Positions 1-64,000 of a DNA stretch of 64,000 nucleotides are shown in pieces; within the stretch, counting starts at the first letter, position 1; each line of letters begins with the position of its first letter. The notes below the pieces were generated by a model. That model searched no databases. It was not told the DNA's origin and saw nothing but the letters and a program-made list of their open reading frames with translations. The stretch is from Clostridia bacterium (GTDB lineage Bacteria; Bacillota; Clostridia; Christensenellales; Borkfalkiaceae). Where the stretch lies: positions 124,001 through 188,000 of the forward strand of contig JAFQJB010000007.1 of NCBI GenBank assembly GCA_017397305.1, given 5' to 3'. The translations under genes and the position numbers were made by a program.

Positions 1-23
1 TTACAACATATTTATTGATAAAT

Positions 24-57
24 CGAATAAAAAACCCCGCAAAATTTGCGGGGTTTT
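24..57 (-). terminator. Intrinsic terminator of the hydrogenase operon
   Basis: A GC-rich inverted repeat (CCCCGCAAA / TTTGCGGGG) lies 7 bases beyond the hydA stop. Read on the minus strand it is followed by a run of six T residues, the form of a Rho-independent terminator. It ends the nfn-hyd transcript. Confidence 0.9.
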
Positions 58-64
58 GATTTTA

Positions 65-1768
65 TTATTTCTTTTTGGGAGAATAAGAGGTGTGCAACAA
101 TTCGTGTGCCTTATGACCGCCGATTTCACCGATATAGTTATCGTAAAGTGATTTAACGGTCATGTTTTCATGACTCTTTCTCTTTCTCATAGAAGCATCG
201 TCATCATATAAGCCTTTTGCACGGAGACCCTTATAGTCCTCAGCCGAACGAGTGAACGCATCAACGAACGGTTGACCGCCACCGTTAATGCAACCGCCGG
301 GGCAACTCATGATTTCAATAAATTGATAATCAGCCTCGCCTGCTTTAACTTTGTCGCAAAGTGATGCGGCATTTTTAAGACCACTAACAACCGCAACTTT
401 AACTGCTACGTCGCCAGCTTTATAGGTTGCCTCCTTAACGCCTTGCATACCACGAACTTCCTTGAATTCAACGTTCTCAAGTTTTTTGCCCGATATGGTT
501 TCAACAGCCGTACGGAGAGCCGCTTCCATAACACCGCCAGATGCACCGAAGATGACGCCAGCACCAGTGTATTCTACACCGGGGTTATCAGCAAGACCAT
601 CTTCTAAATGCTTAAAGCTGATACCAGATTCGTTAATCATACGAATAACTTCTTGGGTTGAAAGAACAAAGTCAACGTTTCCGTCGAATTTTTCAAGTTT
701 TGCTTCGTCCTTTTTAGCTGAACACGGCATGATTGCAACGTGAACGTGCTTTTTCTCACCCTTATAGGAATCTTTAACCAAAGATGCAAGCATTTGCATA
801 GGTGAACGACAAGAAGAAATGTTCGGCAATAATTCGGGATACTTTTCTTCAGCGAAGGTTATCCATGCGGGACAACAAGAAGTGAACATGGGAAGTTTTA
901 CACCTTCTTTTACCCTTTCGATAAGTTCGTGCGATTCTTCCATAATGCAAAGGTCAGCACCAATGTTTGTATCGTAAATTTTATCAAATCCCATTTCACG
1001 AAGAGCGGTTACGAGTTTACCCATAACGTTTTCGCCTTCGTTAAGCCCCAATTCTTTGCTCAAACCAACTCTTACTGCGGGAGCAATTTGAACGGAAACT
1101 TCAACGTCGGGATTGCCGATAGCCTTCCAAACTGCGTCGGCATCGTCACGAATGGTGATAGCACCAGTCGGGCAAACTGCAGCACATTGACCACAGCCAA
1201 CGCAAGGTGAAGTGGTTATATCTTTATCGAATGCGGTTGCAATCTTCATTTTTGAGCCACGGAAAGCATAGTCGATTGCACCAACACCTTGAACTTCGTT
1301 ACACATTCTTACGCATTTACCGCAAAGAATACATTTTGAAGGTGTTCTAACGATGCAGTTTGAAGATTTATCTTGCTTCATATCCGCATAGTTGTTGGGG
1401 AATCTTACGCCTTCGATGTTAAATCTATGTGCGAACTCTTGCAATCTGCACTTACCGCTCATTTGACAGGTTGTACAATCTCTGCAGTGGTTAGCAAGCA
1501 AAAGTTCCAATATCATTTTTCTATATTTACGGAGTTTTGCTGTGTTGGTTTTAACAATCATACCCGCTCTAGGAATGGTTGAGCAAGCCGCGTCAAACCT
1601 ACCGCGTTCGTCTTCGAACATACACATTCTGCATGCGCCGTAAATAGAAAGTTCAGGGTCATAACAGAAAGCGGGAATTTCAATACCAACTTTTCTTGCA
1701 ACTTCGAGGACGTTCTTTTCTCCGTCGATTTCGGCTTTAATGCCGTCAATAATCATATATTCACTCAT
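65..1768 (-). CDS. hydA: [FeFe] hydrogenase catalytic subunit (HydA/HndD type)
   Basis: 567 residues. It reduces protons to H2 in the cytoplasm with electrons from NADH and reduced ferredoxin when assembled with HydB and HydC. Domains in order: N-terminal [2Fe-2S] ferredoxin fold (Cys about residues 35-62), a His-Cys3 cluster region (HCRDCTTC), two [4Fe-4S] sites (CILCGKCVRMC and CVGCGQCAAVC), then the H-cluster domain with all three signatures: TSCCPAW, MPCSAKK and MSCPGGCINGGGQP. The cysteine thought to deliver protons (second C of TSCC) is present. AGGAGG sits 6 bases before the ATG. Only 1 base separates it from hydB. It is the last gene of a five-gene operon and ends at an intrinsic terminator. 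Confidence 0.96.
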   Translation of the reverse strand: MSEYMIIDGIKAEIDGEKNVLEVARKVGIEIPAFCYDPELSIYGACRMCMFEDERGRFDAACSTIPRAGMIVKTNTAKLRKYRKMILELLLANHCRDCTTCQMSGKCRLQEFAHRFNIEGVRFPNNYADMKQDKSSNCIVRTPSKCILCGKCVRMCNEVQGVGAIDYAFRGSKMKIATAFDKDITTSPCVGCGQCAAVCPTGAITIRDDADAVWKAIGNPDVEVSVQIAPAVRVGLSKELGLNEGENVMGKLVTALREMGFDKIYDTNIGADLCIMEESHELIERVKEGVKLPMFTSCCPAWITFAEEKYPELLPNISSCRSPMQMLASLVKDSYKGEKKHVHVAIMPCSAKKDEAKLEKFDGNVDFVLSTQEVIRMINESGISFKHLEDGLADNPGVEYTGAGVIFGASGGVMEAALRTAVETISGKKLENVEFKEVRGMQGVKEATYKAGDVAVKVAVVSGLKNAASLCDKVKAGEADYQFIEIMSCPGGCINGGGQPFVDAFTRSAEDYKGLRAKGLYDDDASMRKRKSHENMTVKSLYDNYIGEIGGHKAHELLHTSYSPKKK

Positions 1769-1769
1769 A

Positions 1770-3644
1770 TTAAACCTCCTTTATTGCCTTGAACGCACAG
1801 TTAGAGATACATGCACCGCACTTGATACACTTCTTTTGGTCGATAACAAACGGCTTTTTAATTTCACCGCTAATTGCGTTAACAGGACAATTCCTTGCAC
1901 ATTTAGAGCAACCCTTGCAAAGTTCGGGGTCGATAACGATAGTCTTCAATTTTTGGCAAGCACCTGCGGGGCACTTCTTATCGTAAATGTGTGCTCTATA
2001 TTCGTCTTCAAAGTATTTAAGAGTAGAAAGAACGGGACCTGCAGCGGTTTTACCCAAACCACAAAGTGCGGTTTTAGATATCGTTTCACCAAGTTCTCTC
2101 AAAAGTTCGATATCCCCGTCTTCACCCTTGCCGTCAACGATGCGGTTGAGTATTTCAAGCATACGCTTTGTGCCTTCACGACAAGGAACGCATTTACCGC
2201 AAGATTCTCTTTGAGTAAAGTCCATAAAGAAACGTGCAACTTCAACCATACAAGTTTTCTTATCCATAACAACAAGTCCACCAGAACCGATGATTGCACC
2301 AACTTTACCTAGCGAATCAAAGTCGAGCGGAAGGTCAAAGTGTTCTTCGGTAAGGCATCCGCCAGAAGGTCCACCGATTTGAACTGCCTTAAACTCGCCA
2401 CCGTCACGCATACCGCCACCGATATCGAAGATAACTTCTTTTAGGGTTGTACCCATAGGAACTTCGATTAGACCTGCGTTTTGGATATTACCGGTAAGTG
2501 CAAAAGTCTTTGTGCCAGTGCTGTTTTCAGTACCGATTTTCTTGTACCATTCAGCGCCGTTATTGATAATGGTTGAAACGTTTGCATAAGTTTCAACGTT
2601 GTTTAATACGGTAGGCTTGTCAAAAAGTCCGTGTTCAACAGTTCTCGGGGGTTTGGTTCTAGGCATACCGCGTTTACCTTCGATAGAAGCGGTAAGAGCC
2701 GAGCCTTCACCACAAACGAACGCACCTGCACCGCGGTTGATGTGCATATGGAAAGAGAATCCCGTTCCCAAAATGTTATCGCCCAAAAGTCCAAGTTCGG
2801 TTGCTTGTTTGATTGCATGGTTTAATCTTGCAACGGCCTTGGGGTATTCAGCACGAACGTAAATATAACCGTCGTTTGCACCAGTCGCAAGACCAGCAAT
2901 AATCATACCCTCTATCATGCGATGTGGGTCGTCTTCCATAACCGACCTATCCATGAATGCGCCGGGGTCACCTTCGTCGCCGTTACATACAACGTATTTG
3001 GGGAAGTTGTTTTGTCTAGCAACTTGCGCCCACTTTCTACCCGCGGGGAATCCGCCACCGCCACGGCCACGGAGACCCGATTCGCTAATTTCGTTAACGA
3101 TATCTTCGGGTTTCATATCAAAGAGTGCCTTTTCTAACGCAGTGTAACCGCCTGTCGCAAGGTATTCTTCAATAACGGTAGCGTCGATTTTGTCACAATT
3201 GTCCAAAATCATACGGGTTTGTTTTTTGTAGAAAGGAATTTCCTTTTGTTCTTTATAAACCACGCCGTTTTGAGTGTATGCAAGCCTTTCAACGCATTCA
3301 CCGTTAACTATGGTCTTTTCGATAATTTCTTCACAATCTTCAACCTTAACCTTAACGTAAAGCCAGCCTTGAGGCTCAACTCTAACTAGAGGTCCAATTT
3401 CGCAGAAACCATGACAACCGCTTTGTTTAAGTCTTACGTTGTCGCTATGCGGTTCTTCTTGCAATTCCAAAGAAAAAGCAACACCTTTTTCTTCCATGAT
3501 TTTTGCAAATTTATCGTAAATTTTAAGCGCGCCTTTAGAAACACAGCCTGCACCAGCGCAAACTATAATTCTTTTGTTTTCCGCGTTAAGTCTTGCCTCT
3601 GATTTTGCTCTATATGCTTGTAATTCTTCTCTCGTTTTAAACAT
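1770..3644 (-). CDS. hydB: NADH-oxidising hydrogenase subunit HydB (NuoF-like)
   Basis: 624 residues from the chosen start. Diaphorase subunit that passes electrons between NADH and the iron-sulfur chain. Domains: thioredoxin-like [2Fe-2S] N-terminus, NuoF core with the FMN/NADH loop (GRGGGGFPAGRKW, NGDEGDPGAF), SLBB domain, the NuoF cluster motif ESCGKCVPCREG, and a C-terminal 2x[4Fe-4S] ferredoxin (CKGCSKCARNC, CIKCGACISNC). This three-part layout matches the HydB of trimeric bifurcating hydrogenases rather than complex I. An ATG 6 bases upstream (3650) exists, but it is only 2 bases from GGAG. The ATG at 3644 has an 8-base gap and overlaps the hydC stop as TAATG, so it was preferred. Confidence 0.95.
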   Translation of the reverse strand: MFKTREELQAYRAKSEARLNAENKRIIVCAGAGCVSKGALKIYDKFAKIMEEKGVAFSLELQEEPHSDNVRLKQSGCHGFCEIGPLVRVEPQGWLYVKVKVEDCEEIIEKTIVNGECVERLAYTQNGVVYKEQKEIPFYKKQTRMILDNCDKIDATVIEEYLATGGYTALEKALFDMKPEDIVNEISESGLRGRGGGGFPAGRKWAQVARQNNFPKYVVCNGDEGDPGAFMDRSVMEDDPHRMIEGMIIAGLATGANDGYIYVRAEYPKAVARLNHAIKQATELGLLGDNILGTGFSFHMHINRGAGAFVCGEGSALTASIEGKRGMPRTKPPRTVEHGLFDKPTVLNNVETYANVSTIINNGAEWYKKIGTENSTGTKTFALTGNIQNAGLIEVPMGTTLKEVIFDIGGGMRDGGEFKAVQIGGPSGGCLTEEHFDLPLDFDSLGKVGAIIGSGGLVVMDKKTCMVEVARFFMDFTQRESCGKCVPCREGTKRMLEILNRIVDGKGEDGDIELLRELGETISKTALCGLGKTAAGPVLSTLKYFEDEYRAHIYDKKCPAGACQKLKTIVIDPELCKGCSKCARNCPVNAISGEIKKPFVIDQKKCIKCGACISNCAFKAIKEV

Positions 3645-4120
3645 TAGCATTTCTCCTTTAACGATTTAACGAGCGCTACCGCTGATTCGGGCGTCATCGT
3701 GGGATAAATTTCGTCATTCAAAGTGATTGCAGGTGCAGACGAGCAAGCACCGAGACATGCAACCGTTTCAACGGTAAACATAAGGTCGTCAGTGGTTTTC
3801 TTTTCTTCAGAAAGTCCAAGTTCTTTCCTTAATGCTTCAAGGATAGGAACAGAGTGGCGAACGTGACATGCCGTTCCGTCACAAACCTTAATAACGTATT
3901 TACCCTTTTGTTCCATAGAAAAGTTTTCATAAAAGGTTGCTACGCCAAAAATCTTTGCTTCACTGATGTTAAGTTTTTCAGCAAGATAAGGGAAAATTTC
4001 TTTAGGCAAATATCTAAAATGCTCTTGTGCGCATTGTAAAATCGCAATCAAAGAACTTTCTTTGTTGCCAAACTTTTCAATCGCGCTGTCAAGTATGCCA
4101 TAGTCAAAAGTTTTATCCAT
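3644..4120 (-). CDS. hydC: Hydrogenase subunit HydC (NuoE-like thioredoxin [2Fe-2S])
   Basis: 158 residues, the usual size for the NuoE/HndA family. It carries one [2Fe-2S] cluster on a thioredoxin fold. The four ligands are visible as CDGTACHV (about residue 85) and CLGACSSAP (about residue 127). Start: the ATG at 4120 has GGAGG 5 bases ahead of it. An in-frame TTG 12 bases upstream would put that site inside the gene and was rejected. The stop overlaps the hydB start (TAATG), which suggests translational coupling. Together with HydB and HydA it gives a complete trimeric enzyme; no HndB-type fourth subunit is present. Confidence 0.94.
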   Translation of the reverse strand: MDKTFDYGILDSAIEKFGNKESSLIAILQCAQEHFRYLPKEIFPYLAEKLNISEAKIFGVATFYENFSMEQKGKYVIKVCDGTACHVRHSVPILEALRKELGLSEEKKTTDDLMFTVETVACLGACSSAPAITLNDEIYPTMTPESAVALVKSLKEKC

Positions 4121-4156
4121 TTTTTCCTCCAAATTGTTTATTTATTAATAGCGTCA

Positions 4157-4180
4157 AAGCCTTTCAAGATTGAAAGGCTT
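4157..4180. other. Intergenic hairpin between nfnB and hydC
   Basis: A perfect 10-bp inverted repeat (AAGCCTTTCA / TGAAAGGCTT, loop of 4) lies between the two halves of the operon. Downstream on the minus strand there is no T run, so it does not look like a full terminator. It could slow transcription or act as a processing or stability element that sets different levels of Nfn and Hyd subunits. Confidence 0.55.
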
Positions 4181-4186
4181 CTTCTT

Positions 4187-5569
4187 TTATTTACTTAATT
4201 TTTCGTCGATTGCTTTGGCTGCGGTCTTTCCTGCGCCCATAGCGAGAATAACGGTTGCAGCACCAGTAACCGCGTCACCACCAGCATAAACGTATTCAAC
4301 CGAGGTTTCACCGTTTTCGTCAGTGATAATACCGCCGTGCTTGTTAACTTCTAAGCCAGCAGTGGTTGACTTTATAAGCGGGTTGGGTGAAGTGCCGAGT
4401 GCCATAATAACAACGTCTGCTTCAATTTCAAACTCGCTACCAGCAATAACGACGGGACGACGTCTACCAGACGCATCGGGTTCACCGAGTTCCATCTTAA
4501 CGCAAGTGCAAGATTTTGCCCAGCCGTTTTCGTCGCCGTTAATTTGAACGGGGTTGGTGAGAAGGTCGAAAATAATACCTTCTTCCATTGCGTGCTCAAC
4601 TTCTTCTTTTCTTGCGGGAAGTTCGTCAAGAGTACGTCTATAAACGATATGAACGTCACCGCCCAAACGCTTAGCACATCTTGCCGCGTCCATAGCAACG
4701 TTACCACCGCCTACAACAACGACTTTCTTACCGTGTTTAATAGGTGTGGTTGCATCGTCTTTATATGCTTTCATAAGGTTAATACGGGTCAAGAATTCGT
4801 TTGCTGAGAATACGCCGTTAAGGTTTTCACCAGGGATATTCATAAACTTGGGAAGCCCTGCGCCCGAACCGATAAATACTGCCTTGAAATCGTATTCTTT
4901 AACGAGTTCTTCAATAGACAATACTTTACCGATAACCATATTTGTTTCGATTTTAACGCCGAGTTCTTTTAACGTATCGATTTCCTTTTGAACGATAGTC
5001 TTGGGAAGTCTAAATTCGGGAATTCCGTAAACGAGAACACCGCCAGCTAGGTGGAATGCTTCGAACACGGTTACTTCATAGCCCTTTCTTGCAAGGTCGC
5101 CCGCACAAGTAAGTCCTGAAGGACCAGAACCGATAACGGCAACTTTTATACCGTTAGATTGGGGTTTAACAGCCTTTTCTTTACAGTTAGCATTGTGGTA
5201 GTCCGCAACGAATCTTTCAAGTCTACCAATAGCAACAGGTTCACCCTTGATTCCACGAATACAATATTTTTCACATTGTGATTCTTGAGGGCAAACGCGT
5301 CCGCATACTGCGGGAAGTGAAGAAGACTGAGAAATAACTTGATATGCGCCTTCAAAATCTTTTTCTTTTATCTTTGCGATAAATTCGGGAATATGTACCA
5401 TAACGGGACAGCCGTTCATACAAGGCTTATTCTTACAGTTAAGGCATCTTTCCGCTTCGTCAACTGCTTGTTCGGGGGTGTATCCCAAAGCAACTTCTTC
5501 AAAGTTTTTATTTCTTACGTCAGCCGGTTGATGAGGCATCGGGTTTTTCTTTAATGACATGTTCGGCAT
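4187..5569 (-). CDS. nfnB: NADH-dependent ferredoxin:NADP+ oxidoreductase, large subunit NfnB (GltD-like)
   Basis: 460 residues, the typical size of glutamate synthase small-subunit homologues. N-terminal [4Fe-4S] region (CLNCKNKPCMNGCPV, then CGRVCPQESQC), FAD site GSGPSG near residue 150, second dinucleotide site VVGGGNVAMDAARCA near 285, and C-terminal FAD motif YAGGDAVTGAATV. The same fold serves glutamate synthase, but there is no large GltB gene here. The gene lies directly after an NfnA-type subunit, so NfnB (ferredoxin- and NADP-binding) is the better call. AGGAGG lies 9 bases before the ATG; the gap to nfnA is 1 base. Confidence 0.9.
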   Translation of the reverse strand: MPNMSLKKNPMPHQPADVRNKNFEEVALGYTPEQAVDEAERCLNCKNKPCMNGCPVMVHIPEFIAKIKEKDFEGAYQVISQSSSLPAVCGRVCPQESQCEKYCIRGIKGEPVAIGRLERFVADYHNANCKEKAVKPQSNGIKVAVIGSGPSGLTCAGDLARKGYEVTVFEAFHLAGGVLVYGIPEFRLPKTIVQKEIDTLKELGVKIETNMVIGKVLSIEELVKEYDFKAVFIGSGAGLPKFMNIPGENLNGVFSANEFLTRINLMKAYKDDATTPIKHGKKVVVVGGGNVAMDAARCAKRLGGDVHIVYRRTLDELPARKEEVEHAMEEGIIFDLLTNPVQINGDENGWAKSCTCVKMELGEPDASGRRRPVVIAGSEFEIEADVVIMALGTSPNPLIKSTTAGLEVNKHGGIITDENGETSVEYVYAGGDAVTGAATVILAMGAGKTAAKAIDEKLSK

Positions 5570-5570
5570 C

Positions 5571-6413
5571 TTACTTTACCTCCTTTTTGAAAAGGTTACA
5601 AGTTTCTTCATATTTGTGTCTTTCCCATTCTTTATAACTTGCACCACGTTTCATAGCCTCGTCAAAGTCAACGAGGTGACCGTCGAATTCAGGTCCGTCA
5701 ACACACGCAAACTTGGTTTCACCACCAACGGTAAGTCTACAACCACCGCACATGCCCGTTCCGTCAATCATAACGGGGTTCATACTTACGATAGTTTTAA
5801 TACCATATTCTTTGGTAAGTCTGCAAACGAATTTCATCATAATAACGGGTCCGATTGCTATAACTTCGTCGTATTGTTCACCACTTTCAATAAGGTTTTT
5901 AAGCGCGTCGGTAACAAGACCTTTGGTTCCTGCCGTTCCGTCGTCGCTCATAAGAACGTATTTATCGCTGACAGCCTTAAACTCATCTTCCAAAATAACA
6001 AGGTCTTTACATCTAAAACCAACGATTGAATGAACTTCACAACCTTGTTCGTGCAATTTTTTAGCAACGGGATATGCAATAGCACAGCCAACGCCACCGC
6101 CTACAACTGCAACCTTTTTAAGTCCTTCGGTATGGGTTGCATTGCCGAGCGGACCAACAAAGTCTGCAACGTAATCACCAACTTCAAGTTGGTTAAGTGT
6201 ATAAGTGGTTGCACCTACGATTTGGAAAATAACCGCAACAGTCCCCTTTTCTCTGTCGTAATCAGCAACGGTTAGAGGTATTCTTTCACCATCTTCGGTT
6301 GCCCTAATAATTACGAACTGACCAGCTTGCGCCTTCTTTGCAACGAAAGGAGCATACACGTCGATACGTGTTACTGTTGGATTAAGCACTTTTTTGTCAA
6401 CAATTTTGAACAT
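5571..6413 (-). CDS. nfnA: NADH-dependent ferredoxin:NADP+ oxidoreductase, small subunit NfnA
   Basis: 280 residues. It belongs to the ferredoxin-NADP reductase superfamily: FAD domain with the flavin-binding segment around RIPLTVADYD (residues 41-50), NAD domain beginning at VVGGGVGCAIAYPVAKKL (near 107), and a C-terminal [2Fe-2S] site (GMCGGCRLTVGG followed by a fourth Cys in FACVDGPEFDGH). Homologues are also called sulfide dehydrogenase beta subunit. With NfnB it interconverts NADH plus reduced ferredoxin with NADPH by flavin-based bifurcation. It is the first gene of the operon. The SD GAGGAGAG is followed by ATG at 6413, and the promoter is about 70 bases upstream. Confidence 0.93.
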   Translation of the reverse strand: MFKIVDKKVLNPTVTRIDVYAPFVAKKAQAGQFVIIRATEDGERIPLTVADYDREKGTVAVIFQIVGATTYTLNQLEVGDYVADFVGPLGNATHTEGLKKVAVVGGGVGCAIAYPVAKKLHEQGCEVHSIVGFRCKDLVILEDEFKAVSDKYVLMSDDGTAGTKGLVTDALKNLIESGEQYDEVIAIGPVIMMKFVCRLTKEYGIKTIVSMNPVMIDGTGMCGGCRLTVGGETKFACVDGPEFDGHLVDFDEAMKRGASYKEWERHKYEETCNLFKKEVK

Positions 6414-6486
6414 AATCTCTCCTCTTTTTCGTAATCAGCTTTGGGTATATTGTGACCTAAAGCCTCACATTTTTTATAACTCTAAT

Positions 6487-6515
6487 ATTTTAACACATAT
6501 AACGTTATAAATCAA
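6487..6515 (-). promoter_or_regulatory. SigA-type promoter of the nfn-hyd operon, with palindromic spacer
   Basis: On the minus strand TTGATT (6510-6515), a 17-base spacer and TAAAAT (6487-6492) give a good vegetative promoter. The spacer holds a perfect 12-bp palindrome, TATAACGTTATA (6498-6509), a plausible operator. The predicted transcript start is near 6480, about 67 bases before the nfnA ATG. Confidence 0.8.
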
Positions 6516-6594
6516 GTGATTATTATTATATTTATTATATAATTATAGCAAAAATTTCCATAACCTTTCTACTTTCACTTTCATATCTTGTATT

Positions 6595-7083
6595 ATGAAG
6601 ATTATTCCGTACAATATAAAAAAAGCCGTGCAATATGCTAGAACTTTTGCACTTATTAAAAATCCAAAATATTACGATTTCGATATGCTTGGTGGCGACT
6701 GCACAAACTTCGTTTCACAATGCGTTTTCGAGGGCGTTGGTATTATGAATTTTACAAAAACTTTCGGTTGGTATTACCGCTCTTTACGTGACAGAGCGCC
6801 CGCTTGGACGGGTGTTGACGAGTTTTTTTCGTTTATGGTTAAAAATATCGGGCAAGGTCCTTATGCAAAGGTTGTAAACTTGACCGAAGTATCTAATGGG
6901 GACGTTATACAACTGCAAAACTCTAGCGGGCAATTTTATCATTCGCTTTTTGTTACCGAAGTCAGCAACCGCGAAATTCTTGTTTGCTCGCACACACGTG
7001 ATGCCCTTGACGTACCCCTTTCAAGTTATTATTTTTTTAATAACCGCGTTTTGCATATTGAAGGTGCAAGGCAATTTGAATAA
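6595..7083 (+). CDS. Putative amidase-domain protein (Amidase_6-like, NlpC/P60-type Cys)
   Basis: 162 residues, a single domain without signal peptide. The signature GGDCTNFVSQCVF (residues 36-48) carries the likely catalytic Cys, WYY and AWTGV follow, and FYHSLFVTEV (about 117-126) and SHTRD supply histidines. This pattern is that of the amidase_6 group, usually found on larger secreted proteins, so a free cytoplasmic copy is slightly unusual. Substrate unknown; peptidoglycan-peptide amidase is an inference. No Shine-Dalgarno sequence precedes the ATG, which raises the chance of a leaderless or weakly translated message. It is followed by a terminator shared with degV. Confidence 0.82.
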   Translation: MKIIPYNIKKAVQYARTFALIKNPKYYDFDMLGGDCTNFVSQCVFEGVGIMNFTKTFGWYYRSLRDRAPAWTGVDEFFSFMVKNIGQGPYAKVVNLTEVSNGDVIQLQNSSGQFYHSLFVTEVSNREILVCSHTRDALDVPLSSYYFFNNRVLHIEGARQFE

Positions 7084-7086
7084 CAA

Positions 7087-7113
7087 AAAAGTGCAACCTT
7101 TTCGTTGCACTTT
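7087..7113. terminator. Bidirectional terminator between the amidase gene and degV
   Basis: The inverted repeat AAAGTGCAAC / GTTGCACTTT (7088-7097 and 7104-7113) has T-rich sequence on both sides, so it can stop the convergent transcripts of both genes. Confidence 0.85.
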
Positions 7114-7117
7114 AACT

Positions 7118-7966
7118 TTAATTTTTGCCACCGTCGTTGATATACAAAATACCTAAACAATTCTCTCCGCAGTGGCTTGTTATCGTTCCTCCAGCACGCG
7201 TAATATGAATGGTTTTGAAACCTCTATTTTTTAAGGAATTTACTGCCGTTTCAATCATTTCATCATCAGCGGTTGTATAGGTCACGAACGCTTGGGTTAG
7301 GTCGGGATTATCAAACTCATTAAGCACGTCTTCACAATAGTTTTTTACTATCCTAGAATAGTTCCCGCGGTACTTTTTGCCCGACACCATCTTGCCGTCT
7401 CTAACCACGATTTGCGGGTGAATTTTAAGAAGGTTTGCGCCAAAATAAGTGAGGCTACTGCACCTTCCACCCTTATATAAATAGTCAAGCCTTTTAAGTT
7501 CGAAACTTGCTTGCACGTAAGGAACGCGTTCAAGACACTTTTCGTAAATTTCTTCTGCCGAAAGACCTTTGTCGACCAATCTCTTTGCGTAAAGCGCTAA
7601 AAGTGAAATACCCGTCGACAAGGATTTTGTGTCTATAACGTACACGTTTTTCATACTTTCTGCAGCCCTTACGGCATTGGTATACGCTAAACTCATTTTT
7701 GCCGATAGCGAAAAGTGAACGACTGCGTCGTGGTCTTTTAGAAGTTCAGTAAAGTGCTCGGTGTATTGATACTCGTTTATAGCACTGGTTTTAGGCAAAA
7801 CTTTGTTTTGCTCTACAAACGATATGATTTGGTCACAAGTTATCTCTCCGTCAAGCCCTACCCTATCGCCAAGTTGAATGGTAAAGGGAATTACCTTAAA
7901 ATCATTTTTTTCAATAAGTTCTTTCGTCAAGTCAGCCGTTGACTCTATCGAGATTGCAATTTTCAT
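7118..7966 (-). CDS. DegV family fatty-acid-binding protein
   Basis: 282 residues from the chosen start, full length for the family. N-terminal SIESTADLTKELI motif, the TSAINEYQY segment (family form TSxPS), DTKSLSTGISLLALYA, and the second-domain motif LDYLYKGGRCSS with KIHPQIVVRDGK. DegV proteins bind a fatty acid between two domains and, in Gram-positives, can present it to fatty acid kinase FakA. FakA is not in the window. The start at 7966 has GAGAGGGAC ahead of it; an upstream in-frame start would add 18 residues unlike the family. The gene is convergent with the amidase gene. Confidence 0.92.
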   Translation of the reverse strand: MKIAISIESTADLTKELIEKNDFKVIPFTIQLGDRVGLDGEITCDQIISFVEQNKVLPKTSAINEYQYTEHFTELLKDHDAVVHFSLSAKMSLAYTNAVRAAESMKNVYVIDTKSLSTGISLLALYAKRLVDKGLSAEEIYEKCLERVPYVQASFELKRLDYLYKGGRCSSLTYFGANLLKIHPQIVVRDGKMVSGKKYRGNYSRIVKNYCEDVLNEFDNPDLTQAFVTYTTADDEMIETAVNSLKNRGFKTIHITRAGGTITSHCGENCLGILYINDGGKN

Positions 7967-7977
7967 TTTGTCCCTCT

Positions 7978-8049
7978 CAAGTTTTTTGTCTACATTAAAA
8001 TAAAATAATAAAAATTGCAAGTCATTTACACCAAGTTTTTATCTACATT
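7978..8049. repeat. Imperfect 18-19 bp direct repeat around the degV promoter
   Basis: CAAG(T5-6), then G/A, then TCTACATT occurs at 7978-7996 and 8032-8049, once downstream of the -10 and once upstream of the -35 of degV, 54 bp apart. Possible operator pair; the binding protein is unknown. Confidence 0.5.
7992..8020 (-). promoter_or_regulatory. Promoter of degV
   Basis: TTGCAA (8015-8020), 17-base spacer and TAATGT (7992-7997) on the minus strand. The transcript would start near 7985 with a short leader containing the ribosome binding site. Confidence 0.6.
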
Positions 8050-8124
8050 TTTATAAATAGCAGTAGAATAAAAATCATTAACTCTACTAATAGTAGAATA
8101 ATGCAAAATTTGACAACAAAATAG

Positions 8125-8153
8125 TTGATTTTTCAACAAGATTATGGTAATAT
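8125..8153 (+). promoter_or_regulatory. Promoter placing the transcript start at the ATG of the XRE gene
   Basis: TTGATT (8125-8130), 17-base spacer, TAATAT (8148-8153). The ATG begins 7 bases after the -10, exactly where transcription should start, and no ribosome binding site exists. A 13-bp palindrome CTACTA-A-TAGTAG lies upstream at 8084-8096. Confidence 0.75.
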
Positions 8154-8159
8154 AGGTAT

Positions 8160-8798
8160 ATGGAAGTAAAAGAAAACTTATCAAAAAACCTAGTTAAATA
8201 TAGAAAATCTTTCAAGTTAACCCAAGCGGAACTTGCCGAAAAACTTAACTATTCGGATAAGGCGGTATCCAAATGGGAACGTGGCGAATCAATGCCCGAC
8301 CTTTCGGTGTTAAAGCAAATTGCGCTCTTCTACGGGGTTTCGGTAGACGATTTACTCGCCCCACCGGAAGATAGTGTTAAGCCCACGTTAAAGGAAAGAT
8401 TAAAGACAAAGCGTGCAATTTTGTGCCTTTGCTGTTTAGGACTTATCTTGCTAGTTGCAATTTGTGGTTTTGCATTTATCGATATTTTGTTCCCCTCTAT
8501 AAAGCAAACGTATTTATCCTTTATTTTAGCACTACCCGCCTATTCGATTGTACTGCTAGTGTTCTCTTGCAAATGGAAAAAGCGCGTTATAACGGCAATT
8601 TTTGCCTCGCTTACAGTGTGGACGTCGCTTTTATTTACATACTTATTGCTTTTAGAGTTTTTACCCGTTCCCCCACACAATTTATGGGAAATTTTCCTTA
8701 TCGGTGCAGCACTTCAGTTGCTAATAATTTTTTGGACGGTATATAGAAAACTTAAAAACATCAAACCTAAAAATAAAAAAACAAAAACCGAACTTTAG
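8160..8798 (+). CDS. XRE-family regulator with C-terminal membrane domain
   Basis: 212 residues. N-terminal Cro/C1-type helix-turn-helix (residues 8-64: LTQAELAEKL, recognition segment SDKAVSKWERGESMPDL). A linker is followed by about four hydrophobic helices (88-110, 117-135, 141-162, 170-192) and a Lys-rich tail. DNA-binding proteins fused to membrane helices are common in gut Clostridia and may sense envelope state; the target genes are unknown. The transcript appears leaderless. The TAG stop sits inside the terminator hairpin shared with trmB. Confidence 0.88.
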   Translation: MEVKENLSKNLVKYRKSFKLTQAELAEKLNYSDKAVSKWERGESMPDLSVLKQIALFYGVSVDDLLAPPEDSVKPTLKERLKTKRAILCLCCLGLILLVAICGFAFIDILFPSIKQTYLSFILALPAYSIVLLVFSCKWKKRVITAIFASLTVWTSLLFTYLLLLEFLPVPPHNLWEIFLIGAALQLLIIFWTVYRKLKNIKPKNKKTKTEL

Positions 8799-8808
8799 TT
8801 CGGTTTTT
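8783..8808. terminator. Bidirectional terminator overlapping both stop codons
   Basis: AAAAACCGAAC / GTTCGGTTTTT (8783-8793, 8798-8808). The stop codons of the XRE gene (8796-8798) and of trmB (8795-8797) both lie in the loop, a very compact convergent end. Confidence 0.9.
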
Positions 8809-9469
8809 TTGTTGCTATAAGTGCGTTTGTTCTTATGCCAATAGCGTGGAATTTCTTTTCGTATTCAGTTTCTATATTTTTAATTTCGCCCTTTTCTATT
8901 TGGTCGGAAACGACCTTTACGTCAAACCCAAACTGCAAAAATTTTCCAAAAGAATATTCAAAAAAGGGCACGTCGTCAGTCTTTTGATATACCGCACCGC
9001 CATCACTTAAATAGTTTTTATACGCAGTAACAAATCTATCGCTCGTAAGCCTTCTCCCCTCATACCCGTCTTGCGGGAAAGGTGGAGAGAAGTTTAGGTA
9101 TATGTTTCGCATTGAACCATCTGGAATGTATCTTGGTAAATATTCTGCACCGCTATTTACAAACTTAACGTTTGTCAAATTTTTTTCTTTTGCACTTTCA
9201 CAAGCCATAACGACTATGTTTTGCAAAAGTTCTACAGCAAGAAAGTTTACGTTGGGGTTTTCTATTGCCTTTTGGATAATAAAGCCACCCTTTCCGCACC
9301 CAATCTCCATCTCCACGGGATTATCGTTGCCAAAAATTTCCTTAAAGTTAAAATAGCGTTTATCCTTAACCGCCTCTAGCACGTTTGGGATATCGCGTTC
9401 GGGCACAATAAGATAGTCTTTTACTGCCGAAAGTCTTTCTTCAAGATGTCTTTTTTTTCTAATACGCAT
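8795..9469 (-). CDS. trmB: tRNA (guanine-N7-)-methyltransferase TrmB
   Basis: 224 residues from the MRIRKKRHLEERL start, which matches the usual MRLRNKPW-like opening of the family. Class I SAM methyltransferase: SAM-binding motif EIGCGKGGFI (near residue 60), E in LAVELL, and the TrmB-specific region IYLNFSPPFPQDGYEGRRLTSDRF. In most homologues this last motif reads NFSDPWPK; here the Asp and Trp are replaced (SPPFPQ). The enzyme modifies G46 in the variable loop of tRNAs. The AGGT 6 bases before the ATG is a weak ribosome binding site. Confidence 0.88.
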   Translation of the reverse strand: MRIRKKRHLEERLSAVKDYLIVPERDIPNVLEAVKDKRYFNFKEIFGNDNPVEMEIGCGKGGFIIQKAIENPNVNFLAVELLQNIVVMACESAKEKNLTNVKFVNSGAEYLPRYIPDGSMRNIYLNFSPPFPQDGYEGRRLTSDRFVTAYKNYLSDGGAVYQKTDDVPFFEYSFGKFLQFGFDVKVVSDQIEKGEIKNIETEYEKKFHAIGIRTNALIATKKPN

Positions 9470-9550
9470 AGCATTACCTAAAAATTCAACGTTTAACAAA
9501 AATATTATAACATTATTTTAAAAAGAGTCAAATATTTACCCTAAATTTTG

Positions 9551-9579
9551 TTGCAAAATAAAAAAAGTTGTGATACAAT
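9551..9579 (+). promoter_or_regulatory. Promoter of tRNA-Pro
   Basis: TTGCAA (9551-9556), 17-base spacer, TACAAT (9574-9579). The transcript would start about 25 bases before the tRNA 5' end. Confidence 0.7.
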
Positions 9580-9611
9580 ATATCACGCTGACAAGGTCAG
9601 CACCAATTTTT

Positions 9612-9687
9612 CGGGGTATGGCGCAGTTGGTAGCGCGCTTGTCTGGGGGGCAAGAGGCCGTGAGTTCAAGTCTCGCTACTCCGACCA
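9612..9687 (+). tRNA. tRNA-Pro (anticodon GGG)
   Basis: 76 bases including an encoded CCA. The acceptor stem CGGGGTA pairs with TACTCCG (one G-T wobble). The D arm is GCGC..GCGC, the anticodon loop CTGGGGG gives GGG, and the T arm is GTGAG-TTCAAGT-CTCGC. All expected stems form. The last 18 bases are repeated exactly at 9803 and 9953. Confidence 0.96.
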
Positions 9688-9691
9688 ACAT

Positions 9692-9721
9692 AAAACACAA
9701 TGGTTTTATCCATTGTGTTTT
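9692..9721 (+). terminator. Terminator directly after tRNA-Pro
   Basis: AAAACACAATGG / CCATTGTGTTTT with a 6-base loop and further T residues after it, 4 bases beyond the CCA end. Confidence 0.88.
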
Positions 9722-9802
9722 TTGTTTTATTTGGGGTAAGTGAGGCTTGGACGTAGTGCATATACGAACGCAGTGAGTATTGCGGAGCTTTAGCGTAGCA
9801 AC

Positions 9803-9820
9803 GTCTCGCTACTCCGACCA
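9803..9820 (+). repeat. Second copy of the tRNA-Pro 3' tail
   Basis: GTCTCGCTACTCCGACCA is identical to positions 59-76 of the tRNA at 9670-9687, 133 bp downstream. The rest of the tRNA is missing. The tail pairs with upstream CGGAG (9783-9787) and TAGCG (9791-9795) to form a bulged hairpin. Confidence 0.9.
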
Positions 9821-9828
9821 ATTATAAG

Positions 9829-9861
9829 TAAGGCAAACTTTTTAGTTTGTCTTATTTTTTT
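9829..9861 (+). terminator. Terminator after tail copy 2
   Basis: TAAGGCAAACT / AGTTTGTCTTA with a 4-base loop followed by seven T residues. Its sequence differs from the terminator behind the intact tRNA. Confidence 0.82.
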
Positions 9862-9952
9862 GTCTTTAAACCCAGAACTCACGACCTACGGCCGAGAGAC
9901 GCGATTGACGTTTCACGTAGCAATCGCTATTCCGTCATTTCATTCCTTACAA

Positions 9953-9970
9953 GTCTCGCTACTCCGACCA
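9953..9970 (+). repeat. Third copy of the tRNA-Pro 3' tail
   Basis: The same 18 bases again, 150 bp after copy 2; identity extends 3 bases further upstream (CAA). A degenerate direct copy (TCGCTATTCCG, 9924-9934) and a degenerate inverted copy (about 9890-9904) precede it. No gene is seen in 9688-10063; the block is entirely these tail-terminator units. Confidence 0.9.
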
Positions 9971-9972
9971 AC

Positions 9973-10008
9973 AAAAAGCACAATAGTCTTTTGGCTGTTG
10001 TGCTTTTT
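9973..10008 (+). terminator. Terminator after tail copy 3
   Basis: A 14-bp stem (AAAAAGCACAATAG / CTGTTGTGCTTTTT, one G-T pair), followed by T-rich sequence. Confidence 0.85.
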
Positions 10009-10057
10009 GTTTTATTTGGAATTATCACTTTAGCATTGTTTTTATATTAAGTAAAAC

Positions 10058-10087
10058 TAAAAACCCCGAACACAAACGTGTTCGGGG
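10058..10087 (-). terminator. Terminator of ftsZ
   Basis: CCCCGAACAC / GTGTTCGGGG with an AAAC loop at 10064-10087, followed on the minus strand by TTTTTAGTTTT. It lies 14 bases after the ftsZ stop and closes the dcw cluster. Confidence 0.92.
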
Positions 10088-10101
10088 TAATCTATTTAAA
10101 A

Positions 10102-11295
10102 TTATTTTTTCTTAAACAATTTTCTCATAAACGCGGGAAGTTCTCTACCCTTTTTAGTTTCGGGCTCGGTCATAAGTTCTTCTTGCATTCTTTGAACTTC
10201 CACACTCATAACGGGCTCTTCAACAACTTCTTCCACTTCATCGTCATTTTCAGCAGTGTCATCACCCAAAGAGTCTACAGTGTCTTGTTTTTCAACGTAT
10301 AAGGGTACGGGGTTAACGCGAACGGCCTCAGTGTTTTGCTCTCTTGAAACAAAACCAGTTGCAATAACGGTAATTTTAACCTCGTCAGCCATGCTTGCAT
10401 CAATGGTTGCACCAAAGATAATGTTTGCTGACTCGTCAATTATGCCTTGAACGAGAGTTGCCGCTTCGTTTACTTCACTGATGGTCAAATCTTTACCACC
10501 CGTAATGTTTAAAATAACCGATTTTGCACCCTCAATCGTGGTTTCAAGTAAGGGGCTTGAAACGGCTTGTCTAACCGATTCTATAACCCTATTTTCGCCC
10601 TTAGCCCTACCGATACCCATGTGAGCAAGACCTTGATTTCTCATAACGGTATTAACGTCGGCAAAGTCGAGGTTAATAAGCGAGGGGGTTGCAATTAGGT
10701 CAACGATACCAACGATACCTTGTTTTAACATATCGTCCGCAACCTTAAACGCATCGAGCATACCCGTTTGCGGAGGAAGGAATTGCAATAATTTGTCGTT
10801 GGGGATTATTACCAAGGTATCAACGTATTTTTTAAGGTTTACGATACCTTTATTTGCGTTTTCATTTCTTATTCTACCCTCAAAAGTGAAGGGTTTGGTA
10901 ACCACTGCAACGGTTAAAATTCCAAGTTCTCTAGCAATTCTTGCAATAACGGAAGCTGCGCCCGTACCAGTTCCACCGCCCATACCAGCAGCAATAAACA
11001 ATAGGTCCGTTCCGCGAAGCATTTCGGCAATTTGTTCTTTAGATTCTTCAGCGGCTTGTTCACCGATATCGGGGTTACTACCCGCGCCTAAACCCTTAGT
11101 AAGTTTTTCGCCAATTTGCAAAACTTGACCTGCTTTTGACATAAGCAAAGCTTGGTTATCGGTATTTACCGCGATAAATTCCGCACTGGAAATATTTGAG
11201 GCAATCATGCTGTTAACGGCGTTACATCCGCCACCACCAACACCCATTACCTTTATAATTGCAGAGCTTGTAATTAAATTTTCTTGTCCGTACAT
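10102..11295 (-). CDS. ftsZ: Cell division protein FtsZ
   Basis: 397 residues. Tubulin-like GTPase that assembles the Z ring at midcell. The GTP signature GGGTGTGAA is in AGMGGGTGTGAASVIARIA (near residue 105). N-terminal VMGVGGGGCNAVN, the T7 loop region NLDFADVNTVM and a short acidic linker precede the conserved C-terminal peptide LPAFMRKLFKKK, which binds partners such as FtsA or SepF. AGGAGG lies 9 bases before the ATG. It is the last gene of the dcw cluster, 32 bases after ftsA. Confidence 0.98.
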   Translation of the reverse strand: MYGQENLITSSAIIKVMGVGGGGCNAVNSMIASNISSAEFIAVNTDNQALLMSKAGQVLQIGEKLTKGLGAGSNPDIGEQAAEESKEQIAEMLRGTDLLFIAAGMGGGTGTGAASVIARIARELGILTVAVVTKPFTFEGRIRNENANKGIVNLKKYVDTLVIIPNDKLLQFLPPQTGMLDAFKVADDMLKQGIVGIVDLIATPSLINLDFADVNTVMRNQGLAHMGIGRAKGENRVIESVRQAVSSPLLETTIEGAKSVILNITGGKDLTISEVNEAATLVQGIIDESANIIFGATIDASMADEVKITVIATGFVSREQNTEAVRVNPVPLYVEKQDTVDSLGDDTAENDDEVEEVVEEPVMSVEVQRMQEELMTEPETKKGRELPAFMRKLFKKK

Positions 11296-11327
11296 TTTAA
11301 GTTTCCTCCTAGATTGATAGTCATATA

Positions 11328-12440
11328 TTAATTTTGCTCGAGTGCTAAATCCATAACGGATAAAACAGTCGATTCAGTAGGCTTGTCCATAAGCGGAACT
11401 TTTGGCGCAACGATTTCAACAACCGTTCCAAGCCTGCTTGAAAGATGTTCCTTTGCACCCCTAATAAAACTGATTCCGCCACCGGTAAGTTTAAGGCTAA
11501 CGTATTCGGGAACGAGTACACCCGATTCTTCTATCGCAAGATTTATTTGTTCACAAAGTCCGTCTAGACTTAAAATAACCGCTTGCTTTAACTCGTTATG
11601 ATTATAATATTCACCGTTATCACCTTCAACAATATCGGCATTGGTGTTGGTTGATAGCCTGCTTAAACTAACTTTTCGTTTCAAACTTTCTGCAACCGCA
11701 AAATCAAGTGATAATTTTTCAACGAGAGCTGCAGTTATATAACCACCGCCGTAGGTGAAGGATTTTTGGAAAAGCAACCCGTCCCCTCTAACGATTGAAA
11801 AGGTTGAACTGATATACCCAATATCGATAAGCATTGCCGTTCTGTCGCGAGATTCGGCGTCTATTAGATAAAGCGCCTCAGCAAGCATTGAAGAAACGCA
11901 TTCCACCGTGGTAAAGCCCATTGCTTTTAAGGTAGGTTTAATCGCTTCGATAAAATAGTTTGTACACACGATAAAGGAAAGTTTTCCTTTAAGGATTTGG
12001 CTTACCGCACCGATGGGGTTTGCAAGCCTTCTAAAATCGTCAAGCTCGTAAACGATTGCGGAGCGGTTAATAAGCGTGTACTTTGATGAGGAAAGCACAA
12101 ACGCACCGTCAAACAAATCGTCAACGTCTTGTTCTTGTATCTTTTTCTTTTTGTCAAAAGAAATTTGACTATTTTTAACGATAACTTGGGTAAATTCACC
12201 CGGAACACCAACGTAAATAGTGCGAACTGCCCCACCGCATGCACGATTGATATCTTCGCAAGCGGTCATCAATATTTTTTTAACGCTCTCTACGTCAAAG
12301 AAAGCGCCGTTTTCAAATCCGTCGTATTCGTAAGAAAAACTGCCTTTTATAACAAAGGTTTTGTTTATCCCTCTTTCGCCTACTACAGCCGTGATTTTAG
12401 ACGAACCTACGTCTAAAACCGCCACTTGTTTCTTTTGCAT
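11328..12440 (-). CDS. ftsA: Cell division protein FtsA-like (lacks the usual C-terminal amphipathic helix)
   Basis: 370 residues, shorter than the usual 400-440. Actin-like fold: LDVGSSKITAVVGE phosphate-1 motif, SHS2 domain around residues 80-170, second phosphate loop IDIGYISSTFSIV (about 208), and LTGGGISFIRG near 325. FtsA polymers tie FtsZ to the membrane through a C-terminal amphipathic helix; here the protein ends in a short acidic SVMDLALEQN with no basic amphipathic tail visible. Either another protein such as SepF provides membrane attachment or this FtsA works differently. GAGGTG precedes the ATG. It lies between ftsQ and ftsZ, as expected. Confidence 0.9.
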   Translation of the reverse strand: MQKKQVAVLDVGSSKITAVVGERGINKTFVIKGSFSYEYDGFENGAFFDVESVKKILMTACEDINRACGGAVRTIYVGVPGEFTQVIVKNSQISFDKKKKIQEQDVDDLFDGAFVLSSSKYTLINRSAIVYELDDFRRLANPIGAVSQILKGKLSFIVCTNYFIEAIKPTLKAMGFTTVECVSSMLAEALYLIDAESRDRTAMLIDIGYISSTFSIVRGDGLLFQKSFTYGGGYITAALVEKLSLDFAVAESLKRKVSLSRLSTNTNADIVEGDNGEYYNHNELKQAVILSLDGLCEQINLAIEESGVLVPEYVSLKLTGGGISFIRGAKEHLSSRLGTVVEIVAPKVPLMDKPTESTVLSVMDLALEQN

Positions 12441-12449
12441 ATCACACCT

Positions 12450-13223
12450 CTACTTGCCTATCTCAGACCTATCAGACCAATCGACGTGAATCGTGCCGTC
12501 AATTCTACTCTTTGACACAATCAACGTGTCGAATGCCTTTTTATAGTCGCTGATATCACTTTCATAAACCGCGAACGCCTTTTTAATTTTTGCCTCTCCA
12601 TCGTCCTCAGCTCTAACAACCCAAATTTCCACCCCCGTATACGTAGTGAACGCAACGTTATATAGGGGAATTTTTGAGTCGATTTTTATCGATTTAATGC
12701 AGTCGGTAAGGTCGACGCACTTTGCCATTTTGAAAGTCGATTTAAGCAAAGAATCACAATCGGTTTTGATATAACTGCCGACCTCAAGTTTTTCAATCTT
12801 TACGTTTGAAAACGATAGTGCAATCTTTTCCCTTAAATCGCCCAAAGCATCTTGCTCAACACAATTTAGAACAAAGCCGTCTTGGTCAAGAATGTAGTAT
12901 TTTCCGTTAACCTCGGTGTAATAAACTTCCCTTCTCTCTTTTACCTTAATCTTCAAAACGTTGGGATAGTCCTTTTCAACGGATAAAACTTCAACGTAAC
13001 TAAACTTTGAAAGTTCTTCCTTTACCTCGTCAGTCTTTAAGAACAACAAACTTTTGCCCTTAAATGAATCGGCCGTTTGCTGAACCATTTTAACGTCGGT
13101 ATTTTTATAGACGGTGAAATCAATTTCCACACCGCGCACTGAAAAAATCCTAAAGCAAGATAAAATCGCAACGAACACAAATGCGACTGCCATTGATAAA
13201 ACCACGATTTTTTTTGCTTTCAT
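12450..13223 (-). CDS. ftsQ: Cell division protein FtsQ/DivIB
   Basis: 257 residues. One N-terminal membrane helix (residues 4-24), then an extracytoplasmic POTRA-type domain (about 26-95; VRGVEIDF and KSLLFLKTDEVKEELSKFSYVE) and a beta domain (PNVLKIKVKERREVYY). It belongs to the FtsQ-FtsL-DivIC complex that activates septal wall synthesis by FtsW-FtsI. The ribosome binding site is weak (GGTG). It lies 9 bases before ftsA and 13 bases after murA. Confidence 0.9.
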   Translation of the reverse strand: MKAKKIVVLSMAVAFVFVAILSCFRIFSVRGVEIDFTVYKNTDVKMVQQTADSFKGKSLLFLKTDEVKEELSKFSYVEVLSVEKDYPNVLKIKVKERREVYYTEVNGKYYILDQDGFVLNCVEQDALGDLREKIALSFSNVKIEKLEVGSYIKTDCDSLLKSTFKMAKCVDLTDCIKSIKIDSKIPLYNVAFTTYTGVEIWVVRAEDDGEAKIKKAFAVYESDISDYKKAFDTLIVSKSRIDGTIHVDWSDRSEIGK

Positions 13224-13236
13224 TTTAACACCGAAA

Positions 13237-14487
13237 TTATCCTTGTCTTTTTATGTCCGCGCCTAAACTTTTAAGTTTAACGTCCAAATCAAGATAGCCA
13301 CGTTCAATGTGCGAAATACCGCTGACGGTGGTTGTTCCCTTTGCGGATAGCCCCGCAAGGACGAGTGCCGCCCCTGCACGAAGGTCGTTTGCACAAACGT
13401 CCGCCCCAGTTAAAAACGGAACACCCGTTACGATTGCAGTTCTTCCCTTAACAGTGACGTCCGCTCCCATTTTAATAAGTTCTGGAACGTGCTTAAATCT
13501 TGTTTCAAAAACGTTTTCCTCTATAACCGACACACCCTCACACACACAGGCTAGCGCCATTGCTTGAGGTTGCAAATCGGTTGGGAAAGACGGGTGTGGT
13601 CCGGTTGAAAAAGAGAAGCACTTTTTCTCCCGTCCACTTTTTAGATATATTATATCATCTTTTATACTAATTTTACAAGTATTATTGCAAAGTTTATGTA
13701 TTAAAGGCGAAATATTTTTTACGTTGCAGTTGTTAATCTTGACTTCTCCGCCCGTTATTGCAGTCGCTAAAAGATAGGTCCCCGCCTCTATCCTATCGGG
13801 TGCGGGTTGATATTCGGTTCCGTGCAATCTTTTAACACCTTCAATCAGTATAGTCGAAGTCCCTGCACCGTAAATTTTTGCACCCATAGAGTTCAAAAAG
13901 TTCATAAGGTCGACTATTTCCGGCTCTTTTGCGGGGTTATGAATTTCGGTTTTTCCCTCGCAAAGCACCGATGATAGCATAATATTCTCTGTCGCCCCAA
14001 CCGACGGGAAGTCAAGGTAAATTCCCCGCCCTTTAACCCTATCGGTATAGCAAAAAATTTCACCGCACGACTCAGCCACGTTGACGTTTAAGTTTTTTAG
14101 TGAATTTATATGTAAATCTATTGGACGAAGACCGATGTCACACCCACCTGGGTAATATAGTCGTGCTTTTTTTAAACGCGAAATAAGGGCGCCCATCATA
14201 ACGACTGACGCCCTGAGCTCTTTCCCCAGTTCTTGACAAACGGTATATCCGCTCAAATTGTCCGCTTTTATTATCAAATTTTCATTTTCGAACCGAACTT
14301 TAGCACCGACCGAACGGAGAATTTTAGCCATACTCAAAACGTCGTGAATTTTGGGACAATTTTTTATCACCACTTGTTCACTCGTCAAAATTGCACCAGC
14401 CATTATGGGCAGAACGGAATTTTTTGCACTTTCTACCCTTACTTCACCGCTAAGTTTTTTGCCACCGTTTATCACGAACTTTCCCAT
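13237..14487 (-). CDS. murA: UDP-N-acetylglucosamine 1-carboxyvinyltransferase MurA
   Basis: 416 residues. First committed step of peptidoglycan precursor synthesis: transfer of enolpyruvate from PEP to UDP-GlcNAc in the cytoplasm. The catalytic Lys-Asn is in ESAKNSVLPIMAG (residue 22-23) and the loop with the PEP-binding, fosfomycin-sensitive Cys is PGGCDIGLRPIDLH (near 117). A MurA between ftsW and ftsQ is found in various Clostridia, where murB or murC may sit in other lineages. GGGAGAG is 6 bases before the ATG. Confidence 0.97.
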   Translation of the reverse strand: MGKFVINGGKKLSGEVRVESAKNSVLPIMAGAILTSEQVVIKNCPKIHDVLSMAKILRSVGAKVRFENENLIIKADNLSGYTVCQELGKELRASVVMMGALISRLKKARLYYPGGCDIGLRPIDLHINSLKNLNVNVAESCGEIFCYTDRVKGRGIYLDFPSVGATENIMLSSVLCEGKTEIHNPAKEPEIVDLMNFLNSMGAKIYGAGTSTILIEGVKRLHGTEYQPAPDRIEAGTYLLATAITGGEVKINNCNVKNISPLIHKLCNNTCKISIKDDIIYLKSGREKKCFSFSTGPHPSFPTDLQPQAMALACVCEGVSVIEENVFETRFKHVPELIKMGADVTVKGRTAIVTGVPFLTGADVCANDLRAGAALVLAGLSAKGTTTVSGISHIERGYLDLDVKLKSLGADIKRQG

Positions 14488-14532
14488 AAAACTCTCCCAT
14501 TTATCAGCTGATTCATTTTATGGAAAATACTG

Positions 14533-15648
14533 CTAAAAGGTTAACGATGCATTTTTTGAAATGTTATAAAGCACCCCCATTTCCGCCATAAAAATTATAA
14601 TAGACGTGTTTCCGCTAGACACAAGTGGTAGCGGAAGTCCGGTCGGTGGAATACTGCCGGTTACAACCAATGCGTTTATAACCGTTTGAATACCGAAAAT
14701 CATAGTTATCCCAACTGCAAGTAAATACCCGAACACGTCTTTTGATTTAGAAGCAATTTTAAGTCCGCGGTATATTATAAAACCTAGAAGCGAGAAGAAG
14801 AAAAATAGGCCGACAAACCCTATTTCTTCACCTATTACCGACAAAATAAAATCCGATTCGGCAAAGGGCAAAAAAGCGTATTTTTGGCGAGAATTAAAAA
14901 GTCCCACCCCAAACCAACCGCCAGACCCTAATGCGTAAAGCGATTGCAAGAGTTGATACCCTTCGCCTTTTGGGTTTGACCACGGGTCCAAAAATGCGGT
15001 CAATCTTTTTAGTCTATACGGCTCTATAAAAATTAAGGCAACCGCACCGATAACTATTGGCAAGATTATGTAGATAAAGTGTCTAATTTTCATTCCGCCA
15101 GCAAAAAGCATAGTTATCATAAGCATAGCGACGCACATGGTTATAGACATATTCGGCTCTAGTATTATCAATAGGCAAGTCATCCCACCATATGCAAGTA
15201 TAGGCAATATCCCTTTAAACTTTCTCACTCGTTCGGGGCGGTTAGATATAAAGTGAGCCGAAAAGAGTATAAGTGCAAACTTGGATATTTCCGACGGCTG
15301 AATTGTAAGTCCGCCTATGCCTATCCACCGCCTTGCGCCGTAATTTTCCACCCCAACTCCTGGGATAAAGATTATCGCCAGCAAAATAATGGAGGCGACC
15401 GATACGTACGGGGTAAACTTTTTTAGTTTATTGTAGTTAAAGTGGGCGGTAAATATCATTGCGACCAGCCCTACCACAATGCCTATAAGCTGTTTTTTTA
15501 CAAAATAGAATTTATCGCCGTACGTTTTATCAGCCGAATAATTGCTTGCCGAATAAATAAAGAGCGTGCCTATGAGAGATAGAGAAACGACAGCAATTAA
15601 AAGTGCTATATCACCCCTTTGTCTTTTTTGCAAAGATTTTTTCGTCAA
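14533..15648 (-). CDS. ftsW: SEDS peptidoglycan glycosyltransferase FtsW
   Basis: 371 residues with about ten membrane helices. SEDS-family signature around GEGYQLLQSLYALGSGGWFGVGLFNSRQKYAFLPFAESDFIL and the C-terminal PPTGLPLPLVSSGNTS. It polymerises lipid II at the septum with its partner FtsI. The start is TTG (15648), placed directly after the murD TGA and 8 bases from GGAGG; no ATG fits. Position in the dcw cluster favours FtsW over RodA. Confidence 0.94.
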   Translation of the reverse strand: MTKKSLQKRQRGDIALLIAVVSLSLIGTLFIYSASNYSADKTYGDKFYFVKKQLIGIVVGLVAMIFTAHFNYNKLKKFTPYVSVASIILLAIIFIPGVGVENYGARRWIGIGGLTIQPSEISKFALILFSAHFISNRPERVRKFKGILPILAYGGMTCLLIILEPNMSITMCVAMLMITMLFAGGMKIRHFIYIILPIVIGAVALIFIEPYRLKRLTAFLDPWSNPKGEGYQLLQSLYALGSGGWFGVGLFNSRQKYAFLPFAESDFILSVIGEEIGFVGLFFFFSLLGFIIYRGLKIASKSKDVFGYLLAVGITMIFGIQTVINALVVTGSIPPTGLPLPLVSSGNTSIIIFMAEMGVLYNISKNASLTF

Positions 15649-16989
15649 TCAAAGTTCCTCCACTAATTTTACGAACTTTTCACCCCTTTCTTCATACCCC
15701 GAAAAACTATCAAAACTTGCACAAGCGGGACTTAAGAGCACCGCGTCGCCATCTTTTGCAAAGATATTTGCAATCTTTACAGCGCTTTCAAAAGTGTTAG
15801 TCATGGTTATATTGTGATAACCGATATTCCCCGCACAATCTAGCATGTTAAACCTAGAAGCACCCATCAAAACCACTTGTTTTACGCCGTACTCTTTGAT
15901 TTTTTGGAAAAGTTCATCATACTTTTCACCCTTTTCGCTACCGCCTAAAATTAAAATTACTGGTTTTGTCATCATGCTTAGTGCACTTATGGTCGAAGCG
16001 GTGTTAGTTGCCTTGGAATCGTTATAAAAATCAATACCGCCTTTTGTTGCGATAAGCTCAGTTCTATGTTTAACCCCCTTAAACGATTTTAGTGCGTTTA
16101 CAATACTATCGTTTGAAACGCCAAGAAGTTTACAAACAGCTATAGCAAAAAGGGCGTCGCAAAGATTGTGTTCTCCTCTAAGCGTCAAGTCTTTTTCGTC
16201 CATTACGTATTCGCCAAAATTATATATTTTACCGCCCTCAGCATACGTACCCTCAACCCTTTCCCTTGTGGATACCCATATAACTTTAGCCTTTATTTCG
16301 GTATAGAAATTCTTTACCGTTTGGTCGTCGAAATTAAGTATTGCATATTCGCTCTCTCGCTGATTTTTGAAAATTTTCTTCTTCAAAAATATGTAATTAT
16401 CCATGCTGTAATGACGTTCCAAATGGTCGGGAGTCACGTTCAATATACACGAAATATGTGGGCAAAACGTATTGGTGCTCTCAAGTTGGAAACTTGAAAC
16501 CTCAGCCACTACAACGTCCTTTAGCGCAACGCTATCGACCTTTGAAGTGAGCGGAACACCGATATTACCCACCAAATGCGAAGTTATATTTGCTTCCTTT
16601 AATATACTATCAATTAGCGTGACGGTAGTCGTCTTTCCGTTTGTTCCTGTAACCGCAACAAGTCTTGGAATAAACTGCAAAAACCCAAACTCCAATTCCC
16701 CTATTATTCGCTTCCCCGCTTGCTTAAACTTTACTGCGACAGGGTGGTTTATGGGTGCCCCCGGGCTTATAACTAGCACGTCGATTTGGCTTATAATTTT
16801 ATCCACGTCCTCTACACTAACCCGCTTTGCACCAAGGGATGTTAACCTTTCTATTGCATCGTCGATTTTAGGGCTTTTTAGCTCTTCAAAAAAATAGCAA
16901 TCGGCGCCCGATTGCATCAAATAATTTGCTACGGCGAACCCGCTTTTTGACACGCCGAGCACAATAAATTTTTGGTTTAGAACGTCCAT
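15649..16989 (-). CDS. murD: UDP-N-acetylmuramoylalanine--D-glutamate ligase MurD
   Basis: 446 residues from the ATG with TGAGGT ahead of it; an upstream in-frame TTG was rejected. Mur ligase: P-loop VTGTNGKTTTVTLID (near residue 110), central-domain HLERH (VTPDHLERHYSM), C-terminal domain with GVKHRTELI and FYNDSKATN, typical of MurD. It adds D-glutamate to UDP-MurNAc-L-alanine in the cytoplasm. It starts 8 bases after mraY; its TGA abuts the ftsW TTG. Confidence 0.96.
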   Translation of the reverse strand: MDVLNQKFIVLGVSKSGFAVANYLMQSGADCYFFEELKSPKIDDAIERLTSLGAKRVSVEDVDKIISQIDVLVISPGAPINHPVAVKFKQAGKRIIGELEFGFLQFIPRLVAVTGTNGKTTTVTLIDSILKEANITSHLVGNIGVPLTSKVDSVALKDVVVAEVSSFQLESTNTFCPHISCILNVTPDHLERHYSMDNYIFLKKKIFKNQRESEYAILNFDDQTVKNFYTEIKAKVIWVSTRERVEGTYAEGGKIYNFGEYVMDEKDLTLRGEHNLCDALFAIAVCKLLGVSNDSIVNALKSFKGVKHRTELIATKGGIDFYNDSKATNTASTISALSMMTKPVILILGGSEKGEKYDELFQKIKEYGVKQVVLMGASRFNMLDCAGNIGYHNITMTNTFESAVKIANIFAKDGDAVLLSPACASFDSFSGYEERGEKFVKLVEEL

Positions 16990-16996
16990 TTTTACC

Positions 16997-17980
16997 TCAC
17001 AAATAACCAATTATACAGGCTGTCCCACAGAGCGCGGTTATTAACGAATAAGCATAGGCAATTGAACTTTCACTAGAACCTTTTAATTGAAAGTGGTGAT
17101 GAAGCGGTGCTTTTAAGAAAAATCTTTTGCCGTTATGCTTAAACCTTGCAACCTGCATAATTACCGATATGCTGGAAGTTACGAACATTATGCCAATAAT
17201 GGGCACAAAAAAACTATTAGAGGAAAAAATACTTATCGCACCGATAAATCCACCGATAGAAAGCGAACCCGTATCCCCCATAAAAACCTTTGCACGATAG
17301 GTGTTAAAAAGCAAAAAGCCTGCTATCCCCCCTATGAGCGTACACGATAAAAGTTGTAACATTTTATATTCATGTTCGTCAAAATACAAGTGATTTAATA
17401 CGCTTAACTGCACACCTATCAATAAGGTTACTATAGTTAAATAAACAAGTGACACACTTCCTGCAAGTCCGTCAAGCCCGTCGGTAAGATTTACGCTGTT
17501 CGTGATTGCAATAAAAATAAAGGCTATTATCGGCACGGAAAAATAACCCAAATCTATTGTTTTTTGGGTGAAAGGTATGTGAAAAATTGTCAGTCCGTTT
17601 TTAACCGCAAAAGTCCCCGCAAACAGCGCTATCGCCGTTTGGAATATAATTTTTTGATAACCTTTAAGTCCTTTATTATGCTTAAATCTAACCTTTATAA
17701 AATCGTCCAAAAAGCCGACTAACATAAAAGAAAGCCCTATCACCATACCGACTGTTGCGATTCGCCCTTTTGCCCCACCGAATACTATAAACACTATGAC
17801 TGCTGACAGCACGAAAATTAGACCGCCCATTGTGGGTGTGCCTTCTTTTTCCTTGTGCTCAGTAACGTATTCGTACACGGGTTGCCCCGCCTTGAACCTT
17901 TTAAAAAATGGAATTAGTATCCATCCAAAGATTACCGATAAAATACAAGATAATATTATCGCTAGCAAAAACCATTTCAC
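16997..17980 (-). CDS. mraY: Phospho-N-acetylmuramoyl-pentapeptide transferase MraY
   Basis: 327 residues, about ten membrane helices. It links the UDP-MurNAc-pentapeptide to undecaprenyl phosphate to form lipid I. Signatures: GTPTMGGL, FLDDFIKVRFKHNKGL (catalytic DD), NSVNLTDGLDGLAGS, FMGDTGSLSIGG and the HHHFQLKG loop. The start is GTG, overlapping the murE stop (GTGA). murF, which usually lies between murE and mraY, is missing here. Confidence 0.97.
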   Translation of the reverse strand: MKWFLLAIILSCILSVIFGWILIPFFKRFKAGQPVYEYVTEHKEKEGTPTMGGLIFVLSAVIVFIVFGGAKGRIATVGMVIGLSFMLVGFLDDFIKVRFKHNKGLKGYQKIIFQTAIALFAGTFAVKNGLTIFHIPFTQKTIDLGYFSVPIIAFIFIAITNSVNLTDGLDGLAGSVSLVYLTIVTLLIGVQLSVLNHLYFDEHEYKMLQLLSCTLIGGIAGFLLFNTYRAKVFMGDTGSLSIGGFIGAISIFSSNSFFVPIIGIMFVTSSISVIMQVARFKHNGKRFFLKAPLHHHFQLKGSSESSIAYAYSLITALCGTACIIGYL

Positions 17981-19422
17981 TGCTCGTTTCCCCTAATTAT
18001 TTCTTTTATGGTATCTTTGTCGTTGTAGACGTGTTTTATACCGAGAATTTCTTGATAATTCTCTCCGCCCTTTCCAGCAATCAGCACTACGTCTCCCTTT
18101 GTAGCGATAGATAGCGCATATTCTATACCCTGCCTTCTATTTTCGATAAGTACGTATTTTTTACTTACCGATAAAATTCCCTCTTCAATTTGCTTTATAA
18201 TTTCCATAGGTTCTTCGTACCGCGGATTATCCGACGTAATAATTGTAAAATCGGCAATTTCGCCACTGATTTTGCCCATGATTTTTCTTTTTGAATTATC
18301 CCTATTCCCACCGCAACCAAACACGCATAGTAATTTATTTTTACACGTTGCTTTTAAGGTAGAAAGCACCTTACTTAACCCGTCGGGCGTGTGCGCATAA
18401 TCAACGTAAACGGCATATTCACCGCGGTGAACACATTCTAACCGCCCCTCTACTCCCCTTTGTTTTTGCAAACTATTTACCGCAACTTCGGGGTTTATTC
18501 CTAAAAGTGACAAGGCGGTCAGCGCACCCATTGCGTTATACGCGTTAAATTTACCGATATAATTTAGATTTACCTTGTGTATGCAATCGAATAAGTTTAT
18601 AACAAAGTTAACCCCACTATCGCTTTCAACAAGGTCAATCGCAAACACGTCGGCGGGGTTTTCTATGCCGTACGTTATAGAATTATCAATTAGCCCGCTT
18701 ATCTCAAAGCCTACTTTATCATCACTATTCGTTACGACGTATTTGCATTTGTTTGATTTGAAAAAACTTATCTTTGTTTTCTTATACTCTTCCATATCCT
18801 TAAAAAAATCAAGGTGGTCTTGCGAAAGGTTGGTAAAGAGTGCAACCTCAAAGTCAATACCAAAAACCTTTTGCCAATAAATTGCATGGGCGGAAACTTC
18901 CATAACCACAATTTCGACCCCGTCAACGTACATATCATAAAAGGTTTTATAAAGCTGTATTGGGTCTGGAGTGGTGAGAGAGGCTTTTGTGAACTTGTCC
19001 CCATAATAGCATCCAAGCGTGCCGATTAGCCCGCACTTTTTCCCTACGTCTTTTAATACGTTATAAATCATATGTGTGGTGGTGGTCTTGCCATTCGTCC
19101 CAATAGCCCCAACAAAACGCATTTTTTTGTGGACGTTAAGATAAAAATTCGCACAAAGTTGTCCAATAGCCTTTCTTGTATCTTCAACGATAACTTGCGT
19201 TAAGTGTGTTTCAACCTCGCTCTCGCTTAAAATTGCAACTCCGCCGTACATCTCAACTTGCTTTACGTAGTTTTTGCCGTCGTTTTCTTTTCCCTTATGA
19301 GCAACAAACAAACTGCCCTTGCCTATGCAGTTACTATTCTCTTTAACGTCGGTAATTTCAATCTCTCCGTTCCCTATAATTTTTTTTACACTTACGCCTT
19401 TAAGCAATTGTTCTAACTTCAT
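17977..19422 (-). CDS. murE: UDP-MurNAc-tripeptide synthetase MurE (meso-DAP type)
   Basis: 481 residues. Mur ligase with P-loop AIGTNGKTTTTHM (near residue 108), TTPDP segment, central motif LSQDHLDFF, and the C-terminal substrate motif SDNPRYEEP. DNPR is typical of enzymes that add meso-diaminopimelate, so the stem peptide is probably the DAP type. GAGGTG lies 6 bases before the ATG. It is the first gene downstream of the plus-strand insertion in the dcw cluster and now needs its own promoter, for which I see no strong candidate in 19423-19600. Confidence 0.96.
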   Translation of the reverse strand: MKLEQLLKGVSVKKIIGNGEIEITDVKENSNCIGKGSLFVAHKGKENDGKNYVKQVEMYGGVAILSESEVETHLTQVIVEDTRKAIGQLCANFYLNVHKKMRFVGAIGTNGKTTTTHMIYNVLKDVGKKCGLIGTLGCYYGDKFTKASLTTPDPIQLYKTFYDMYVDGVEIVVMEVSAHAIYWQKVFGIDFEVALFTNLSQDHLDFFKDMEEYKKTKISFFKSNKCKYVVTNSDDKVGFEISGLIDNSITYGIENPADVFAIDLVESDSGVNFVINLFDCIHKVNLNYIGKFNAYNAMGALTALSLLGINPEVAVNSLQKQRGVEGRLECVHRGEYAVYVDYAHTPDGLSKVLSTLKATCKNKLLCVFGCGGNRDNSKRKIMGKISGEIADFTIITSDNPRYEEPMEIIKQIEEGILSVSKKYVLIENRRQGIEYALSIATKGDVVLIAGKGGENYQEILGIKHVYNDKDTIKEIIRGNEQ

Positions 19423-19592
19423 ATCGCACCTCTATAATATCAGTTCACTCATAATATACTTTTACTACAAGCATAAAATTCTAATTTCTGTCGATTTTTT
19501 TGTGCTTTTGTCCTTTAAGGTGTTGGCATTTAATTGTTTATATTTTAGTTTGCCTATAAAATGCTCTATATTGTTTTTTTTGCTTAATATTA

Positions 19593-19621
19593 TTGCATTT
19601 TTATAACTTGTAATGTATACT
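19593..19621 (+). promoter_or_regulatory. Promoter of the AraC-family gene (leaderless arrangement)
   Basis: TTGCAT (19593-19598), 17-base spacer, TATACT (19616-19621). The ATG at 19628 is 7 bases from the -10, at the expected transcript start. Confidence 0.75.
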
Positions 19622-19627
19622 TTAAGT

Positions 19628-20452
19628 ATGGAAAGCAAATCAACAAATTTAAGCATAAAAACGCCTAACTTGATAACTGAGGACGTGGGAATTTCAACAA
19701 CCACATTGCAAATTGCTCAGTTTGCACTACACCAGCACCGCCATTATGAAATTATTTTCGTTCTAAGCGGTCAAATTCTCCATGCGGTTAACGGAGTTGA
19801 ACACGTTCATTCAGAGGGCGATTGCATTTTGCTTCCCCCCGACGTTTCGCACGAAGTAAGTCCCACAAAAAAATCTACCGTTCTTCGCCACGTAATGATA
19901 TCGCCAAGGTTTTTTCAAGACACATTGCGTTTAATAAAAGAAGACGACCTTTTTACAAATAGCGATATGCATATAATTAAGTTAGAAAAACCCGAACTTA
20001 TAGAGTTCGAGTCGGTTATAAGAAAGTTTTCAAGCGAAAGCAGTTTTTCTAAAAAACGTTGTATCGGTGCGGAAATCATACTAAAAATTGCAAGCAAACA
20101 ATTATCAAAGGAAAAAACTTCCAATCAGTTTTTACCCTCTCTCGTTAGAAGAATTTGCGAACTTTTATATAAAGACGAATTTGTTAAAGGCGGTATAAGA
20201 CTTATACTTAGCGAACTAAAATACAGCAACTCTTACGTTTGCCATATTTTTAAGAGGCATATGGGAATAACGCTATCCGATTACATTAAGAACGTTAGAC
20301 TTGACCACGTTGCCTATTATCTTAAAACAACCGAGTATTCATTAAAAGAAATTTGCGATTTAGTGGGAATTGAAAGTTTATCTTACGCAAACAAGATTTT
20401 TAAAGAAAAATACAAAACCACCCCTATCGCTTATAGAAAAAACAATATATAA
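19628..20452 (+). CDS. AraC-family transcriptional regulator with cupin sensor
   Basis: 274 residues. N-terminal cupin-like ligand domain (FALHQHRHYEIIFVLSG, then DCILLPPDVSHEV) and C-terminal double helix-turn-helix (about 175-272; GIRLILSELKYSNSYVCHIFKRHMGITLSDYIKNVRL, split here only as described). It is probably the sugar-responsive activator of the three genes that follow on the same strand. Start: an in-frame ATG at 19613 overlaps the -10 box, so the next ATG at 19628 is preferred. No ribosome binding site is present. It lies 3 bases before the SD region of the next gene. Confidence 0.88.
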   Translation: MESKSTNLSIKTPNLITEDVGISTTTLQIAQFALHQHRHYEIIFVLSGQILHAVNGVEHVHSEGDCILLPPDVSHEVSPTKKSTVLRHVMISPRFFQDTLRLIKEDDLFTNSDMHIIKLEKPELIEFESVIRKFSSESSFSKKRCIGAEIILKIASKQLSKEKTSNQFLPSLVRRICELLYKDEFVKGGIRLILSELKYSNSYVCHIFKRHMGITLSDYIKNVRLDHVAYYLKTTEYSLKEICDLVGIESLSYANKIFKEKYKTTPIAYRKNNI

Positions 20453-20467
20453 ATTTTGGAGGAAAAT

Positions 20468-22510
20468 ATGTGCGCTAAAGTTTTGGAAAAAGACCAATAC
20501 GTTAAGGGTATTTCCATTATCAACCCCGACGAAGTGGAAAAGGGTTATCTTCTTCATTGCATCGAATATGCAAAAAAGTGCGGTTATAACCACATTCAAA
20601 TAACCGGACCTATCCACGACCCCGTTAAAGGCAATATCGACGGAATGACCTTTAACAGAAAATACGCTCAGTTTAACAACGAAAAGGACGCAGATTACGT
20701 TAATCTATGTCTAGATGCGGTTAACGAAGGTCTTGAAATTTCAAGCAAGGCTGGTATCAAAACGTTCATGTGGCACCACGAACTTGACCTCCCTAACGGA
20801 TTTAAAAGTGCTTTCCCCGAAACGCTTAACGAAAACGGCGATATCGAAGTTTCGCACCCTATCGTTAAAGACTATTTAGAGAATAAAATTTTGGACTTCT
20901 TTTATGCATATCCAAAGATGGACGGCATTGTTTTAACCTTGCACGAAACAAAAATCCCCTTACTTAAGCTAAAAAATCAAAAACTTGACAAGATTGAAAG
21001 GGTTAAACACGTTACAAAGATTTTATACGATGCTTGTTCAAAATTGGGTAAAGAAATGATTTTGCGTCCCTTCGCTTCGCAAGCACAAGACCAAACGGAT
21101 ATGGTAAAAGCTTTTGCCGAAGTTTCAAAAGACATTATCATAATGGACAAGTGGACTAAATACGACTGGTCACTATCCCTACCCGACAACGATTTCTTTG
21201 AGGAAATTACCGAAAACCCCTTCGTTGTAGAAACGGATATTTTTGGCGAGTATTTTGGCAAGGGTAGACTTCCCATTATGCTCAAAGAACACATTGAGCA
21301 CAAGTATAACCACTGCCAAAAATACCCCAACTCTGGTTTTGTAAATAGAATTGACCGCAACTACCAAAATCCGTTCGGCACAGTTAACGAAGTTAACCTT
21401 ATCGTTATGAGTTCAATATTAAACGGGCTTGACGTTGACGAACAAGTGGACAAGTTTTTCAAGGAAAAATTTGGCGATTGCTATAGAGAAGTTAGAAAAA
21501 TTATGGAAGATACTGAAAGTAATCAAAAGAAAATTTTCTATCTTGACAATTATTACTTCACACAAGGCAGTTACTTCCCCGACGTAAACCACTGCAAAAA
21601 CCACTTCTTCTTTGAAATCATGAAGGAAAAATGCGAAATCGCCTCAAACGAATGGTTTATCCCTGTCGGTTGGAAACGCGGTTCGATAGAAAAAATCTTG
21701 ACCGAAAAAGACGAGGCCGTTAGTGAGGCGGAAGATATATTAAACAGAGTTAGAGCACTCGAAGGTAAAATTGATAAAGACGAATACGCTAAACTCTACT
21801 TAAAATTCAAAAACCTTTACTACGTTGCTCATTTGTGGAGGGAACTTACCCTATCGCTATACAATATGACCAAATACTTTGAGTTGAAAGATAAAACTTA
21901 TCTAAAAGAACTTAAAGGTCATATGAAAAACATCGACAAAATCAATCTTGAGGGCAAAACTGAGTTTGGAGAAGACTTCTATAACTTCCTAGGTTGTCGT
22001 GGTTTTACACACGATACCCCCGAATTTGGCGGTGACTTTGTTAAGAGCTTAAAAGCAAACTTAAAAGCCGAATTGAAGGCGCAAAAGTTAATAGATAAGC
22101 AAAAAGATTTAACCGACTATATAATTTGCGGTGGTTGTGTTGAAGGACACAAACTTCAAAAAGAGGTTAATTTTAGCGACACCATGCTTGTTAACGGCGA
22201 TATAGTAAGAATTCCCGGTAATCGCAGAGGTGCTAAGTGGAGCCAAATCAATGCTCACGGCTGGTTCTCGTATGAACTAAAAGTAAAACCCAACAGTGAC
22301 AACCAAATATGCTTACTTTTAGGCAGTGCTACCGATAAACTATCTATAAAAATTGCTATCGGCAAAGACGTTTACACCATTCAACAAGCGATTAAGGGCA
22401 AGAAAGATTTCGTATTCAATTACAAGGCTAGTGACAGCGATTCCGTTCGCATTAGAATTGATAGAATTGACGGGAACACTCCCTTTATATATACTATTAC
22501 AAGCAAATAG
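20468..22510 (+). CDS. Unrecognised 680-residue protein, possible intracellular TIM-barrel glycosidase
   Basis: 680 residues without signal peptide or membrane helix. I do not recognise the family with certainty. Residues about 15-330 read like a (beta/alpha)8 barrel: GYNHIQITGP, KTFMWHHELDLP, DGIVLTLHETK and EMILRPFA are strand-end motifs with possible catalytic acids (E in HHELD, E in HETK). A helical section rich in Lys and Glu follows (350-570), then a beta-sandwich-like tail (590-680; GWFSYELKVKP) like accessory domains of glycosidases. A distant relation to alpha-glucuronidases is possible but not shown. GGAGG lies 5 bases before ATG 20468. Co-transcription with an aldolase and a dehydrogenase suggests uronate or other acidic-sugar breakdown (inference). 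Confidence 0.75.
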   Translation: MCAKVLEKDQYVKGISIINPDEVEKGYLLHCIEYAKKCGYNHIQITGPIHDPVKGNIDGMTFNRKYAQFNNEKDADYVNLCLDAVNEGLEISSKAGIKTFMWHHELDLPNGFKSAFPETLNENGDIEVSHPIVKDYLENKILDFFYAYPKMDGIVLTLHETKIPLLKLKNQKLDKIERVKHVTKILYDACSKLGKEMILRPFASQAQDQTDMVKAFAEVSKDIIIMDKWTKYDWSLSLPDNDFFEEITENPFVVETDIFGEYFGKGRLPIMLKEHIEHKYNHCQKYPNSGFVNRIDRNYQNPFGTVNEVNLIVMSSILNGLDVDEQVDKFFKEKFGDCYREVRKIMEDTESNQKKIFYLDNYYFTQGSYFPDVNHCKNHFFFEIMKEKCEIASNEWFIPVGWKRGSIEKILTEKDEAVSEAEDILNRVRALEGKIDKDEYAKLYLKFKNLYYVAHLWRELTLSLYNMTKYFELKDKTYLKELKGHMKNIDKINLEGKTEFGEDFYNFLGCRGFTHDTPEFGGDFVKSLKANLKAELKAQKLIDKQKDLTDYIICGGCVEGHKLQKEVNFSDTMLVNGDIVRIPGNRRGAKWSQINAHGWFSYELKVKPNSDNQICLLLGSATDKLSIKIAIGKDVYTIQQAIKGKKDFVFNYKASDSDSVRIRIDRIDGNTPFIYTITSK

Positions 22511-22522
22511 CGAGGTAAAATT

Positions 22523-23287
22523 ATGAACAAATATCAAGTATTAAGAGAAAAATTTGACAATCGCGAAAAAATTGTCGGTGCATCAATGGTTATTTTTAAC
22601 AACACCATAATTTTAGAAAAAATGGCAAGCAGAAGTGACCTTGACTTTATCCTTTTTGATGCCGAACACGGCATTTTCGACGCGCAAAACGTTATTCCGT
22701 CCTTACAAGTTAATCGCCTTTTAGGTATCCCCACTATCGTTAGAGCACAAGACGCAGAATATCACCTCGTTGCAAAACTTGTCGATATGGGTGCGGACGG
22801 AATTATGATTCCTAGAACAGAAACGTTAGAACAAATTAAAACGGCTATCGACGGCTTACTTTTCTCGCCCGTTGGAAGAAAAGGTATGGGCGGTTTTGGA
22901 CAAATGAGAGCGGGCGAAAAGTTTGATGACTTTGCTAAAACTAGATTCCTTCTCCCCCAAATCGAATCGCCTGAAGGTATTAAAAATCTTCCCGCAATCC
23001 TCGAAAAATACGGCGAATACATAAGTGCCGTTATCGTTGGACCTTACGATATGTCGGTTATGGTGGGCACGCCTTGCGATATTGCAAGTAAACCCATGCT
23101 TGACGCTATACAGCAAGTATTTGATATTTGCAACAAGTATAAAAAATCTTGCGGAATTTTCTGCGATGACGAAGAGAAAGCAAAACTTTATCGTAAAATG
23201 GGCGCAAACGTGCTTTGGATGGCGACAGATAGAGATTATTTTATGCGCGGCTATAACGCAATGCTCGACGGAGTTAAAAATATTTAG
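22523..23287 (+). CDS. HpcH/HpaI-family class II aldolase
   Basis: 254 residues, normal for 2-keto-3-deoxy-acid aldolases such as GarL and HpaI. Family motifs: FDAEHGIFDAQ (catalytic His), PTIVRAQDAE (Arg), GADGIMIPRTET, PQIESPEGIKNL (metal-binding Glu) and VIVGPYDMSV (metal-binding Asp). These enzymes cleave 2-keto-3-deoxy sugar acids to pyruvate plus an aldehyde. The actual substrate is unknown. GAGGT lies 7 bases before the ATG; 12 bases separate it from the preceding gene. In this block it would follow the sugar-releasing step. Confidence 0.92.
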   Translation: MNKYQVLREKFDNREKIVGASMVIFNNTIILEKMASRSDLDFILFDAEHGIFDAQNVIPSLQVNRLLGIPTIVRAQDAEYHLVAKLVDMGADGIMIPRTETLEQIKTAIDGLLFSPVGRKGMGGFGQMRAGEKFDDFAKTRFLLPQIESPEGIKNLPAILEKYGEYISAVIVGPYDMSVMVGTPCDIASKPMLDAIQQVFDICNKYKKSCGIFCDDEEKAKLYRKMGANVLWMATDRDYFMRGYNAMLDGVKNI

Positions 23288-23296
23288 GAGAGAAAA

Positions 23297-24256
23297 ATGA
23301 AAATTGTTGTTTTGGATAAGCCGAGAGAAAACCCCGGTGAAATTGATTGGTCTCAAGTTGAAAAATTGGGCGAAGCAAGAATTTATGACGATACCCCTCA
23401 AGATAAAATTGCCGAAACTATTGGTGATGCGGAAATTGTTATGCTAAACAAAGGCAAAATCACAAGAGAAATTTTGGACGCCTGCCCCAATATTAAGTTT
23501 ATTTCAGTTATCGCTACAGGTTTTAACAAAATCGACCTAGTTGCAGCAAAGGAAAAGGGAATTCCCGTATCCAACGTTCCCTCATACGGCAGTAAGGCAA
23601 TCGGTCAACATGCAATAGCGCACCTTTTAGAAATCACCAACCACATCGCTCACCACGATAAAGAAGTTAAAAAGTTACGCACTAGCACCGCTACCGACTG
23701 GTGCTTTTGGGACTACCCCATTTATGAACTAGAGTATAAAACTATGGGCATAATTGGACTTGGAAGAATTGGTCAAACGGTTGCTAGAACGGCACTAGGG
23801 CTTGGTATGAACGTCATTGCTTGCGACAATTACCAAAGCGAAGAGATGAAAGCGCTCGGTGTTAAGTACGTTGATTTTGAAGAACTTTTAAAAACTGCCG
23901 ACGTTATAAGTTTACACTGCAACCTTACCGAATCAAATCACGATATGATAAACAAAGACACCATTGCAAAAATGAAAGACGGCGTTATCATACTTAACAA
24001 CAGCCGTGGTGAACTTATCGATGAGCAAGCACTTGCCGATGCGTTAAACAGCGGAAAAATTTACGGTGCTGGACTTGATGCGCTAAGAACCGAACCAGTA
24101 AATGCCGATAACCCCTTACTCACCGCTAAAAACTGCTTTATCACACCGCATATCAGTTGGGCTGCACTCGATACCAGAAGAAGACTTATCCGTCTCGCTA
24201 CCGAAAACGTTAAGGCCTTCATTGAAGGCAACCCTATTAACGTGGTGAACAACTAA
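23297..24256 (+). CDS. D-isomer-specific 2-hydroxyacid dehydrogenase (glycerate/hydroxypyruvate type)
   Basis: 319 residues. NAD-binding motif GLGRIGQTVARTALGLGMNVIACD (from about residue 153), catalytic Arg in LNNSRGELIDE, Glu in DALRTEP and His in ITPHISWA. The family reduces hydroxypyruvate, glyoxylate or similar 2-keto acids. Closest in style to glycerate dehydrogenases. It lies 9 bases after the aldolase gene and has AGGAGAG as ribosome binding site. It could reduce the aldehyde- or keto-acid-derived product of the aldolase (inference). It ends at a strong terminator. Confidence 0.92.
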   Translation: MKIVVLDKPRENPGEIDWSQVEKLGEARIYDDTPQDKIAETIGDAEIVMLNKGKITREILDACPNIKFISVIATGFNKIDLVAAKEKGIPVSNVPSYGSKAIGQHAIAHLLEITNHIAHHDKEVKKLRTSTATDWCFWDYPIYELEYKTMGIIGLGRIGQTVARTALGLGMNVIACDNYQSEEMKALGVKYVDFEELLKTADVISLHCNLTESNHDMINKDTIAKMKDGVIILNNSRGELIDEQALADALNSGKIYGAGLDALRTEPVNADNPLLTAKNCFITPHISWAALDTRRRLIRLATENVKAFIEGNPINVVNN

Positions 24257-24270
24257 TTTTAACTATACTA

Positions 24271-24300
24271 AAAGCGTTTGGAATTCCAAACGCTTTTTTT
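24271..24300 (+). terminator. Terminator between the catabolic block and ftsI
   Basis: A fully self-complementary AAAGCGTTTGG / CCAAACGCTTT (24271-24296) with seven T residues on the plus side. On the minus side only CTTTTAG follows, so ftsI read-through is stopped less well. Confidence 0.88.
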
Positions 24301-26011
24301 ATTTTGCGGGCTTCATGCCCTTTATGTTTATTATGCCTTCAAAAACTTCTTTTGCGTAAGGCGCGGCAACGGTCGAGCCGTAATATTGCCCCACGGGCTC
24401 GTCAATTATTACAAGTGCTAGGTATTTTGGTTGATTTGCGGGAAAATACCCCACGAAAGAAGATACGTATTTGCCAGAAGCAATAATTCCGTTTTGGTAT
24501 TTTTGTGCAGTTCCTGTCTTTCCCGCCACTCTATACCCTTCTATATATGCATTCTTGCCCGAACCTTCCGACACTACTTGCTCTAACATTTGGTTTAATA
24601 TTTGTGAGGCTTTTTGACTTATTACCCTGTTTTTTAGGTTGGGTTGAATTTTTTGAGCCACGTAGCCGTTGTTATCGTAAATTTCTTCAACCAAATAGGG
24701 TGAATAATAATATCCACCATTGATTGCGGCAGCCGTTGCACAAGCAAGTTGAAGCCCCGTGCACGCAATTGTTTGACCGAAGGCAATTCTTGCTAAATCG
24801 ACGTTTTGAACCGAACTTTTTGGAAGCACCATGCCTTGCGATTCCCCACTAAAATCTAGTCCCGTTACACTGCCGTAATTAAACCGCTCGATATAATCGT
24901 ACATAGTATCTTTACCAAGCGACATTGCAATATCCACAAAAATCGGGTTACAACTGTTGTTTAGTCCACCTTGCAAGGTTAAGCATGCATGCTTTCCGTT
25001 CTTATGGTCGCTCCAACACTTCACTTTTTGCCCGTCGATATATCTATACCTTGATGACGAATATATATGCTCTATTGAATATGCGTTTGGGTTTTTATTT
25101 AGATACTCTTCAATATTTGCCGCCGCAGTAAGCACCTTAAAAGTCGAACCGGGCTCGTAAATATCACTGACAAGTCCGTTGCGGGAAAGTTTATTTAAGG
25201 CTGATAAATCGTCCCTTGGAATATCGTTTAAGTTGAGCGACGGTTTGTTGCAAAGTGCCTTTACCGCGCCACTACGGGGGTCAATCACTATCATTTGCGC
25301 CGATTTTGCTTGGTGTATTTCCATCGCTTTATCCATAGCACTTTCGCATAACTGCTGTACGTCATAGTCGATTGTAAGTTTTACGTTAAGCCCGTCGGTT
25401 GCGGGGATATAACTTGCGTTTCCATCGCCAATCTCCACGCCAACAATGTCCGTTTCGTAAAGAATTTCACCATTTATGCCCGACAAGTATTTATCGTAGT
25501 AGAGTTCTAACCCCGACTGACCTTTGCCGTCGGTTGAGGTAAAACCGAGTACTGTTGAGAGCAACTCGTTATAAGGATAAACCCTAGAGTTATCTCTAGA
25601 ATAATAAACACCGCTAAAATTTTGGTCTAGTAGGTTTGCAATTTGCTCTTTTTTAACCTGCTTTTTTATTGTAACTTCGCTTGATACCGTGGTGGTCAAT
25701 CGGTCTAGTACCTTTTGATATTCGATATCAAGACACGTTGACAAGGCATTTGCAAGTTTTTCAACGTCTTTTACCGCGCGTTTTCTAACAAATACGGTAT
25801 AAGTGTCGGCATTGCCAGATAGCACTACGCCGTTGGTATCAACTATCTTTCCCCTTTGGGCGACGATAGGAATTTCTCTCGTCCACTGGTCTATTGCTTT
25901 TTCTTGCAAGTCCTCTCCCCAAACCACTTGAACGTAAAAAATTCTACCAACTAAAAACAAAAATAAAAAGGTTATTGCAATAATAATTGCTAATAACCTC
26001 TTTCGTAACAC
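24299..26011 (-). CDS. ftsI: Penicillin-binding protein FtsI/PBP2 (septal transpeptidase)
   Basis: 570 residues. N-terminal membrane anchor (residues 3-25), dimerisation domain, and transpeptidase domain with all three motifs: SxxK in EPGSTFKVLTA, SxN in LNNSCNPIF and KTG in VAGKTGTAQKY. No PASTA domains, so it is not an SpoVD-like form. It cross-links septal peptidoglycan with FtsW. Start uncertain: the first usual start codon is GTG at 26011, without a ribosome binding site. A good AAGGAG (26045-26050) lies 6 bases before an in-frame ATT (26038), which would add nine residues. It follows the ftsL-like gene and is the last gene before the insertion in the dcw cluster. Confidence 0.93.
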   Translation of the reverse strand: MLRKRLLAIIIAITFLFLFLVGRIFYVQVVWGEDLQEKAIDQWTREIPIVAQRGKIVDTNGVVLSGNADTYTVFVRKRAVKDVEKLANALSTCLDIEYQKVLDRLTTTVSSEVTIKKQVKKEQIANLLDQNFSGVYYSRDNSRVYPYNELLSTVLGFTSTDGKGQSGLELYYDKYLSGINGEILYETDIVGVEIGDGNASYIPATDGLNVKLTIDYDVQQLCESAMDKAMEIHQAKSAQMIVIDPRSGAVKALCNKPSLNLNDIPRDDLSALNKLSRNGLVSDIYEPGSTFKVLTAAANIEEYLNKNPNAYSIEHIYSSSRYRYIDGQKVKCWSDHKNGKHACLTLQGGLNNSCNPIFVDIAMSLGKDTMYDYIERFNYGSVTGLDFSGESQGMVLPKSSVQNVDLARIAFGQTIACTGLQLACATAAAINGGYYYSPYLVEEIYDNNGYVAQKIQPNLKNRVISQKASQILNQMLEQVVSEGSGKNAYIEGYRVAGKTGTAQKYQNGIIASGKYVSSFVGYFPANQPKYLALVIIDEPVGQYYGSTVAAPYAKEVFEGIINIKGMKPAK

Positions 26012-26090
26012 TGATATTGAAAAATCTTCTTTAATAATCGTCTTCTCCTTTATTGGTCTACTTAAACATATTCCAATAAATCAAAGATAA

Positions 26091-26693
26091 TTACCTTTTT
26101 TCCATACCCAATTCAACTGCTCTATCGTCAATGTATTCTTCAGAAGAAATCCTGTCGATGTCCATTTGCACTTGTGAGTACGTTTGCATTGCATCGCTAA
26201 GTTCTTGCGCTTTTAATTCATTTTGGTTTGAAAGGTTAGAAAGAACTCCACTATTGAGCACGATAAGTGCCATAACAACTGCTACAATCAAAGAGTAAAG
26301 AACTACTACCACCCTACCTTTGTTGTTGAGGCGATAGGTTTGCTCTTCATTTTGTTTTGCCATATTCATTTCTTCCCTAATGCTATCGATGTCCTCACCG
26401 AATTGCATTGTGGTGGAAGTGGGGCGAATATCATCTTCGGAAACGTTTGAAACAACGTTTTCAACGGCAATGCTTTCCTTTACGGCTTCCTCTTGCATTT
26501 GTTCTGCATATCTGTCGTAATTGAGCAATTTCTCCAAATTCTTATGCATTTCAATAGCGGCGCTGTTGTCCACTGCGGGCTTTGCGCTATTAATTTCTTC
26601 ATAAGTTTCAGGTCTTTCTAAAACTTGTACACTTGCATTACTGCTAGTGGTTGCATAATTCGAACTTTCGTTTGAACGTCTTGCTGTAAGCAT
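26091..26693 (-). CDS. ftsL: FtsL/DivIC-like division protein with long cytoplasmic N-terminus
   Basis: 200 residues. The position between rsmH and ftsI, a single membrane helix (about 128-148), and a following short coiled coil with YIDDRAVELGMEKR at the end (as in FtsL, where LGM-like motifs follow the coil) support FtsL. The first 125 residues are Ser/Glu/Asn-rich, low in hydrophobics and probably disordered; typical FtsL has only 20-60 there. GGGGAAC lies 6 bases before the ATG. Confidence 0.8.
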   Translation of the reverse strand: MLTARRSNESSNYATTSSNASVQVLERPETYEEINSAKPAVDNSAAIEMHKNLEKLLNYDRYAEQMQEEAVKESIAVENVVSNVSEDDIRPTSTTMQFGEDIDSIREEMNMAKQNEEQTYRLNNKGRVVVVLYSLIVAVVMALIVLNSGVLSNLSNQNELKAQELSDAMQTYSQVQMDIDRISSEEYIDDRAVELGMEKR

Positions 26694-26714
26694 TTTTTGT
26701 TCCCCTTTTTTTTA

Positions 26715-27653
26715 TTAAATCTTTTCAGCGACCCTAAGTTTTGCACTTTTGGACCTGCTGTTAATTGCTAATTCTTCTTGGCTTGCGGTTATTGGATGTT
26801 TTGTGATAATTTCAACCTCTTTTTTCTTTCCGCACACGCATATGGGCAAGCTCTTGTCACATATGCAATCGCACTCTAGTTCCTTAAAAGCCCTTTTAAC
26901 GATTCTATCTTCAAGCGAATGGAAGGTTAAAATCGCTATCCTACCGCCTTTTTTAAGTGCCCTTGCCATTGAGAGCACTGCTTCGTATAACCCGTCCAAC
27001 TCTCCGTTAACCTCAATTCTTATTGCTTGAAAGGTTCTTTTTGCGGGGTGACCGTCGTGCTGGAATTTTTTAGGTATACTCTTTTCAATTATCTCGATAA
27101 GCTCTCCAACCGTTTCTATTTGCTTATTATTTCTTGTCTTTACTATGTTGGACGCGATTGATGAGGCAAATCTTTCTTCGCCGTAATCGGCTAATATTCT
27201 TTTTAATTCTCTTTCGCTATATTCGTTTACCACTTTTTGAGCGGTTAACGGATTTTCGCGATTCATACGCATATCGAGTTTGACGCCACTTGCAAGATAC
27301 GAAAAGCCCCTTTCCCTATCGTCAAGTTGAAAACTTGAAACGCCAAGGTCTAACATTATTCCGTCAAAACCGTCAATACCTAGATTTTCTTTGATTTCAC
27401 TAAAGTTTTTGAAGTTATCGTTAACAAAAGTAAAACGTCCTTCATATTCTTTAAGCTTTTCACTTGCTCGCCCTATCGCATAGGTATCAAGGTCGGTTGC
27501 AACCAGCCTTCCGCTTGGCGAACTTTTTTTAAGTATTTCACCCGAGTGACCGCCTCCGCCAAGTGTTCCGTCGAAATAAATTCCTCCGTCCTTGACTTTA
27601 AGCGCCTCGATACACTCACCGAGCATTACGGGAAAGTGTTTAAGTTCAGTCAT
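26715..27653 (-). CDS. rsmH: 16S rRNA (cytosine1402-N4)-methyltransferase RsmH
   Basis: 312 residues, normal length. Starts HFPVMLGECIEAL; SAM motif YFDGTLGGGGHSGEIL, FDGIMLDLGVSSFQLDDRERGFSY, and the C-terminal GGRIAILTFHSLEDRIVKRAFKE. It methylates C1402 of 16S rRNA in the P site. The start overlaps the mraZ end by 8 bases and has no clear ribosome binding site, so translation is probably coupled. Part of the mraZ operon. Confidence 0.97.
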   Translation of the reverse strand: MTELKHFPVMLGECIEALKVKDGGIYFDGTLGGGGHSGEILKKSSPSGRLVATDLDTYAIGRASEKLKEYEGRFTFVNDNFKNFSEIKENLGIDGFDGIMLDLGVSSFQLDDRERGFSYLASGVKLDMRMNRENPLTAQKVVNEYSERELKRILADYGEERFASSIASNIVKTRNNKQIETVGELIEIIEKSIPKKFQHDGHPAKRTFQAIRIEVNGELDGLYEAVLSMARALKKGGRIAILTFHSLEDRIVKRAFKELECDCICDKSLPICVCGKKKEVEIITKHPITASQEELAINSRSKSAKLRVAEKI

Positions 27654-28077
27654 TTTTATTCAACTCGTCAAATGCATCGGCAAGGTTTGAAAAATCAACG
27701 TCGCTGAAGTATTCGTTCCAAACTTCTTCCGCCCAAATCTCAACGCAGTTAGGTCCTTTGAACACAACGACGTTTTTTACGATTTTTGCAATGTTTCTAA
27801 GATTTTCGGGGATAAGGATTCTGCCTTGCTTGTCCTCTTCCGCGTCCCAACTATTATGGAGTATGTAACGCGCTGCTTTTAATTGACTTTCTTTGAAAGG
27901 GTTAATATTGTTAAGTTTTTGGCGAATGGCGTTGGTTTGTTCTTCAGTGTAAACGTAAAGACAACCACCCGAACCTAACATGACCGAATAATTCGGGCCA
28001 AGTTCTTCGCGTAGTTTTGCCGGTATTCTCATTCTGTTTTTGGCATCGAGTTGATGCATGTACGTTCTACCGGACAT
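27646..28077 (-). CDS. mraZ: Transcriptional regulator MraZ
   Basis: 143 residues with two SpoVT/AbrB-like MraZ repeats (MHQLDAKNRMRIPAKLREELG and DKQGRILIPENLRNIA). In other bacteria MraZ rings bind short G-rich direct repeats upstream of mraZ and control the dcw operon. Here GTGGTCA-type repeats overlap and precede the promoter, so autoregulation is very likely. A GGAGGGG lies 14 bases before the ATG, slightly far. First gene of the cluster. Confidence 0.95.
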   Translation of the reverse strand: MSGRTYMHQLDAKNRMRIPAKLREELGPNYSVMLGSGGCLYVYTEEQTNAIRQKLNNINPFKESQLKAARYILHNSWDAEEDKQGRILIPENLRNIAKIVKNVVVFKGPNCVEIWAEEVWNEYFSDVDFSNLADAFDELNKND

Positions 28078-28113
28078 AACTATACTATACCCCTCCTTTT
28101 TTATTACAGCGAT

Positions 28114-28142
28114 ATTATAACACTATTTTTGACCACCGTCAA
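28114..28142 (-). promoter_or_regulatory. mraZ promoter
   Basis: TTGACG (28137-28142), 17-base spacer, TATAAT (28114-28119) on the minus strand. Transcript start near 28107, 30 bases before the ATG. Confidence 0.9.
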
Positions 28143-28208
28143 CCCTTTTTTAGAAAAAAATGACCACTTTTTGAAAATTTTTTTAACTTTTTTTCCACCA
28201 CTGACCAC
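28130..28208 (-). promoter_or_regulatory. MraZ operator repeats
   Basis: Minus-strand GTGGTCA occurs three times (28130-28136, 28161-28167, 28202-28208), with a related GTGGTGG at 28195-28201. The first lies in the promoter spacer. The spacings of 31 and 41 bp are close to whole helical turns. The distal pair lies inside the end of murI. Confidence 0.78.
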
Positions 28209-28932
28209 TACTGACATAAAATTTTTGGTTAAATTGAGCGTTTTTACCGATAAATAAAACATTATTTCGCAAGTATTTTACTGACGATTTTGCGTTTTTA
28301 TAATTGTTTTGAACAAATTTTGCGGTAAAATCATTGCCAGACGTAACGAATCGGGGTCGAAAGTGGTCAAGAATTTTATTTTTTACAAATTCGTAGTGTG
28401 TACACCCCAAAATCAAGTGGTCATAGTGCCCCTTTTTGTCGCAAAAATTTCCTATCGAATTTTCATATAAATTTTTCTTTAAATTCACGCGGTCAAGCGA
28501 GAAGGCATTTTTCTCTATGTCGGTTGCAAGATAAGTTGGCGCAACCACGTCTACTCCATTTATCCCTAAAAATCTTTCCCTCGTTTTTGCCGTGCATAAT
28601 AGCAAGGTTTTTCCGCCCGATAAAATAGCACGCTCTATAGGTGGAAACACCCCGAACGTATCTAAAGAAGAATATTCGGTGATTTCCCTAATAAAGTTTG
28701 CACTCAAGGTGTTGCACCCTAAAACCAATGATTTTACCTCGTAACCCTTTACGTAGTCCACGTTCTTTAGGGCAAGGCTTAAAAGTTCGCGCTCACTTTT
28801 GTTACCATAGGGCGCGTTATCGTTATCGCCGAAGTATATAAAATTTTGGTTCGGGAGCAAATCGACAAGTCTATGTAGTAGTGAAATCCCACCGATTCCG
28901 CTGTCTAAAACCGCAATATATCCGCTAGTCAT
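28183..28932 (-). CDS. murI: Glutamate racemase MurI
   Basis: 249 residues. Makes D-glutamate for MurD. Motifs: VLDSGIGGISLL with catalytic-acid Asp, NAPYGNKS, first Cys in LGCNTLSANF (usually CNTASA) and second Cys in LILGCTHYEF. Its last residues (SSGQWWKKS) are encoded by the MraZ operator repeats. No ribosome binding site precedes the ATG; a TACAAT box lies 5 bases upstream of it, so the message may be leaderless. It sits directly upstream of mraZ, bringing D-Glu supply next to the dcw operon. Confidence 0.94.
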   Translation of the reverse strand: MTSGYIAVLDSGIGGISLLHRLVDLLPNQNFIYFGDNDNAPYGNKSERELLSLALKNVDYVKGYEVKSLVLGCNTLSANFIREITEYSSLDTFGVFPPIERAILSGGKTLLLCTAKTRERFLGINGVDVVAPTYLATDIEKNAFSLDRVNLKKNLYENSIGNFCDKKGHYDHLILGCTHYEFVKNKILDHFRPRFVTSGNDFTAKFVQNNYKNAKSSVKYLRNNVLFIGKNAQFNQKFYVSSGQWWKKS

Positions 28933-29005
28933 ATTAGATTGTATGAAAATTTATCGAAAAATAGTGAAAATAAAATTAAAAACAAAGATTTTAACGTAAA
29001 TGTAG

Positions 29006-29034
29006 TTGCTTTTAGTTTTAATTTGTGCTAAAAT
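29006..29034 (+). promoter_or_regulatory. Promoter of rpsT
   Basis: TTGCTT (29006-29011), 17-base spacer, TAAAAT (29029-29034); transcript start near 29041, with AAGGAG in the short leader. Confidence 0.75.
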
Positions 29035-29073
29035 TATTAGCGATATTAAAAGAAACTAAGGAGTGCATATAAA

Positions 29074-29463
29074 ATGCCAAATATTAAATCTGCTAAGAAA
29101 AGAGTTTTAGTAAACGACAAGAAGACCGAACAAAACAAGGCTATCCGTTCGGCAGTTAAAACCGAAATGAAGAAAATTGACGCTCTTCTTAAGGAAAACA
29201 AGTTGGAAGAAGCAAAGGCTGCTCTCTCTGTTGCTTTCTCTGCAATCGATTCAGCTTGCTCAAAGAACATTTACCACGCAAACAATGCTTCTAACAAGAA
29301 AGCTAAGCTTGCTAAAAAGGTTGATGCTGCTATCAAAGCAACCGCTGTTGAAGAAGTTGTTGCTCCCGTAGAAGAAGCACCTGTTGTTGAAGCACCTGCT
29401 GAAGAACCTGTTAAGAAGACCACTACTAGAAAGCCCAGAGCAAAAAAGGCTGACGCAGAATAA
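29074..29463 (+). CDS. rpsT: 30S ribosomal protein S20 with C-terminal extension
   Basis: 129 residues; residues 1-88 are a normal S20 (MPNIKSAKKRVLVNDKKTEQ, NIYHANNASNKKAKLAKKV). The last 40 residues are a Val/Glu/Pro-rich stretch ending in a basic KTTTRKPRAKKADAE tail, not part of the standard protein. S20 binds 16S rRNA early in 30S assembly. AAGGAGTG is 9 bases before the ATG. Single-gene transcript with its own promoter and terminator. Confidence 0.95.
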   Translation: MPNIKSAKKRVLVNDKKTEQNKAIRSAVKTEMKKIDALLKENKLEEAKAALSVAFSAIDSACSKNIYHANNASNKKAKLAKKVDAAIKATAVEEVVAPVEEAPVVEAPAEEPVKKTTTRKPRAKKADAE

Positions 29464-29480
29464 TTTATCTTTAAAAAATT

Positions 29481-29507
29481 AAGGCTCTTAAAAAAGAGCC
29501 TTTTTTT
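29481..29507 (+). terminator. Terminator of rpsT
   Basis: AAGGCTCTT / AAGAGCCTT, then a T run to 29507. Confidence 0.9.
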
Positions 29508-29522
29508 CGTGTATTAATTAAG

Positions 29523-29552
29523 AAAGCACTTACCTATCGGCAAGTGCTTTTG
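29523..29552. terminator. Probable terminator of lgt
   Basis: AAAGCACTT / AAGTGCTTT enclosing a 10-base loop that can extend the stem. It lies just beyond the lgt stop; the minus-side tail (CTTAATTAA) is only moderately T-rich. Confidence 0.6.
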
Positions 29553-29555
29553 TTT

Positions 29556-30386
29556 TTAAGATTGTTTTTCTTCTGCTTGTTTCGGCTTTTGAAAGAGCGG
29601 TATTTTTTTGCACACATAAATAATTATCATTACTATACCTATTATCAAAAATAGTATAGACATCCATTGCGACGGCGAAAGAGAAAGGAAAAAACCACCC
29701 CTTTCGTCAGTACGGAAAAATTCTATAATCATTCTCCATACGCCATAAGAAATTAGGTATATGGGCAAAATTATATTGCAACCCTTAAAGTACAATATCG
29801 ATAACACCGCAAATAGTAAGAATAAGAACAATGCTTCGTATAGTTGCGTGGGCACGTAATACCCCCAGCCATCAGTTGTGCCTTCCATATAAATTCCGCC
29901 AAACACGTAATCTTCACCAAGATAAGCACCGTGACAGCAACCAGCCATCAAGCACCCTACTCTACCGAATGCGTGCGCAATAACAATACAAATGGGTGCA
30001 ACAGCTAGCAATTCGTTAAGGTGTTTTTTGTGCAAGTTCTTTTTCTTGCCCTTAAACACAAACCTTGCAAGCGAAAAATATGCTATTAGAAAGATTGCTG
30101 CTCCGCCGATAAATCCGCCCATTGCTGTGATTCCCGCACCGACAAAACTGAAGTGCTTAAAGCCACTATCTACCCAGTCGTATACGGCTTGGAAAAACTT
30201 TGCCGATAAAAACCCGAATGCGATTGCAAATATTCCTATAAAAAAGATGTAATCTTGCAATTGTTGGGGTATGCCTCTCTTTTTGGAATAAAGAAATAAA
30301 ACGGCAATGCACGATAAAACGCCAACCGCAATGCATATTCCGTATGGATAAACGTCGATTTTTTTAAATAAAGAATTTGGTGCCAT
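29556..30386 (-). CDS. lgt: Prolipoprotein diacylglyceryl transferase Lgt
   Basis: 276 residues from the chosen start. Seven membrane helices expected. Lgt signature HAFGRVGCLMAGCCHGAYLG (near residue 135) with the essential Arg and the GCC motif, plus the C-terminal RMIIEFFRTDERG. Transfers diacylglycerol from phosphatidylglycerol to lipobox cysteines; substrates in this window include the lipoproteins at 31186 and PotD. The start at 30386 has TAAGGT ahead of it; the ATG 57 bases upstream has none. Confidence 0.95.
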   Translation of the reverse strand: MAPNSLFKKIDVYPYGICIAVGVLSCIAVLFLYSKKRGIPQQLQDYIFFIGIFAIAFGFLSAKFFQAVYDWVDSGFKHFSFVGAGITAMGGFIGGAAIFLIAYFSLARFVFKGKKKNLHKKHLNELLAVAPICIVIAHAFGRVGCLMAGCCHGAYLGEDYVFGGIYMEGTTDGWGYYVPTQLYEALFLFLLFAVLSILYFKGCNIILPIYLISYGVWRMIIEFFRTDERGGFFLSLSPSQWMSILFLIIGIVMIIIYVCKKIPLFQKPKQAEEKQS

Positions 30387-30527
30387 AATTTTTACCTTAA
30401 GTTTATTATACAACCACGTTAAAAAAAAGTCAATCGTATACATTTATATATATAAATATGATTGAGGCTTAAAATTTCAAAAAAATCTAAAATTCTACGG
30501 CTCGTGGGATAAACTTTTTAAATTTTT

Positions 30528-30537
30528 TTGGTATAAT
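30528..30537 (+). promoter_or_regulatory. Extended -10 promoter of the second XRE gene
   Basis: TTGGTATAAT gives a TGn-TATAAT extended -10 at 30529-30537; no good -35 was found. A TAGGAGGG ribosome binding site follows. Confidence 0.65.
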
Positions 30538-30556
30538 ACGTATAGGAGGGAAACAT

Positions 30557-31153
30557 ATGGACCAAAAAAAGACGGGTAAATTTATTCAAACTTTAAGAAA
30601 AGAAAAAAACCTTACCCAAAAAGAACTTGCCGACAAGTTGCTTATCACTGATAAAACCGTTTCTAAATGGGAAACGGGTAAAGGTCTTCCCGAAGTTAGT
30701 TTAATGCTCCCCCTTTGCGAGATATTAGGTATAAGCGTTAACGAACTTTTGACGGGTGAAAAACTTGACCAAGCCCAATACGTAAATAAGGCGGAAGAAA
30801 ATATTTTAGGACTTGTAAAGGAGGGCAAAAAGAGATTTATTCTGTTCAACATGTCTGCGATTGTAATTGTGATTTACACTCTCGCACTAATGCTTGTCGC
30901 CGCCTTTGTGCCTATGCAAGATTGGATGAGAATTTTGATTATTGCCCTTGCACTCGTTCTTCTCATTCCCAGCATTATTTTGTTGTGCTATTTTGATAGA
31001 GAATCGGGAACGTTTGAATGTAAACACTGTGGGCACCGCTTCACCCCAACTTTTAAGGCGTATATAATGGGTGCACACACGATAACAAAGCGAAAATTAA
31101 GATGTCCCAACTGCCACAAAAAAAGCTGGTGCATTAAAAGAATGTATAAATAG
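30557..31153 (+). CDS. XRE-family regulator with two membrane helices and a zinc ribbon
   Basis: 198 residues. N-terminal helix-turn-helix (residues 6-62: NLTQKELADKL, TDKTVSKWETGKGLPEVS), hydrophobic helices at about 96-117 and 123-146, then a zinc-ribbon tail with CKHCGHRF and RCPNCHKKSWC. Such membrane-tethered regulators are common in Clostridia; the ribbon may sense metal or bind nucleic acid. Targets unknown. AGGAGGG lies 6 bases before the ATG. Confidence 0.88.
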   Translation: MDQKKTGKFIQTLRKEKNLTQKELADKLLITDKTVSKWETGKGLPEVSLMLPLCEILGISVNELLTGEKLDQAQYVNKAEENILGLVKEGKKRFILFNMSAIVIVIYTLALMLVAAFVPMQDWMRILIIALALVLLIPSIILLCYFDRESGTFECKHCGHRFTPTFKAYIMGAHTITKRKLRCPNCHKKSWCIKRMYK

Positions 31154-31180
31154 AAAAAGGCACGAAATCGTGCCTTTTTG
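31154..31180. terminator. Bidirectional terminator between the XRE gene and the lipoprotein gene
   Basis: AAAAAGGCACGA / TCGTGCCTTTTT, T-rich on both sides. The arms resemble those of the terminators at 32568 and 45319. Confidence 0.88.
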
Positions 31181-31185
31181 TTTTA

Positions 31186-32289
31186 CTAAATAGTCGCCTC
31201 AACTTGAATTTCAAAATTAAGTAAATCTATAGTAACCTTGTAAGTTCCCGCTTGCTTAAAATAATAACTATCACCATATTTTGAAAATAAATTTGCTTCT
31301 TTAAGCGACAAATTATAAGTTCTATATTTTGCCGAGTAAAAATTGGGCAATCTTTGGTTTTTTTCTGCCGTTAACTCCATTGTAAAAAGATAGGGTGTTT
31401 GTTCACTCACCTTATTTAAATCAATAAAGTCTTCGCCATTATAATGCACGCAAGTATAAGTTGCGGTTTCGGGGTTTAATAGTTCAAAACGGACAACGTA
31501 CGTCTTTCTATTGACATAAATATTATAGTTTCCACCAACGTTTACAGTAATAAACAACCCTTTCCCCGAAGCATATTTATTTTCAATCGACGGGTCTAGA
31601 GTTACTTTATAGTGGCTTGTATGAATATTACTATAAAAACTTACTGTCGTGTTTACTCCAACCGCAAAGTCATTGATGACAAACTCTTCACTATTTGCGG
31701 GATTTACACTCATTTCCACCCATTTTGTTGCCTCGTTATATATGCTACAATTTTTAATGGTGTAATAAACGGGTGTGGTTATCTCCGCCTTAAACTCCAA
31801 ACCAAATTTAAGCGTTTCCACGTCGAACGTAAGTTTATATATGCCTGACTTTATGATATTTATTTGTATATCATAGCCGTCCTCTTTTTCTTCTTCAGCA
31901 TATTGATTGTTTTCGGCATTTTCAAGCGAAGCATATATATCCTTATAGTCACCAGTTATCATATAAATATAATCGTCTTCGTAAAAGTACAAGTTGTCAT
32001 AGACCCATTTGTTGCCGTCAATAGAAAAATACTCCATTATCATATACGAGCCGTTTATACTTACACACAAGTAAAGTTCTTTAGAGGTATAATACGTGGT
32101 GCCCTCTTCAGCAATAAAGTGCTCGGTTTTAACGTCTTCGGGCGCAACAATCTCAACGTCGTCGTTATAATTTGTTTGGGTTGAATTTCCTGTTCCCGTG
32201 GAACCGCCCTCACCTAGACAACCTAAAAGCGAAATTGAACCGATAACAACCATCAAGGTTAGTAAGAAAGATATTAATTTATTTTTCAT
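31186..32289 (-). CDS. Lipoprotein of unknown function with three repeated beta modules
   Basis: 367 residues. Lipoprotein signal peptide with lipobox SLLGC (Cys about 24), a Gly/Ser/Thr-rich linker, then Tyr- and Asn-rich beta sequence. Three modules each end in a similar strand pair: SGIYKLTFDVETLKFGLEF (about 145-163), GGNYNIYVNRKTYVVRFEL (about 255-273) and AGTYKVTIDLLNFEIQVEA (about 347-365). The pattern aGxYxhxhDxxxxxhxhxh is seen in carbohydrate-binding and SusE-like domains, but ligand binding is not shown. AGGAGG lies 5 bases before the ATG. Confidence 0.85.
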   Translation of the reverse strand: MKNKLISFLLTLMVVIGSISLLGCLGEGGSTGTGNSTQTNYNDDVEIVAPEDVKTEHFIAEEGTTYYTSKELYLCVSINGSYMIMEYFSIDGNKWVYDNLYFYEDDYIYMITGDYKDIYASLENAENNQYAEEEKEDGYDIQINIIKSGIYKLTFDVETLKFGLEFKAEITTPVYYTIKNCSIYNEATKWVEMSVNPANSEEFVINDFAVGVNTTVSFYSNIHTSHYKVTLDPSIENKYASGKGLFITVNVGGNYNIYVNRKTYVVRFELLNPETATYTCVHYNGEDFIDLNKVSEQTPYLFTMELTAEKNQRLPNFYSAKYRTYNLSLKEANLFSKYGDSYYFKQAGTYKVTIDLLNFEIQVEATI

Positions 32290-32319
32290 ACCTACCTCCT
32301 ATATTTTACTTCTATATTA

Positions 32320-32347
32320 ATTTTATCACAAAAAACAAAAATTGCAA
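32320..32347 (-). promoter_or_regulatory. Promoter of the lipoprotein gene
   Basis: TTGCAA (32342-32347), 16-base spacer, TAAAAT (32320-32325) on the minus strand. Confidence 0.6.
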
Positions 32348-32427
32348 TACCTTAATAACAATTCTCTATCCGCTCGTATGATAGTTACCAAAAGCAACAT
32401 TATAGTCAAATTTTGCAAATTTGACGT

Positions 32428-32460
32428 AAAAAAGCGACAAGATTTTCTTGTCGCTTTTTT
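32428..32460 (-). terminator. Terminator after the duplicated tRNA-Leu tail
   Basis: A 15-bp stem AAAAAAGCGACAAGA / TCTTGTCGCTTTTTT begins at the CCA end of the tail copy. A further inverted repeat (GTCAAATT / AATTTGAC, 32405-32425) lies beyond it. Nothing else is seen in 32348-32605. Confidence 0.85.
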
Positions 32461-32477
32461 GGTGCGAGTAGCAGGAC
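32460..32477 (-). repeat. Second copy of the tRNA-Leu 3' tail
   Basis: Minus-strand GTCCTGCTACTCGCACCA equals the last 18 bases of tRNA-Leu (32606-32623), 146 bp downstream of it. The rest of the tRNA is absent. The copy pairs with GTCC, GCTAC and TCGC segments at 32482-32506 to form a bulged hairpin. Confidence 0.9.
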
Positions 32478-32567
32478 GCTCGTCCGCTTCGCTACCGAGT
32501 CCTCGCCCGTCAATGATTGTCCATCAAATGACGGATGAACGACAGGTTAATTCACACACTACTTAAA

Positions 32568-32608
32568 CCAAATCAAAAAGGCACGATTTACGTGCCTTTT
32601 TGATTTGG
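32568..32608 (-). terminator. Terminator of tRNA-Leu, stem including the CCA end
   Basis: A perfect 18-bp inverted repeat (CCAAATCAAAAAGGCACG and its complement, loop ATTTA). Its tRNA-side arm includes the CCA of the tRNA. Confidence 0.85.
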
Positions 32609-32688
32609 TGCGAGTAGCAGGACTTGAACCTGTACGGTTGCCCACTAGAACCTGAATCTAGCGCGTCTGCCAATTCCGCCATACTCGC
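32606..32688 (-). tRNA. tRNA-Leu (anticodon CAG)
   Basis: 83 bases with encoded CCA. Acceptor GCGAGTA / TACTCGC, anticodon stem CTAGA / TCTAG with loop TTCAGGT (CAG), a class II variable arm, and T arm ACAGG-TTCAAGT-CCTGC. Only 15 bases separate its 5' end from the stop of the upstream gene, so it may be processed from that operon transcript or use a weak promoter inside it. Confidence 0.96.
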
Positions 32689-32703
32689 ATTTAGTATTAA
32701 AAA

Positions 32704-32988
32704 CTAAATTTCATAATCAATTGCTATGCTAGATTTTCTTACCTTATGCATATGCGTTTTAACAACTTCGCAGTGGTAAGCGTCGTTTTGATAGTCTTCT
32801 AGGGCTTTCATATCGTCTAAAACCACCGATAAAATCACGTCGTAAGAACGGTCGGAATGTAATACGTCCACCCCTACTTCGATATCTCTTATCATAGGGA
32901 CGTTGCCTTTCATTGAAAGCAAAATTTCCTTTGCTTTTTCAGCACTTTCGCCCTCGTTAAGCTTAAAACAAACTATATGTTTAATCAT
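32704..32988 (-). CDS. Dabb-family (stress-responsive A/B barrel) protein
   Basis: 94 residues, a single ferredoxin-like Dabb domain: IKHIVCFKLNEG at the start, MKGNVPMIRDIEVGVDVLHSDRSYD in the middle and YQNDAYHCEVVKTH near the end, all typical. Dabb proteins dimerise into a barrel; many bacterial ones have no known substrate. TAGGAG lies 5 bases before the ATG; it follows tsaD by 8 bases as the last gene of the metK-tsaD series. Confidence 0.9.
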   Translation of the reverse strand: MIKHIVCFKLNEGESAEKAKEILLSMKGNVPMIRDIEVGVDVLHSDRSYDVILSVVLDDMKALEDYQNDAYHCEVVKTHMHKVRKSSIAIDYEI

Positions 32989-32996
32989 ATTTTCTC

Positions 32997-34046
32997 CTAT
33001 AGTGGCATAACTGCCGACGCATTGAGCGTTAAATCGGCAAAGTTGCCTTTTTTATACTGCAAAAAACCTTCCGCACCTATCATTGCGGCATTGTCGGTAC
33101 AATAACGTTTTTCGGGCAAAATCAGTTTTATACCCTTATTTTTAACTGCCTCGGCTAATCTTTCTCTTAAATACCCGTTAGCACCAACACCGCCCGATAT
33201 TGCAATGGTTTTATACCCAAATTTTTCGGCACCTTTAATCGCCTTATCGATAATGACGTCCACCGCTGCGTGTTGAAAACTTGAAGCGACGTCCTCCTTA
33301 ACGATTTCCACACCCTTTTCCGTTTGGTTATGGACGTAATTTATAACCGCTGTTTTAAGTCCGCTATAAGAAAAATCAAACTCCCCACCGCTATAATTTT
33401 TAAGCATTTTAGGTAGTGGAATGTTGTTTTTGCCTTGTTTTGCAAGCCTTTCTACGTTAGGTCCGCCAGGGTAAGGCAACCCTAAAACACGAGCGACCTT
33501 ATCAAAAGCCTCGCCCACTGCATCGTCGATTGTAGAGCCTAAGACCTTTAGGTTATAATAATCTTCAACCGCCACGATTGCCGTATGCCCACCGCTTGCG
33601 AGAATGCTTATAAAAGGCGGTTCTAGGTCTTTGTCGGCAAGATACGATGCCGATATATGCCCCCTAATGTGACTTACTGGAACAAGCGGTTTACCAGTAG
33701 AAAAGGCAAGCGCCTTAGCAAAGGAAACCCCAACTAAAAGCGCACCTAAAAGCCCTGCACCTTCGGTAACGGCAAATGCGTCTATATCGTCAAGCGTCAT
33801 ATTTGCGCTCTTTAAGGCGCGTTCGGTTGCCGTTAAAATTGCAGTGGTGTGAGAACGAGAGGCAATTTCAGGAACAACACCGCCAAAACGTGCGTGTTCG
33901 GTTGCCGAACTTATAATTTCGTCCGCCAAAATTTCTCTTCCGTTCTTTATTATTGCAACCGCCGTTTCGTCACACGAAGTCTCTATACCCATAATAATCG
34001 GGTTTTCTTTAAGCGGTGCGTTTTTTATCTTTTCAAAATAACTCAT
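32997..34046 (-). CDS. tsaD: tRNA N6-threonylcarbamoyladenosine synthase subunit TsaD
   Basis: 349 residues. ASKHA-fold protein that with TsaB and TsaE makes t6A37 in ANN-decoding tRNAs. Motifs: MGIETSCDETAVA, metal-binding HIRGH (near residue 120), LASGGHTAIV, DDAVGEAFDKVARVLGLPYPGGP and SGGVGANGYLRE. ATG overlaps the prfB stop (ATGA), implying translational coupling, and no separate ribosome binding site is visible. The nearest in-frame ATG downstream would cut the conserved start. Confidence 0.96.
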   Translation of the reverse strand: MSYFEKIKNAPLKENPIIMGIETSCDETAVAIIKNGREILADEIISSATEHARFGGVVPEIASRSHTTAILTATERALKSANMTLDDIDAFAVTEGAGLLGALLVGVSFAKALAFSTGKPLVPVSHIRGHISASYLADKDLEPPFISILASGGHTAIVAVEDYYNLKVLGSTIDDAVGEAFDKVARVLGLPYPGGPNVERLAKQGKNNIPLPKMLKNYSGGEFDFSYSGLKTAVINYVHNQTEKGVEIVKEDVASSFQHAAVDVIIDKAIKGAEKFGYKTIAISGGVGANGYLRERLAEAVKNKGIKLILPEKRYCTDNAAMIGAEGFLQYKKGNFADLTLNASAVMPL

Positions 34047-35144
34047 TGCGATTTTTTAAGATAATCTTGTATAAATCCTTGAATATTTCCGTTCATTACT
34101 GAGTTGACGTCGGTAATTTCATAACCTGTTCTATGGTCTTTAACTAGAGTGTACGGGCAAAATACGTACGAACGAATTTGACTGCCCCACTCTATTTTTT
34201 TGATTTCGCCCTTGATGTCTTGGTCAAGTTCCATCCTTTCGGCTTCACGTTTTTCAATAAGCTTACTTATAAGCATTTTCATTGCCATTTCACGATTTTG
34301 CGTTTGGCTTCTTTCGTTTTGGCAAGCGACCACTATACCCGTGGGCAAGTGGGTAATTCTTATAGCCGACTCGGTTTTGTTTACGTGTTGACTGCCTGCA
34401 CCGCTCGAACGGAAGGTGTCAACCTTCAATTCGTCGGGACTGATTTTAATTTCCTCGTCATCTTCAATTTCGGGCATAACTTCAAGCGAAGCAAAGGACG
34501 TGTGCCTTCTTTTGTTTGCGTCAAACGGTGAGATGCGCACAAGCCTATGAACACCTTTTTCCGCCTTCAAATAGCCGTACGCACAATCGCCTTCAATCTT
34601 AAACGATACCGACTTTATCCCCGCCTCGTCACCTTCTAGGCGGTCAAGTTCGGTTAAGGTGTAGCCGTTCTTTTCGGCATAATACATATACATGCGGTAA
34701 AGCATTTCCGTCCAGTCGCAAGCCTCGGTCCCACCCGCACCTGCGTGCAAAGTAAGAAGTGCGTTAAGCTTGTCATACTTACCCTTTAAGAGTGCCGCAA
34801 GACGCATATCTTCTATGATTTTACCGACCGAATTAAGTTCGCTAGCTAGTTCATCAAGCAAACTTTCATCGTTTTCTTCTTCGGCAAGGTCGACGATATC
34901 CTTTGCATCGTTTATAACCTTTTCAGCCTTGTTAAAAGCTGAAACCTTGTTGTCTAGCGAGGCGATTTCCTTAGATATTTGCTGAGATTTTGCTAAATCC
35001 GAATAAATTTCGGGTCGCTCGGATAAAGCAATCTTTTCCTTTAACTGCTCCCTTAACTTATCGATGTCAAAGAGAGTGTCCCGTCTCGCTAAGGATACCT
35101 TTTAACTCTTTTATTTTTAACTTAAACTCTTCGCTTTTAATCAT
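34043..35144 (-). CDS. prfB: Peptide chain release factor 2, programmed +1 frameshift; GSQ in place of GGQ
   Basis: 366 residues from two frames. Translation starts at ATG 35144 (AGGTGAG ahead); codons 1-25 end at CTT, followed by in-frame TGA (35069-35067). A +1 shift at CTTTGAC (35072-35066) continues at GAC to the stop at 34043. Codon 25/26 is the classical RF2 position. RF2 features: SPF anticodon-like tripeptide in VRISPFDANKRRHTSF and the catalytic region FRSSGAGSQHVNKTESAIR. The middle glycine of GGQ is Ser (AGT, 34391-34393), which is very unusual. Frees peptides at UAA and UGA codons. It lies just after secA, as in many Firmicutes. Confidence 0.95.
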
Positions 35145-35151
35145 TACTCAC

Positions 35152-37836
35152 CTATTTTGCGCCACAGCAGTTTTTATATTTCTTACCGCTTCCGCAAGGA
35201 CACGGGTCATTTCTGCCGATTTCGTGAATTGCCTTTCTAGGACGAGCGGGTCCTGATTGCATATTTGTTTGTAAATTCTTATTCTCTTGCTCTTTAGCGG
35301 GTTGAACACGGCGAAGTTCTGCCTTTAAGAGCAAGGTGATTGTATCTTCTTGAATAGACGCGGTAAGGTCTTCGAACATTTCAAAGCCTTCCTTCTTGTA
35401 TTCGATAACTGGGTCAACTTGACCGTAGCCTCTTAAACTTATACCCTTACGGAGTTGGTCCATTGCGTCGATGTGGTCAATCCACTTGGTGTCGATGTTT
35501 TTAAGAAGAACCATTCTTTCAACCTCAGAGAAGTTGATGCCTTCTTCATTGTATCTATCAATTTTTGCTTGGTAAACGTTGATAGTTTCTTCGGTAAGTT
35601 TTTCAACGAAGGTATCAAAGTCCCAATTTTCAGCACGTTCTTTAGTTGCAAACTCGCTATCCTTGGGCAATAATTTTAAGTTTATTGCAGAATTGAGCGC
35701 ATCCAAATCCCACGTTTCAGGCTTGTTTTCGTTGTTTACCGACGAGATTACCACGTAACGAACAAAGTCTGGAATAAGGTTTAAGATATCTTGGTGAACG
35801 TTTTCGTCCTTAATAACCTTCATTCTTTCAGCATACATAACTTCACGTTGCTTGTTCATAACGTCGTCGTATTCGAGAACGTGTTTTCTTATGCCGAAGT
35901 TTTTACCTTCGATTGTGCGTTGCGCGTTTTCAATACTGCGCGACAAAATCTTGAATTGCATAGGTTCGTCTTCGGGAAGGTTGAAGAAATTATAGATTTT
36001 TTGCATCTTGTCCCCACCGAAACGTTTTGCCAAATCGTCTTCTAGAGAAATAAAGAAGATTGAAGAACCCGCGTCTCCTTGACGGCCACTTCTACCACGA
36101 AGTTGGTTATCGATACGGCGAGATTCGTGTCTTTCAGTACCTAAAATATGAAGACCGCCCGCTTCAACAACCTTAACTTTTTCAGCATCGGTTTGTTCTT
36201 TGAGTTTTTTATAGATTTCTTGATAATGTTCTCTTACTACCTTTACGTCTTCGGGGATATCTGCGATATATGAGGTTGCAAGTTCGATAACGCTTTCTTC
36301 CACACCCTCTTCACGAAGTTTTCTCTTTGCCAAAAACTCGGGGTTACCACCGAGCAAAATATCGGTACCACGACCAGCCATGTTGGTTGCAATGGTAACT
36401 GCACCAAGTCTACCCGCTTGAGCGACGATATCGGCTTCACGCGCGTGGTTTTTTGCGTTCAAAACGTTGTGTTTTACGCCGTGTTTGATTAAAAGTTTAG
36501 AAATTTCTTCAGATTTTTCAACGGTAACCGTACCGACCAAAACTGGTTGACCTTTTTTGTGTCTTTCAACGATTTCTTCAATAATCGCCTTGTTTTTGCC
36601 AGCAACAGTTTTATAAATAATGTCGGGTTGGTCAATTCTTGCAACGGGTTTATTTGTGGGAATTTCCAAAACGTCTAAGCCGTAAATTGAGCGGAATTCT
36701 TCTTCCTCGCTCTTAGCAGTACCAGTCATACCCGAAAGTTTTTTATAAATTCTAAAATAGTTTTGGAAGGTAATAGTTGCGTAAGTTTTATTTTCGTTGC
36801 GGATTTTAACGCTTTCTTTTGCTTCGATTGCTTGGTGCAAGCCGTCCGAATAACGTCTACCAATCATAAGACGACCGGTGAATTCGTCAACGATGATAAC
36901 TTCGCCGTCAGATACAACGTAATCGTTATCTCTCTTAAATATAAAGTTTGCCTTTAACGCTTGTTGAATGTGGTGCGATAGGCTTGCGTTTTCGATATCG
37001 GCAAAGTTGTTAAGCCCAAAGAAACTTTCAGCTTTCTTAGCACCAGACTCGGTGATTTGAACCGACTTTTCTTTAATATCGATAGTAAAGTCTTTGTCTA
37101 AAATTAAAGATTTTACAAACTTGTTTGCGGTGATATACTTTTCGCTAGATTCTTGTCCCTTTCCAGAGATAATAAGCGGTGTTCTTGCCTCGTCGATTAA
37201 GATTGAGTCAACTTCGTCGACAATTGCAAAATTTAGGGGACGTTGAACCATTTGTTCTAACCTACTCTTTAGGTTATCCCTTAGATAGTCGAAGCCCATT
37301 TCGTTGTTGGTGCCGTAGGTAATATCGCAAGCATACGCTTTTTTCTTTTCTTCGTCTTCCATACCAGTCACTGCAACGCCAACGGTAAGTCCTAAGAACT
37401 TATAAACCTTGCCCATCCATTCTGCGTCACGAGATGCAAGGTAATCGTTGACGGTTACGATGTGAACACCTTCACCCGTCAATGCGTTAAGATATGCGGG
37501 AAGGGTTGCAACCAAAGTTTTACCTTCACCAGTTTTCATTTCGGCAACTCTACCTTGGTGCAAACAAATACCGCCGATAATTTGCACTTTATAGTGGCGC
37601 ATATTAAGAACGCGGTAAGCGGCTTCTCTTACAACTGCAAATGCATCGCACAAAATATCGTCAAGCGTTTCACCCGATTTTAATCTACCCTTAAAAAACT
37701 CGGTATGGTGACGGAGTTCTTCGTCGGTAAAACTTGCGTATTTGCTCTCTAATGACAACACTCTGTCTGCAAGTTTATCTAATTTTTTGAGGTTTTTTCT
37801 CGCTTCTCCTCCAAGAATATACCTAAATAGTCCCAT
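35152..37836 (-). CDS. secA: Preprotein translocase ATPase SecA
   Basis: 894 residues. Motor that drives secreted proteins through SecYEG. Walker [15 protein letters not shown] (near residue 102), Walker B region [20 protein letters not shown] (near 205), [27 protein letters not shown], and the C-terminal zinc motif [16 protein letters not shown]. The start codon lies inside the comFC 3' end (14-base overlap) with AGGAGA ahead. It precedes prfB by 7 bases. Confidence 0.98.
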
Positions 37837-38593
37837 TTTTTCTCCTATCTCTTTGTTTGTTTTTATTTGCTATATTGAATGCTGGTGTACTTGCCACCGT
37901 CAATAAATATACTAGTTTTGCACCCGACTTTTTTAGTGCTTTTGCAATGACTTCCGCCGTCGCACCAGTCGTGGTTACGTCGTCTATTATAACGACCGTT
38001 TTGTCTTTTAATATTTTTCTCTTTTTGACCTTAAACGCACCTTCAAGGTTTTTTAGTCTATCCTTTCTATTTAATCGTGCTTGACGTAAAGTCTTTTTCG
38101 TCTTCTCTAAACACTCGAAAATAGGAACTTCAGTTTTACTAGATATCCTTTCAGCAAGTAGGCGCGATTGATTATATCCTCTTTTTCTTTCAGCCTTTTC
38201 TTCCATAGGGACGTAAATCAACCCGTCAGCATTAAAGCAGTTTTTAAGATATAAAAGTGTCATTTTGTCGCCAAAATATTCGGCTAGATATCTTGCGTTG
38301 TCGTACTTGAATATGGTTATCAGTTTTCTTATAGTTCCCTCGTAACTAAACACGCTCCTAGCCTTATCGACAGAAACCATGTTTTCCTTACAAGTTACGC
38401 AATATTCTTCTCTAATTTCGGTTTTTCTTCCACAGTGTTCGCAAACGATTTTATCGTTATAAGGTAAATTTTGTTCACACTTTTTGCAAACAAATCCGCC
38501 GTCAAAATTTTCCTCACCACACACCGAACAACTCCATTCGGGGTTGAACACGTGCAATCTTAAAAACCTTTTAAGAAAGGCAACGACTTTCAT
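37823..38593 (-). CDS. comFC: ComFC-family phosphoribosyltransferase-like protein
   Basis: 256 residues. Two N-terminal zinc-binding pairs ([36 protein letters not shown]), the [15 protein letters not shown] motif, and a PRTase loop [21 protein letters not shown]. ComFC/GntX proteins take part in DNA uptake in competent bacteria; in others their job is unclear, and no competence operon is visible here. It starts directly after the metK stop, without a clear ribosome binding site, so coupling is likely. Confidence 0.92.
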
Positions 38594-39763
38594 TTATAGA
38601 TACTTTTTAAGTTTTTCTACACTATCGGTCTTTTCCCAACTAAATTGACTCTTGCCAAAGTGACCGTAACTTGCAGTTTGTTTATATACGGGTTTTCTCA
38701 AGTCAAGTTTTTCAATAATTGCCGAAGGGCGAAGGTCAAATTCCTTCATAACTATTTCGGCAAGTTCTTCATCCGATAATTTGCCCGTTCCAAAGGTATC
38801 TACCTTTACCGACACGGGTTTTGCAACGCCGATTGCATAAGCCACTTGAATTTGGCACTCATCAGCAAGTCCCGAAGCAACCACGTTTTTGCAAACGTAT
38901 CTTGCCATATATGCAGCCGAACGGTCAACTTTAGTTGGGTCCTTTCCGCTGAACGCACCACCACCATGCGGACATTTTCCGCCATAGGTGTCTACAATTA
39001 TCTTTCTTCCAGTAAGTCCAGAGTCGCCAGTTGGTCCACCGATTTCAAATCTTCCGGTCGGGTTGATGTAAAATTTAGTATTTTCGTCAACGTACTCTAA
39101 AGGAATAACCTTATCGATTACTTCGGCCTTTACGTCTTTACGGAGTTTTTCGGTAGTAATCACTTTATCGTGTTGAGAGGATAAAACGACCGCCTCCACA
39201 CGTTTGGGTTTGCCGTTTTGATATTCGACCGTAACTTGTCCCTTTCCGTCTGGTCTAAGGTATGGAAGCAATCCGCTGTTCCTTACCTCTTCAAGTTTTT
39301 GGCAAAGTTTATGCGATAGCACAATGGGAAGTGGCATAAGTTCTTCGGTTTCTTTGCACGCATAACCAAACATAAGTCCTTGGTCGCCCGCACCGATTTG
39401 GTCGTACTTATCCATACCGCATTCTTTTGCTTCCTTAGAGTTGTCTACCCCTAAAGCAATGTCGGCACTTTGTTTATTAAGCCTTATCATAACTTCAGCG
39501 GTATCGGCTGAAAAGCCCGCGTCATCGTGGACGTAACCGATTTTTCTTACGGTATCCCTTGCAAGCGCTTCGATATCAACGTTTGCGTTAGAGGTTATTT
39601 CCCCCATTACCAAAATGAAGTTTGAAGTTACACTACATTCACACGCAACGCGAGAGTTTTCATCCCCTTCAAGATATGCGTCGAGCACTGCGTCTGAAAT
39701 GTTATCACATATTTTATCAGGGTGACCTGACGTTACGCTTTCACTTGTAAAATAATTTTTCAT
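38594..39763 (-). CDS. metK: S-adenosylmethionine synthase MetK
   Basis: 389 residues. Makes SAM from ATP and methionine. Motifs: [37 protein letters not shown] (methionine loop), [46 protein letters not shown] (phosphate loop). The ribosome binding site is weak (TGGA). The promoter upstream is a perfect consensus with an embedded inverted repeat. No SAM or T-box riboswitch is seen in the 40-base leader, unlike many Firmicutes metK genes. Confidence 0.98.
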
Positions 39764-39800
39764 AGTAGTTTTTCCATAAGTTAGATTTTGCTATTAGTTA

Positions 39801-39829
39801 ATTATACACTAATATAGTGTATATGTCAA
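39801..39829 (-). promoter_or_regulatory. Consensus promoter of metK with 21-bp inverted repeat
   Basis: TTGACA (39824-39829), 17-base spacer, TATAAT (39801-39806) on the minus strand. A perfect inverted repeat, TATACACTA-N3-TAGTGTATA (39803-39823), covers the spacer and most of the -10. Confidence 0.9.
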
Positions 39830-39917
39830 TCGTCTTGACTTTTTTATCTTGCAAAAAACAAGTTTTTCGGTCGAAATTTTTAACTTTTTGCTAGGCTTTT
39901 CGCCAATTGCATTTTTG

Positions 39918-39935
39918 ATTGACTATTTTGTCAAT
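39918..39935 (+). promoter_or_regulatory. TetR operator 1
   Basis: ATTGAC-N6-GTCAAT, upstream of the tetR promoter. The same palindrome recurs at 40000-40017. Confidence 0.75.
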
Positions 39936-39962
39936 AAAAGATTAAATTTGCTTGTCAAATGC

Positions 39963-39992
39963 TTGACTAATTAAATGCACATGTTTTATAAT
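39963..39992 (+). promoter_or_regulatory. Promoter of the tetR-ABC operon
   Basis: TTGACT (39963-39968), 18-base spacer, TATAAT (39987-39992). Transcript start near 40000, at the edge of operator 2. Confidence 0.85.
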
Positions 39993-39999
39993 AAAGCAT

Positions 40000-40017
40000 A
40001 TTGACTTTAGTGTCAAT
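40000..40017 (+). promoter_or_regulatory. TetR operator 2 at the transcript start
   Basis: ATTGAC-N6-GTCAAT at the predicted +1, where a bound repressor would block transcription. Confidence 0.8.
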
Positions 40018-40032
40018 CAAAAGGAGGATAAA

Positions 40033-40656
40033 ATGCCCAAATGCGACCAAGCGTTGATTAAAATAAAAGACGCTAGACGTGAAGAAATTGTTGTTTCCGC
40101 CCTAAAGGTTTTTTGCGAAAAGGGTTATAACGGGGCAACGATTAACGATATAGTTAAGAAAGCCAAATGCAGTCACGGGCTTTTTTACCACTATTTCGAG
40201 AATAAAAAGGCCATTTTTGACGCGGTTATCGAAACGCGTGGCAAGAATATGGCAGATTATCTAGACGAGATAATTGCAAATAGCGATAACTATGTGGAAA
40301 AGCTTAAAAAACTTACCGAATACACTTTCGCCAATATGAAAAAAGACGAGATTTTTGCTTATAGATATTACTTTTTCTTGTCTAACGTTTTTAGAAAGGC
40401 GGAGTCGGGTGAACTTCCACCTAAAAACTGCAAGAAGGTCCCCCCTCACGTGCGTATGTTTTCATTTTTTGATGAGGGCGTAAAGGCGGGTGATTTTAAG
40501 GACGATGTTGATTCTAGCGAATATGCAAGACTTTATAACTGCATCATTCAAGGTGCGACCTTAAACTTCATTCTTTGCCCAAAAGAATTTAAGCCCTCTT
40601 TTCAGTTCCCGCAAATTGACACAATCTTAAACATATTTAAAAAAAGGAGTAAATAA
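40033..40656 (+). CDS. TetR-family transcriptional repressor
   Basis: 207 residues. N-terminal helix-turn-helix (residues 13-60: VVSALKVFCEKGYNGATINDIVKKAKCSHGLFYHYFENKKAIF). The C-terminal ligand domain is not assignable. AAGGAGG lies 6 bases before the ATG. Two matching palindromes around its promoter and the adjoining ABC exporter genes (0-base gap) point to an autoregulated drug or metabolite efflux unit; the inducer is unknown. Confidence 0.93.
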   Translation: MPKCDQALIKIKDARREEIVVSALKVFCEKGYNGATINDIVKKAKCSHGLFYHYFENKKAIFDAVIETRGKNMADYLDEIIANSDNYVEKLKKLTEYTFANMKKDEIFAYRYYFFLSNVFRKAESGELPPKNCKKVPPHVRMFSFFDEGVKAGDFKDDVDSSEYARLYNCIIQGATLNFILCPKEFKPSFQFPQIDTILNIFKKRSK

Positions 40657-42498
40657 ATGGCAAAATCGTTGTCGAAAGAAAAAAAATCCGGCTTTTTACC
40701 AGCGGTAAAAACTCTTTCAAAGTCCATTAGAGAATATAAAAAGCCCTCACTTTTGGCGCCATTTTTTGTCGCGCTTGAGGTTGTTTTGGAATGTTTTATC
40801 CCCTTTATTATGACCCTTTTGCTAGGTGCAATGGACTATATTACATCAAACCCCGAAAATCCAAACAAACTTTCAGTGAAAATTATCGGTTGGATTTTTA
40901 AAAATGGCGAACCTAACCTATTAATAACAATATTATACTTTGGTTTTGCCCTTCTTTTATTTGCCCTTCTATCCCTTCTTTGTGGGGCTTTATCTGGAAG
41001 ATTTTGTGCAGTTGCTAGCAGTGGCTTTGCCAAAAACCTAAGAAAAGATATGTTCAATAAAGTTCAGGATTTCTCTTTTAAGAACATTGATAGATTCTCT
41101 TCTTCAAGCCTTATAACAAGACTTACAACCGACGTAATGCACGTAGAAATGAGTTATATGATGATTATAAGAACGGCTGTTCGCTCTCCTTTCATGCTCA
41201 TATTCTCGTTGATAATGTCTTTTACTATAAACGCAAGAATGGCGCTTATATTCTTATGCACCACCCCTATTCTTGCTATCGGCTTAATTCTTATAATGAG
41301 AAAGGCTATACCTTTCTTCACTAGAATATTTAAAAAGTACGACAAAATGAATGAATCTATTGAAGAAAATATAAGTGGTATGCGCGTGGTTAAATCTTAC
41401 GTTAGAGAAGATTACGAAAAAGAAAAATTTCACAAGGCATCTAACGACGTTAAAAACGACTTTGTAAAAGCCGAAAAAATCATCGCTTTTAACGGACCAC
41501 TTATGAATTTTTGCGTTTACGCAGGGCTTATTGCTATTTATTTAGTAGGTGCCTTCCTTATAATTGATTCAAATGAACAATTATTAAAGATGACTGAACT
41601 TCAAAGCTTTATGACCTATTCGTTCCAAATGCTTATGAGTTTAATGATGTTATCGATGATAATGGTTCAAATTATCATTTCAACAGCAAGCTGTAAAAGA
41701 ATTGCAGAAGTTTTGAACGAGCAACCATCAATCGTTTCTCCAAAAAATGCAATAACAGAAGTTAAAGATGGAAGCATTGAGTTTGAAAACGTATCTTTCA
41801 AATATTCTAGTTCGGCAACTACTTATGCTCTTTCAAACGTAAACCTTACCATCAACAGTGGTGAAACTATAGGTATAATTGGAAGCACAGGTTCAAGCAA
41901 AACAACGCTAGTTCAACTTATCCCCCGTCTTTACGATACAACCGAGGGTTGCGTAAAAGTATCTAACGTTGACGTTAAAGAATATGACGTTGAAACCTTA
42001 AGAAATGCCGTGGCTATGGTTTTACAAAAAAATCAACTTTTCTCGGGCACCCTTCGTGAGAATATGCAGTGGGGCGATAAGAACGCAACTGATGAAGAAA
42101 TTTTACACGCATTAAAACTTGCGCAAATCGACTTTACCGACCTTGATAGACGTGTTGAACAAGGTGGTGCAAACTTCTCTGGCGGGCAAAAACAAAGGCT
42201 TTGTATCGCAAGAGCATTGCTTAAAAAACCCAAAATTCTTATTCTAGACGACTCCACCAGTGCGGTAGACACCAAAACCGATGCGCTTATTAGAAAATCG
42301 TTTAGAGAATATATACCAGAAACCACAAAAATTATAATTGCACAACGCGTTGCCTCCGTTGAAGATGCTGACAAAATTTTGATTATGGATGGTGGAAAAA
42401 TAACTGCTATCGGCAACCACGAACAATTGTTAAAGGACAACGAAGTTTATCAAGAACTTTACTATTCACAAAACAAGGGAGGTGACGACAATGGCTAG
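40657..42498 (+). CDS. ABC exporter, half-transporter with degenerate ATP site
   Basis: 613 residues: six-helix membrane domain (to about residue 350), then the nucleotide-binding domain. Walker A is GSTGSSKTTL (Ser for the usual Gly before Lys), signature FSGGQKQR intact, Walker B ILILDDSTSAVD with Asp instead of the catalytic Glu, and the switch His replaced by Gln (IIAQRVAS). This asymmetry is typical of one half of a heterodimeric type IV exporter; the partner follows immediately. AAGGAG 8 bases before the ATG. Confidence 0.93.
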   Translation: MAKSLSKEKKSGFLPAVKTLSKSIREYKKPSLLAPFFVALEVVLECFIPFIMTLLLGAMDYITSNPENPNKLSVKIIGWIFKNGEPNLLITILYFGFALLLFALLSLLCGALSGRFCAVASSGFAKNLRKDMFNKVQDFSFKNIDRFSSSSLITRLTTDVMHVEMSYMMIIRTAVRSPFMLIFSLIMSFTINARMALIFLCTTPILAIGLILIMRKAIPFFTRIFKKYDKMNESIEENISGMRVVKSYVREDYEKEKFHKASNDVKNDFVKAEKIIAFNGPLMNFCVYAGLIAIYLVGAFLIIDSNEQLLKMTELQSFMTYSFQMLMSLMMLSMIMVQIIISTASCKRIAEVLNEQPSIVSPKNAITEVKDGSIEFENVSFKYSSSATTYALSNVNLTINSGETIGIIGSTGSSKTTLVQLIPRLYDTTEGCVKVSNVDVKEYDVETLRNAVAMVLQKNQLFSGTLRENMQWGDKNATDEEILHALKLAQIDFTDLDRRVEQGGANFSGGQKQRLCIARALLKKPKILILDDSTSAVDTKTDALIRKSFREYIPETTKIIIAQRVASVEDADKILIMDGGKITAIGNHEQLLKDNEVYQELYYSQNKGGDDNG

Positions 42499-44449
42499 AC
42501 AAATGTCAATGCGTGGCGGCATGAAAGGTGGCGCAATGAAAGGCGGTCCTCGCCCCAAAGCCAAAAAAGGCACCTTGAAAAGAGTGCTTAGTATGCTCTT
42601 TTCCAATAACAAACGCTTAATGTTTATTGTATTTATTTGCATAACTATAAGCGCAATAACTGGCGTAGCCTCTTCCCTATTCTTAAAACAACTTCTCGTT
42701 CATATTAAAACTGGACTTGCGGACGGATGGGACGCCGCACTTAAGGGTATCATATCGCTGATTGTAGTAATGGTAACAGTTTACGGAACTTCTATAATTT
42801 GCAACCTTATTCAAACGCGAACAATGGCAAAAGTAACGCAAGGATTTTTGCACCAAATAAGAACAAATTTGTTCAATAAAATGCAGTCCCTCCCTATTCG
42901 TTACTTCGACTCTCACCTAACTGGTGACATAATGAGTTCTTACACTAACGATACAGATGCAATAAGACAACTCGTTTCGCAAAGTATTCCTAGTATGTAT
43001 TCTGCCTTAATCAGTGTAACCACACTTTTGGTTATTATGCTAACTTCAAGTTTGTGGCTATCACTCGTAATGTTCTTAGGCGTATTTTTGATGATACTAA
43101 TCACTAAAAAGGTTGGCGGTAACAGTGCAAAATATTTCATCAAACAACAACACTCGTTAGCCGATGAAGAAGGTTATATCCAAGAAATGATTCAAGGGCA
43201 AAAGGTTGTTAAGGTTTTCTGCCACGAACAAGAAAGCAAACAAAACTTTGACGTTAAAAACGACCAGCTTTGTAAAGACGCCACAAGCGCACATACCTTT
43301 GCAAACATCTTGATGCCTATAATGGGCAACTTGGGGAATATTTTATACGTGTTGCTTGCATTTATTGGTGGGCTTTTAGTAGCGCTTAACGTAAACAATG
43401 TTACCATTATCGGCAAGGTTGAAGATTCGGCACTATTTATAATAACAATTATTGCCTTCTTACCTATTAGCAAGCAGTTTACTGGTAATATTGCCCAAGC
43501 CTCACAACAAATCAACTCGATAGTAATGGGACTAGCCGGTGCTTCACGACTTTTTGAACTTTTAGACCAAGACCCCGAAGAAGACCACGGCTACGTTACC
43601 CTTGTTCGTTGCCGTATCGATAAAGACGGAACTATTACCGAATGTGAAGAACGCACTGGACACTGGGCTTGGAAACACCCCCACAAAGCCGACGGCACTA
43701 TCACCTACACCGAACTTAAAGGCGATATTCAAATGTTTGACGTGGACTTTGGTTATAACCCCGAAAAAATCGTTTTGCACAACGTTTCGCTTTACGCAAA
43801 CCCCGGTCAAAAGATTGCGTTCGTTGGTGCGACGGGTGCTGGTAAAACCACCATTACAAACCTCATTAACCGCTTCTACGACATTGCCGACGGCAAGATT
43901 CGTTATGACGGAATAAACATTAACAAGATTAAAAAAGCCGATTTAAGACGTTCGCTCGGTATAGTTTTACAAGACACCAATCTCTTTACTGGAACGGTTA
44001 TGGAAAACATAAGATACGGAAGACTTTCCGCAACCGACGAAGATTGTATCGAGGCTGCAAAGCTTGCGTACGCACACGACTTCATCACCCGCCTACCCGA
44101 TGGCTACAACACTATGCTAACGGCTGACGGTGGCAACCTTTCACAAGGTCAAAGACAGCTTTTATCAATCGCACGTGCAGCGGTAAAGGACGCGCCCGTT
44201 ATGATTTTGGACGAGGCAACCTCCTCTATCGACACTAGAACTGAAGCGCTCGTTCAAAAGGGTACGGATAGGCTTATGCAAGGCAGAACGGTTTTCGTTA
44301 TCGCTCACCGTCTATCTACCGTAAGAAATTCCGACGTTATTATGGTGCTTGACCAAGGTCACATTATTGAACGCGGTTCACACGAAGAATTAATTGCTAA
44401 AAAAGGTAAATATTATCAACTTTACACGGGAGCGTTTGAACTTGAATAA
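42491..44449 (+). CDS. ABC exporter, half-transporter with complete ATP site
   Basis: 652 residues. Gly/Met/Lys-rich N-terminal tail (about 30 residues), six membrane helices, nucleotide-binding domain with Walker A GATGAGKTTITNL, signature LSQGQRQ, Walker B MILDEATSSID with catalytic Glu, and switch His in VIAHRLST. An insert of about 45 residues (EEDHGYVTLVRCRIDKDG...) precedes the NBD, as in related Clostridial exporters. Start ATG 42491 has GGAGG 8 bases ahead; an in-frame GTG 9 bases upstream is too close to it. Overlaps the partner gene by 8 bases. Confidence 0.93.
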   Translation: MARQMSMRGGMKGGAMKGGPRPKAKKGTLKRVLSMLFSNNKRLMFIVFICITISAITGVASSLFLKQLLVHIKTGLADGWDAALKGIISLIVVMVTVYGTSIICNLIQTRTMAKVTQGFLHQIRTNLFNKMQSLPIRYFDSHLTGDIMSSYTNDTDAIRQLVSQSIPSMYSALISVTTLLVIMLTSSLWLSLVMFLGVFLMILITKKVGGNSAKYFIKQQHSLADEEGYIQEMIQGQKVVKVFCHEQESKQNFDVKNDQLCKDATSAHTFANILMPIMGNLGNILYVLLAFIGGLLVALNVNNVTIIGKVEDSALFIITIIAFLPISKQFTGNIAQASQQINSIVMGLAGASRLFELLDQDPEEDHGYVTLVRCRIDKDGTITECEERTGHWAWKHPHKADGTITYTELKGDIQMFDVDFGYNPEKIVLHNVSLYANPGQKIAFVGATGAGKTTITNLINRFYDIADGKIRYDGININKIKKADLRRSLGIVLQDTNLFTGTVMENIRYGRLSATDEDCIEAAKLAYAHDFITRLPDGYNTMLTADGGNLSQGQRQLLSIARAAVKDAPVMILDEATSSIDTRTEALVQKGTDRLMQGRTVFVIAHRLSTVRNSDVIMVLDQGHIIERGSHEELIAKKGKYYQLYTGAFELE

Positions 44450-45305
44450 TTTTTGTTCGCTATGCCCCAACGGGTGTAAAATTAATAAAGACAATCAAAA
44501 AGGACTTTGCGGTACGGACGGAAATATCCGTATCGCAAAATTCTACTTACACCCCTATGAAGAACCCATGATAAGTGGAAAAAACGGGTCGGGAACGGTG
44601 TTCTTTTGCGGGTGCTCGCTTAAATGCGTTTTTTGTCAAAATTTTGAGGTGTCAAGAAATCTAACGGGAAAGGAAATTTCGGTGCAAGAACTTGCCGAAA
44701 TTTTTAAGACGTTAGAGGATTTGGGGGCAACCACAATCAATCTTGTAAACCCCACCCACTATGCAGACAAAATTGCAAAAGCATTTGAGATTTTCCGCCC
44801 ACAAGTCCCCGTAGTGTACAATACGCACGGTTATGAGCGTATTGAAATGCTTGAAAAAGTAAACGACTTTGTAGACGTTTATTTGCCTGATATGAAGTTT
44901 TTCTCCCCCACTCTATCCAAAAGATATACGGGCAAAGAAAACTATTTCAAGGTTGCGTCTAAGTCGCTAGAATTTATGATAAATTCTAAACCGCTTAAAT
45001 TTGGTGAGGACGGACTATTAAAGCAAGGCGTTATCGTTCGCCACTTAGTTCTCCCCCAAGCGACGTCGGATAGTAAGAAGGTGCTAGACTGGTTTTTACC
45101 CTTTAAGGATAGAGCAATACTTAACGTTATGAGTCAATACACCCCGTTTGGCGAGATTGATTCTTTCCCTGAACTAAAAAGAAAAATCACTGCTAGAGAG
45201 TATAATGCAGTGATTGATTATGCAATCTCAATTGGTATAGAAAATATGCTTTACCAAAAGCGAGAAAGCGCAAGTGAAGTTTATATTCCAAAGTGGGATT
45301 TTTAA
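44442..45305 (+). CDS. PflX-like radical SAM protein
   Basis: 287 residues from the chosen TTG. N-terminal CSLCPNGCKIN with further Cys in GLCG, then GTVFFCGCSLKCVFCQNFEVS with the radical SAM CxxxCxxC, and C-terminal RHLVLPQ and NVMSQYTP. This matches the uncharacterised PflX group (related to pyruvate formate-lyase activating enzyme); the target protein is unknown. The TTG at 44442 is 9 bases from GGGAG and overlaps the end of the exporter gene; earlier in-frame starts have worse sites. A link to the exporter is only positional. Confidence 0.85.
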   Translation: MNNFCSLCPNGCKINKDNQKGLCGTDGNIRIAKFYLHPYEEPMISGKNGSGTVFFCGCSLKCVFCQNFEVSRNLTGKEISVQELAEIFKTLEDLGATTINLVNPTHYADKIAKAFEIFRPQVPVVYNTHGYERIEMLEKVNDFVDVYLPDMKFFSPTLSKRYTGKENYFKVASKSLEFMINSKPLKFGEDGLLKQGVIVRHLVLPQATSDSKKVLDWFLPFKDRAILNVMSQYTPFGEIDSFPELKRKITAREYNAVIDYAISIGIENMLYQKRESASEVYIPKWDF

Positions 45306-45318
45306 GTTAAATATCATA

Positions 45319-45350
45319 AAAAAAGGCACTAAATAGTGCCTTTTTCTTTT
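45319..45350. terminator. Bidirectional terminator between the radical SAM gene and potD
   Basis: AAAAAGGCACTA / TAGTGCCTTTTT with T runs on both sides. Confidence 0.88.
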
Positions 45351-46861
45351 TATAAATTTTCTTTCTTTACAACTTTTAAGCCCTTGCGTTCGGCATAATA
45401 TCTCTTCCTTTCGGGAAGTTTGAACCACCTTATTTTATCCCTATTGCGATAGAGAATCATAAATACCGCAAGCAACAATATTATGGATGCAAATAGAATA
45501 AGGAGCCATATCGGGAAGGTTTCGCCCTTGACTTTTTCCCACATTTCGTTGACGTCTAAAAGGGTATTTCCGTCAAAATAACTCATGACCGCGCAACGTT
45601 CAACTATTTGTGCGTCGGGGTATTGTGCGATAAGCCTGCCGTACTCTTCATTTGAAACGAAAACCTTGTATTCCCTATCAGTACCGAAAAAGTAAGAAAG
45701 GTCAACCCATTTTCCTTCATTGCTAGAAAGAGTTGCGGACTGGTCGTATTTATCATAAACGAACGAGTCGAAAATGGTTGTAGGCTCTCCATCTAAATCA
45801 AATTCGCCATTTGCAATCATACTTGTGTAGCCGATATAATCCATGTTGCGATACGCAACTTCGGGGCGAGAAATGAATTCTAGGAACTTACATACAACGT
45901 CATAATTTTGGCTACCTGATGGCATCACAAAGCCGTCAAACCAAATATTACTGCCTTCCTCTGGGATATTATAACTTAATCTTTTTTGCTTTGATGGGTC
46001 AAGTATTGTGCCGTCCTCGTCTTCAACTTTACCGCTAGCAACGTCTATAGCGTAAGCCGCATCACCACTCCAAGCAATATAAGCGTCAATGTTACCTAAA
46101 ACGATATCGTTTTTACCGCTATCAACTTCAAATCCATAAAGCATTGGTTTAATTTGACTTAAAATTTCGCCAACCTTGTCGATATCTTCTTGACCGACAC
46201 GGTTTAGAATTTGGGTGATTTCCGCATTATCTTTTGCTTTATAAAGTTCTTCCTTATAAACCATTGCAAGACCGACGAGATATGAATCTCTAACCGAGTC
46301 TTTTATAGTGATTTTGTCGCTTAAATTTTGATTGTTAAATGGTGAATACCAGTTTTTAACGTCCGCATCCGATACGTGTTCTGTATTATAAACCCAGCCC
46401 ATTGTTCCCCACATATAGCCGACCATAAAATCGTCAAGGGAAACGTGTTCACCCCTCAAATCACCGCTTTCAACGGTGAATTCTATAGATTTTAGCCTAT
46501 TTGATATATAACTAGAAACGTTTTGGTCGTATCCTGCGATTTTAGAGTGGTCAAGTTTATTTATCTTGCCCTCTACCGCAAGTTTTTGAATCATATATTC
46601 CGATGGAACGACTAAATCGTAACTATTGGGGTTAATAACAAGTTCGTTATATAGGTTTTCGTTGGTGGAAAAGGTTGAATATACAACGTCTATGCCCGTC
46701 TCCGCCTCAAACTCATCAATCAAGTCCATATCTATATAGTCGTCGCAGTTGCAAACGCGGATAACCTTTGTTTCTTGAGCCTTTTTCTTTCCACAACCAA
46801 AAGCCGTGAAGACGGGAAGCAACATAAGTAATACTAGTAAAAAGGAGAAAAATCTTTTCAT
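45350..46861 (-). CDS. potD: Spermidine/putrescine-binding lipoprotein PotD with C-terminal membrane anchor
   Basis: 503 residues, against about 350 for ordinary PotD. Lipoprotein signal with lipobox TAFGC; type II periplasmic-binding fold beginning VIRVCNCDDYIDMDLIDEFEAETGIDV, with EYMIQKLAVEGK and AYIAWSGDAAYAI. After residue 440 a membrane helix (WLLILFASIILLLAVFMILY) and a basic tail follow. The protein is therefore tethered at both ends. It captures polyamines for PotABC. AAGGAGG lies 8 bases before the ATG, within the potC end. Confidence 0.9.
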   Translation of the reverse strand: MKRFFSFLLVLLMLLPVFTAFGCGKKKAQETKVIRVCNCDDYIDMDLIDEFEAETGIDVVYSTFSTNENLYNELVINPNSYDLVVPSEYMIQKLAVEGKINKLDHSKIAGYDQNVSSYISNRLKSIEFTVESGDLRGEHVSLDDFMVGYMWGTMGWVYNTEHVSDADVKNWYSPFNNQNLSDKITIKDSVRDSYLVGLAMVYKEELYKAKDNAEITQILNRVGQEDIDKVGEILSQIKPMLYGFEVDSGKNDIVLGNIDAYIAWSGDAAYAIDVASGKVEDEDGTILDPSKQKRLSYNIPEEGSNIWFDGFVMPSGSQNYDVVCKFLEFISRPEVAYRNMDYIGYTSMIANGEFDLDGEPTTIFDSFVYDKYDQSATLSSNEGKWVDLSYFFGTDREYKVFVSNEEYGRLIAQYPDAQIVERCAVMSYFDGNTLLDVNEMWEKVKGETFPIWLLILFASIILLLAVFMILYRNRDKIRWFKLPERKRYYAERKGLKVVKKENL

Positions 46862-47662
46862 TTATTTAGCCTCCTTTTTTCTAGAACGGATATTTCCAAC
46901 AACCACAACCATAATTATTACCACGAAGATGATTGCTGAAAGCGCCCTTAAAGCCGGCAATGACGAATTTGCGTTGGACTTTGCCATCGCGCCGTAAACG
47001 TAGGTTGAAATGGTGTGGAATTCTTGCGGTTTTGTGTATGCCGATATAATATAATCGTCAAGCGACAAAGTTACTGCAAGCATAAATCCGCTTAAAATAC
47101 CTGGTAAAATTTCGGGAACTACAACGGTAAAGAGCGCGCGCATTGGTGAAGCACCAAGGTCGAGTGCCGCTTCGTATAGACTTGAATCCATTTGTTTTAA
47201 CTTGGGGATGACCGATAGCACAACGAAAGGCGTCGTTATAACCAAATGCCCTATCACCATTGAAAAATACGAACGGCTTTCGGTGAAAACCAAGGCAAAC
47301 AAAAGCACAAGGGAAACCGCCGTCACAATTTCCGCATTGATAACGGGAATTCTTGATACTGCTGAAACCGACTTGCCGAATTTTCCTCTGCTATAGTGAA
47401 TACCAATTGCACCCAGCGTACCGAGAACGGTTGCCAAAACTGCAACGATACCCGCTAAAAGCAAGGTGTCCCAAACGATTTTCATTAAATCTCCGTCAGT
47501 GAACAACTTCTTATAAAGCCCGAAGGAAAGTCCTTTATTGAACACTTCTTGAATGCTTATAATAGGCGTGTCGACAAAGCTGTATAGTACCAAGGTTAGT
47601 ATTGGCGCATAAAGGAACAACAATATTAGCGCGATATAAAATACGTTAAGATACTTTCTCAC
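46862..47662 (-). CDS. potC: Spermidine/putrescine permease PotC
   Basis: 266 residues, six membrane helices. The EAA loop that contacts the ATPase is SLYEAALDLGASPMRALFTVVVPEILPGILSG (two parts of one loop, near residue 175). The start is GTG, overlapping the potB TAG by one base. GGGGG lies about 12 bases upstream. Partner of PotB in the membrane pore. Confidence 0.94.
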   Translation of the reverse strand: MRKYLNVFYIALILLFLYAPILTLVLYSFVDTPIISIQEVFNKGLSFGLYKKLFTDGDLMKIVWDTLLLAGIVAVLATVLGTLGAIGIHYSRGKFGKSVSAVSRIPVINAEIVTAVSLVLLFALVFTESRSYFSMVIGHLVITTPFVVLSVIPKLKQMDSSLYEAALDLGASPMRALFTVVVPEILPGILSGFMLAVTLSLDDYIISAYTKPQEFHTISTYVYGAMAKSNANSSLPALRALSAIIFVVIIMVVVVGNIRSRKKEAK

Positions 47663-48501
47663 TATATATTCGTCCCCCTTGCGTTATTTTCACTTTTAAA
47701 GCTACCCGTTATCCACATGGAGATAACCATTATAACAAGCAACACAAGTGCCATTGCCGAGCCGAAATTCCAGTTTTGGAAGGTGGTAAACTGCTCGTCG
47801 ATAAGTTTACCGATAATGGTTACTAAGCCGTTACCAAAGGTGTCTGAGATAACGTAACAAGTCATTGTGGGCATAAACACCATAGTCGCACCACTTGCAA
47901 TGCCTGACATAGAAAGCGGTAAGGTTACCTTTCTAAAGGTTTGGAAAGAACTTGCGCCCAAGTCTTTACTTGCCTCTACGTAACTTTTATCCATTTTAAC
48001 CAAAACGGTATAAATGGGAAGTATCATAAAGGGCAAGTAATCGTATACCATACCGATTATAACGTTTAAATAGTTATTGAACCTAAATATACCGAGCAAG
48101 GTCAAAAGGTCCTTCATTGCCATTGCACGAAGAACGAAGTTTATCCACATAGGCATAATAAAGAGCATCAAAAGTGTGCCCCCTTTATTTAGTTTGCTCT
48201 TTGCAAGGATATATGCAACGGGATATGCAAGTATTATGCAAATAATTGTCGTTGCAAGTGCAAGTAGCATACTGATTAAAAGGGTTGAAAGTGTTGTCGT
48301 ATTGGTGAAAAACCTTGCAAAGTTATCAAAAGAAATTCCGCCGTCCGCATCGGTAAACGCATAAAACACGATAAGTAAAAGCGGAAACACAACGAACAAC
48401 ACCAAAAACAAGCCGTACGGTATGCACAACTGCTTTCTTGAAAATGCAATGCGGAACTTTCTATGCTTTTGTTCCGATTTTTGCGTGTTTTGTTCTGTCA
48501 T
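47662..48501 (-). CDS. potB: Spermidine/putrescine permease PotB
   Basis: 279 residues with a charged N-terminal tail (to about 25) and six membrane helices. EAA-loop [25 protein letters not shown] near residue 165. The start overlaps the potA stop (ATGA) with GGAG 9 bases ahead. Forms the channel with PotC. Confidence 0.94.
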
Positions 48502-50015
48502 CTTTTAATCTCCTGCTTTAAGGTGAGTTTAATCTTTTCTTTGGGAATTATAACGCTTACCCTATCGTTTTCGTTCCAAGTATATTCGGTGTCGAAAACA
48601 AAGTCTTCTTCATTTTCGTCCGTTCTAACGATAAGCTGATAGTGGTCGCCCTTGTATATCATAGAAACGATATTACCAATTGCACCGCCTGCGTCTTGGT
48701 CGTCGCTAATTTCAATATCTTTAAGCCCTACTTCAACGTTAACGTCCACGTCGGTAAGGTCAATCTTGTCACCCTCTGCGGTGATGAGATACCCTTCTTC
48801 GTCAAGGAATGACCCGGGATAGAGTTGGGTTACGTCACACTCAAACTCCCCGTCGCCAAAGCAAACGGTGTTTTTCTTTGTAATATAGCCGTCGTATTTG
48901 TTGGAAGAAAATTCCTTTGCCATGATGTGAATAAGGTCGGGTTCGATATGAAGGCTAACTTTTTCACCCACCTTTCTTTCCACGGTGTCTTGACAAACGA
49001 TTTCGGTCTTTCCTACCATCATTATCATTTCATAGTGAACGCCCTTAAAGATTGAACTTACAATCTTGCCGTCCACTTGTCCCTTGCCCTCGTCAAGAAG
49101 TACAACGTCTTCAGGACGAACAACCACGTCGACCTTTTCGTTCTTTTCAAACTCGTCCACGCAGTCGAAGTTGTGACCGATAAATCTTACCTTCTTGTCG
49201 CCAACGATAGTTCCACTGAAGATATTACTCTCCCCGATAAAGTCGGCAACGAAAGAGTTTTTGGGTTCGTTATAAATATCGGTCGGCGTACCCACTTGTT
49301 GAATAATGCCGTCTTTCATAACAACGATGGTGTCGCTCATAGTAAGTGCTTCTTCTTGGTCGTGGGTAACGTATATAAAGGTAATGCCAAGTTTTTTGTG
49401 CATTTCTTTAAGCTCAAGTTGCATATCTTTACGCATCTTGAGGTCGAGCGCACCCAAAGGCTCGTCAAGAAGAAGAATCTTCGGCTCGTTAACTATTGCC
49501 CTTGCGATAGCAACCCTTTGTTGTTGACCGCCAGATAAGGTCGAAACACTTCTCTTTTCAAAGCCTTCAAGGTCAACCATTTTAAGTGCCTTTTCAACCT
49601 TTTTGGTAATCTCGGCTTTTTTAAGTTTTTCTATCTTTTCAAAGGTGTTGCCGTTTTTATCCTTGTAGGTAACTTTTATCTTTTTAAGGCGCAAACCGAA
49701 CGCGATGTTATCGTACACGTTAAGGTGCGGGAAAAGTGCGTAACGTTGGAAAACCGTGTTTATCGGTCTTTTATTTGGGGGCAAAAGAGAAATATCTTCG
49801 CCGTTAAGCAAAATCTTTCCGCTGGTTGGCTTATCAAAGCCTGCAATCATACGTAACGTTGTGGTTTTACCGCAACCAGAAGGTCCTAAAAACGTAACGA
49901 ATTCACCCTTTCTAATATAAAGGTTGAGGTTATCAACCGCAACAACCCCGTCTTCAAACTGACGGGTTAAATCGATAAGTTCGATAATCTTTTCGTTTTT
50001 CTTTAATTCTGCCAT
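48498..50015 (-). CDS. potA: Spermidine/putrescine import ATPase PotA, with two TOBE-like domains
   Basis: 505 residues, about 130 more than usual. ABC domain with Walker [17 protein letters not shown], signature [15 protein letters not shown], Walker [13 protein letters not shown] and switch His THDQEEAL. Within it a Lys-rich insert ([17 protein letters not shown]) follows the Q loop. The tail carries two TOBE-like units, around [17 protein letters not shown] (near 318) and [17 protein letters not shown] (near 445). GAGGTG lies 6 bases before ATG 50015; a GTG 9 bases upstream falls in that site. The gene follows a structured leader ending in a terminator. Confidence 0.93.
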
Positions 50016-50024
50016 AAAATACAC

Positions 50025-50372
50025 CTCAAATAAAAAATAAAAGCAAGGTGCGAAAACGCAACTTGCTTATTTTTACAAAGCCAATAATTACACTTAAATA
50101 GTGTTTTTTGGATTGCAATATTGGTTTTTTGAGAGTCTATATAGCAACAATACTTTTACTACTCTTTATTGACCGTTTCACAAGTCTGCGATTACGCATA
50201 TTCGGTTATAAAGTAACCAACTTATAAAATTTGAGCTTTTAACTCAATCAATAAGGCGGAAAGTTCCGCTTTTCGGCAGTGGACCCGGCTGTCCGTATGG
50301 CCTTTACCCTTAAACGTTTGGGTGGTCCAAAATTATCGCTTGGAAAGACTCTTTTTTCCTTAGATTCAATCC
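50025..50372 (-). ncRNA. Structured potA leader of unrecognised class (candidate riboswitch)
   Basis: About 350 nt of untranslated RNA. Elements seen on the minus strand: 5' GGTGG (50371-50375) able to pair with CCACC (50321-50325); a three-way junction closed by GGACC/GGTCC (50281-50328) with two hairpins; GCGGA/TCCGC (50256-50269); TTGAG/CTCAA (50231-50247); a second compact junction (50182-50223) with TGCG/CGCA and GGTTA/TAACC hairpins; then an A/T-rich stretch and the terminator. I do not recognise it as a T-box, SAM, lysine, M-box or other class I know. A polyamine-responsive role is inference from the genes it controls. Confidence 0.6.
50028..50068 (-). terminator. Intrinsic terminator in the potA leader (attenuator)
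   Basis: AAGCAAGTTGCG / CGCACCTTGCTT (one mismatch) with a TTTT loop, then TTATTTTTTATTT on the minus strand. It ends at the potA ribosome binding site, so in the folded state potA would not be transcribed. Confidence 0.85.
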
Positions 50373-50378
50373 ACCTAT

Positions 50379-50407
50379 ATATTAAAACATTTGCGTTATA
50401 TTGTCAA
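50379..50407 (-). promoter_or_regulatory. Promoter of the pot operon
   Basis: TTGACA (50402-50407), 17-base spacer, TAATAT (50379-50384) on the minus strand. Transcript start near 50372. Confidence 0.88.
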
Positions 50408-50509
50408 TTATTTTTTCAACATTTTTCGCAATTTTTTGTGCCTTAATCGTCCATTTTTTGTCAATTTTTTATATTTTACGTAGCAATTGCTTTTCCCCCA
50501 CCTTTTCGC

Positions 50510-50538
50510 TTGCAAAAAATTGGTTTTAAGTATATAAT
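50510..50538 (+). promoter_or_regulatory. Promoter of the YgjV-like gene
   Basis: TTGCAA (50510-50515), 17-base spacer, TATAAT (50533-50538). The 50408-50509 stretch between the two divergent promoters shows nothing else. Confidence 0.8.
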
Positions 50539-50565
50539 AACTTCGTTATTTTTTTGAGGTGAACA

Positions 50566-51207
50566 ATGTTTTCTAACGTGCCCGATTTCGTTATACAAGC
50601 CATTGGCTTTGTCGGGATTTTTTTCAACTTAATCGCCGTTCAATTTAACTCGCACGGGAAAATTGTTTTTTTAAGAACGTTAGGCTCTGTTATGTTCGGC
50701 ATTCAATACCTTTTTTTAGGTGCAATACCGGGACTTGTGGTAGAAATTATCGGCTGGATAAGAAACGTCGTCTTTATTTATACGGTGAAAAAAGGCAAAA
50801 ACACTAAGTTTTGGATATACTTTTTCTCGGTTATAACCATTATTGCCGGCGTAACGACCATGATTCTTTCTTGGAAAACTTCTATCGAGAAAATTTCCAT
50901 GTGGTCAAGTAACATTGTCGTTTGCACAATTTTAGCGGTTGGAATAAGCGTTATTGCAATCGTTGCAAAAGTTTTATCAACCGTCGCTTACGGCATTAAA
51001 AATCCCGACACTATTAGAAAACTTAATATCCCCACAAGTTCAATGTGGCTATTTTATAACTTTATCGCCTTCTCAATTGCGGGTATCATTAACGAGGCAA
51101 TCACAATCATTTCCAACCTCATTGCGCAATGGCGTTACCGCAAGCCAAAACAAAAAAACATTGAACAAACTGAGCAAAAAAAAGAAAATGAAAACTCGGC
51201 TAGTTAG
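50566..51207 (+). CDS. YgjV-like inner membrane protein
   Basis: 213 residues with about six membrane helices (first at 9-27) and a hydrophilic Lys/Glu/Asn-rich tail. The repeated pattern IGFVGIFFNLIAVQFNSHGKIVFLRTLGSVMFGIQYLFLG is that of the YgjV family (uncharacterised). GAGGTG lies 4 bases before the ATG. Monocistronic, with its stop inside the terminator hairpin. Function unknown; divergent from the pot operon. Confidence 0.8.
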   Translation: MFSNVPDFVIQAIGFVGIFFNLIAVQFNSHGKIVFLRTLGSVMFGIQYLFLGAIPGLVVEIIGWIRNVVFIYTVKKGKNTKFWIYFFSVITIIAGVTTMILSWKTSIEKISMWSSNIVVCTILAVGISVIAIVAKVLSTVAYGIKNPDTIRKLNIPTSSMWLFYNFIAFSIAGIINEAITIISNLIAQWRYRKPKQKNIEQTEQKKENENSAS

Positions 51208-51219
51208 CCGAGTTTTTTG
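51193..51219 (+). terminator. Terminator of the YgjV-like gene
   Basis: AACTCGGCTA / TAGCCGAGTT then TTTTT; the stop codon lies in the loop. Confidence 0.88.
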
Positions 51220-51226
51220 TTTATTA

Positions 51227-53023
51227 TTAATCGTTCGCCTTTAATGAGGTTGACATATCTATGCTTAGAATTTTTTTGCGTAAAATTAGGTTAGTTATAA
51301 ACACAAAGGCAAGCACGACGCCGAAAGTTATAAGATAACTATACCAACAAACGTCCGAACCTGTACCGAACTCTAAGTATTTTAGCACCCTATCCACAAG
51401 CAAATAACCAAGCCCAATACCGATAACGTCACCCACAAATGACATCATTATTATTTCGCGGTAAATATACCCTAGCACTTCCCCGTCACGATAACCTAAC
51501 ACCGAAAGGGTTGCAATCTCTTTTTTGCGTTCGCCAACGTTGAGGTTAGTAAGGTTGTAAATAACGAAAATGCTAAGCAGTAGTCCAAATATAACGACCA
51601 CCAGTGAAATGGGTTTTACAGTCTGTTCAAGCCCCGCAAACGAACCGCCTTTAAGCACTTCGGCAATATCCAAAAGTCCAAAGCCCGCAAACACAAGCGC
51701 GGTTGAACCCGCTACCGATAAAACGGTCATTATTAGGTGCTTTTTATACCTAAATATGTTTCTTATGCTCGACTTATACTTAAACGATAGTCGTTTCCAA
51801 ATAAAGCCGATGCGTTCAAACAGAATCTTTTTACCCGCCTTTGGTGCTTTGCCAATCATTAGTTCTGCGGGTTTTTCTTTTAACCTATTTTTGCTGACGA
51901 TAAAGGTTACCGCAAGCACGACCGTTGTTATTAATCCAAAGGATATCAGTCCCGTGGAAAAATATAGCGCGCCGTTACTTGGGGCTAAAAAGAACACAAA
52001 TTCGAATATCGGGTAGATTACCGACGGCAATATAAACATGCCCAGTGGCAAACCGATAAGAAGGGCTAGCACACAACACGTTGCCGACAAGAATAGATAC
52101 TTAAATATCACCCTTGCATCGCTCACCCCTAGCGATTTTAAGCAAGCGACTTGCGGTCGTTCTTCCTCTATCATTCTGCTCATAGTGGTCATAACGACAA
52201 GTGCTGCAACTAGTATAAAAAATGCGGGGAACACTAAAATTATTACGTCCACTTTTTCGCAATAAATATCTAAAACGGCATAACTTTTGCCGTCGCGTAT
52301 GGTGAGAAAGACAAATTCTTCGCCGAAGTCCTTTTCTAGCCTATCGGTATAACTACACACCTCGTCGTAGTATTCGTCCGAAAAATATTCCCTTTGCCCT
52401 AGCCCCTCAATTTGAAGCACTAGGTCGGTTACGGGTAATGGCATGGGGTAAAATTCTTTGGAAAAGTAAACGATATTTTTTAATGGAACTGAAGTGTCTA
52501 TTACACTCGGTTCGCCCATTCTATCGTAGATAAGCGGGTTGGAAACGATACCGACCACCTCGTATTCTACGCCAAACACCGTCACCTTGTCGCCTATCTT
52601 ATAGTTAATGGTCTCATCGTTTTGGCGTTCGACCATTATTTCGTTAGCACTTTTCGGTGTTCTACCCTCAATGGTCAATTTGTTAAGCTCTGTTTCAAAA
52701 TTGTCGTACACGTGGATTCTCGTCATAACTTCGCCGTCAAGAACGTCCATTGCCGTGCGTGTTTCCACTTTCTCCACGTACTCAATTTGCTCTAATTTTA
52801 GAATTTGGTCGGGTGTAAAGCCAAAAGGCGATTCAGTTTTTATTATTACGTCCGCATAATGCAAGTCGTTCATTTGGTCGCTTAAAGAACTCTTTACCCT
52901 AGGGGTAATGGTCGCAAGTCCACCTATGAACGCAATGCCGAGTAGCATTATTATGGTAATTGCAAAAAACTTTGCAAAGTTACCTTTAACACTGCGGGTT
53001 ATGGTCTTAAAATACGTTCTCAT
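51227..53023 (-). CDS. ABC transporter permease with two FtsX-like domains
   Basis: 598 residues. N-terminal membrane helix, a large extracytoplasmic MacB-type domain (about 45-240), then two FtsX units of three to four helices each (about 250-390 and 420-590; VACLKSLGVSDARVIFKYLFL and IATLSVLGYRDGEVLGYIYRE are the paired coupling segments). Such permeases work in lipoprotein, peptide or antimicrobial export or resistance; the substrate is not deducible. Start ATG 53023 overlaps the ATPase stop as TAATG. Confidence 0.9.
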   Translation of the reverse strand: MRTYFKTITRSVKGNFAKFFAITIIMLLGIAFIGGLATITPRVKSSLSDQMNDLHYADVIIKTESPFGFTPDQILKLEQIEYVEKVETRTAMDVLDGEVMTRIHVYDNFETELNKLTIEGRTPKSANEIMVERQNDETINYKIGDKVTVFGVEYEVVGIVSNPLIYDRMGEPSVIDTSVPLKNIVYFSKEFYPMPLPVTDLVLQIEGLGQREYFSDEYYDEVCSYTDRLEKDFGEEFVFLTIRDGKSYAVLDIYCEKVDVIILVFPAFFILVAALVVMTTMSRMIEEERPQVACLKSLGVSDARVIFKYLFLSATCCVLALLIGLPLGMFILPSVIYPIFEFVFFLAPSNGALYFSTGLISFGLITTVVLAVTFIVSKNRLKEKPAELMIGKAPKAGKKILFERIGFIWKRLSFKYKSSIRNIFRYKKHLIMTVLSVAGSTALVFAGFGLLDIAEVLKGGSFAGLEQTVKPISLVVVIFGLLLSIFVIYNLTNLNVGERKKEIATLSVLGYRDGEVLGYIYREIIMMSFVGDVIGIGLGYLLVDRVLKYLEFGTGSDVCWYSYLITFGVVLAFVFITNLILRKKILSIDMSTSLKAND

Positions 53024-53727
53024 TACCACTCTATCTCCGCAATGTCCTTTGGATTTTCTATAATTTCTTGACTGACAACCGTCCCGTTCTTAATATGAAC
53101 GACCTTGTCCGCCATGTCTTTTAACGCACTGTTATGCGTAACGATGATTACCGTCTTTTTGTTCTTTCTACACATATCGTGCAAAAGTTTAAGTATGTTT
53201 TTACCCGTCAAATAATCAAGTGCGCCAGTCGGTTCGTCACAAAGCAAAATCTTGGGGTTTTTTGCTAAGGCACGGGCAATGGACACCCTTTGTTGCTCCC
53301 CACCCGATAACTGCGATGGGAAGTTTGCAATTCTCTCCTCAAGTCCCACGTCTTTTAATGCGTCTAGCGGTGGGGTTGCATTTTTGCAAAGTTCGGTAGC
53401 AAGTTCAACGTTCTCTATAGCGGTTAAGTTGGGCATTAAATTGTAAAACTGAAATACAAAACCAACCGAATTGCGTCTATATTCGGTAAGTTGCTTTTTG
53501 CCATATTTGCCTATATCGTTGCCGTCTATATAAAGTTCGCCCGAAGTCAGCGAGTCCATACCGCAGATAAGGTTTAAAATGGTTGTTTTACCCGCTCCGC
53601 TAGGTCCTAAAATAACCACGAATTCACCCTCGTCCACACTAAAACTCATATTGGAAAGTGCGTTTATTTCAGTGCTTCCCACGATATATTTTTTACATAC
53701 GTTTTTCGCCTCGATAACCTTGCTCAT
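53023..53727 (-). CDS. ABC transporter ATPase (MacB/LolD type)
   Basis: 234 residues. Walker [18 protein letters not shown] loop [18 protein letters not shown], signature [15 protein letters not shown], Walker [13 protein letters not shown] (the usual L in front replaced by C), switch His VTHNSAL. Works with the FtsX-type permease that follows. CGGAGC 5 bases before the ATG. Confidence 0.94.
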
Positions 53728-53760
53728 CTTTTGCTCCGTTGAGTTAAAATTTTTCTAAAA

Positions 53761-53789
53761 TTATTATATAATACATTTTTTTTTAAATC
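53761..53789 (-). promoter_or_regulatory. Promoter of the ABC/FtsX operon
   Basis: TTGATT (53784-53789), 17-base spacer, TATAAT (53761-53766) on the minus strand. Confidence 0.8.
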
Positions 53790-53801
53790 AATATCTCCAA
53801 A

Positions 53802-53830
53802 ACAAAAAAACGCTCTTACCGAGCGTTTTT
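53802..53830. terminator. Terminator of the feo operon
   Basis: AAAAAAACGCTC / GAGCGTTTTTTT; on the minus strand it follows the small gene after feoB by one base. Confidence 0.9.
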
Positions 53831-53997
53831 TTCACCAATCGTCTTTGGGCGTTAGTTTTATATCGTCGTAATATTCAAAATACTTTTCTTTACTTGACTT
53901 ATTTCTCTCTTCCATCCATTCTTCAGGAAAGCATGCGTCTTCTTCTTTATTATCTGCTTCACGCATTAAGTCGTAAAGTGTTTTTCCGTTCTTTTGC
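53830..53997 (-). CDS. Small acidic protein of unknown function at the end of the feo operon
   Basis: 55 residues, Glu/Asp/Lys-rich (MQKNGKTLYDLMREADNK at the start, ending in PKDDW), with no membrane helix or cysteine pair. It overlaps the last 32 bases of feoB in another frame, has AGGAG 4 bases before its ATG, and ends exactly at the operon terminator. I do not recognise it. The placement suggests an accessory of FeoB, by analogy with small Feo proteins, but there is no sequence support for FeoC. Confidence 0.6.
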
Positions 53998-55882
53998 ATT
54001 TTTCTCCTCTACTGCAATTTGCACAGTCTTTCTTGCACTTTTTAAGCCTTTTTATCGCAAGTACAAGTGTAACTACGATTATTATAACAATTATCACGGG
54101 CAAAATCAAGCGGTTACACGCATTTATCAAAATTCCTAAAAGGTTGATAGCAAGCGACACCGTGTATGCGGTAAAAAGGTGAAATATAAGCATATAAAAG
54201 GTCAGTTTTTTGCTTTTAAGTTCACTGCTTGCCATACTTATACTTGCAATGCACGGCGGGGACAACAAAATAAAGGCAGTAAAAGAAAGTGCTGAAAAGG
54301 GAGAACTAAACAAAGTGGCGGGTGTTTTTGACAATAACGTTAACGTTTCTATAACCGCCTCTTTTGCAAATATTCCCGATAACACGGCAACGGCGGTTTC
54401 CCAACTAGCAAACCCTAAAGGATAAAAAATGTATTTTAGTTTGTTGCCAAAAATATAAAGGAAACTTTTTTTGACGTCGCCATAGGTGTATCCTGAAAAG
54501 CCGAGATTTCTAAGTGCCCAAAGTATAACCGAAAATACAAACACGATTAATCCGGCTTTTGTCAAAAAGTCCTTGACCTTATCTTTTAACACAAACCACA
54601 CGTCTTTAACGTGCGGAATTTTTAGCGTGGGAATTTCCAAAATAAAAGGCGCCGACTTATCGCGAAATATTTTTAATCGTTTTAATATTCGACCAAAAGT
54701 GCAAACGCAAAGTATTCCTAAAAAATACATAGCCGTTGCCACGAACGCACTCCCGTTAAAAAGAAGTGAAGCAAACCAGCCGAACACCGCAGTTTTTGCA
54801 CCGCAAGGTATAAAGGGTGTTAAATATATCGTCATAACTCTTTCGCTTTCTCTCTCGATAGTTCTTGTCGCCATTATGCCTGACACCGTGCAACCGCACC
54901 CAAGCATCATAGGGATAAAAGATTTTCCGCTAAGCCCAATACTCCTAAAAATTCTATCCAGCAAAAAAGACGTTCTTGCACAATATCCACTTTGTTCTAA
55001 TATGGATAGCAGTGCAAAAAGAATTAAAATTTGCGGTAAAAAGGATAGTACGGTACCTATCCCACCTATCACCGCCTCACAAGAAAGCGAAGTTATCCAA
55101 TTAGGGACCTTTTTTGCCGTAAAATAAGCCATTACCCCCGATTGTGCGCTGTTAAAGGCGTTTTCAATCATTCCGCCAAACACACCGCCAAGCCGTATGG
55201 ACACAAAATACACCATTAGCATTACCACTATAAAAATAGGAAGTCCCGTTTTTTTGCCAAGCAACAGGTCGTCTATTTTTTGTGTAAAGGTCTTTCCTTT
55301 TTCATTCTTCTTGTAAAAAAACAAAGGCACGCTTTTATCTAAGAACGCGTACCTATCTCTTGTGCTTTTATTGTCTTTTAGGTCGAAATACGGCACTCTA
55401 TCGAGGGATAAAGCGATATCCATTAGTTTATCAACGTTGGTTTTCTTTAATGCGGAAATGGTGACGATTGGTGCGGATAATACGTTTTCCATTTTTTCAG
55501 CGTCAAGCACTGCCCCCTGTTTTTTAAGTTGGTCACAAAAATTTACCGCTATAACAACGGGGATTTTAAGTTCTAGAAGATAGGTAGTTAAAAGTAGATT
55601 GCGGGTTAAATTTGTTCCGTCAACCACGTTGACGATAACGTCTGGTCTTTGGCTTTTAAAAAAATCAATAACAGCGCGCTCGTCTTTCGAGCGTGCCGTT
55701 AACGAATATAGCCCCGGTAGGTCTATAATAGTCACCGATTTATCTAGAAGATACTGCCCTTCCTTTTTTTCAGTAGTCACCCCCGACCAGTTGCCCGTCT
55801 TTTGATAAGTGCCAGTCAGCACGTTAAACAAAGTAGTTTTCCCACTATTTGGGTTACCGATTAAAGCAATTTTTTTGTTCAA
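53966..55882 (-). CDS. feoB: Ferrous iron transporter FeoB
   Basis: 638 residues. N-terminal G domain (G1 GNPNSGKTTLFN, G3 DLPGLYSL, G4 NFCD), then the membrane domain with Gate repeats (CGCTVSGIMATRTI, FAKEAVIETLTLL). The tail ends in CKKCKKDCANCSRGEKCK, a Cys-rich C-terminus seen in many Firmicutes FeoB. Imports Fe2+, needed for the hydrogenase and other Fe-S enzymes here. Start is TTG, overlapping the feoA TGA (TTGA), with GGTGG 7 bases ahead. Confidence 0.95.
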   Translation of the reverse strand: MNKKIALIGNPNSGKTTLFNVLTGTYQKTGNWSGVTTEKKEGQYLLDKSVTIIDLPGLYSLTARSKDERAVIDFFKSQRPDVIVNVVDGTNLTRNLLLTTYLLELKIPVVIAVNFCDQLKKQGAVLDAEKMENVLSAPIVTISALKKTNVDKLMDIALSLDRVPYFDLKDNKSTRDRYAFLDKSVPLFFYKKNEKGKTFTQKIDDLLLGKKTGLPIFIVVMLMVYFVSIRLGGVFGGMIENAFNSAQSGVMAYFTAKKVPNWITSLSCEAVIGGIGTVLSFLPQILILFALLSILEQSGYCARTSFLLDRIFRSIGLSGKSFIPMMLGCGCTVSGIMATRTIERESERVMTIYLTPFIPCGAKTAVFGWFASLLFNGSAFVATAMYFLGILCVCTFGRILKRLKIFRDKSAPFILEIPTLKIPHVKDVWFVLKDKVKDFLTKAGLIVFVFSVILWALRNLGFSGYTYGDVKKSFLYIFGNKLKYIFYPLGFASWETAVAVLSGIFAKEAVIETLTLLSKTPATLFSSPFSALSFTAFILLSPPCIASISMASSELKSKKLTFYMLIFHLFTAYTVSLAINLLGILINACNRLILPVIIVIIIVVTLVLAIKRLKKCKKDCANCSRGEKCKRTEKHFTT

Positions 55883-56103
55883 GCCTTTTCCACCATTATT
55901 TTTTTTGCATCGCTTACTCTTATCGCTAAGTAAACGTCTCTAACTTTTATCTCTAAAGGGTCACCAAGGGGCGCAAAACGGACTATAAGCACCTCAACTC
56001 CTTCCACAAGACCAAGTTCAGCAAACCTTGTCTTTGCGTCATTATCGGTCAATATTTGGCTCACCCTTGCACTCTCGCCCACTTTAAGTTTAGTTAGTTC
56101 CAT
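55879..56103 (-). CDS. feoA: Ferrous iron transport protein FeoA
   Basis: 74 residues, SH3-like FeoA domain: LTKLKVGESARVSQI, RFAELGLVEGVEVLIVRFAPLGDPLEIKVRD. Regulates or assists FeoB at the membrane. No ribosome binding site precedes the ATG; a TAGAAT box lies 6 bases upstream, with TTGCAT 19 bases further up, so a leaderless start is possible but the spacing is poor. Confidence 0.93.
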   Translation of the reverse strand: MELTKLKVGESARVSQILTDNDAKTRFAELGLVEGVEVLIVRFAPLGDPLEIKVRDVYLAIRVSDAKKIMVEKA

Positions 56104-56140
56104 CGCTATATTCTATTCTAAAAACTCTTTAAGTATGCAA

Positions 56141-56170
56141 AAAGCATTTCCTAGTTATAGGAAATGCTTT
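56141..56170 (-). terminator. Terminator of the ribosomal operon after rplQ
   Basis: AAAGCATTTCCTA / TAGGAAATGCTTT, followed on the minus strand by TTTTTGC. Confidence 0.9.
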
Positions 56171-56176
56171 TATTAA

Positions 56177-56686
56177 TTAGTCTACCAATTCGATGATTGC
56201 AACTTCCGCTGCGTCACCTTTACGGGGTCCAAGCTTGTAAATTCTGGTGTATCCACCGCCTTGACCTTTTTCTTCCTTACGGTTTGCGTATTTGGGTGCG
56301 TATTCATCAAAAATCTTTTCGATGAGCGGATATTTGATTGCTTTGGTTCTCTTCTTGAAGTCAGGCTTAGATTCTTTGAAGCCTTTTACTTCTTGAAGGT
56401 CGTTAACCAAAGACATAATCTTTCTTCTTGCATTGAGCTTCTTAACGCCGTCTTTGATAAGAGTTTTGGTGGTTTCCTTACCCTTTGCGTCGTTAACGGT
56501 AACTTCCGTTTCTACGGTATCAGCGTAAGTATTAACAGCAAGCGTAAGAATTTTTGCTACGTATGCAGCAACTTCTTTTGCTCTAGCTTCGGTAGTTTCA
56601 ATTTTGCCGTGCCACAAAAGCGCGGATGCCTGATTTTTAATAAGCGCTAATCTTTGTGTAGCGTTTACGCCTAATTTTCTTTCCAT
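56177..56686 (-). CDS. rplQ: 50S ribosomal protein L17 with internal insertion
   Basis: 169 residues; ordinary bacterial L17 has about 115-130. The start (MERKLGVNATQRLALIKNQASALL) and the end (GGGYTRIYKLGPRKGDAAEVAIIELVD) are normal. The middle (about residues 55-125) is enlarged by a Lys-rich segment. Lies near the exit tunnel on the 50S subunit. AAGGAGG 8 bases before the ATG. Last gene of the operon. Confidence 0.96.
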   Translation of the reverse strand: MERKLGVNATQRLALIKNQASALLWHGKIETTEARAKEVAAYVAKILTLAVNTYADTVETEVTVNDAKGKETTKTLIKDGVKKLNARRKIMSLVNDLQEVKGFKESKPDFKKRTKAIKYPLIEKIFDEYAPKYANRKEEKGQGGGYTRIYKLGPRKGDAAEVAIIELVD

Positions 56687-56689
56687 TGT

Positions 56690-57643
56690 TTAGTCCTCCT
56701 TGTCCTTTAACTTTAAGCCGTAACTTTCGAGTTTGAAGATAACTTCATCGAGAGATTTTTTGCCCAAGTTGCGGACTTTAAGCATATCGTCTTCGGTTTT
56801 TTTGGTTAAATCTTCCACAGTGTGAATGTTTGCTCTCTTCAAGCAGTTGTAAGAACGTACTGATAAATCCATTTCTTCAATGGTCATTTCCAAAATCCTC
56901 GTTCTCTTATCTTCTTCGGGCGGAACTAAAATTCCAATGTTGCCGATTTCTGATAAAGATACGAACATTCTAATATGTTCTTCCATAATTTTTGCCGCCA
57001 AGCTTACGATATCTCTACCGGAGAATGCACCGTTTGTCCAAACTTCAAGGGTTAACTTGTCAAAGTCTACGCTACGACCAACACGAGTTGCGGTTACGTT
57101 GTAGCTAACTTTTTTAACGGGAGTATAGATGCTGTCGATTGCGATATTGTCGATAATATCGGTCTTATGTTCGTCAGCGCCTTGATATCCCCTTCCCTTA
57201 CCGATGGTAAGTTCCATGTCAATCTTGCCACCTTCGTCAACCGTACAAATGTATTGGTCGGGGTTTAAGATTTCCATGTCAGAGTCACAAGCGATGTCGC
57301 CTGCCTTTACGATTGCGGGACCAACTTTGGTAAGCTTAACCGTCTTTTGATAATCCTTATCTAAGCAGGTTGACTTGATTGCAACGCACTTTAAGTTAAG
57401 AATGATTTCGGTTACGTCTTCTTTAACGAGCGGTACTGCAGAAAATTCGTGTTTAATACCCAAATCTTCCGAGAATTTTATGTTTTGGATTGCAACACCG
57501 GGGAGCGCTGACAAGAGAATTCTTCTAAGCGCGTTACCAAGTGTTAAGCCGAAGCCCTTTTCTAAGGGTTCAACAACAACCTTTGCATAACTTCTGTCTT
57601 CGTTTTCTTCCACTGCTATTTTCGGCATTTCAATTTCCATCAT
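56690..57643 (-). CDS. rpoA: DNA-directed RNA polymerase subunit alpha
   Basis: 317 residues from the chosen start. N-terminal assembly domain (LEKGFGLTLGNALRRILLSALPG), linker, and C-terminal domain with DLSVRSYNCLKRANIHTVEDL and VRNLGKKSLDEV. ATG 57643 has AGGAGG 10 bases ahead (a second ATG follows at once). The open frame runs further upstream, but that part is a structured RNA, not protein. Confidence 0.97.
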   Translation of the reverse strand: MMEIEMPKIAVEENEDRSYAKVVVEPLEKGFGLTLGNALRRILLSALPGVAIQNIKFSEDLGIKHEFSAVPLVKEDVTEIILNLKCVAIKSTCLDKDYQKTVKLTKVGPAIVKAGDIACDSDMEILNPDQYICTVDEGGKIDMELTIGKGRGYQGADEHKTDIIDNIAIDSIYTPVKKVSYNVTATRVGRSVDFDKLTLEVWTNGAFSGRDIVSLAAKIMEEHIRMFVSLSEIGNIGILVPPEEDKRTRILEMTIEEMDLSVRSYNCLKRANIHTVEDLTKKTEDDMLKVRNLGKKSLDEVIFKLESYGLKLKDKED

Positions 57644-57663
57644 GATAGAAAAACCTCCTATAG

Positions 57664-57741
57664 TTTCGATATAGATTATTGCGGGAATTCTTGTCAAAGC
57701 GTGGAAAACTTCAACTTTCCCCCCGCAAAAACCCATCGAAA
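57664..57741 (-). promoter_or_regulatory. Nested stem-loop leader before rpoA
   Basis: Three nested stems: TTTCGAT/ATCGAAA (57664-57670 with 57735-57741), TTGCGGG/CCCGCAA (57679-57685 with 57722-57728) and GGAAA/TTTCC (57703-57707 with 57716-57720). It ends about 20 bases before the rpoA start. Genes in this operon are otherwise tightly packed. Possibly a ribosomal-protein binding site. Confidence 0.6.
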
Positions 57742-57787
57742 TTTATTTAATATTTTTTTAATTTTTTGAGCCTTTGTTAAAAGGTTA

Positions 57788-58411
57788 TTATTTAGAGTAC
57801 AACTCGATAATCATATGCTCTGCGATTTGGATATCGATATCGTCTCTTACAGGAAGAGCGATTACCTTACCAGTCAAGGTTTCGGGGTCGAATTCCAACC
57901 ACTTGGGCATAACACCAACTTTCATTTGCTTAATTTCAGCAAAATACTTGTTGTCTTTCTTGGTTTCTTTAACTGCGATAACGTCGCCAACTTTCACTTG
58001 GTAAGAAGCGATATTTACGTTTCTTCCGTTAACGGTGAAGTGTGCGTGGGTTACGAGTTGACGAGCTTGTGACCTTGAAGAACCGATACCCATTCTAAAG
58101 ATAACGTTATCAAGTCTTCTTTCCAAAAGTGAAAGCATGTTTTCACCAGTGATACCTTTCATACGGTCAGCTTTTTCATAGTACTTTCTAAATTGACCTT
58201 CAAGTACACCATAAATTCTCTTGCACTTTTGTTTTTCACGAAGTTGAAGTCCGTATTCGGAAACTTTCTTTCTGCTCATACCGTGTTGACCAGGAGCAAC
58301 GGGTCTTTTTTCAAATGCGCAAACACCTTTGAAGCATCTTTCGCCCTTTAAGAACAACTTAGCGCCTTCACGTCTGCACAAACGACATTTGGATTCTGTA
58401 TATTTAGCCAT
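57788..58411 (-). CDS. rpsD: 30S ribosomal protein S4
   Basis: 207 residues. Zinc-binding form with [18 protein letters not shown] and a fourth Cys in GVCAFEKR. S4 domain [32 protein letters not shown]. Primary binder of 16S rRNA and a translational repressor of its own operon in several bacteria. GGAGG 8 bases before the ATG. Confidence 0.98.
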
Positions 58412-58425
58412 TTATCTATCCTCCA

Positions 58426-58818
58426 TTATACTCTACGTTTTTTGGGCGGTCTGCATCCGTTGTGGGGAATGGGAGAAACGTCTTGAATAAGGGTTACTTC
58501 CATATCACAATTGGTGAGTGCTCTAATTGCTGATTCTCTACCAGCGCCAGGTCCTTTAACGTATACTTCAACCGAACGCATGCCTTGATCTCTTGCAACT
58601 TTACCAGCTGCTTCTGCTGCCATTTGCGCTGCAAACGGAGTGCTCTTTCTTGAACCCTTGAATCCAAGGCTTCCTGCACTAGACCAAGATACAGTGTTTC
58701 CCTGCATATCGGTGATGGTTACCAAAGTGTTGTTGAATGATGCTTGAATGTGTGCTTGACCTTTGTCAACCTTTCTCACATCTTTACGTTTTTTAACAAT
58801 TTTCTTTGCTGCTGCCAT
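58426..58818 (-). CDS. rpsK: 30S ribosomal protein S11
   Basis: 130 residues, standard length. [43 protein letters not shown], and the C-terminal [18 protein letters not shown]. Part of the 30S platform. GGAGG 9 bases before the ATG. Confidence 0.98.
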
Positions 58819-58833
58819 TATCCGTTACCTCCA

Positions 58834-59211
58834 TTATCTAGTTGCCGTTTTCTTTTTAGCAACGGTACGACGCGGACCCTTTCTGGTTCTCGCGTTTCTC
58901 TTGGAACTCTGTCCGCGAACGGGGAGGCCCTTTCTGTGACGAACACCGCGATAGCAACCAATTTCAATCAATCTCTTGATTGAAAGGCTTACTTCACTTC
59001 TAAGGTCACCTTCTACGCGAAGGTTGTGTTCGATATATTCTCTGAGTTTTGCAACGTCAGTTTCGCTTAAATCTTTTACTCTTGTGTCGGGGTTAATACC
59101 CGTTTCTTGAATGATTTTCTTTGCCGTGGTAAGTCCAATACCATAGATATAGGTCAAACCGATTTCAACTCTTTTGTTGTTAGGCAAATCAACACCGGCT
59201 ATACGTGCCAT
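58834..59211 (-). CDS. rpsM: 30S ribosomal protein S13
   Basis: 125 residues from [19 protein letters not shown]. Helix-two-turn-helix domain, then [14 protein letters not shown] and a basic tail [14 protein letters not shown]. Contacts tRNAs and S19 in the 30S head. The GGAGG is 12 bases before ATG 59211; an in-frame TTG 9 bases upstream is too close to it. Confidence 0.97.
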
Positions 59212-59359
59212 CTTTGTCAAATACCTCCGTATTTTTTTGAAATTTTATGTTTTTTATTATGTTTATATCAATGCGTAAAACTGCTTTCGCTATGGAATGA
59301 CTTGCTACTTGTAGTCTTTCGCCTAATTTTCGCCGTAAACCCTCTCGGGTTCGGTGGGG
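59212..59359 (-). promoter_or_regulatory. 148-base structured gap before rpsM
   Basis: No gene is seen. On the minus strand it holds a stem CCG/CGG enclosing AACCC-GAGA-GGGTT (59337-59358) with a GNRA loop, GACT/AGTC and GCGAAAGC hairpins, and a weak outer pairing. The place is that of the S4-controlled leader of the E. coli alpha operon. Confidence 0.45.
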
Positions 59360-59476
59360 TTAACCCTGTCTTTGTTTATGGTTCTTGTTCTTTGAACAAA
59401 TTACCATTACTCTACCATTTCTTTTGATGACTTTACATTTGTCGCACATAGGCTTAACTGAAGGTCTAACTTTCAT
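59360..59476 (-). CDS. rpmJ: 50S ribosomal protein L36
   Basis: 38 residues: [38 protein letters not shown]. The zinc ligands CxxC...C...H are kept, so this is the zinc-binding form. AAAGGAG 7 bases before the ATG. Confidence 0.96.
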
Positions 59477-59508
59477 TTTAATATCTCCTTTGGAATTCGT
59501 TTATGTTT

Positions 59509-59730
59509 TTAGTTTTTGGTTCGCCAGATAATTCTGCCTTTGGTCAAATCGTATGGGCTCATTTCAAGCTTAACGCTGTCACCGGGAATAATCTTAATGT
59601 AGTGCATGCGAAGTTTTCCCGAAATATAAGCCGTTATCACATGACCGTTTGATAATCTTACCGTAAATGTTGCATTTGGTAGCGCTTCAACGATCACGCC
59701 TTCGGTTTCTATAACGTCGTCCTTTGACAC
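59509..59730 (-). CDS. infA: Translation initiation factor IF-1
   Basis: 73 residues, a single OB fold: [56 protein letters not shown]. Occupies the A site during initiation. Start is GTG with AGGAGG 8 bases ahead. Confidence 0.97.
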
Positions 59731-59742
59731 AAACTTATCCTC

Positions 59743-60015
59743 CTATACTTTTTCTTTTTCTGCATTGACCGCTCGGTATAATCTTTTATTCCCAACCGGT
59801 TTGCCGTTTTGTATATTTTGCGCTAGGTCTACCCTTTCGCCAAATATCTTTTCAAGATGTTTAATCTTCTTTCTTTTGGGGTTTTCGACCTTTCTTGTCT
59901 TTCCATTAACAACGGTTGCATATCCGTCGCTAACATTAATTACAAGAAGTTTTTCACCCTTGTCGCGACCTGCGATACTAATCACCAAATCGCCAAAGCT
60001 TATGGGCTCTTTCAT
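59743..60015 (-). CDS. KOW-domain RNA-binding protein (L14e-like)
   Basis: 90 residues. N-terminal KOW motif (FGDLVISIAGRDKGEKLLVINV) followed by a basic VENPKRKKIKHL segment. Such a small KOW protein commonly sits between map and infA in Clostridia; it probably binds rRNA, but its role is not established. AAGGTG lies 5 bases before ATG 60015. Confidence 0.9.
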   Translation of the reverse strand: MKEPISFGDLVISIAGRDKGEKLLVINVSDGYATVVNGKTRKVENPKRKKIKHLEKIFGERVDLAQNIQNGKPVGNKRLYRAVNAEKEKV

Positions 60016-60024
60016 AACCACACC

Positions 60025-60771
60025 TTAAAGGGTTAAAATTTCCACACCACTATCCGTTATTACAACGGTATTTTCATAGTGAGCAGAAGGCCTTCTATCA
60101 CGCGTTCTTACGCCCCATCCGTCAGACATAAAGTCGACTTGGAACACGCCCGCGTTAATCATTGGCTCTATCGCTATTGCCATACCTTTTTTTAGACGAA
60201 TGCCCGTGCCCTTCTTTCCATAGTTTGGAACTGACGGGTCTTCGTGCATTTCTTTGCCGATACCGTGTCCTACAAGTGCTCTTACCACTGAGAAACCGTT
60301 TGCTTCCGCATGGCTTTGCACCGCGTAACCTATATCGCCAAGTGGTGTGCCGTCCTTTAATCTTTCGATGGCACGGAAGAAACACTCTTCGGTAACTTTA
60401 ACAAGTTTCCTCTTTTCAGCACTAACGTTGCCTACCATAAATGTTCTAGCCGCGTCACCTTGCCAGCCGTTATATTCTACACCAACGTCGATGCTGACAA
60501 TTTGTCCGTCCTTTATGATTTCGTCATCCGACGGAATACCGTGAACAACCATATCGTCAATAGACGCACATATCGATGCTGGAAATCCCGAATAACCTAG
60601 AAATGAAGGGGTTGCACCGCACGATTTGATGTAATCGTATGCGATTTGGTCAAGGTCCTTTGTGGACATTCCCACCCTAATTTCTCTACCGATTAAATCG
60701 AGAACGTTTTTCGTTAATCTGCCACTTTCACGCATAAGCGCGATTTCGGCATCAGTTTTAATAGTAATCAT
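60025..60771 (-). CDS. map: Methionine aminopeptidase type I
   Basis: 248 residues. Removes the initiator Met. Metal ligands visible as DVGVEYNGWQGDAARTF (two Asp), GHGIGKEMHEDP (His), IAIEPM (Glu) and AHYENTVVIT (Glu). Start overlaps the adk stop (TGATG), with AAAGG about 10 bases ahead. Confidence 0.97.
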   Translation of the reverse strand: MITIKTDAEIALMRESGRLTKNVLDLIGREIRVGMSTKDLDQIAYDYIKSCGATPSFLGYSGFPASICASIDDMVVHGIPSDDEIIKDGQIVSIDVGVEYNGWQGDAARTFMVGNVSAEKRKLVKVTEECFFRAIERLKDGTPLGDIGYAVQSHAEANGFSVVRALVGHGIGKEMHEDPSVPNYGKKGTGIRLKKGMAIAIEPMINAGVFQVDFMSDGWGVRTRDRRPSAHYENTVVITDSGVEILTL

Positions 60772-61391
60772 CAGCCTAAGACCTTTACGATTTGAGCAAA
60801 AACCTCTTCAATCGACTTATCCCCGTCTACGCTAACCAGTTTGCCTTGCTTTGAGTAATATTCCTCTAAAGGCAATGTTTGGGCTTGGTAAACAGCAAGT
60901 CTTTCACGAACCGTTTCCGCGTTATCGTCCTTTCTGATTACAAGTTTTCCGCCACAATCAGGACACGCTTCTCTATCGCCAATAAAATCTACGTGGAAGG
61001 AGTTTTTGCAGTTTGCGCAACTCCTTCTCCCCGTAATTCTATGTTCGATTTTTTCAAGGTCGACTTCGATATTAATTACTACGTCGGGCGCATCGATTTT
61101 ATCAAGTTCACCCGCTTGAAACAAGTTTCTTGGAAAACCGTCTAGCAAATACCCGTTTTCGCAATCTTTTTCTTTAAGTCTCTCTTTTACCATCGCTACG
61201 GTCAAATCGTCAGGACACAAGTTGCCCGTATCCATAATCGCTTTAACCTTTTGTCCTAATGGCGTTTGATTTTTGATATTGTCTCTAAACAAATCACCGG
61301 TTGATATATGCGGCAGGTCGTACTTATCGGTTATATACGCCGCTTGTGTGCCCTTGCCGCTACCGGGTGCGCCAAGTAATATAACTTTCAT
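60771..61391 (-). CDS. adk: Adenylate kinase
   Basis: 206 residues. P-loop GAPGSGKGTQA, HISTGDLFRDN, DGFPRNLFQA, and a zinc-type LID with CANCKNSFHVDFIGD and CPDCGG. Interconverts ATP + AMP with 2 ADP. Starts 2 bases after secY with a poor ribosome binding site, so coupling with secY is likely. Confidence 0.97.
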   Translation of the reverse strand: MKVILLGAPGSGKGTQAAYITDKYDLPHISTGDLFRDNIKNQTPLGQKVKAIMDTGNLCPDDLTVAMVKERLKEKDCENGYLLDGFPRNLFQAGELDKIDAPDVVINIEVDLEKIEHRITGRRSCANCKNSFHVDFIGDREACPDCGGKLVIRKDDNAETVRERLAVYQAQTLPLEEYYSKQGKLVSVDGDKSIEEVFAQIVKVLG

Positions 61392-61393
61392 TT

Positions 61394-62698
61394 TTATTTC
61401 AGTATACCTTTATACTGCTTCATCATGATTTGTGATTGCAATGCTTGTTCAAATTCGAGCGCAACTGAAACTACAATCAATAATCCCGTTGCACTGAATG
61501 CGTTCATAAGCAACATGCCGTTTGCACCGCCGACCGCCTTAAATATGAGCGACGGAACGAGTGCAACAATCGCGAGGAACACCGCACCAAAAAGGGTAAT
61601 TCTGTTAGATACCTTTTTGAGATAATCTGCGGTAGGCTTACCAGGTCTATAGCCGGGGATAAATCCGCCGTTACCTTGAATGCTCTTGCTTACGTCTTCA
61701 GGGTTAAACTGAATTTGATTATAGAAGTATGCAAAGAACAAAATCAAGAAGCACAATACAACCGTGTATACCCACGTTCCAGTACCCAAGTGTTGTCCCC
61801 ACCAAGTGTTAGCACTTTCAACGCCGATAATACCCATAATCAAATCGGGCAATGAAAGGATTGCGTACGAGAAGATAAGGGGCATAACGCCAGAAGCGTT
61901 AACTTTCATAGGAATGTGAGTGGATTGACCACCATACATCTTTCTACCCTTAACTTGCTTTGCGTATTGTACGGGAATCTTTCTTTCAGCGCTGTTAACA
62001 GCTACGATTGCACCGAAAATTACGATTGCAACAGCTATAAAGCCGAGAAGTTGCCATATTGCATTGGGGTTGTCACCAATGCTCTTAATAAGACCGAGCA
62101 TTGACAAACCTGCGGTTGACAAGATACCTGCAAAAATAAGCAATGAAATACCATTAGAAATACCATAGTCGGTAATTCTTTCGCCAAGCCACATGGTAAG
62201 TGCTGCACCAGCCGTGTATACAATTACCAAGAACGCATAGCTGAGGAATTTTCTAAAGCCTTCGCCACCGAAAAGTGCAGTGAAATCAATTGCACCCGTT
62301 TCAGCACCGCCAGCTGCAACAAGAATACCTATTGCTTGCGCTATTGATAAAACTAACGTCAAAATTCTGGTGTAAGCATTGATTTTTTTCTTACCTTCTT
62401 CGCCTTGTCTGCTTAATCTTTCAAGGGCAGGAATACCTACCGATAAAAGTTGCATGATAATTGATGCGTTGATATAAGGTCCAATACCCATCGCAAAGAA
62501 CGTACCCATTTGCAATGCGCCACCTGAAACTTGGCTCATCAAGTTCAAGAACGGCATCTTCTCTACGTTGGTAAATTGGTTAATACCGGGGACCGGAATA
62601 TAGCACCCAATTCTATAGACGAATAAAAGCGCGATAGTTATCAAAATCTTTCTTCTTACGTCCTTGATTTTGAACGCCTTTACTATTGTTTGAAACAT
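61394..62698 (-). CDS. secY: Preprotein translocase subunit SecY
   Basis: 434 residues, ten membrane helices. Typical features: IPVPGINQF, MGIGPYINASIIMQLL (plug/TM2), NGISLLIFAGI, GIIGVESANTWWG region, GNGGFIPGYRPGKPTADYL. Channel partner of SecA (35152). GGGAGGG 4 bases before the ATG. Confidence 0.98.
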   Translation of the reverse strand: MFQTIVKAFKIKDVRRKILITIALLFVYRIGCYIPVPGINQFTNVEKMPFLNLMSQVSGGALQMGTFFAMGIGPYINASIIMQLLSVGIPALERLSRQGEEGKKKINAYTRILTLVLSIAQAIGILVAAGGAETGAIDFTALFGGEGFRKFLSYAFLVIVYTAGAALTMWLGERITDYGISNGISLLIFAGILSTAGLSMLGLIKSIGDNPNAIWQLLGFIAVAIVIFGAIVAVNSAERKIPVQYAKQVKGRKMYGGQSTHIPMKVNASGVMPLIFSYAILSLPDLIMGIIGVESANTWWGQHLGTGTWVYTVVLCFLILFFAYFYNQIQFNPEDVSKSIQGNGGFIPGYRPGKPTADYLKKVSNRITLFGAVFLAIVALVPSLIFKAVGGANGMLLMNAFSATGLLIVVSVALEFEQALQSQIMMKQYKGILK

Positions 62699-62724
62699 TT
62701 TGCCCTCCCTATAAATTTAGTGGG

Positions 62725-63171
62725 TTAGATTTGTTCTGCCTTACCGCCAGCTTTTTCGATAGCTTCTTTTGCTGCTGCAGAGAAAGCTTTTGCTTTAACG
62801 GTTAATGCTTTAGACAAAGTTCCGTTGCCGAGAACTTTAAGACCTACGCAGTCTTTCATAACTTTGATAAGTCCCTTTTCGTTAAGAACTTCCATATCCA
62901 CTACGGAGTTTGCTTCGAAACCTTCCAATACAGAAAGGTTAACAATGCTGTAAACTTTCTTAAAATGGTTATTGAAGCCACGTTTTGGAATTCTTCTAAT
63001 CAAAGGCATTTGACCGCCTTCAAATCCGGGACGAACACCGCCACCGCTTCTTGCCCATTGACCTTTATGTCCTTTACCACTGGTTTTGCCAAGACCTGAA
63101 CCAATACCTCTACCGAGTCTCTTGCTTGCAGTCACAGCACCAGCTGCGGGACTTAAATCTCCTAATCTCAT
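62725..63171 (-). CDS. rplO: 50S ribosomal protein L15
   Basis: 148 residues. [38 protein letters not shown], then [17 protein letters not shown]. Late-assembly 50S protein. AAGGAG 6 bases before the ATG. Confidence 0.98.
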
Positions 63172-63208
63172 TTTGTTACTCCTTAATATTTGTAATCGCT
63201 TTTAAGAC

Positions 63209-63406
63209 TTAAATTTTTTCTACTTTCAAAAGATACTTAACCTTGTCAATCATACCGAGAATGCAAGGATTTTCTTCGTGAATGCGGAAAGAATTTACCT
63301 TCTTAAGTCCCAATGCCTCAACAACTTTCTTGTGCTGGGGTAAAATTGCTATCGTGCTTTTAACAAGCGTAACTTTTATCTTGCTAGCTTCTTTTTTCTT
63401 TGCCAT
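63209..63406 (-). CDS. rpmD: 50S ribosomal protein L30
   Basis: 65 residues; IKVTLVKSTIAILPQHKKVVEALGLKKVNS, then a MIDKVKYLLKVE end, all typical. GGAGGG 9 bases before the ATG. Confidence 0.97.
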   Translation of the reverse strand: MAKKKEASKIKVTLVKSTIAILPQHKKVVEALGLKKVNSFRIHEENPCILGMIDKVKYLLKVEKI

Positions 63407-63420
63407 AAAAGTAACCCTCC

Positions 63421-63942
63421 TTAACCGTTAATTTCTTCCACGGTCTTGCCGCGAATAGCTGCGATTTGTTCTGCAGTTCTAAGTGCTTTTAAGCCTGCGA
63501 GAGCAGCCTTAACACAGTTGATTTTGTTGTTAGTTCCGTGTGATTTGGTTCTAATGTTGGTGATACCAACTGCTTCCATTACCGCACGTACAGGACCACC
63601 TGCGATAACACCGGTACCTTCTTCAGCGGGCATCATAAGAACTTTACCGCTTCCGAATTGACCGAGAACTTCGTGAGGAATACTGGTTCCCAATAGGGAA
63701 ACGGGGAACATATTCTTCTTTGCTCTTGCCGTTGCCTTATCAATTGCTTCGGGAACTTCTTTAGCCTTACCCATTGCGCAACCTACTTTACCTGCACCGT
63801 CACCTACGACAACGAGTGCGGCAAACCTCATATTTCTACCACCCTTAACGGTTTTGGTAACACGGTTGACGCAAATAAGCTTTTTAATCAATCCGTCGTT
63901 TTCTTCCGCCTTTCTGGGCGCTCTATTATTTTCTCTTGCCAT
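63421..63942 (-). CDS. rpsE: 30S ribosomal protein S5
   Basis: 173 residues. [24 protein letters not shown]-type S5 N-domain, [20 protein letters not shown], and the C-domain [28 protein letters not shown]. Involved in decoding accuracy. AAGGAG 9 bases before the ATG. Confidence 0.98.
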
Positions 63943-63964
63943 TTTAGTTTTCTCCTTGATTTTC

Positions 63965-64000
63965 TTAGAATTCCAAGCCGCCCTTTCTTGCGCCGTCTGC
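63965..64000 (-). CDS. rplR: 50S ribosomal protein L18, C-terminal end (partial)
   Basis: Only the last 11 codons are in the window ([11 protein letters not shown], then stop), matching the usual ADAAREAGL(K/E)F end of L18. Its place before rpsE is standard. It continues beyond the window edge. Confidence 0.88.

Follow-up and report, generated by a model that had tools for sequence, protein, structure and literature searches.

tRNA genes are the most common landing sites of mobile elements. Integrative elements leave partial tRNA genes at attR (PMC9897764), and such att remnants resemble the units described here in that duplicated tRNA 3′ ends lie behind an intact tRNA gene. The remnants flank kilobase elements with an integrase, whereas the present units are ∼130–150 bp long, are devoid of genes, carry inverted arms and have bodies that are shared between tRNAs. 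The last 20 bp of a tRNA gene recurs in additive flexible genomic islands, which, together with tycheposons (PMC10872708), resemble the units in their tandem accretion between tRNA tail copies. These islands and tycheposons carry cargo genes or a XerD-type recombinase; the units have neither, with no cargo genes between their tail repeats, but instead contain inverted copies of the T-arm.

REP and BIME sequences are short, dispersed, mosaic hairpin repeats near the 3′ ends of genes and are linked with RAYT. The units are likewise short, dispersed and palindromic; however, REP/BIME are not tRNA-specific, their arms are not copied from the neighbouring gene, and a search for the Y1 transposase (PF01797) in the genome studied here returned no match, the controls being positive. 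Integron attC sites are imperfect palindromes kept by structure, with cassettes arranged in arrays. The units share the structure-kept imperfect palindromes, the arrays and, in one case, addition next to the tRNA, but integron cassettes have IntI and genes, while no IntI was found alongside the units, which lack cassette genes and have arms set by the target tRNA. Known repeats bring their own ends to a new site, and to our knowledge no bacterial repeat with ends owned by its target has been described. A search of the open-access literature, with subscription papers outside its scope, found no published description of the units. We regard them as a kind of dispersed palindromic repeat, and there is a real chance that their way of acquiring ends is new.

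The locus was found in a window of 64,000 nucleotides, the whole stretch of DNA analysed, from a Clostridia bacterium (GCA_017397305.1). The gene of tRNA-Pro(GGG) is located at 9612–9687 on the forward strand, as identified by ARAGORN and Rfam, and its last 18 bases (GTCTCGCTACTCCGACCA; 9670–9687, positions 59–76 of the tRNA) recur exactly at 9803 and 9953, with a spacing of 133 and 150 bp. With up to three mismatches allowed, the window contains no match besides these three, and 100 dinucleotide-preserving shuffles of the window gave a mean of 0.01 matches at the same threshold; the recurrence is therefore not due to chance. Every tail copy is followed by a terminator-like hairpin (9692–9721, 9826–9857 and 9970–10011), the first lying directly 3′ of the tRNA and the third being related to it (77% identity over 62 nt, tail included).

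Two units make up this array, both on the forward strand and both with an inverted tRNA piece. The first consists of a left arm at 9735–9752, recognised by eye as a degenerate reverse complement of the T-arm and tail, a body at 9753–9802 (family A) and a right arm at 9803–9820, which is an exact copy of tRNA positions 59–76. Genome-wide searches matched the family A body only 3′ of tRNA-Pro(GGG), in five genomes with a pattern and at 10 loci with a profile. In the second unit, an inverted copy at 9875–9887 is complementary to tRNA 9655–9667 at 12 of 13 positions (92%) and is followed at 9890–9898 by a partial copy, in direct orientation, of the tRNA stretch immediately 5′ of the T-loop (GGCCGAGAG, where the tRNA has GGCCGTGAG), a layout shared by other units of its family. 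Its body (family B, 9898–9949; GACGCGATTG...CAATCGCTATTCCGTC...TCCTTA) is also present 3′ of Arg, Ala, Asn, Thr, Ser and Leu tRNAs, in addition to Pro. The right arm at 9950–9970 is an exact copy of C56 to A76, so that the second repeat extends to 21 nt. Neither the A nor the B unit of this locus folds better than shuffled sequences. Another unit of the window lies on the reverse strand behind tRNA-Leu(CAG) (32460–32623), with the tail at 32606–32623, a terminator, an F2-type body and an exact 18-base tail copy at 32460–32477. Elsewhere in the window, 50273–50328 on the reverse strand matched the Streptococcus sRNA SpF59 family of Rfam at 64.5 bits, above the gathering score.

The 3′ flanks of the tRNA genes were examined across the whole assembly (G000, 1.39 Mb). 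Of 24 tRNAs whose 3′ flank could be read for 100 nt or more, about 14 carry the same layout, in which a terminator is followed by an inverted, sometimes direct, copy of the T-arm, a hairpin body of 50–110 bp and a direct copy of the tail, which often runs through CCA and often has a further terminator after it. The copies match their own tRNA: the own-flank sum for direct copies was 559 against a permuted mean of 343, and for inverted copies 408 against 329, with none of 20,000 permutations reaching the observed value in either case. At several loci the tail, the terminator and the inverted tail form one long palindrome, most clearly at tRNA-Gln of the nearest useful relative (G018). Counting back from A76 in standard numbering, the F1 and B bodies have a right copy beginning at C56 or 57, and the A, F2 and Glu/Gly/Tyr-type bodies one beginning at 59. 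The left arms of F1 terminate at T54, and some B units have there a direct copy of about positions 45–54 instead. Given these junction positions, the bodies sit inside a duplicated tRNA 3′ end, at the T-loop.

The sequence-only reading had described the Pro(GGG) array as gene-less units joined in the T-loop, each restoring the tRNA end and bringing a terminator. This description was borne out, as the search and shuffles confirmed the exact copies and the hairpin behind each of them, no gene was found in the units, the body–arm junctions fall at 54, 56 or 59, and the genome-wide survey that it had called for revealed similar tails behind other tRNAs. The inverted tRNA piece in each unit was no part of that reading. 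One locus in G000 (L003, in the region of G000:C22:33501) contains a tRNA-Pro 3′ fragment that breaks off close to the anticodon, and behind it lie three units belonging to different body families. In this assembly, many contigs start less than 200 bp from a tRNA gene (C4:83, C9:166, C11:64, C19:109 and C22:123), and contigs of relatives likewise end inside or at tRNA tails (G003 C5/C1, G014 C11), a pattern suggestive of assembly breaks caused by strain variation or by repeats at these places.

Comparison of the flanks with each other revealed a few body families common to different tRNAs in G000. Family F1 was searched with a model of the body without its arms and was found in 33 of 41 congeners. 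The 40 distinct copies lying behind tRNAs represent eleven specificities (Ser, Leu, Lys, Pro, Gln, Thr, Ala, Glu, Arg, Val and Gly). Their right arms match their own tRNA over a median of 18 nt and other tRNAs over a mean of 5 and a maximum of 10 nt (n = 40); for the left arms, the median is 11 against a mean of 5.4. In 29 of the 40 the distance to the tRNA is 51–72 nt, that is, one terminator away. All six F1 copies found genome-wide in G000 lie behind tRNA tails, and the bodies at its Leu(GAG) and at a Pro(CGG) fragment are 95% identical, with right arms that differ and match locally. Searches with the B core gave the same picture of shared bodies and local arms. One body thus occurs behind many tRNAs, with arms that match the local tRNA each time. 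Only the F1 and B searches and one of the A searches were independent of tRNA location; the other A counts and the F2 counts derive from loci fetched for their tRNAs.

Some F1 copies lack a full tRNA nearby; one lies behind the end of a tmRNA (L259), others follow ICE ends that carry a tRNA tail (L256 and L269), the rest are mostly near contig ends, and two copies (L253 and L270) show no upstream tail. Unpaired motifs (GGAG, CGG...GG and CACAGG) are conserved in the bodies, which suggests that some protein or RNA recognises them.

Beyond the genus, F1 extends to a second genus in the family and to one genus of another family of the order, and B is present in a third family. The exact B core was found, among 391 genomes across the class, only in this genome and in one from another family of the order. 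The named records are Clostridia MAGs from the ruminant gut. An assembly artefact was rejected, since separate projects and different hosts yielded independent named MAGs in which the units are found again; independent assemblies show units as well as empty sites. Carriage by phages was also considered and set aside, as the sole IMG/VR match to the B core sits in phage structural genes and looks like chance. A genome of another family (G041) has a differing tail array at tRNA-Thr(CGT) (L206), in which tandem copies begin from the variable loop and the hairpin body is different; this is possibly a related phenomenon. In the same genome, the 3′ half of tRNA-Ile(GAT) (GGTCGGTGGTTCGAGTCCACTTTAGCCCACCA) is repeated in tandem behind the gene, with a ∼50 bp spacer (L143).

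At tRNA-Pro(GGG), G018 lacks exactly 150 bp relative to G000, corresponding to the second unit and terminator 2, which is the kind of precise size difference between strains that had been anticipated from the window, and relatives with an empty site at this tRNA exist. The terminator lying immediately behind tRNA-Lys in G000 is separated from the tRNA by an extra cassette in G018, which shows that cassettes are able to enter adjacent to the tRNA; the terminator of this cassette is unrelated to the older one. Near-identical units form arrays, with three units at Leu(GAG) in one locus (L261) and a further array at a Thr tRNA (L281). The similarity between the terminators flanking a unit exceeded the 95th percentile for randomly paired terminators in 12 of 59 pairs, several of which are tandem arrays. 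At Leu(GAG), the F1 units of G000 and G018 have opposite orientations, the inverted one of G000 lying beyond an integrated element of ∼9 kb. That element (L279, G000:C1:38000–50000) ends on its far side with a tail from about G52, followed by the inverted F1. No insertion or movement was seen as such, the comparisons being species-level differences between metagenome assemblies.

We interpret the units as a dispersed, gene-less DNA hairpin element that collects behind the 3′ ends of tRNAs and tmRNA and has its arms rewritten to the host tRNA, a reading to which we assign a probability of roughly 55%. On this view, a tRNA 3′ end would be duplicated, with the body lodging in its T-loop. Either recombination or template switching in the conserved region of T-loop and tail may give rise to the direct tail copy, and fold-back copying at the terminator hairpin to the inverted one. 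Hairpin-templated correction would then keep the tRNA tail, the inverted copy and the direct copy alike, and established units could spread within arrays and between strains via recombination between tails. A counter-point is the unrelated terminator in the G018 Lys cassette, which would not result from simple local copying. Also weighing against this reading are the small share of terminator pairs that stand out from random ones, the few G-T pairs in the arm stems, the conserved unpaired motifs, the A and B units that fold no better than shuffled sequences, and comparisons in which no movement was seen. The more specific proposition, that the units are a class of mobile DNA hairpins homing to tRNA T-loops, with terminal arms templated by each new target, is put forward tentatively and at somewhat less than even odds.

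The chief rival, which we regard as doubtful, holds that the units are minimal cassettes or att scars of a tyrosine recombinase crossing over in the T-loop, either XerS or the integrases of passing ICEs. The 7-nt T-loop would serve as the overlap and the T-stem as the arms, and folded single strands might recombine in the manner of attC. It is consistent with the junctions at 54, 56 and 59 inside the T-loop, the duplication of the tRNA 3′ end at the junction, the precise gain or loss of a 150 bp unit, the tRNA-proximal entry of a cassette with its own terminator at Lys, and the integration of ICEs at tRNA ends in these genomes. However, no dedicated enzyme was found: a PF00589 search of G000 recovered only a XerS-like protein (L277) and one ICE integrase at tRNA-Ser, neither of which adjoins units, and no integrase gene lies in the units. 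Furthermore, the tRNA is retained from about G52 onwards at ICE ends, a larger part of the T-arm than in the F1, F2 and A units, which begin at 56–59. The same bodies with matched arms behind many tRNAs, eleven specificities in the case of F1, are not expected of a fixed attP core for one tRNA, and would require the core site to be altered for each tRNA. The inverted arm is not explained by such a recombinase alone. The suggestion, made from the window, that the array represents scars of a tRNA-targeting integrase was therefore not upheld. The ICE integrase itself (L278, G000:C25:48–1262; ∼404 aa) lies directly 3′ of tRNA-Ser(CGA) with no hairpin unit between.

The central helix of F1 is 97.4% paired across 54 distinct sequences, compared to at most 53% in slid controls, and double-sided changes were seen at nine of its 10 pairs. 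RNA stems normally evolve via G-U intermediates. G-T pairs account for only 2 of 540 in this helix, in comparison with 98 of 825 (11.9%) in the T-stems and 61 of 1155 (5.3%) in the acceptor stems of tRNAs from the same genomes; the terminal arm stems are also mostly Watson–Crick, with 9 G-T of 306. Double-sided change almost without G-T pairs points to DNA palindromes rather than RNA, and fits a palindrome that hairpin copying keeps perfect or that is under selection as single-stranded DNA. The tRNA-Gln genes of G000 and G018 are unlike at one T-stem base, and in each genome both copies in the unit, inverted and direct, follow their own tRNA, which is concerted change.

These observations, together with the palindromes of tail, terminator and inverted tail, can also be accommodated by mutation alone, in which the hairpins of terminator and body undergo quasi-palindrome template switching that makes and homogenises the copies, and no element moves between loci. 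We consider this improbable, as local mutation cannot yield near-identical bodies at different tRNAs, in different species and in different families. Less probable again is a functional RNA in the tRNA 3′ trailer, acting as a processing, termination or regulatory structure. The strong folds predicted for F1 (z of about −5 to −6) and the location behind tRNA terminators are in keeping with such a role, but G-U pairs are almost absent, the units lie past the terminator, their presence among species is patchy, they also occur behind ICE ends with a tRNA tail alone, and the Rfam matches above the gathering score near the units were only tRNA and 5S rRNA, with no family for the units themselves. 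Finally, the gradual decay of a tandem tRNA array, which had been named as the observation that would overturn the integration account, was not seen and has next to no likelihood, since anticodon and D-arm remnants are absent, the junctions keep to the T-loop, among relatives there are empty sites as well as differences of precise units, and the same bodies at unrelated tRNAs contradict it, with the qualification that, besides the tail copies, some B units do keep tRNA positions from about 45 to 54 upstream of the body.

On the reading of the units as a dispersed DNA hairpin element with locally rewritten arms, they are most likely selfish or neutral repeats that do not serve the tRNA, and they would be tolerated because the tRNA retains an intact end and a terminator. 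If this reading is true, they would account for stray tRNA tails in genome annotations and would provide a natural system to study fold-back copying or single-strand recombination at hairpins. They would further constitute an unrecognised source of variation adjoining tRNA genes.
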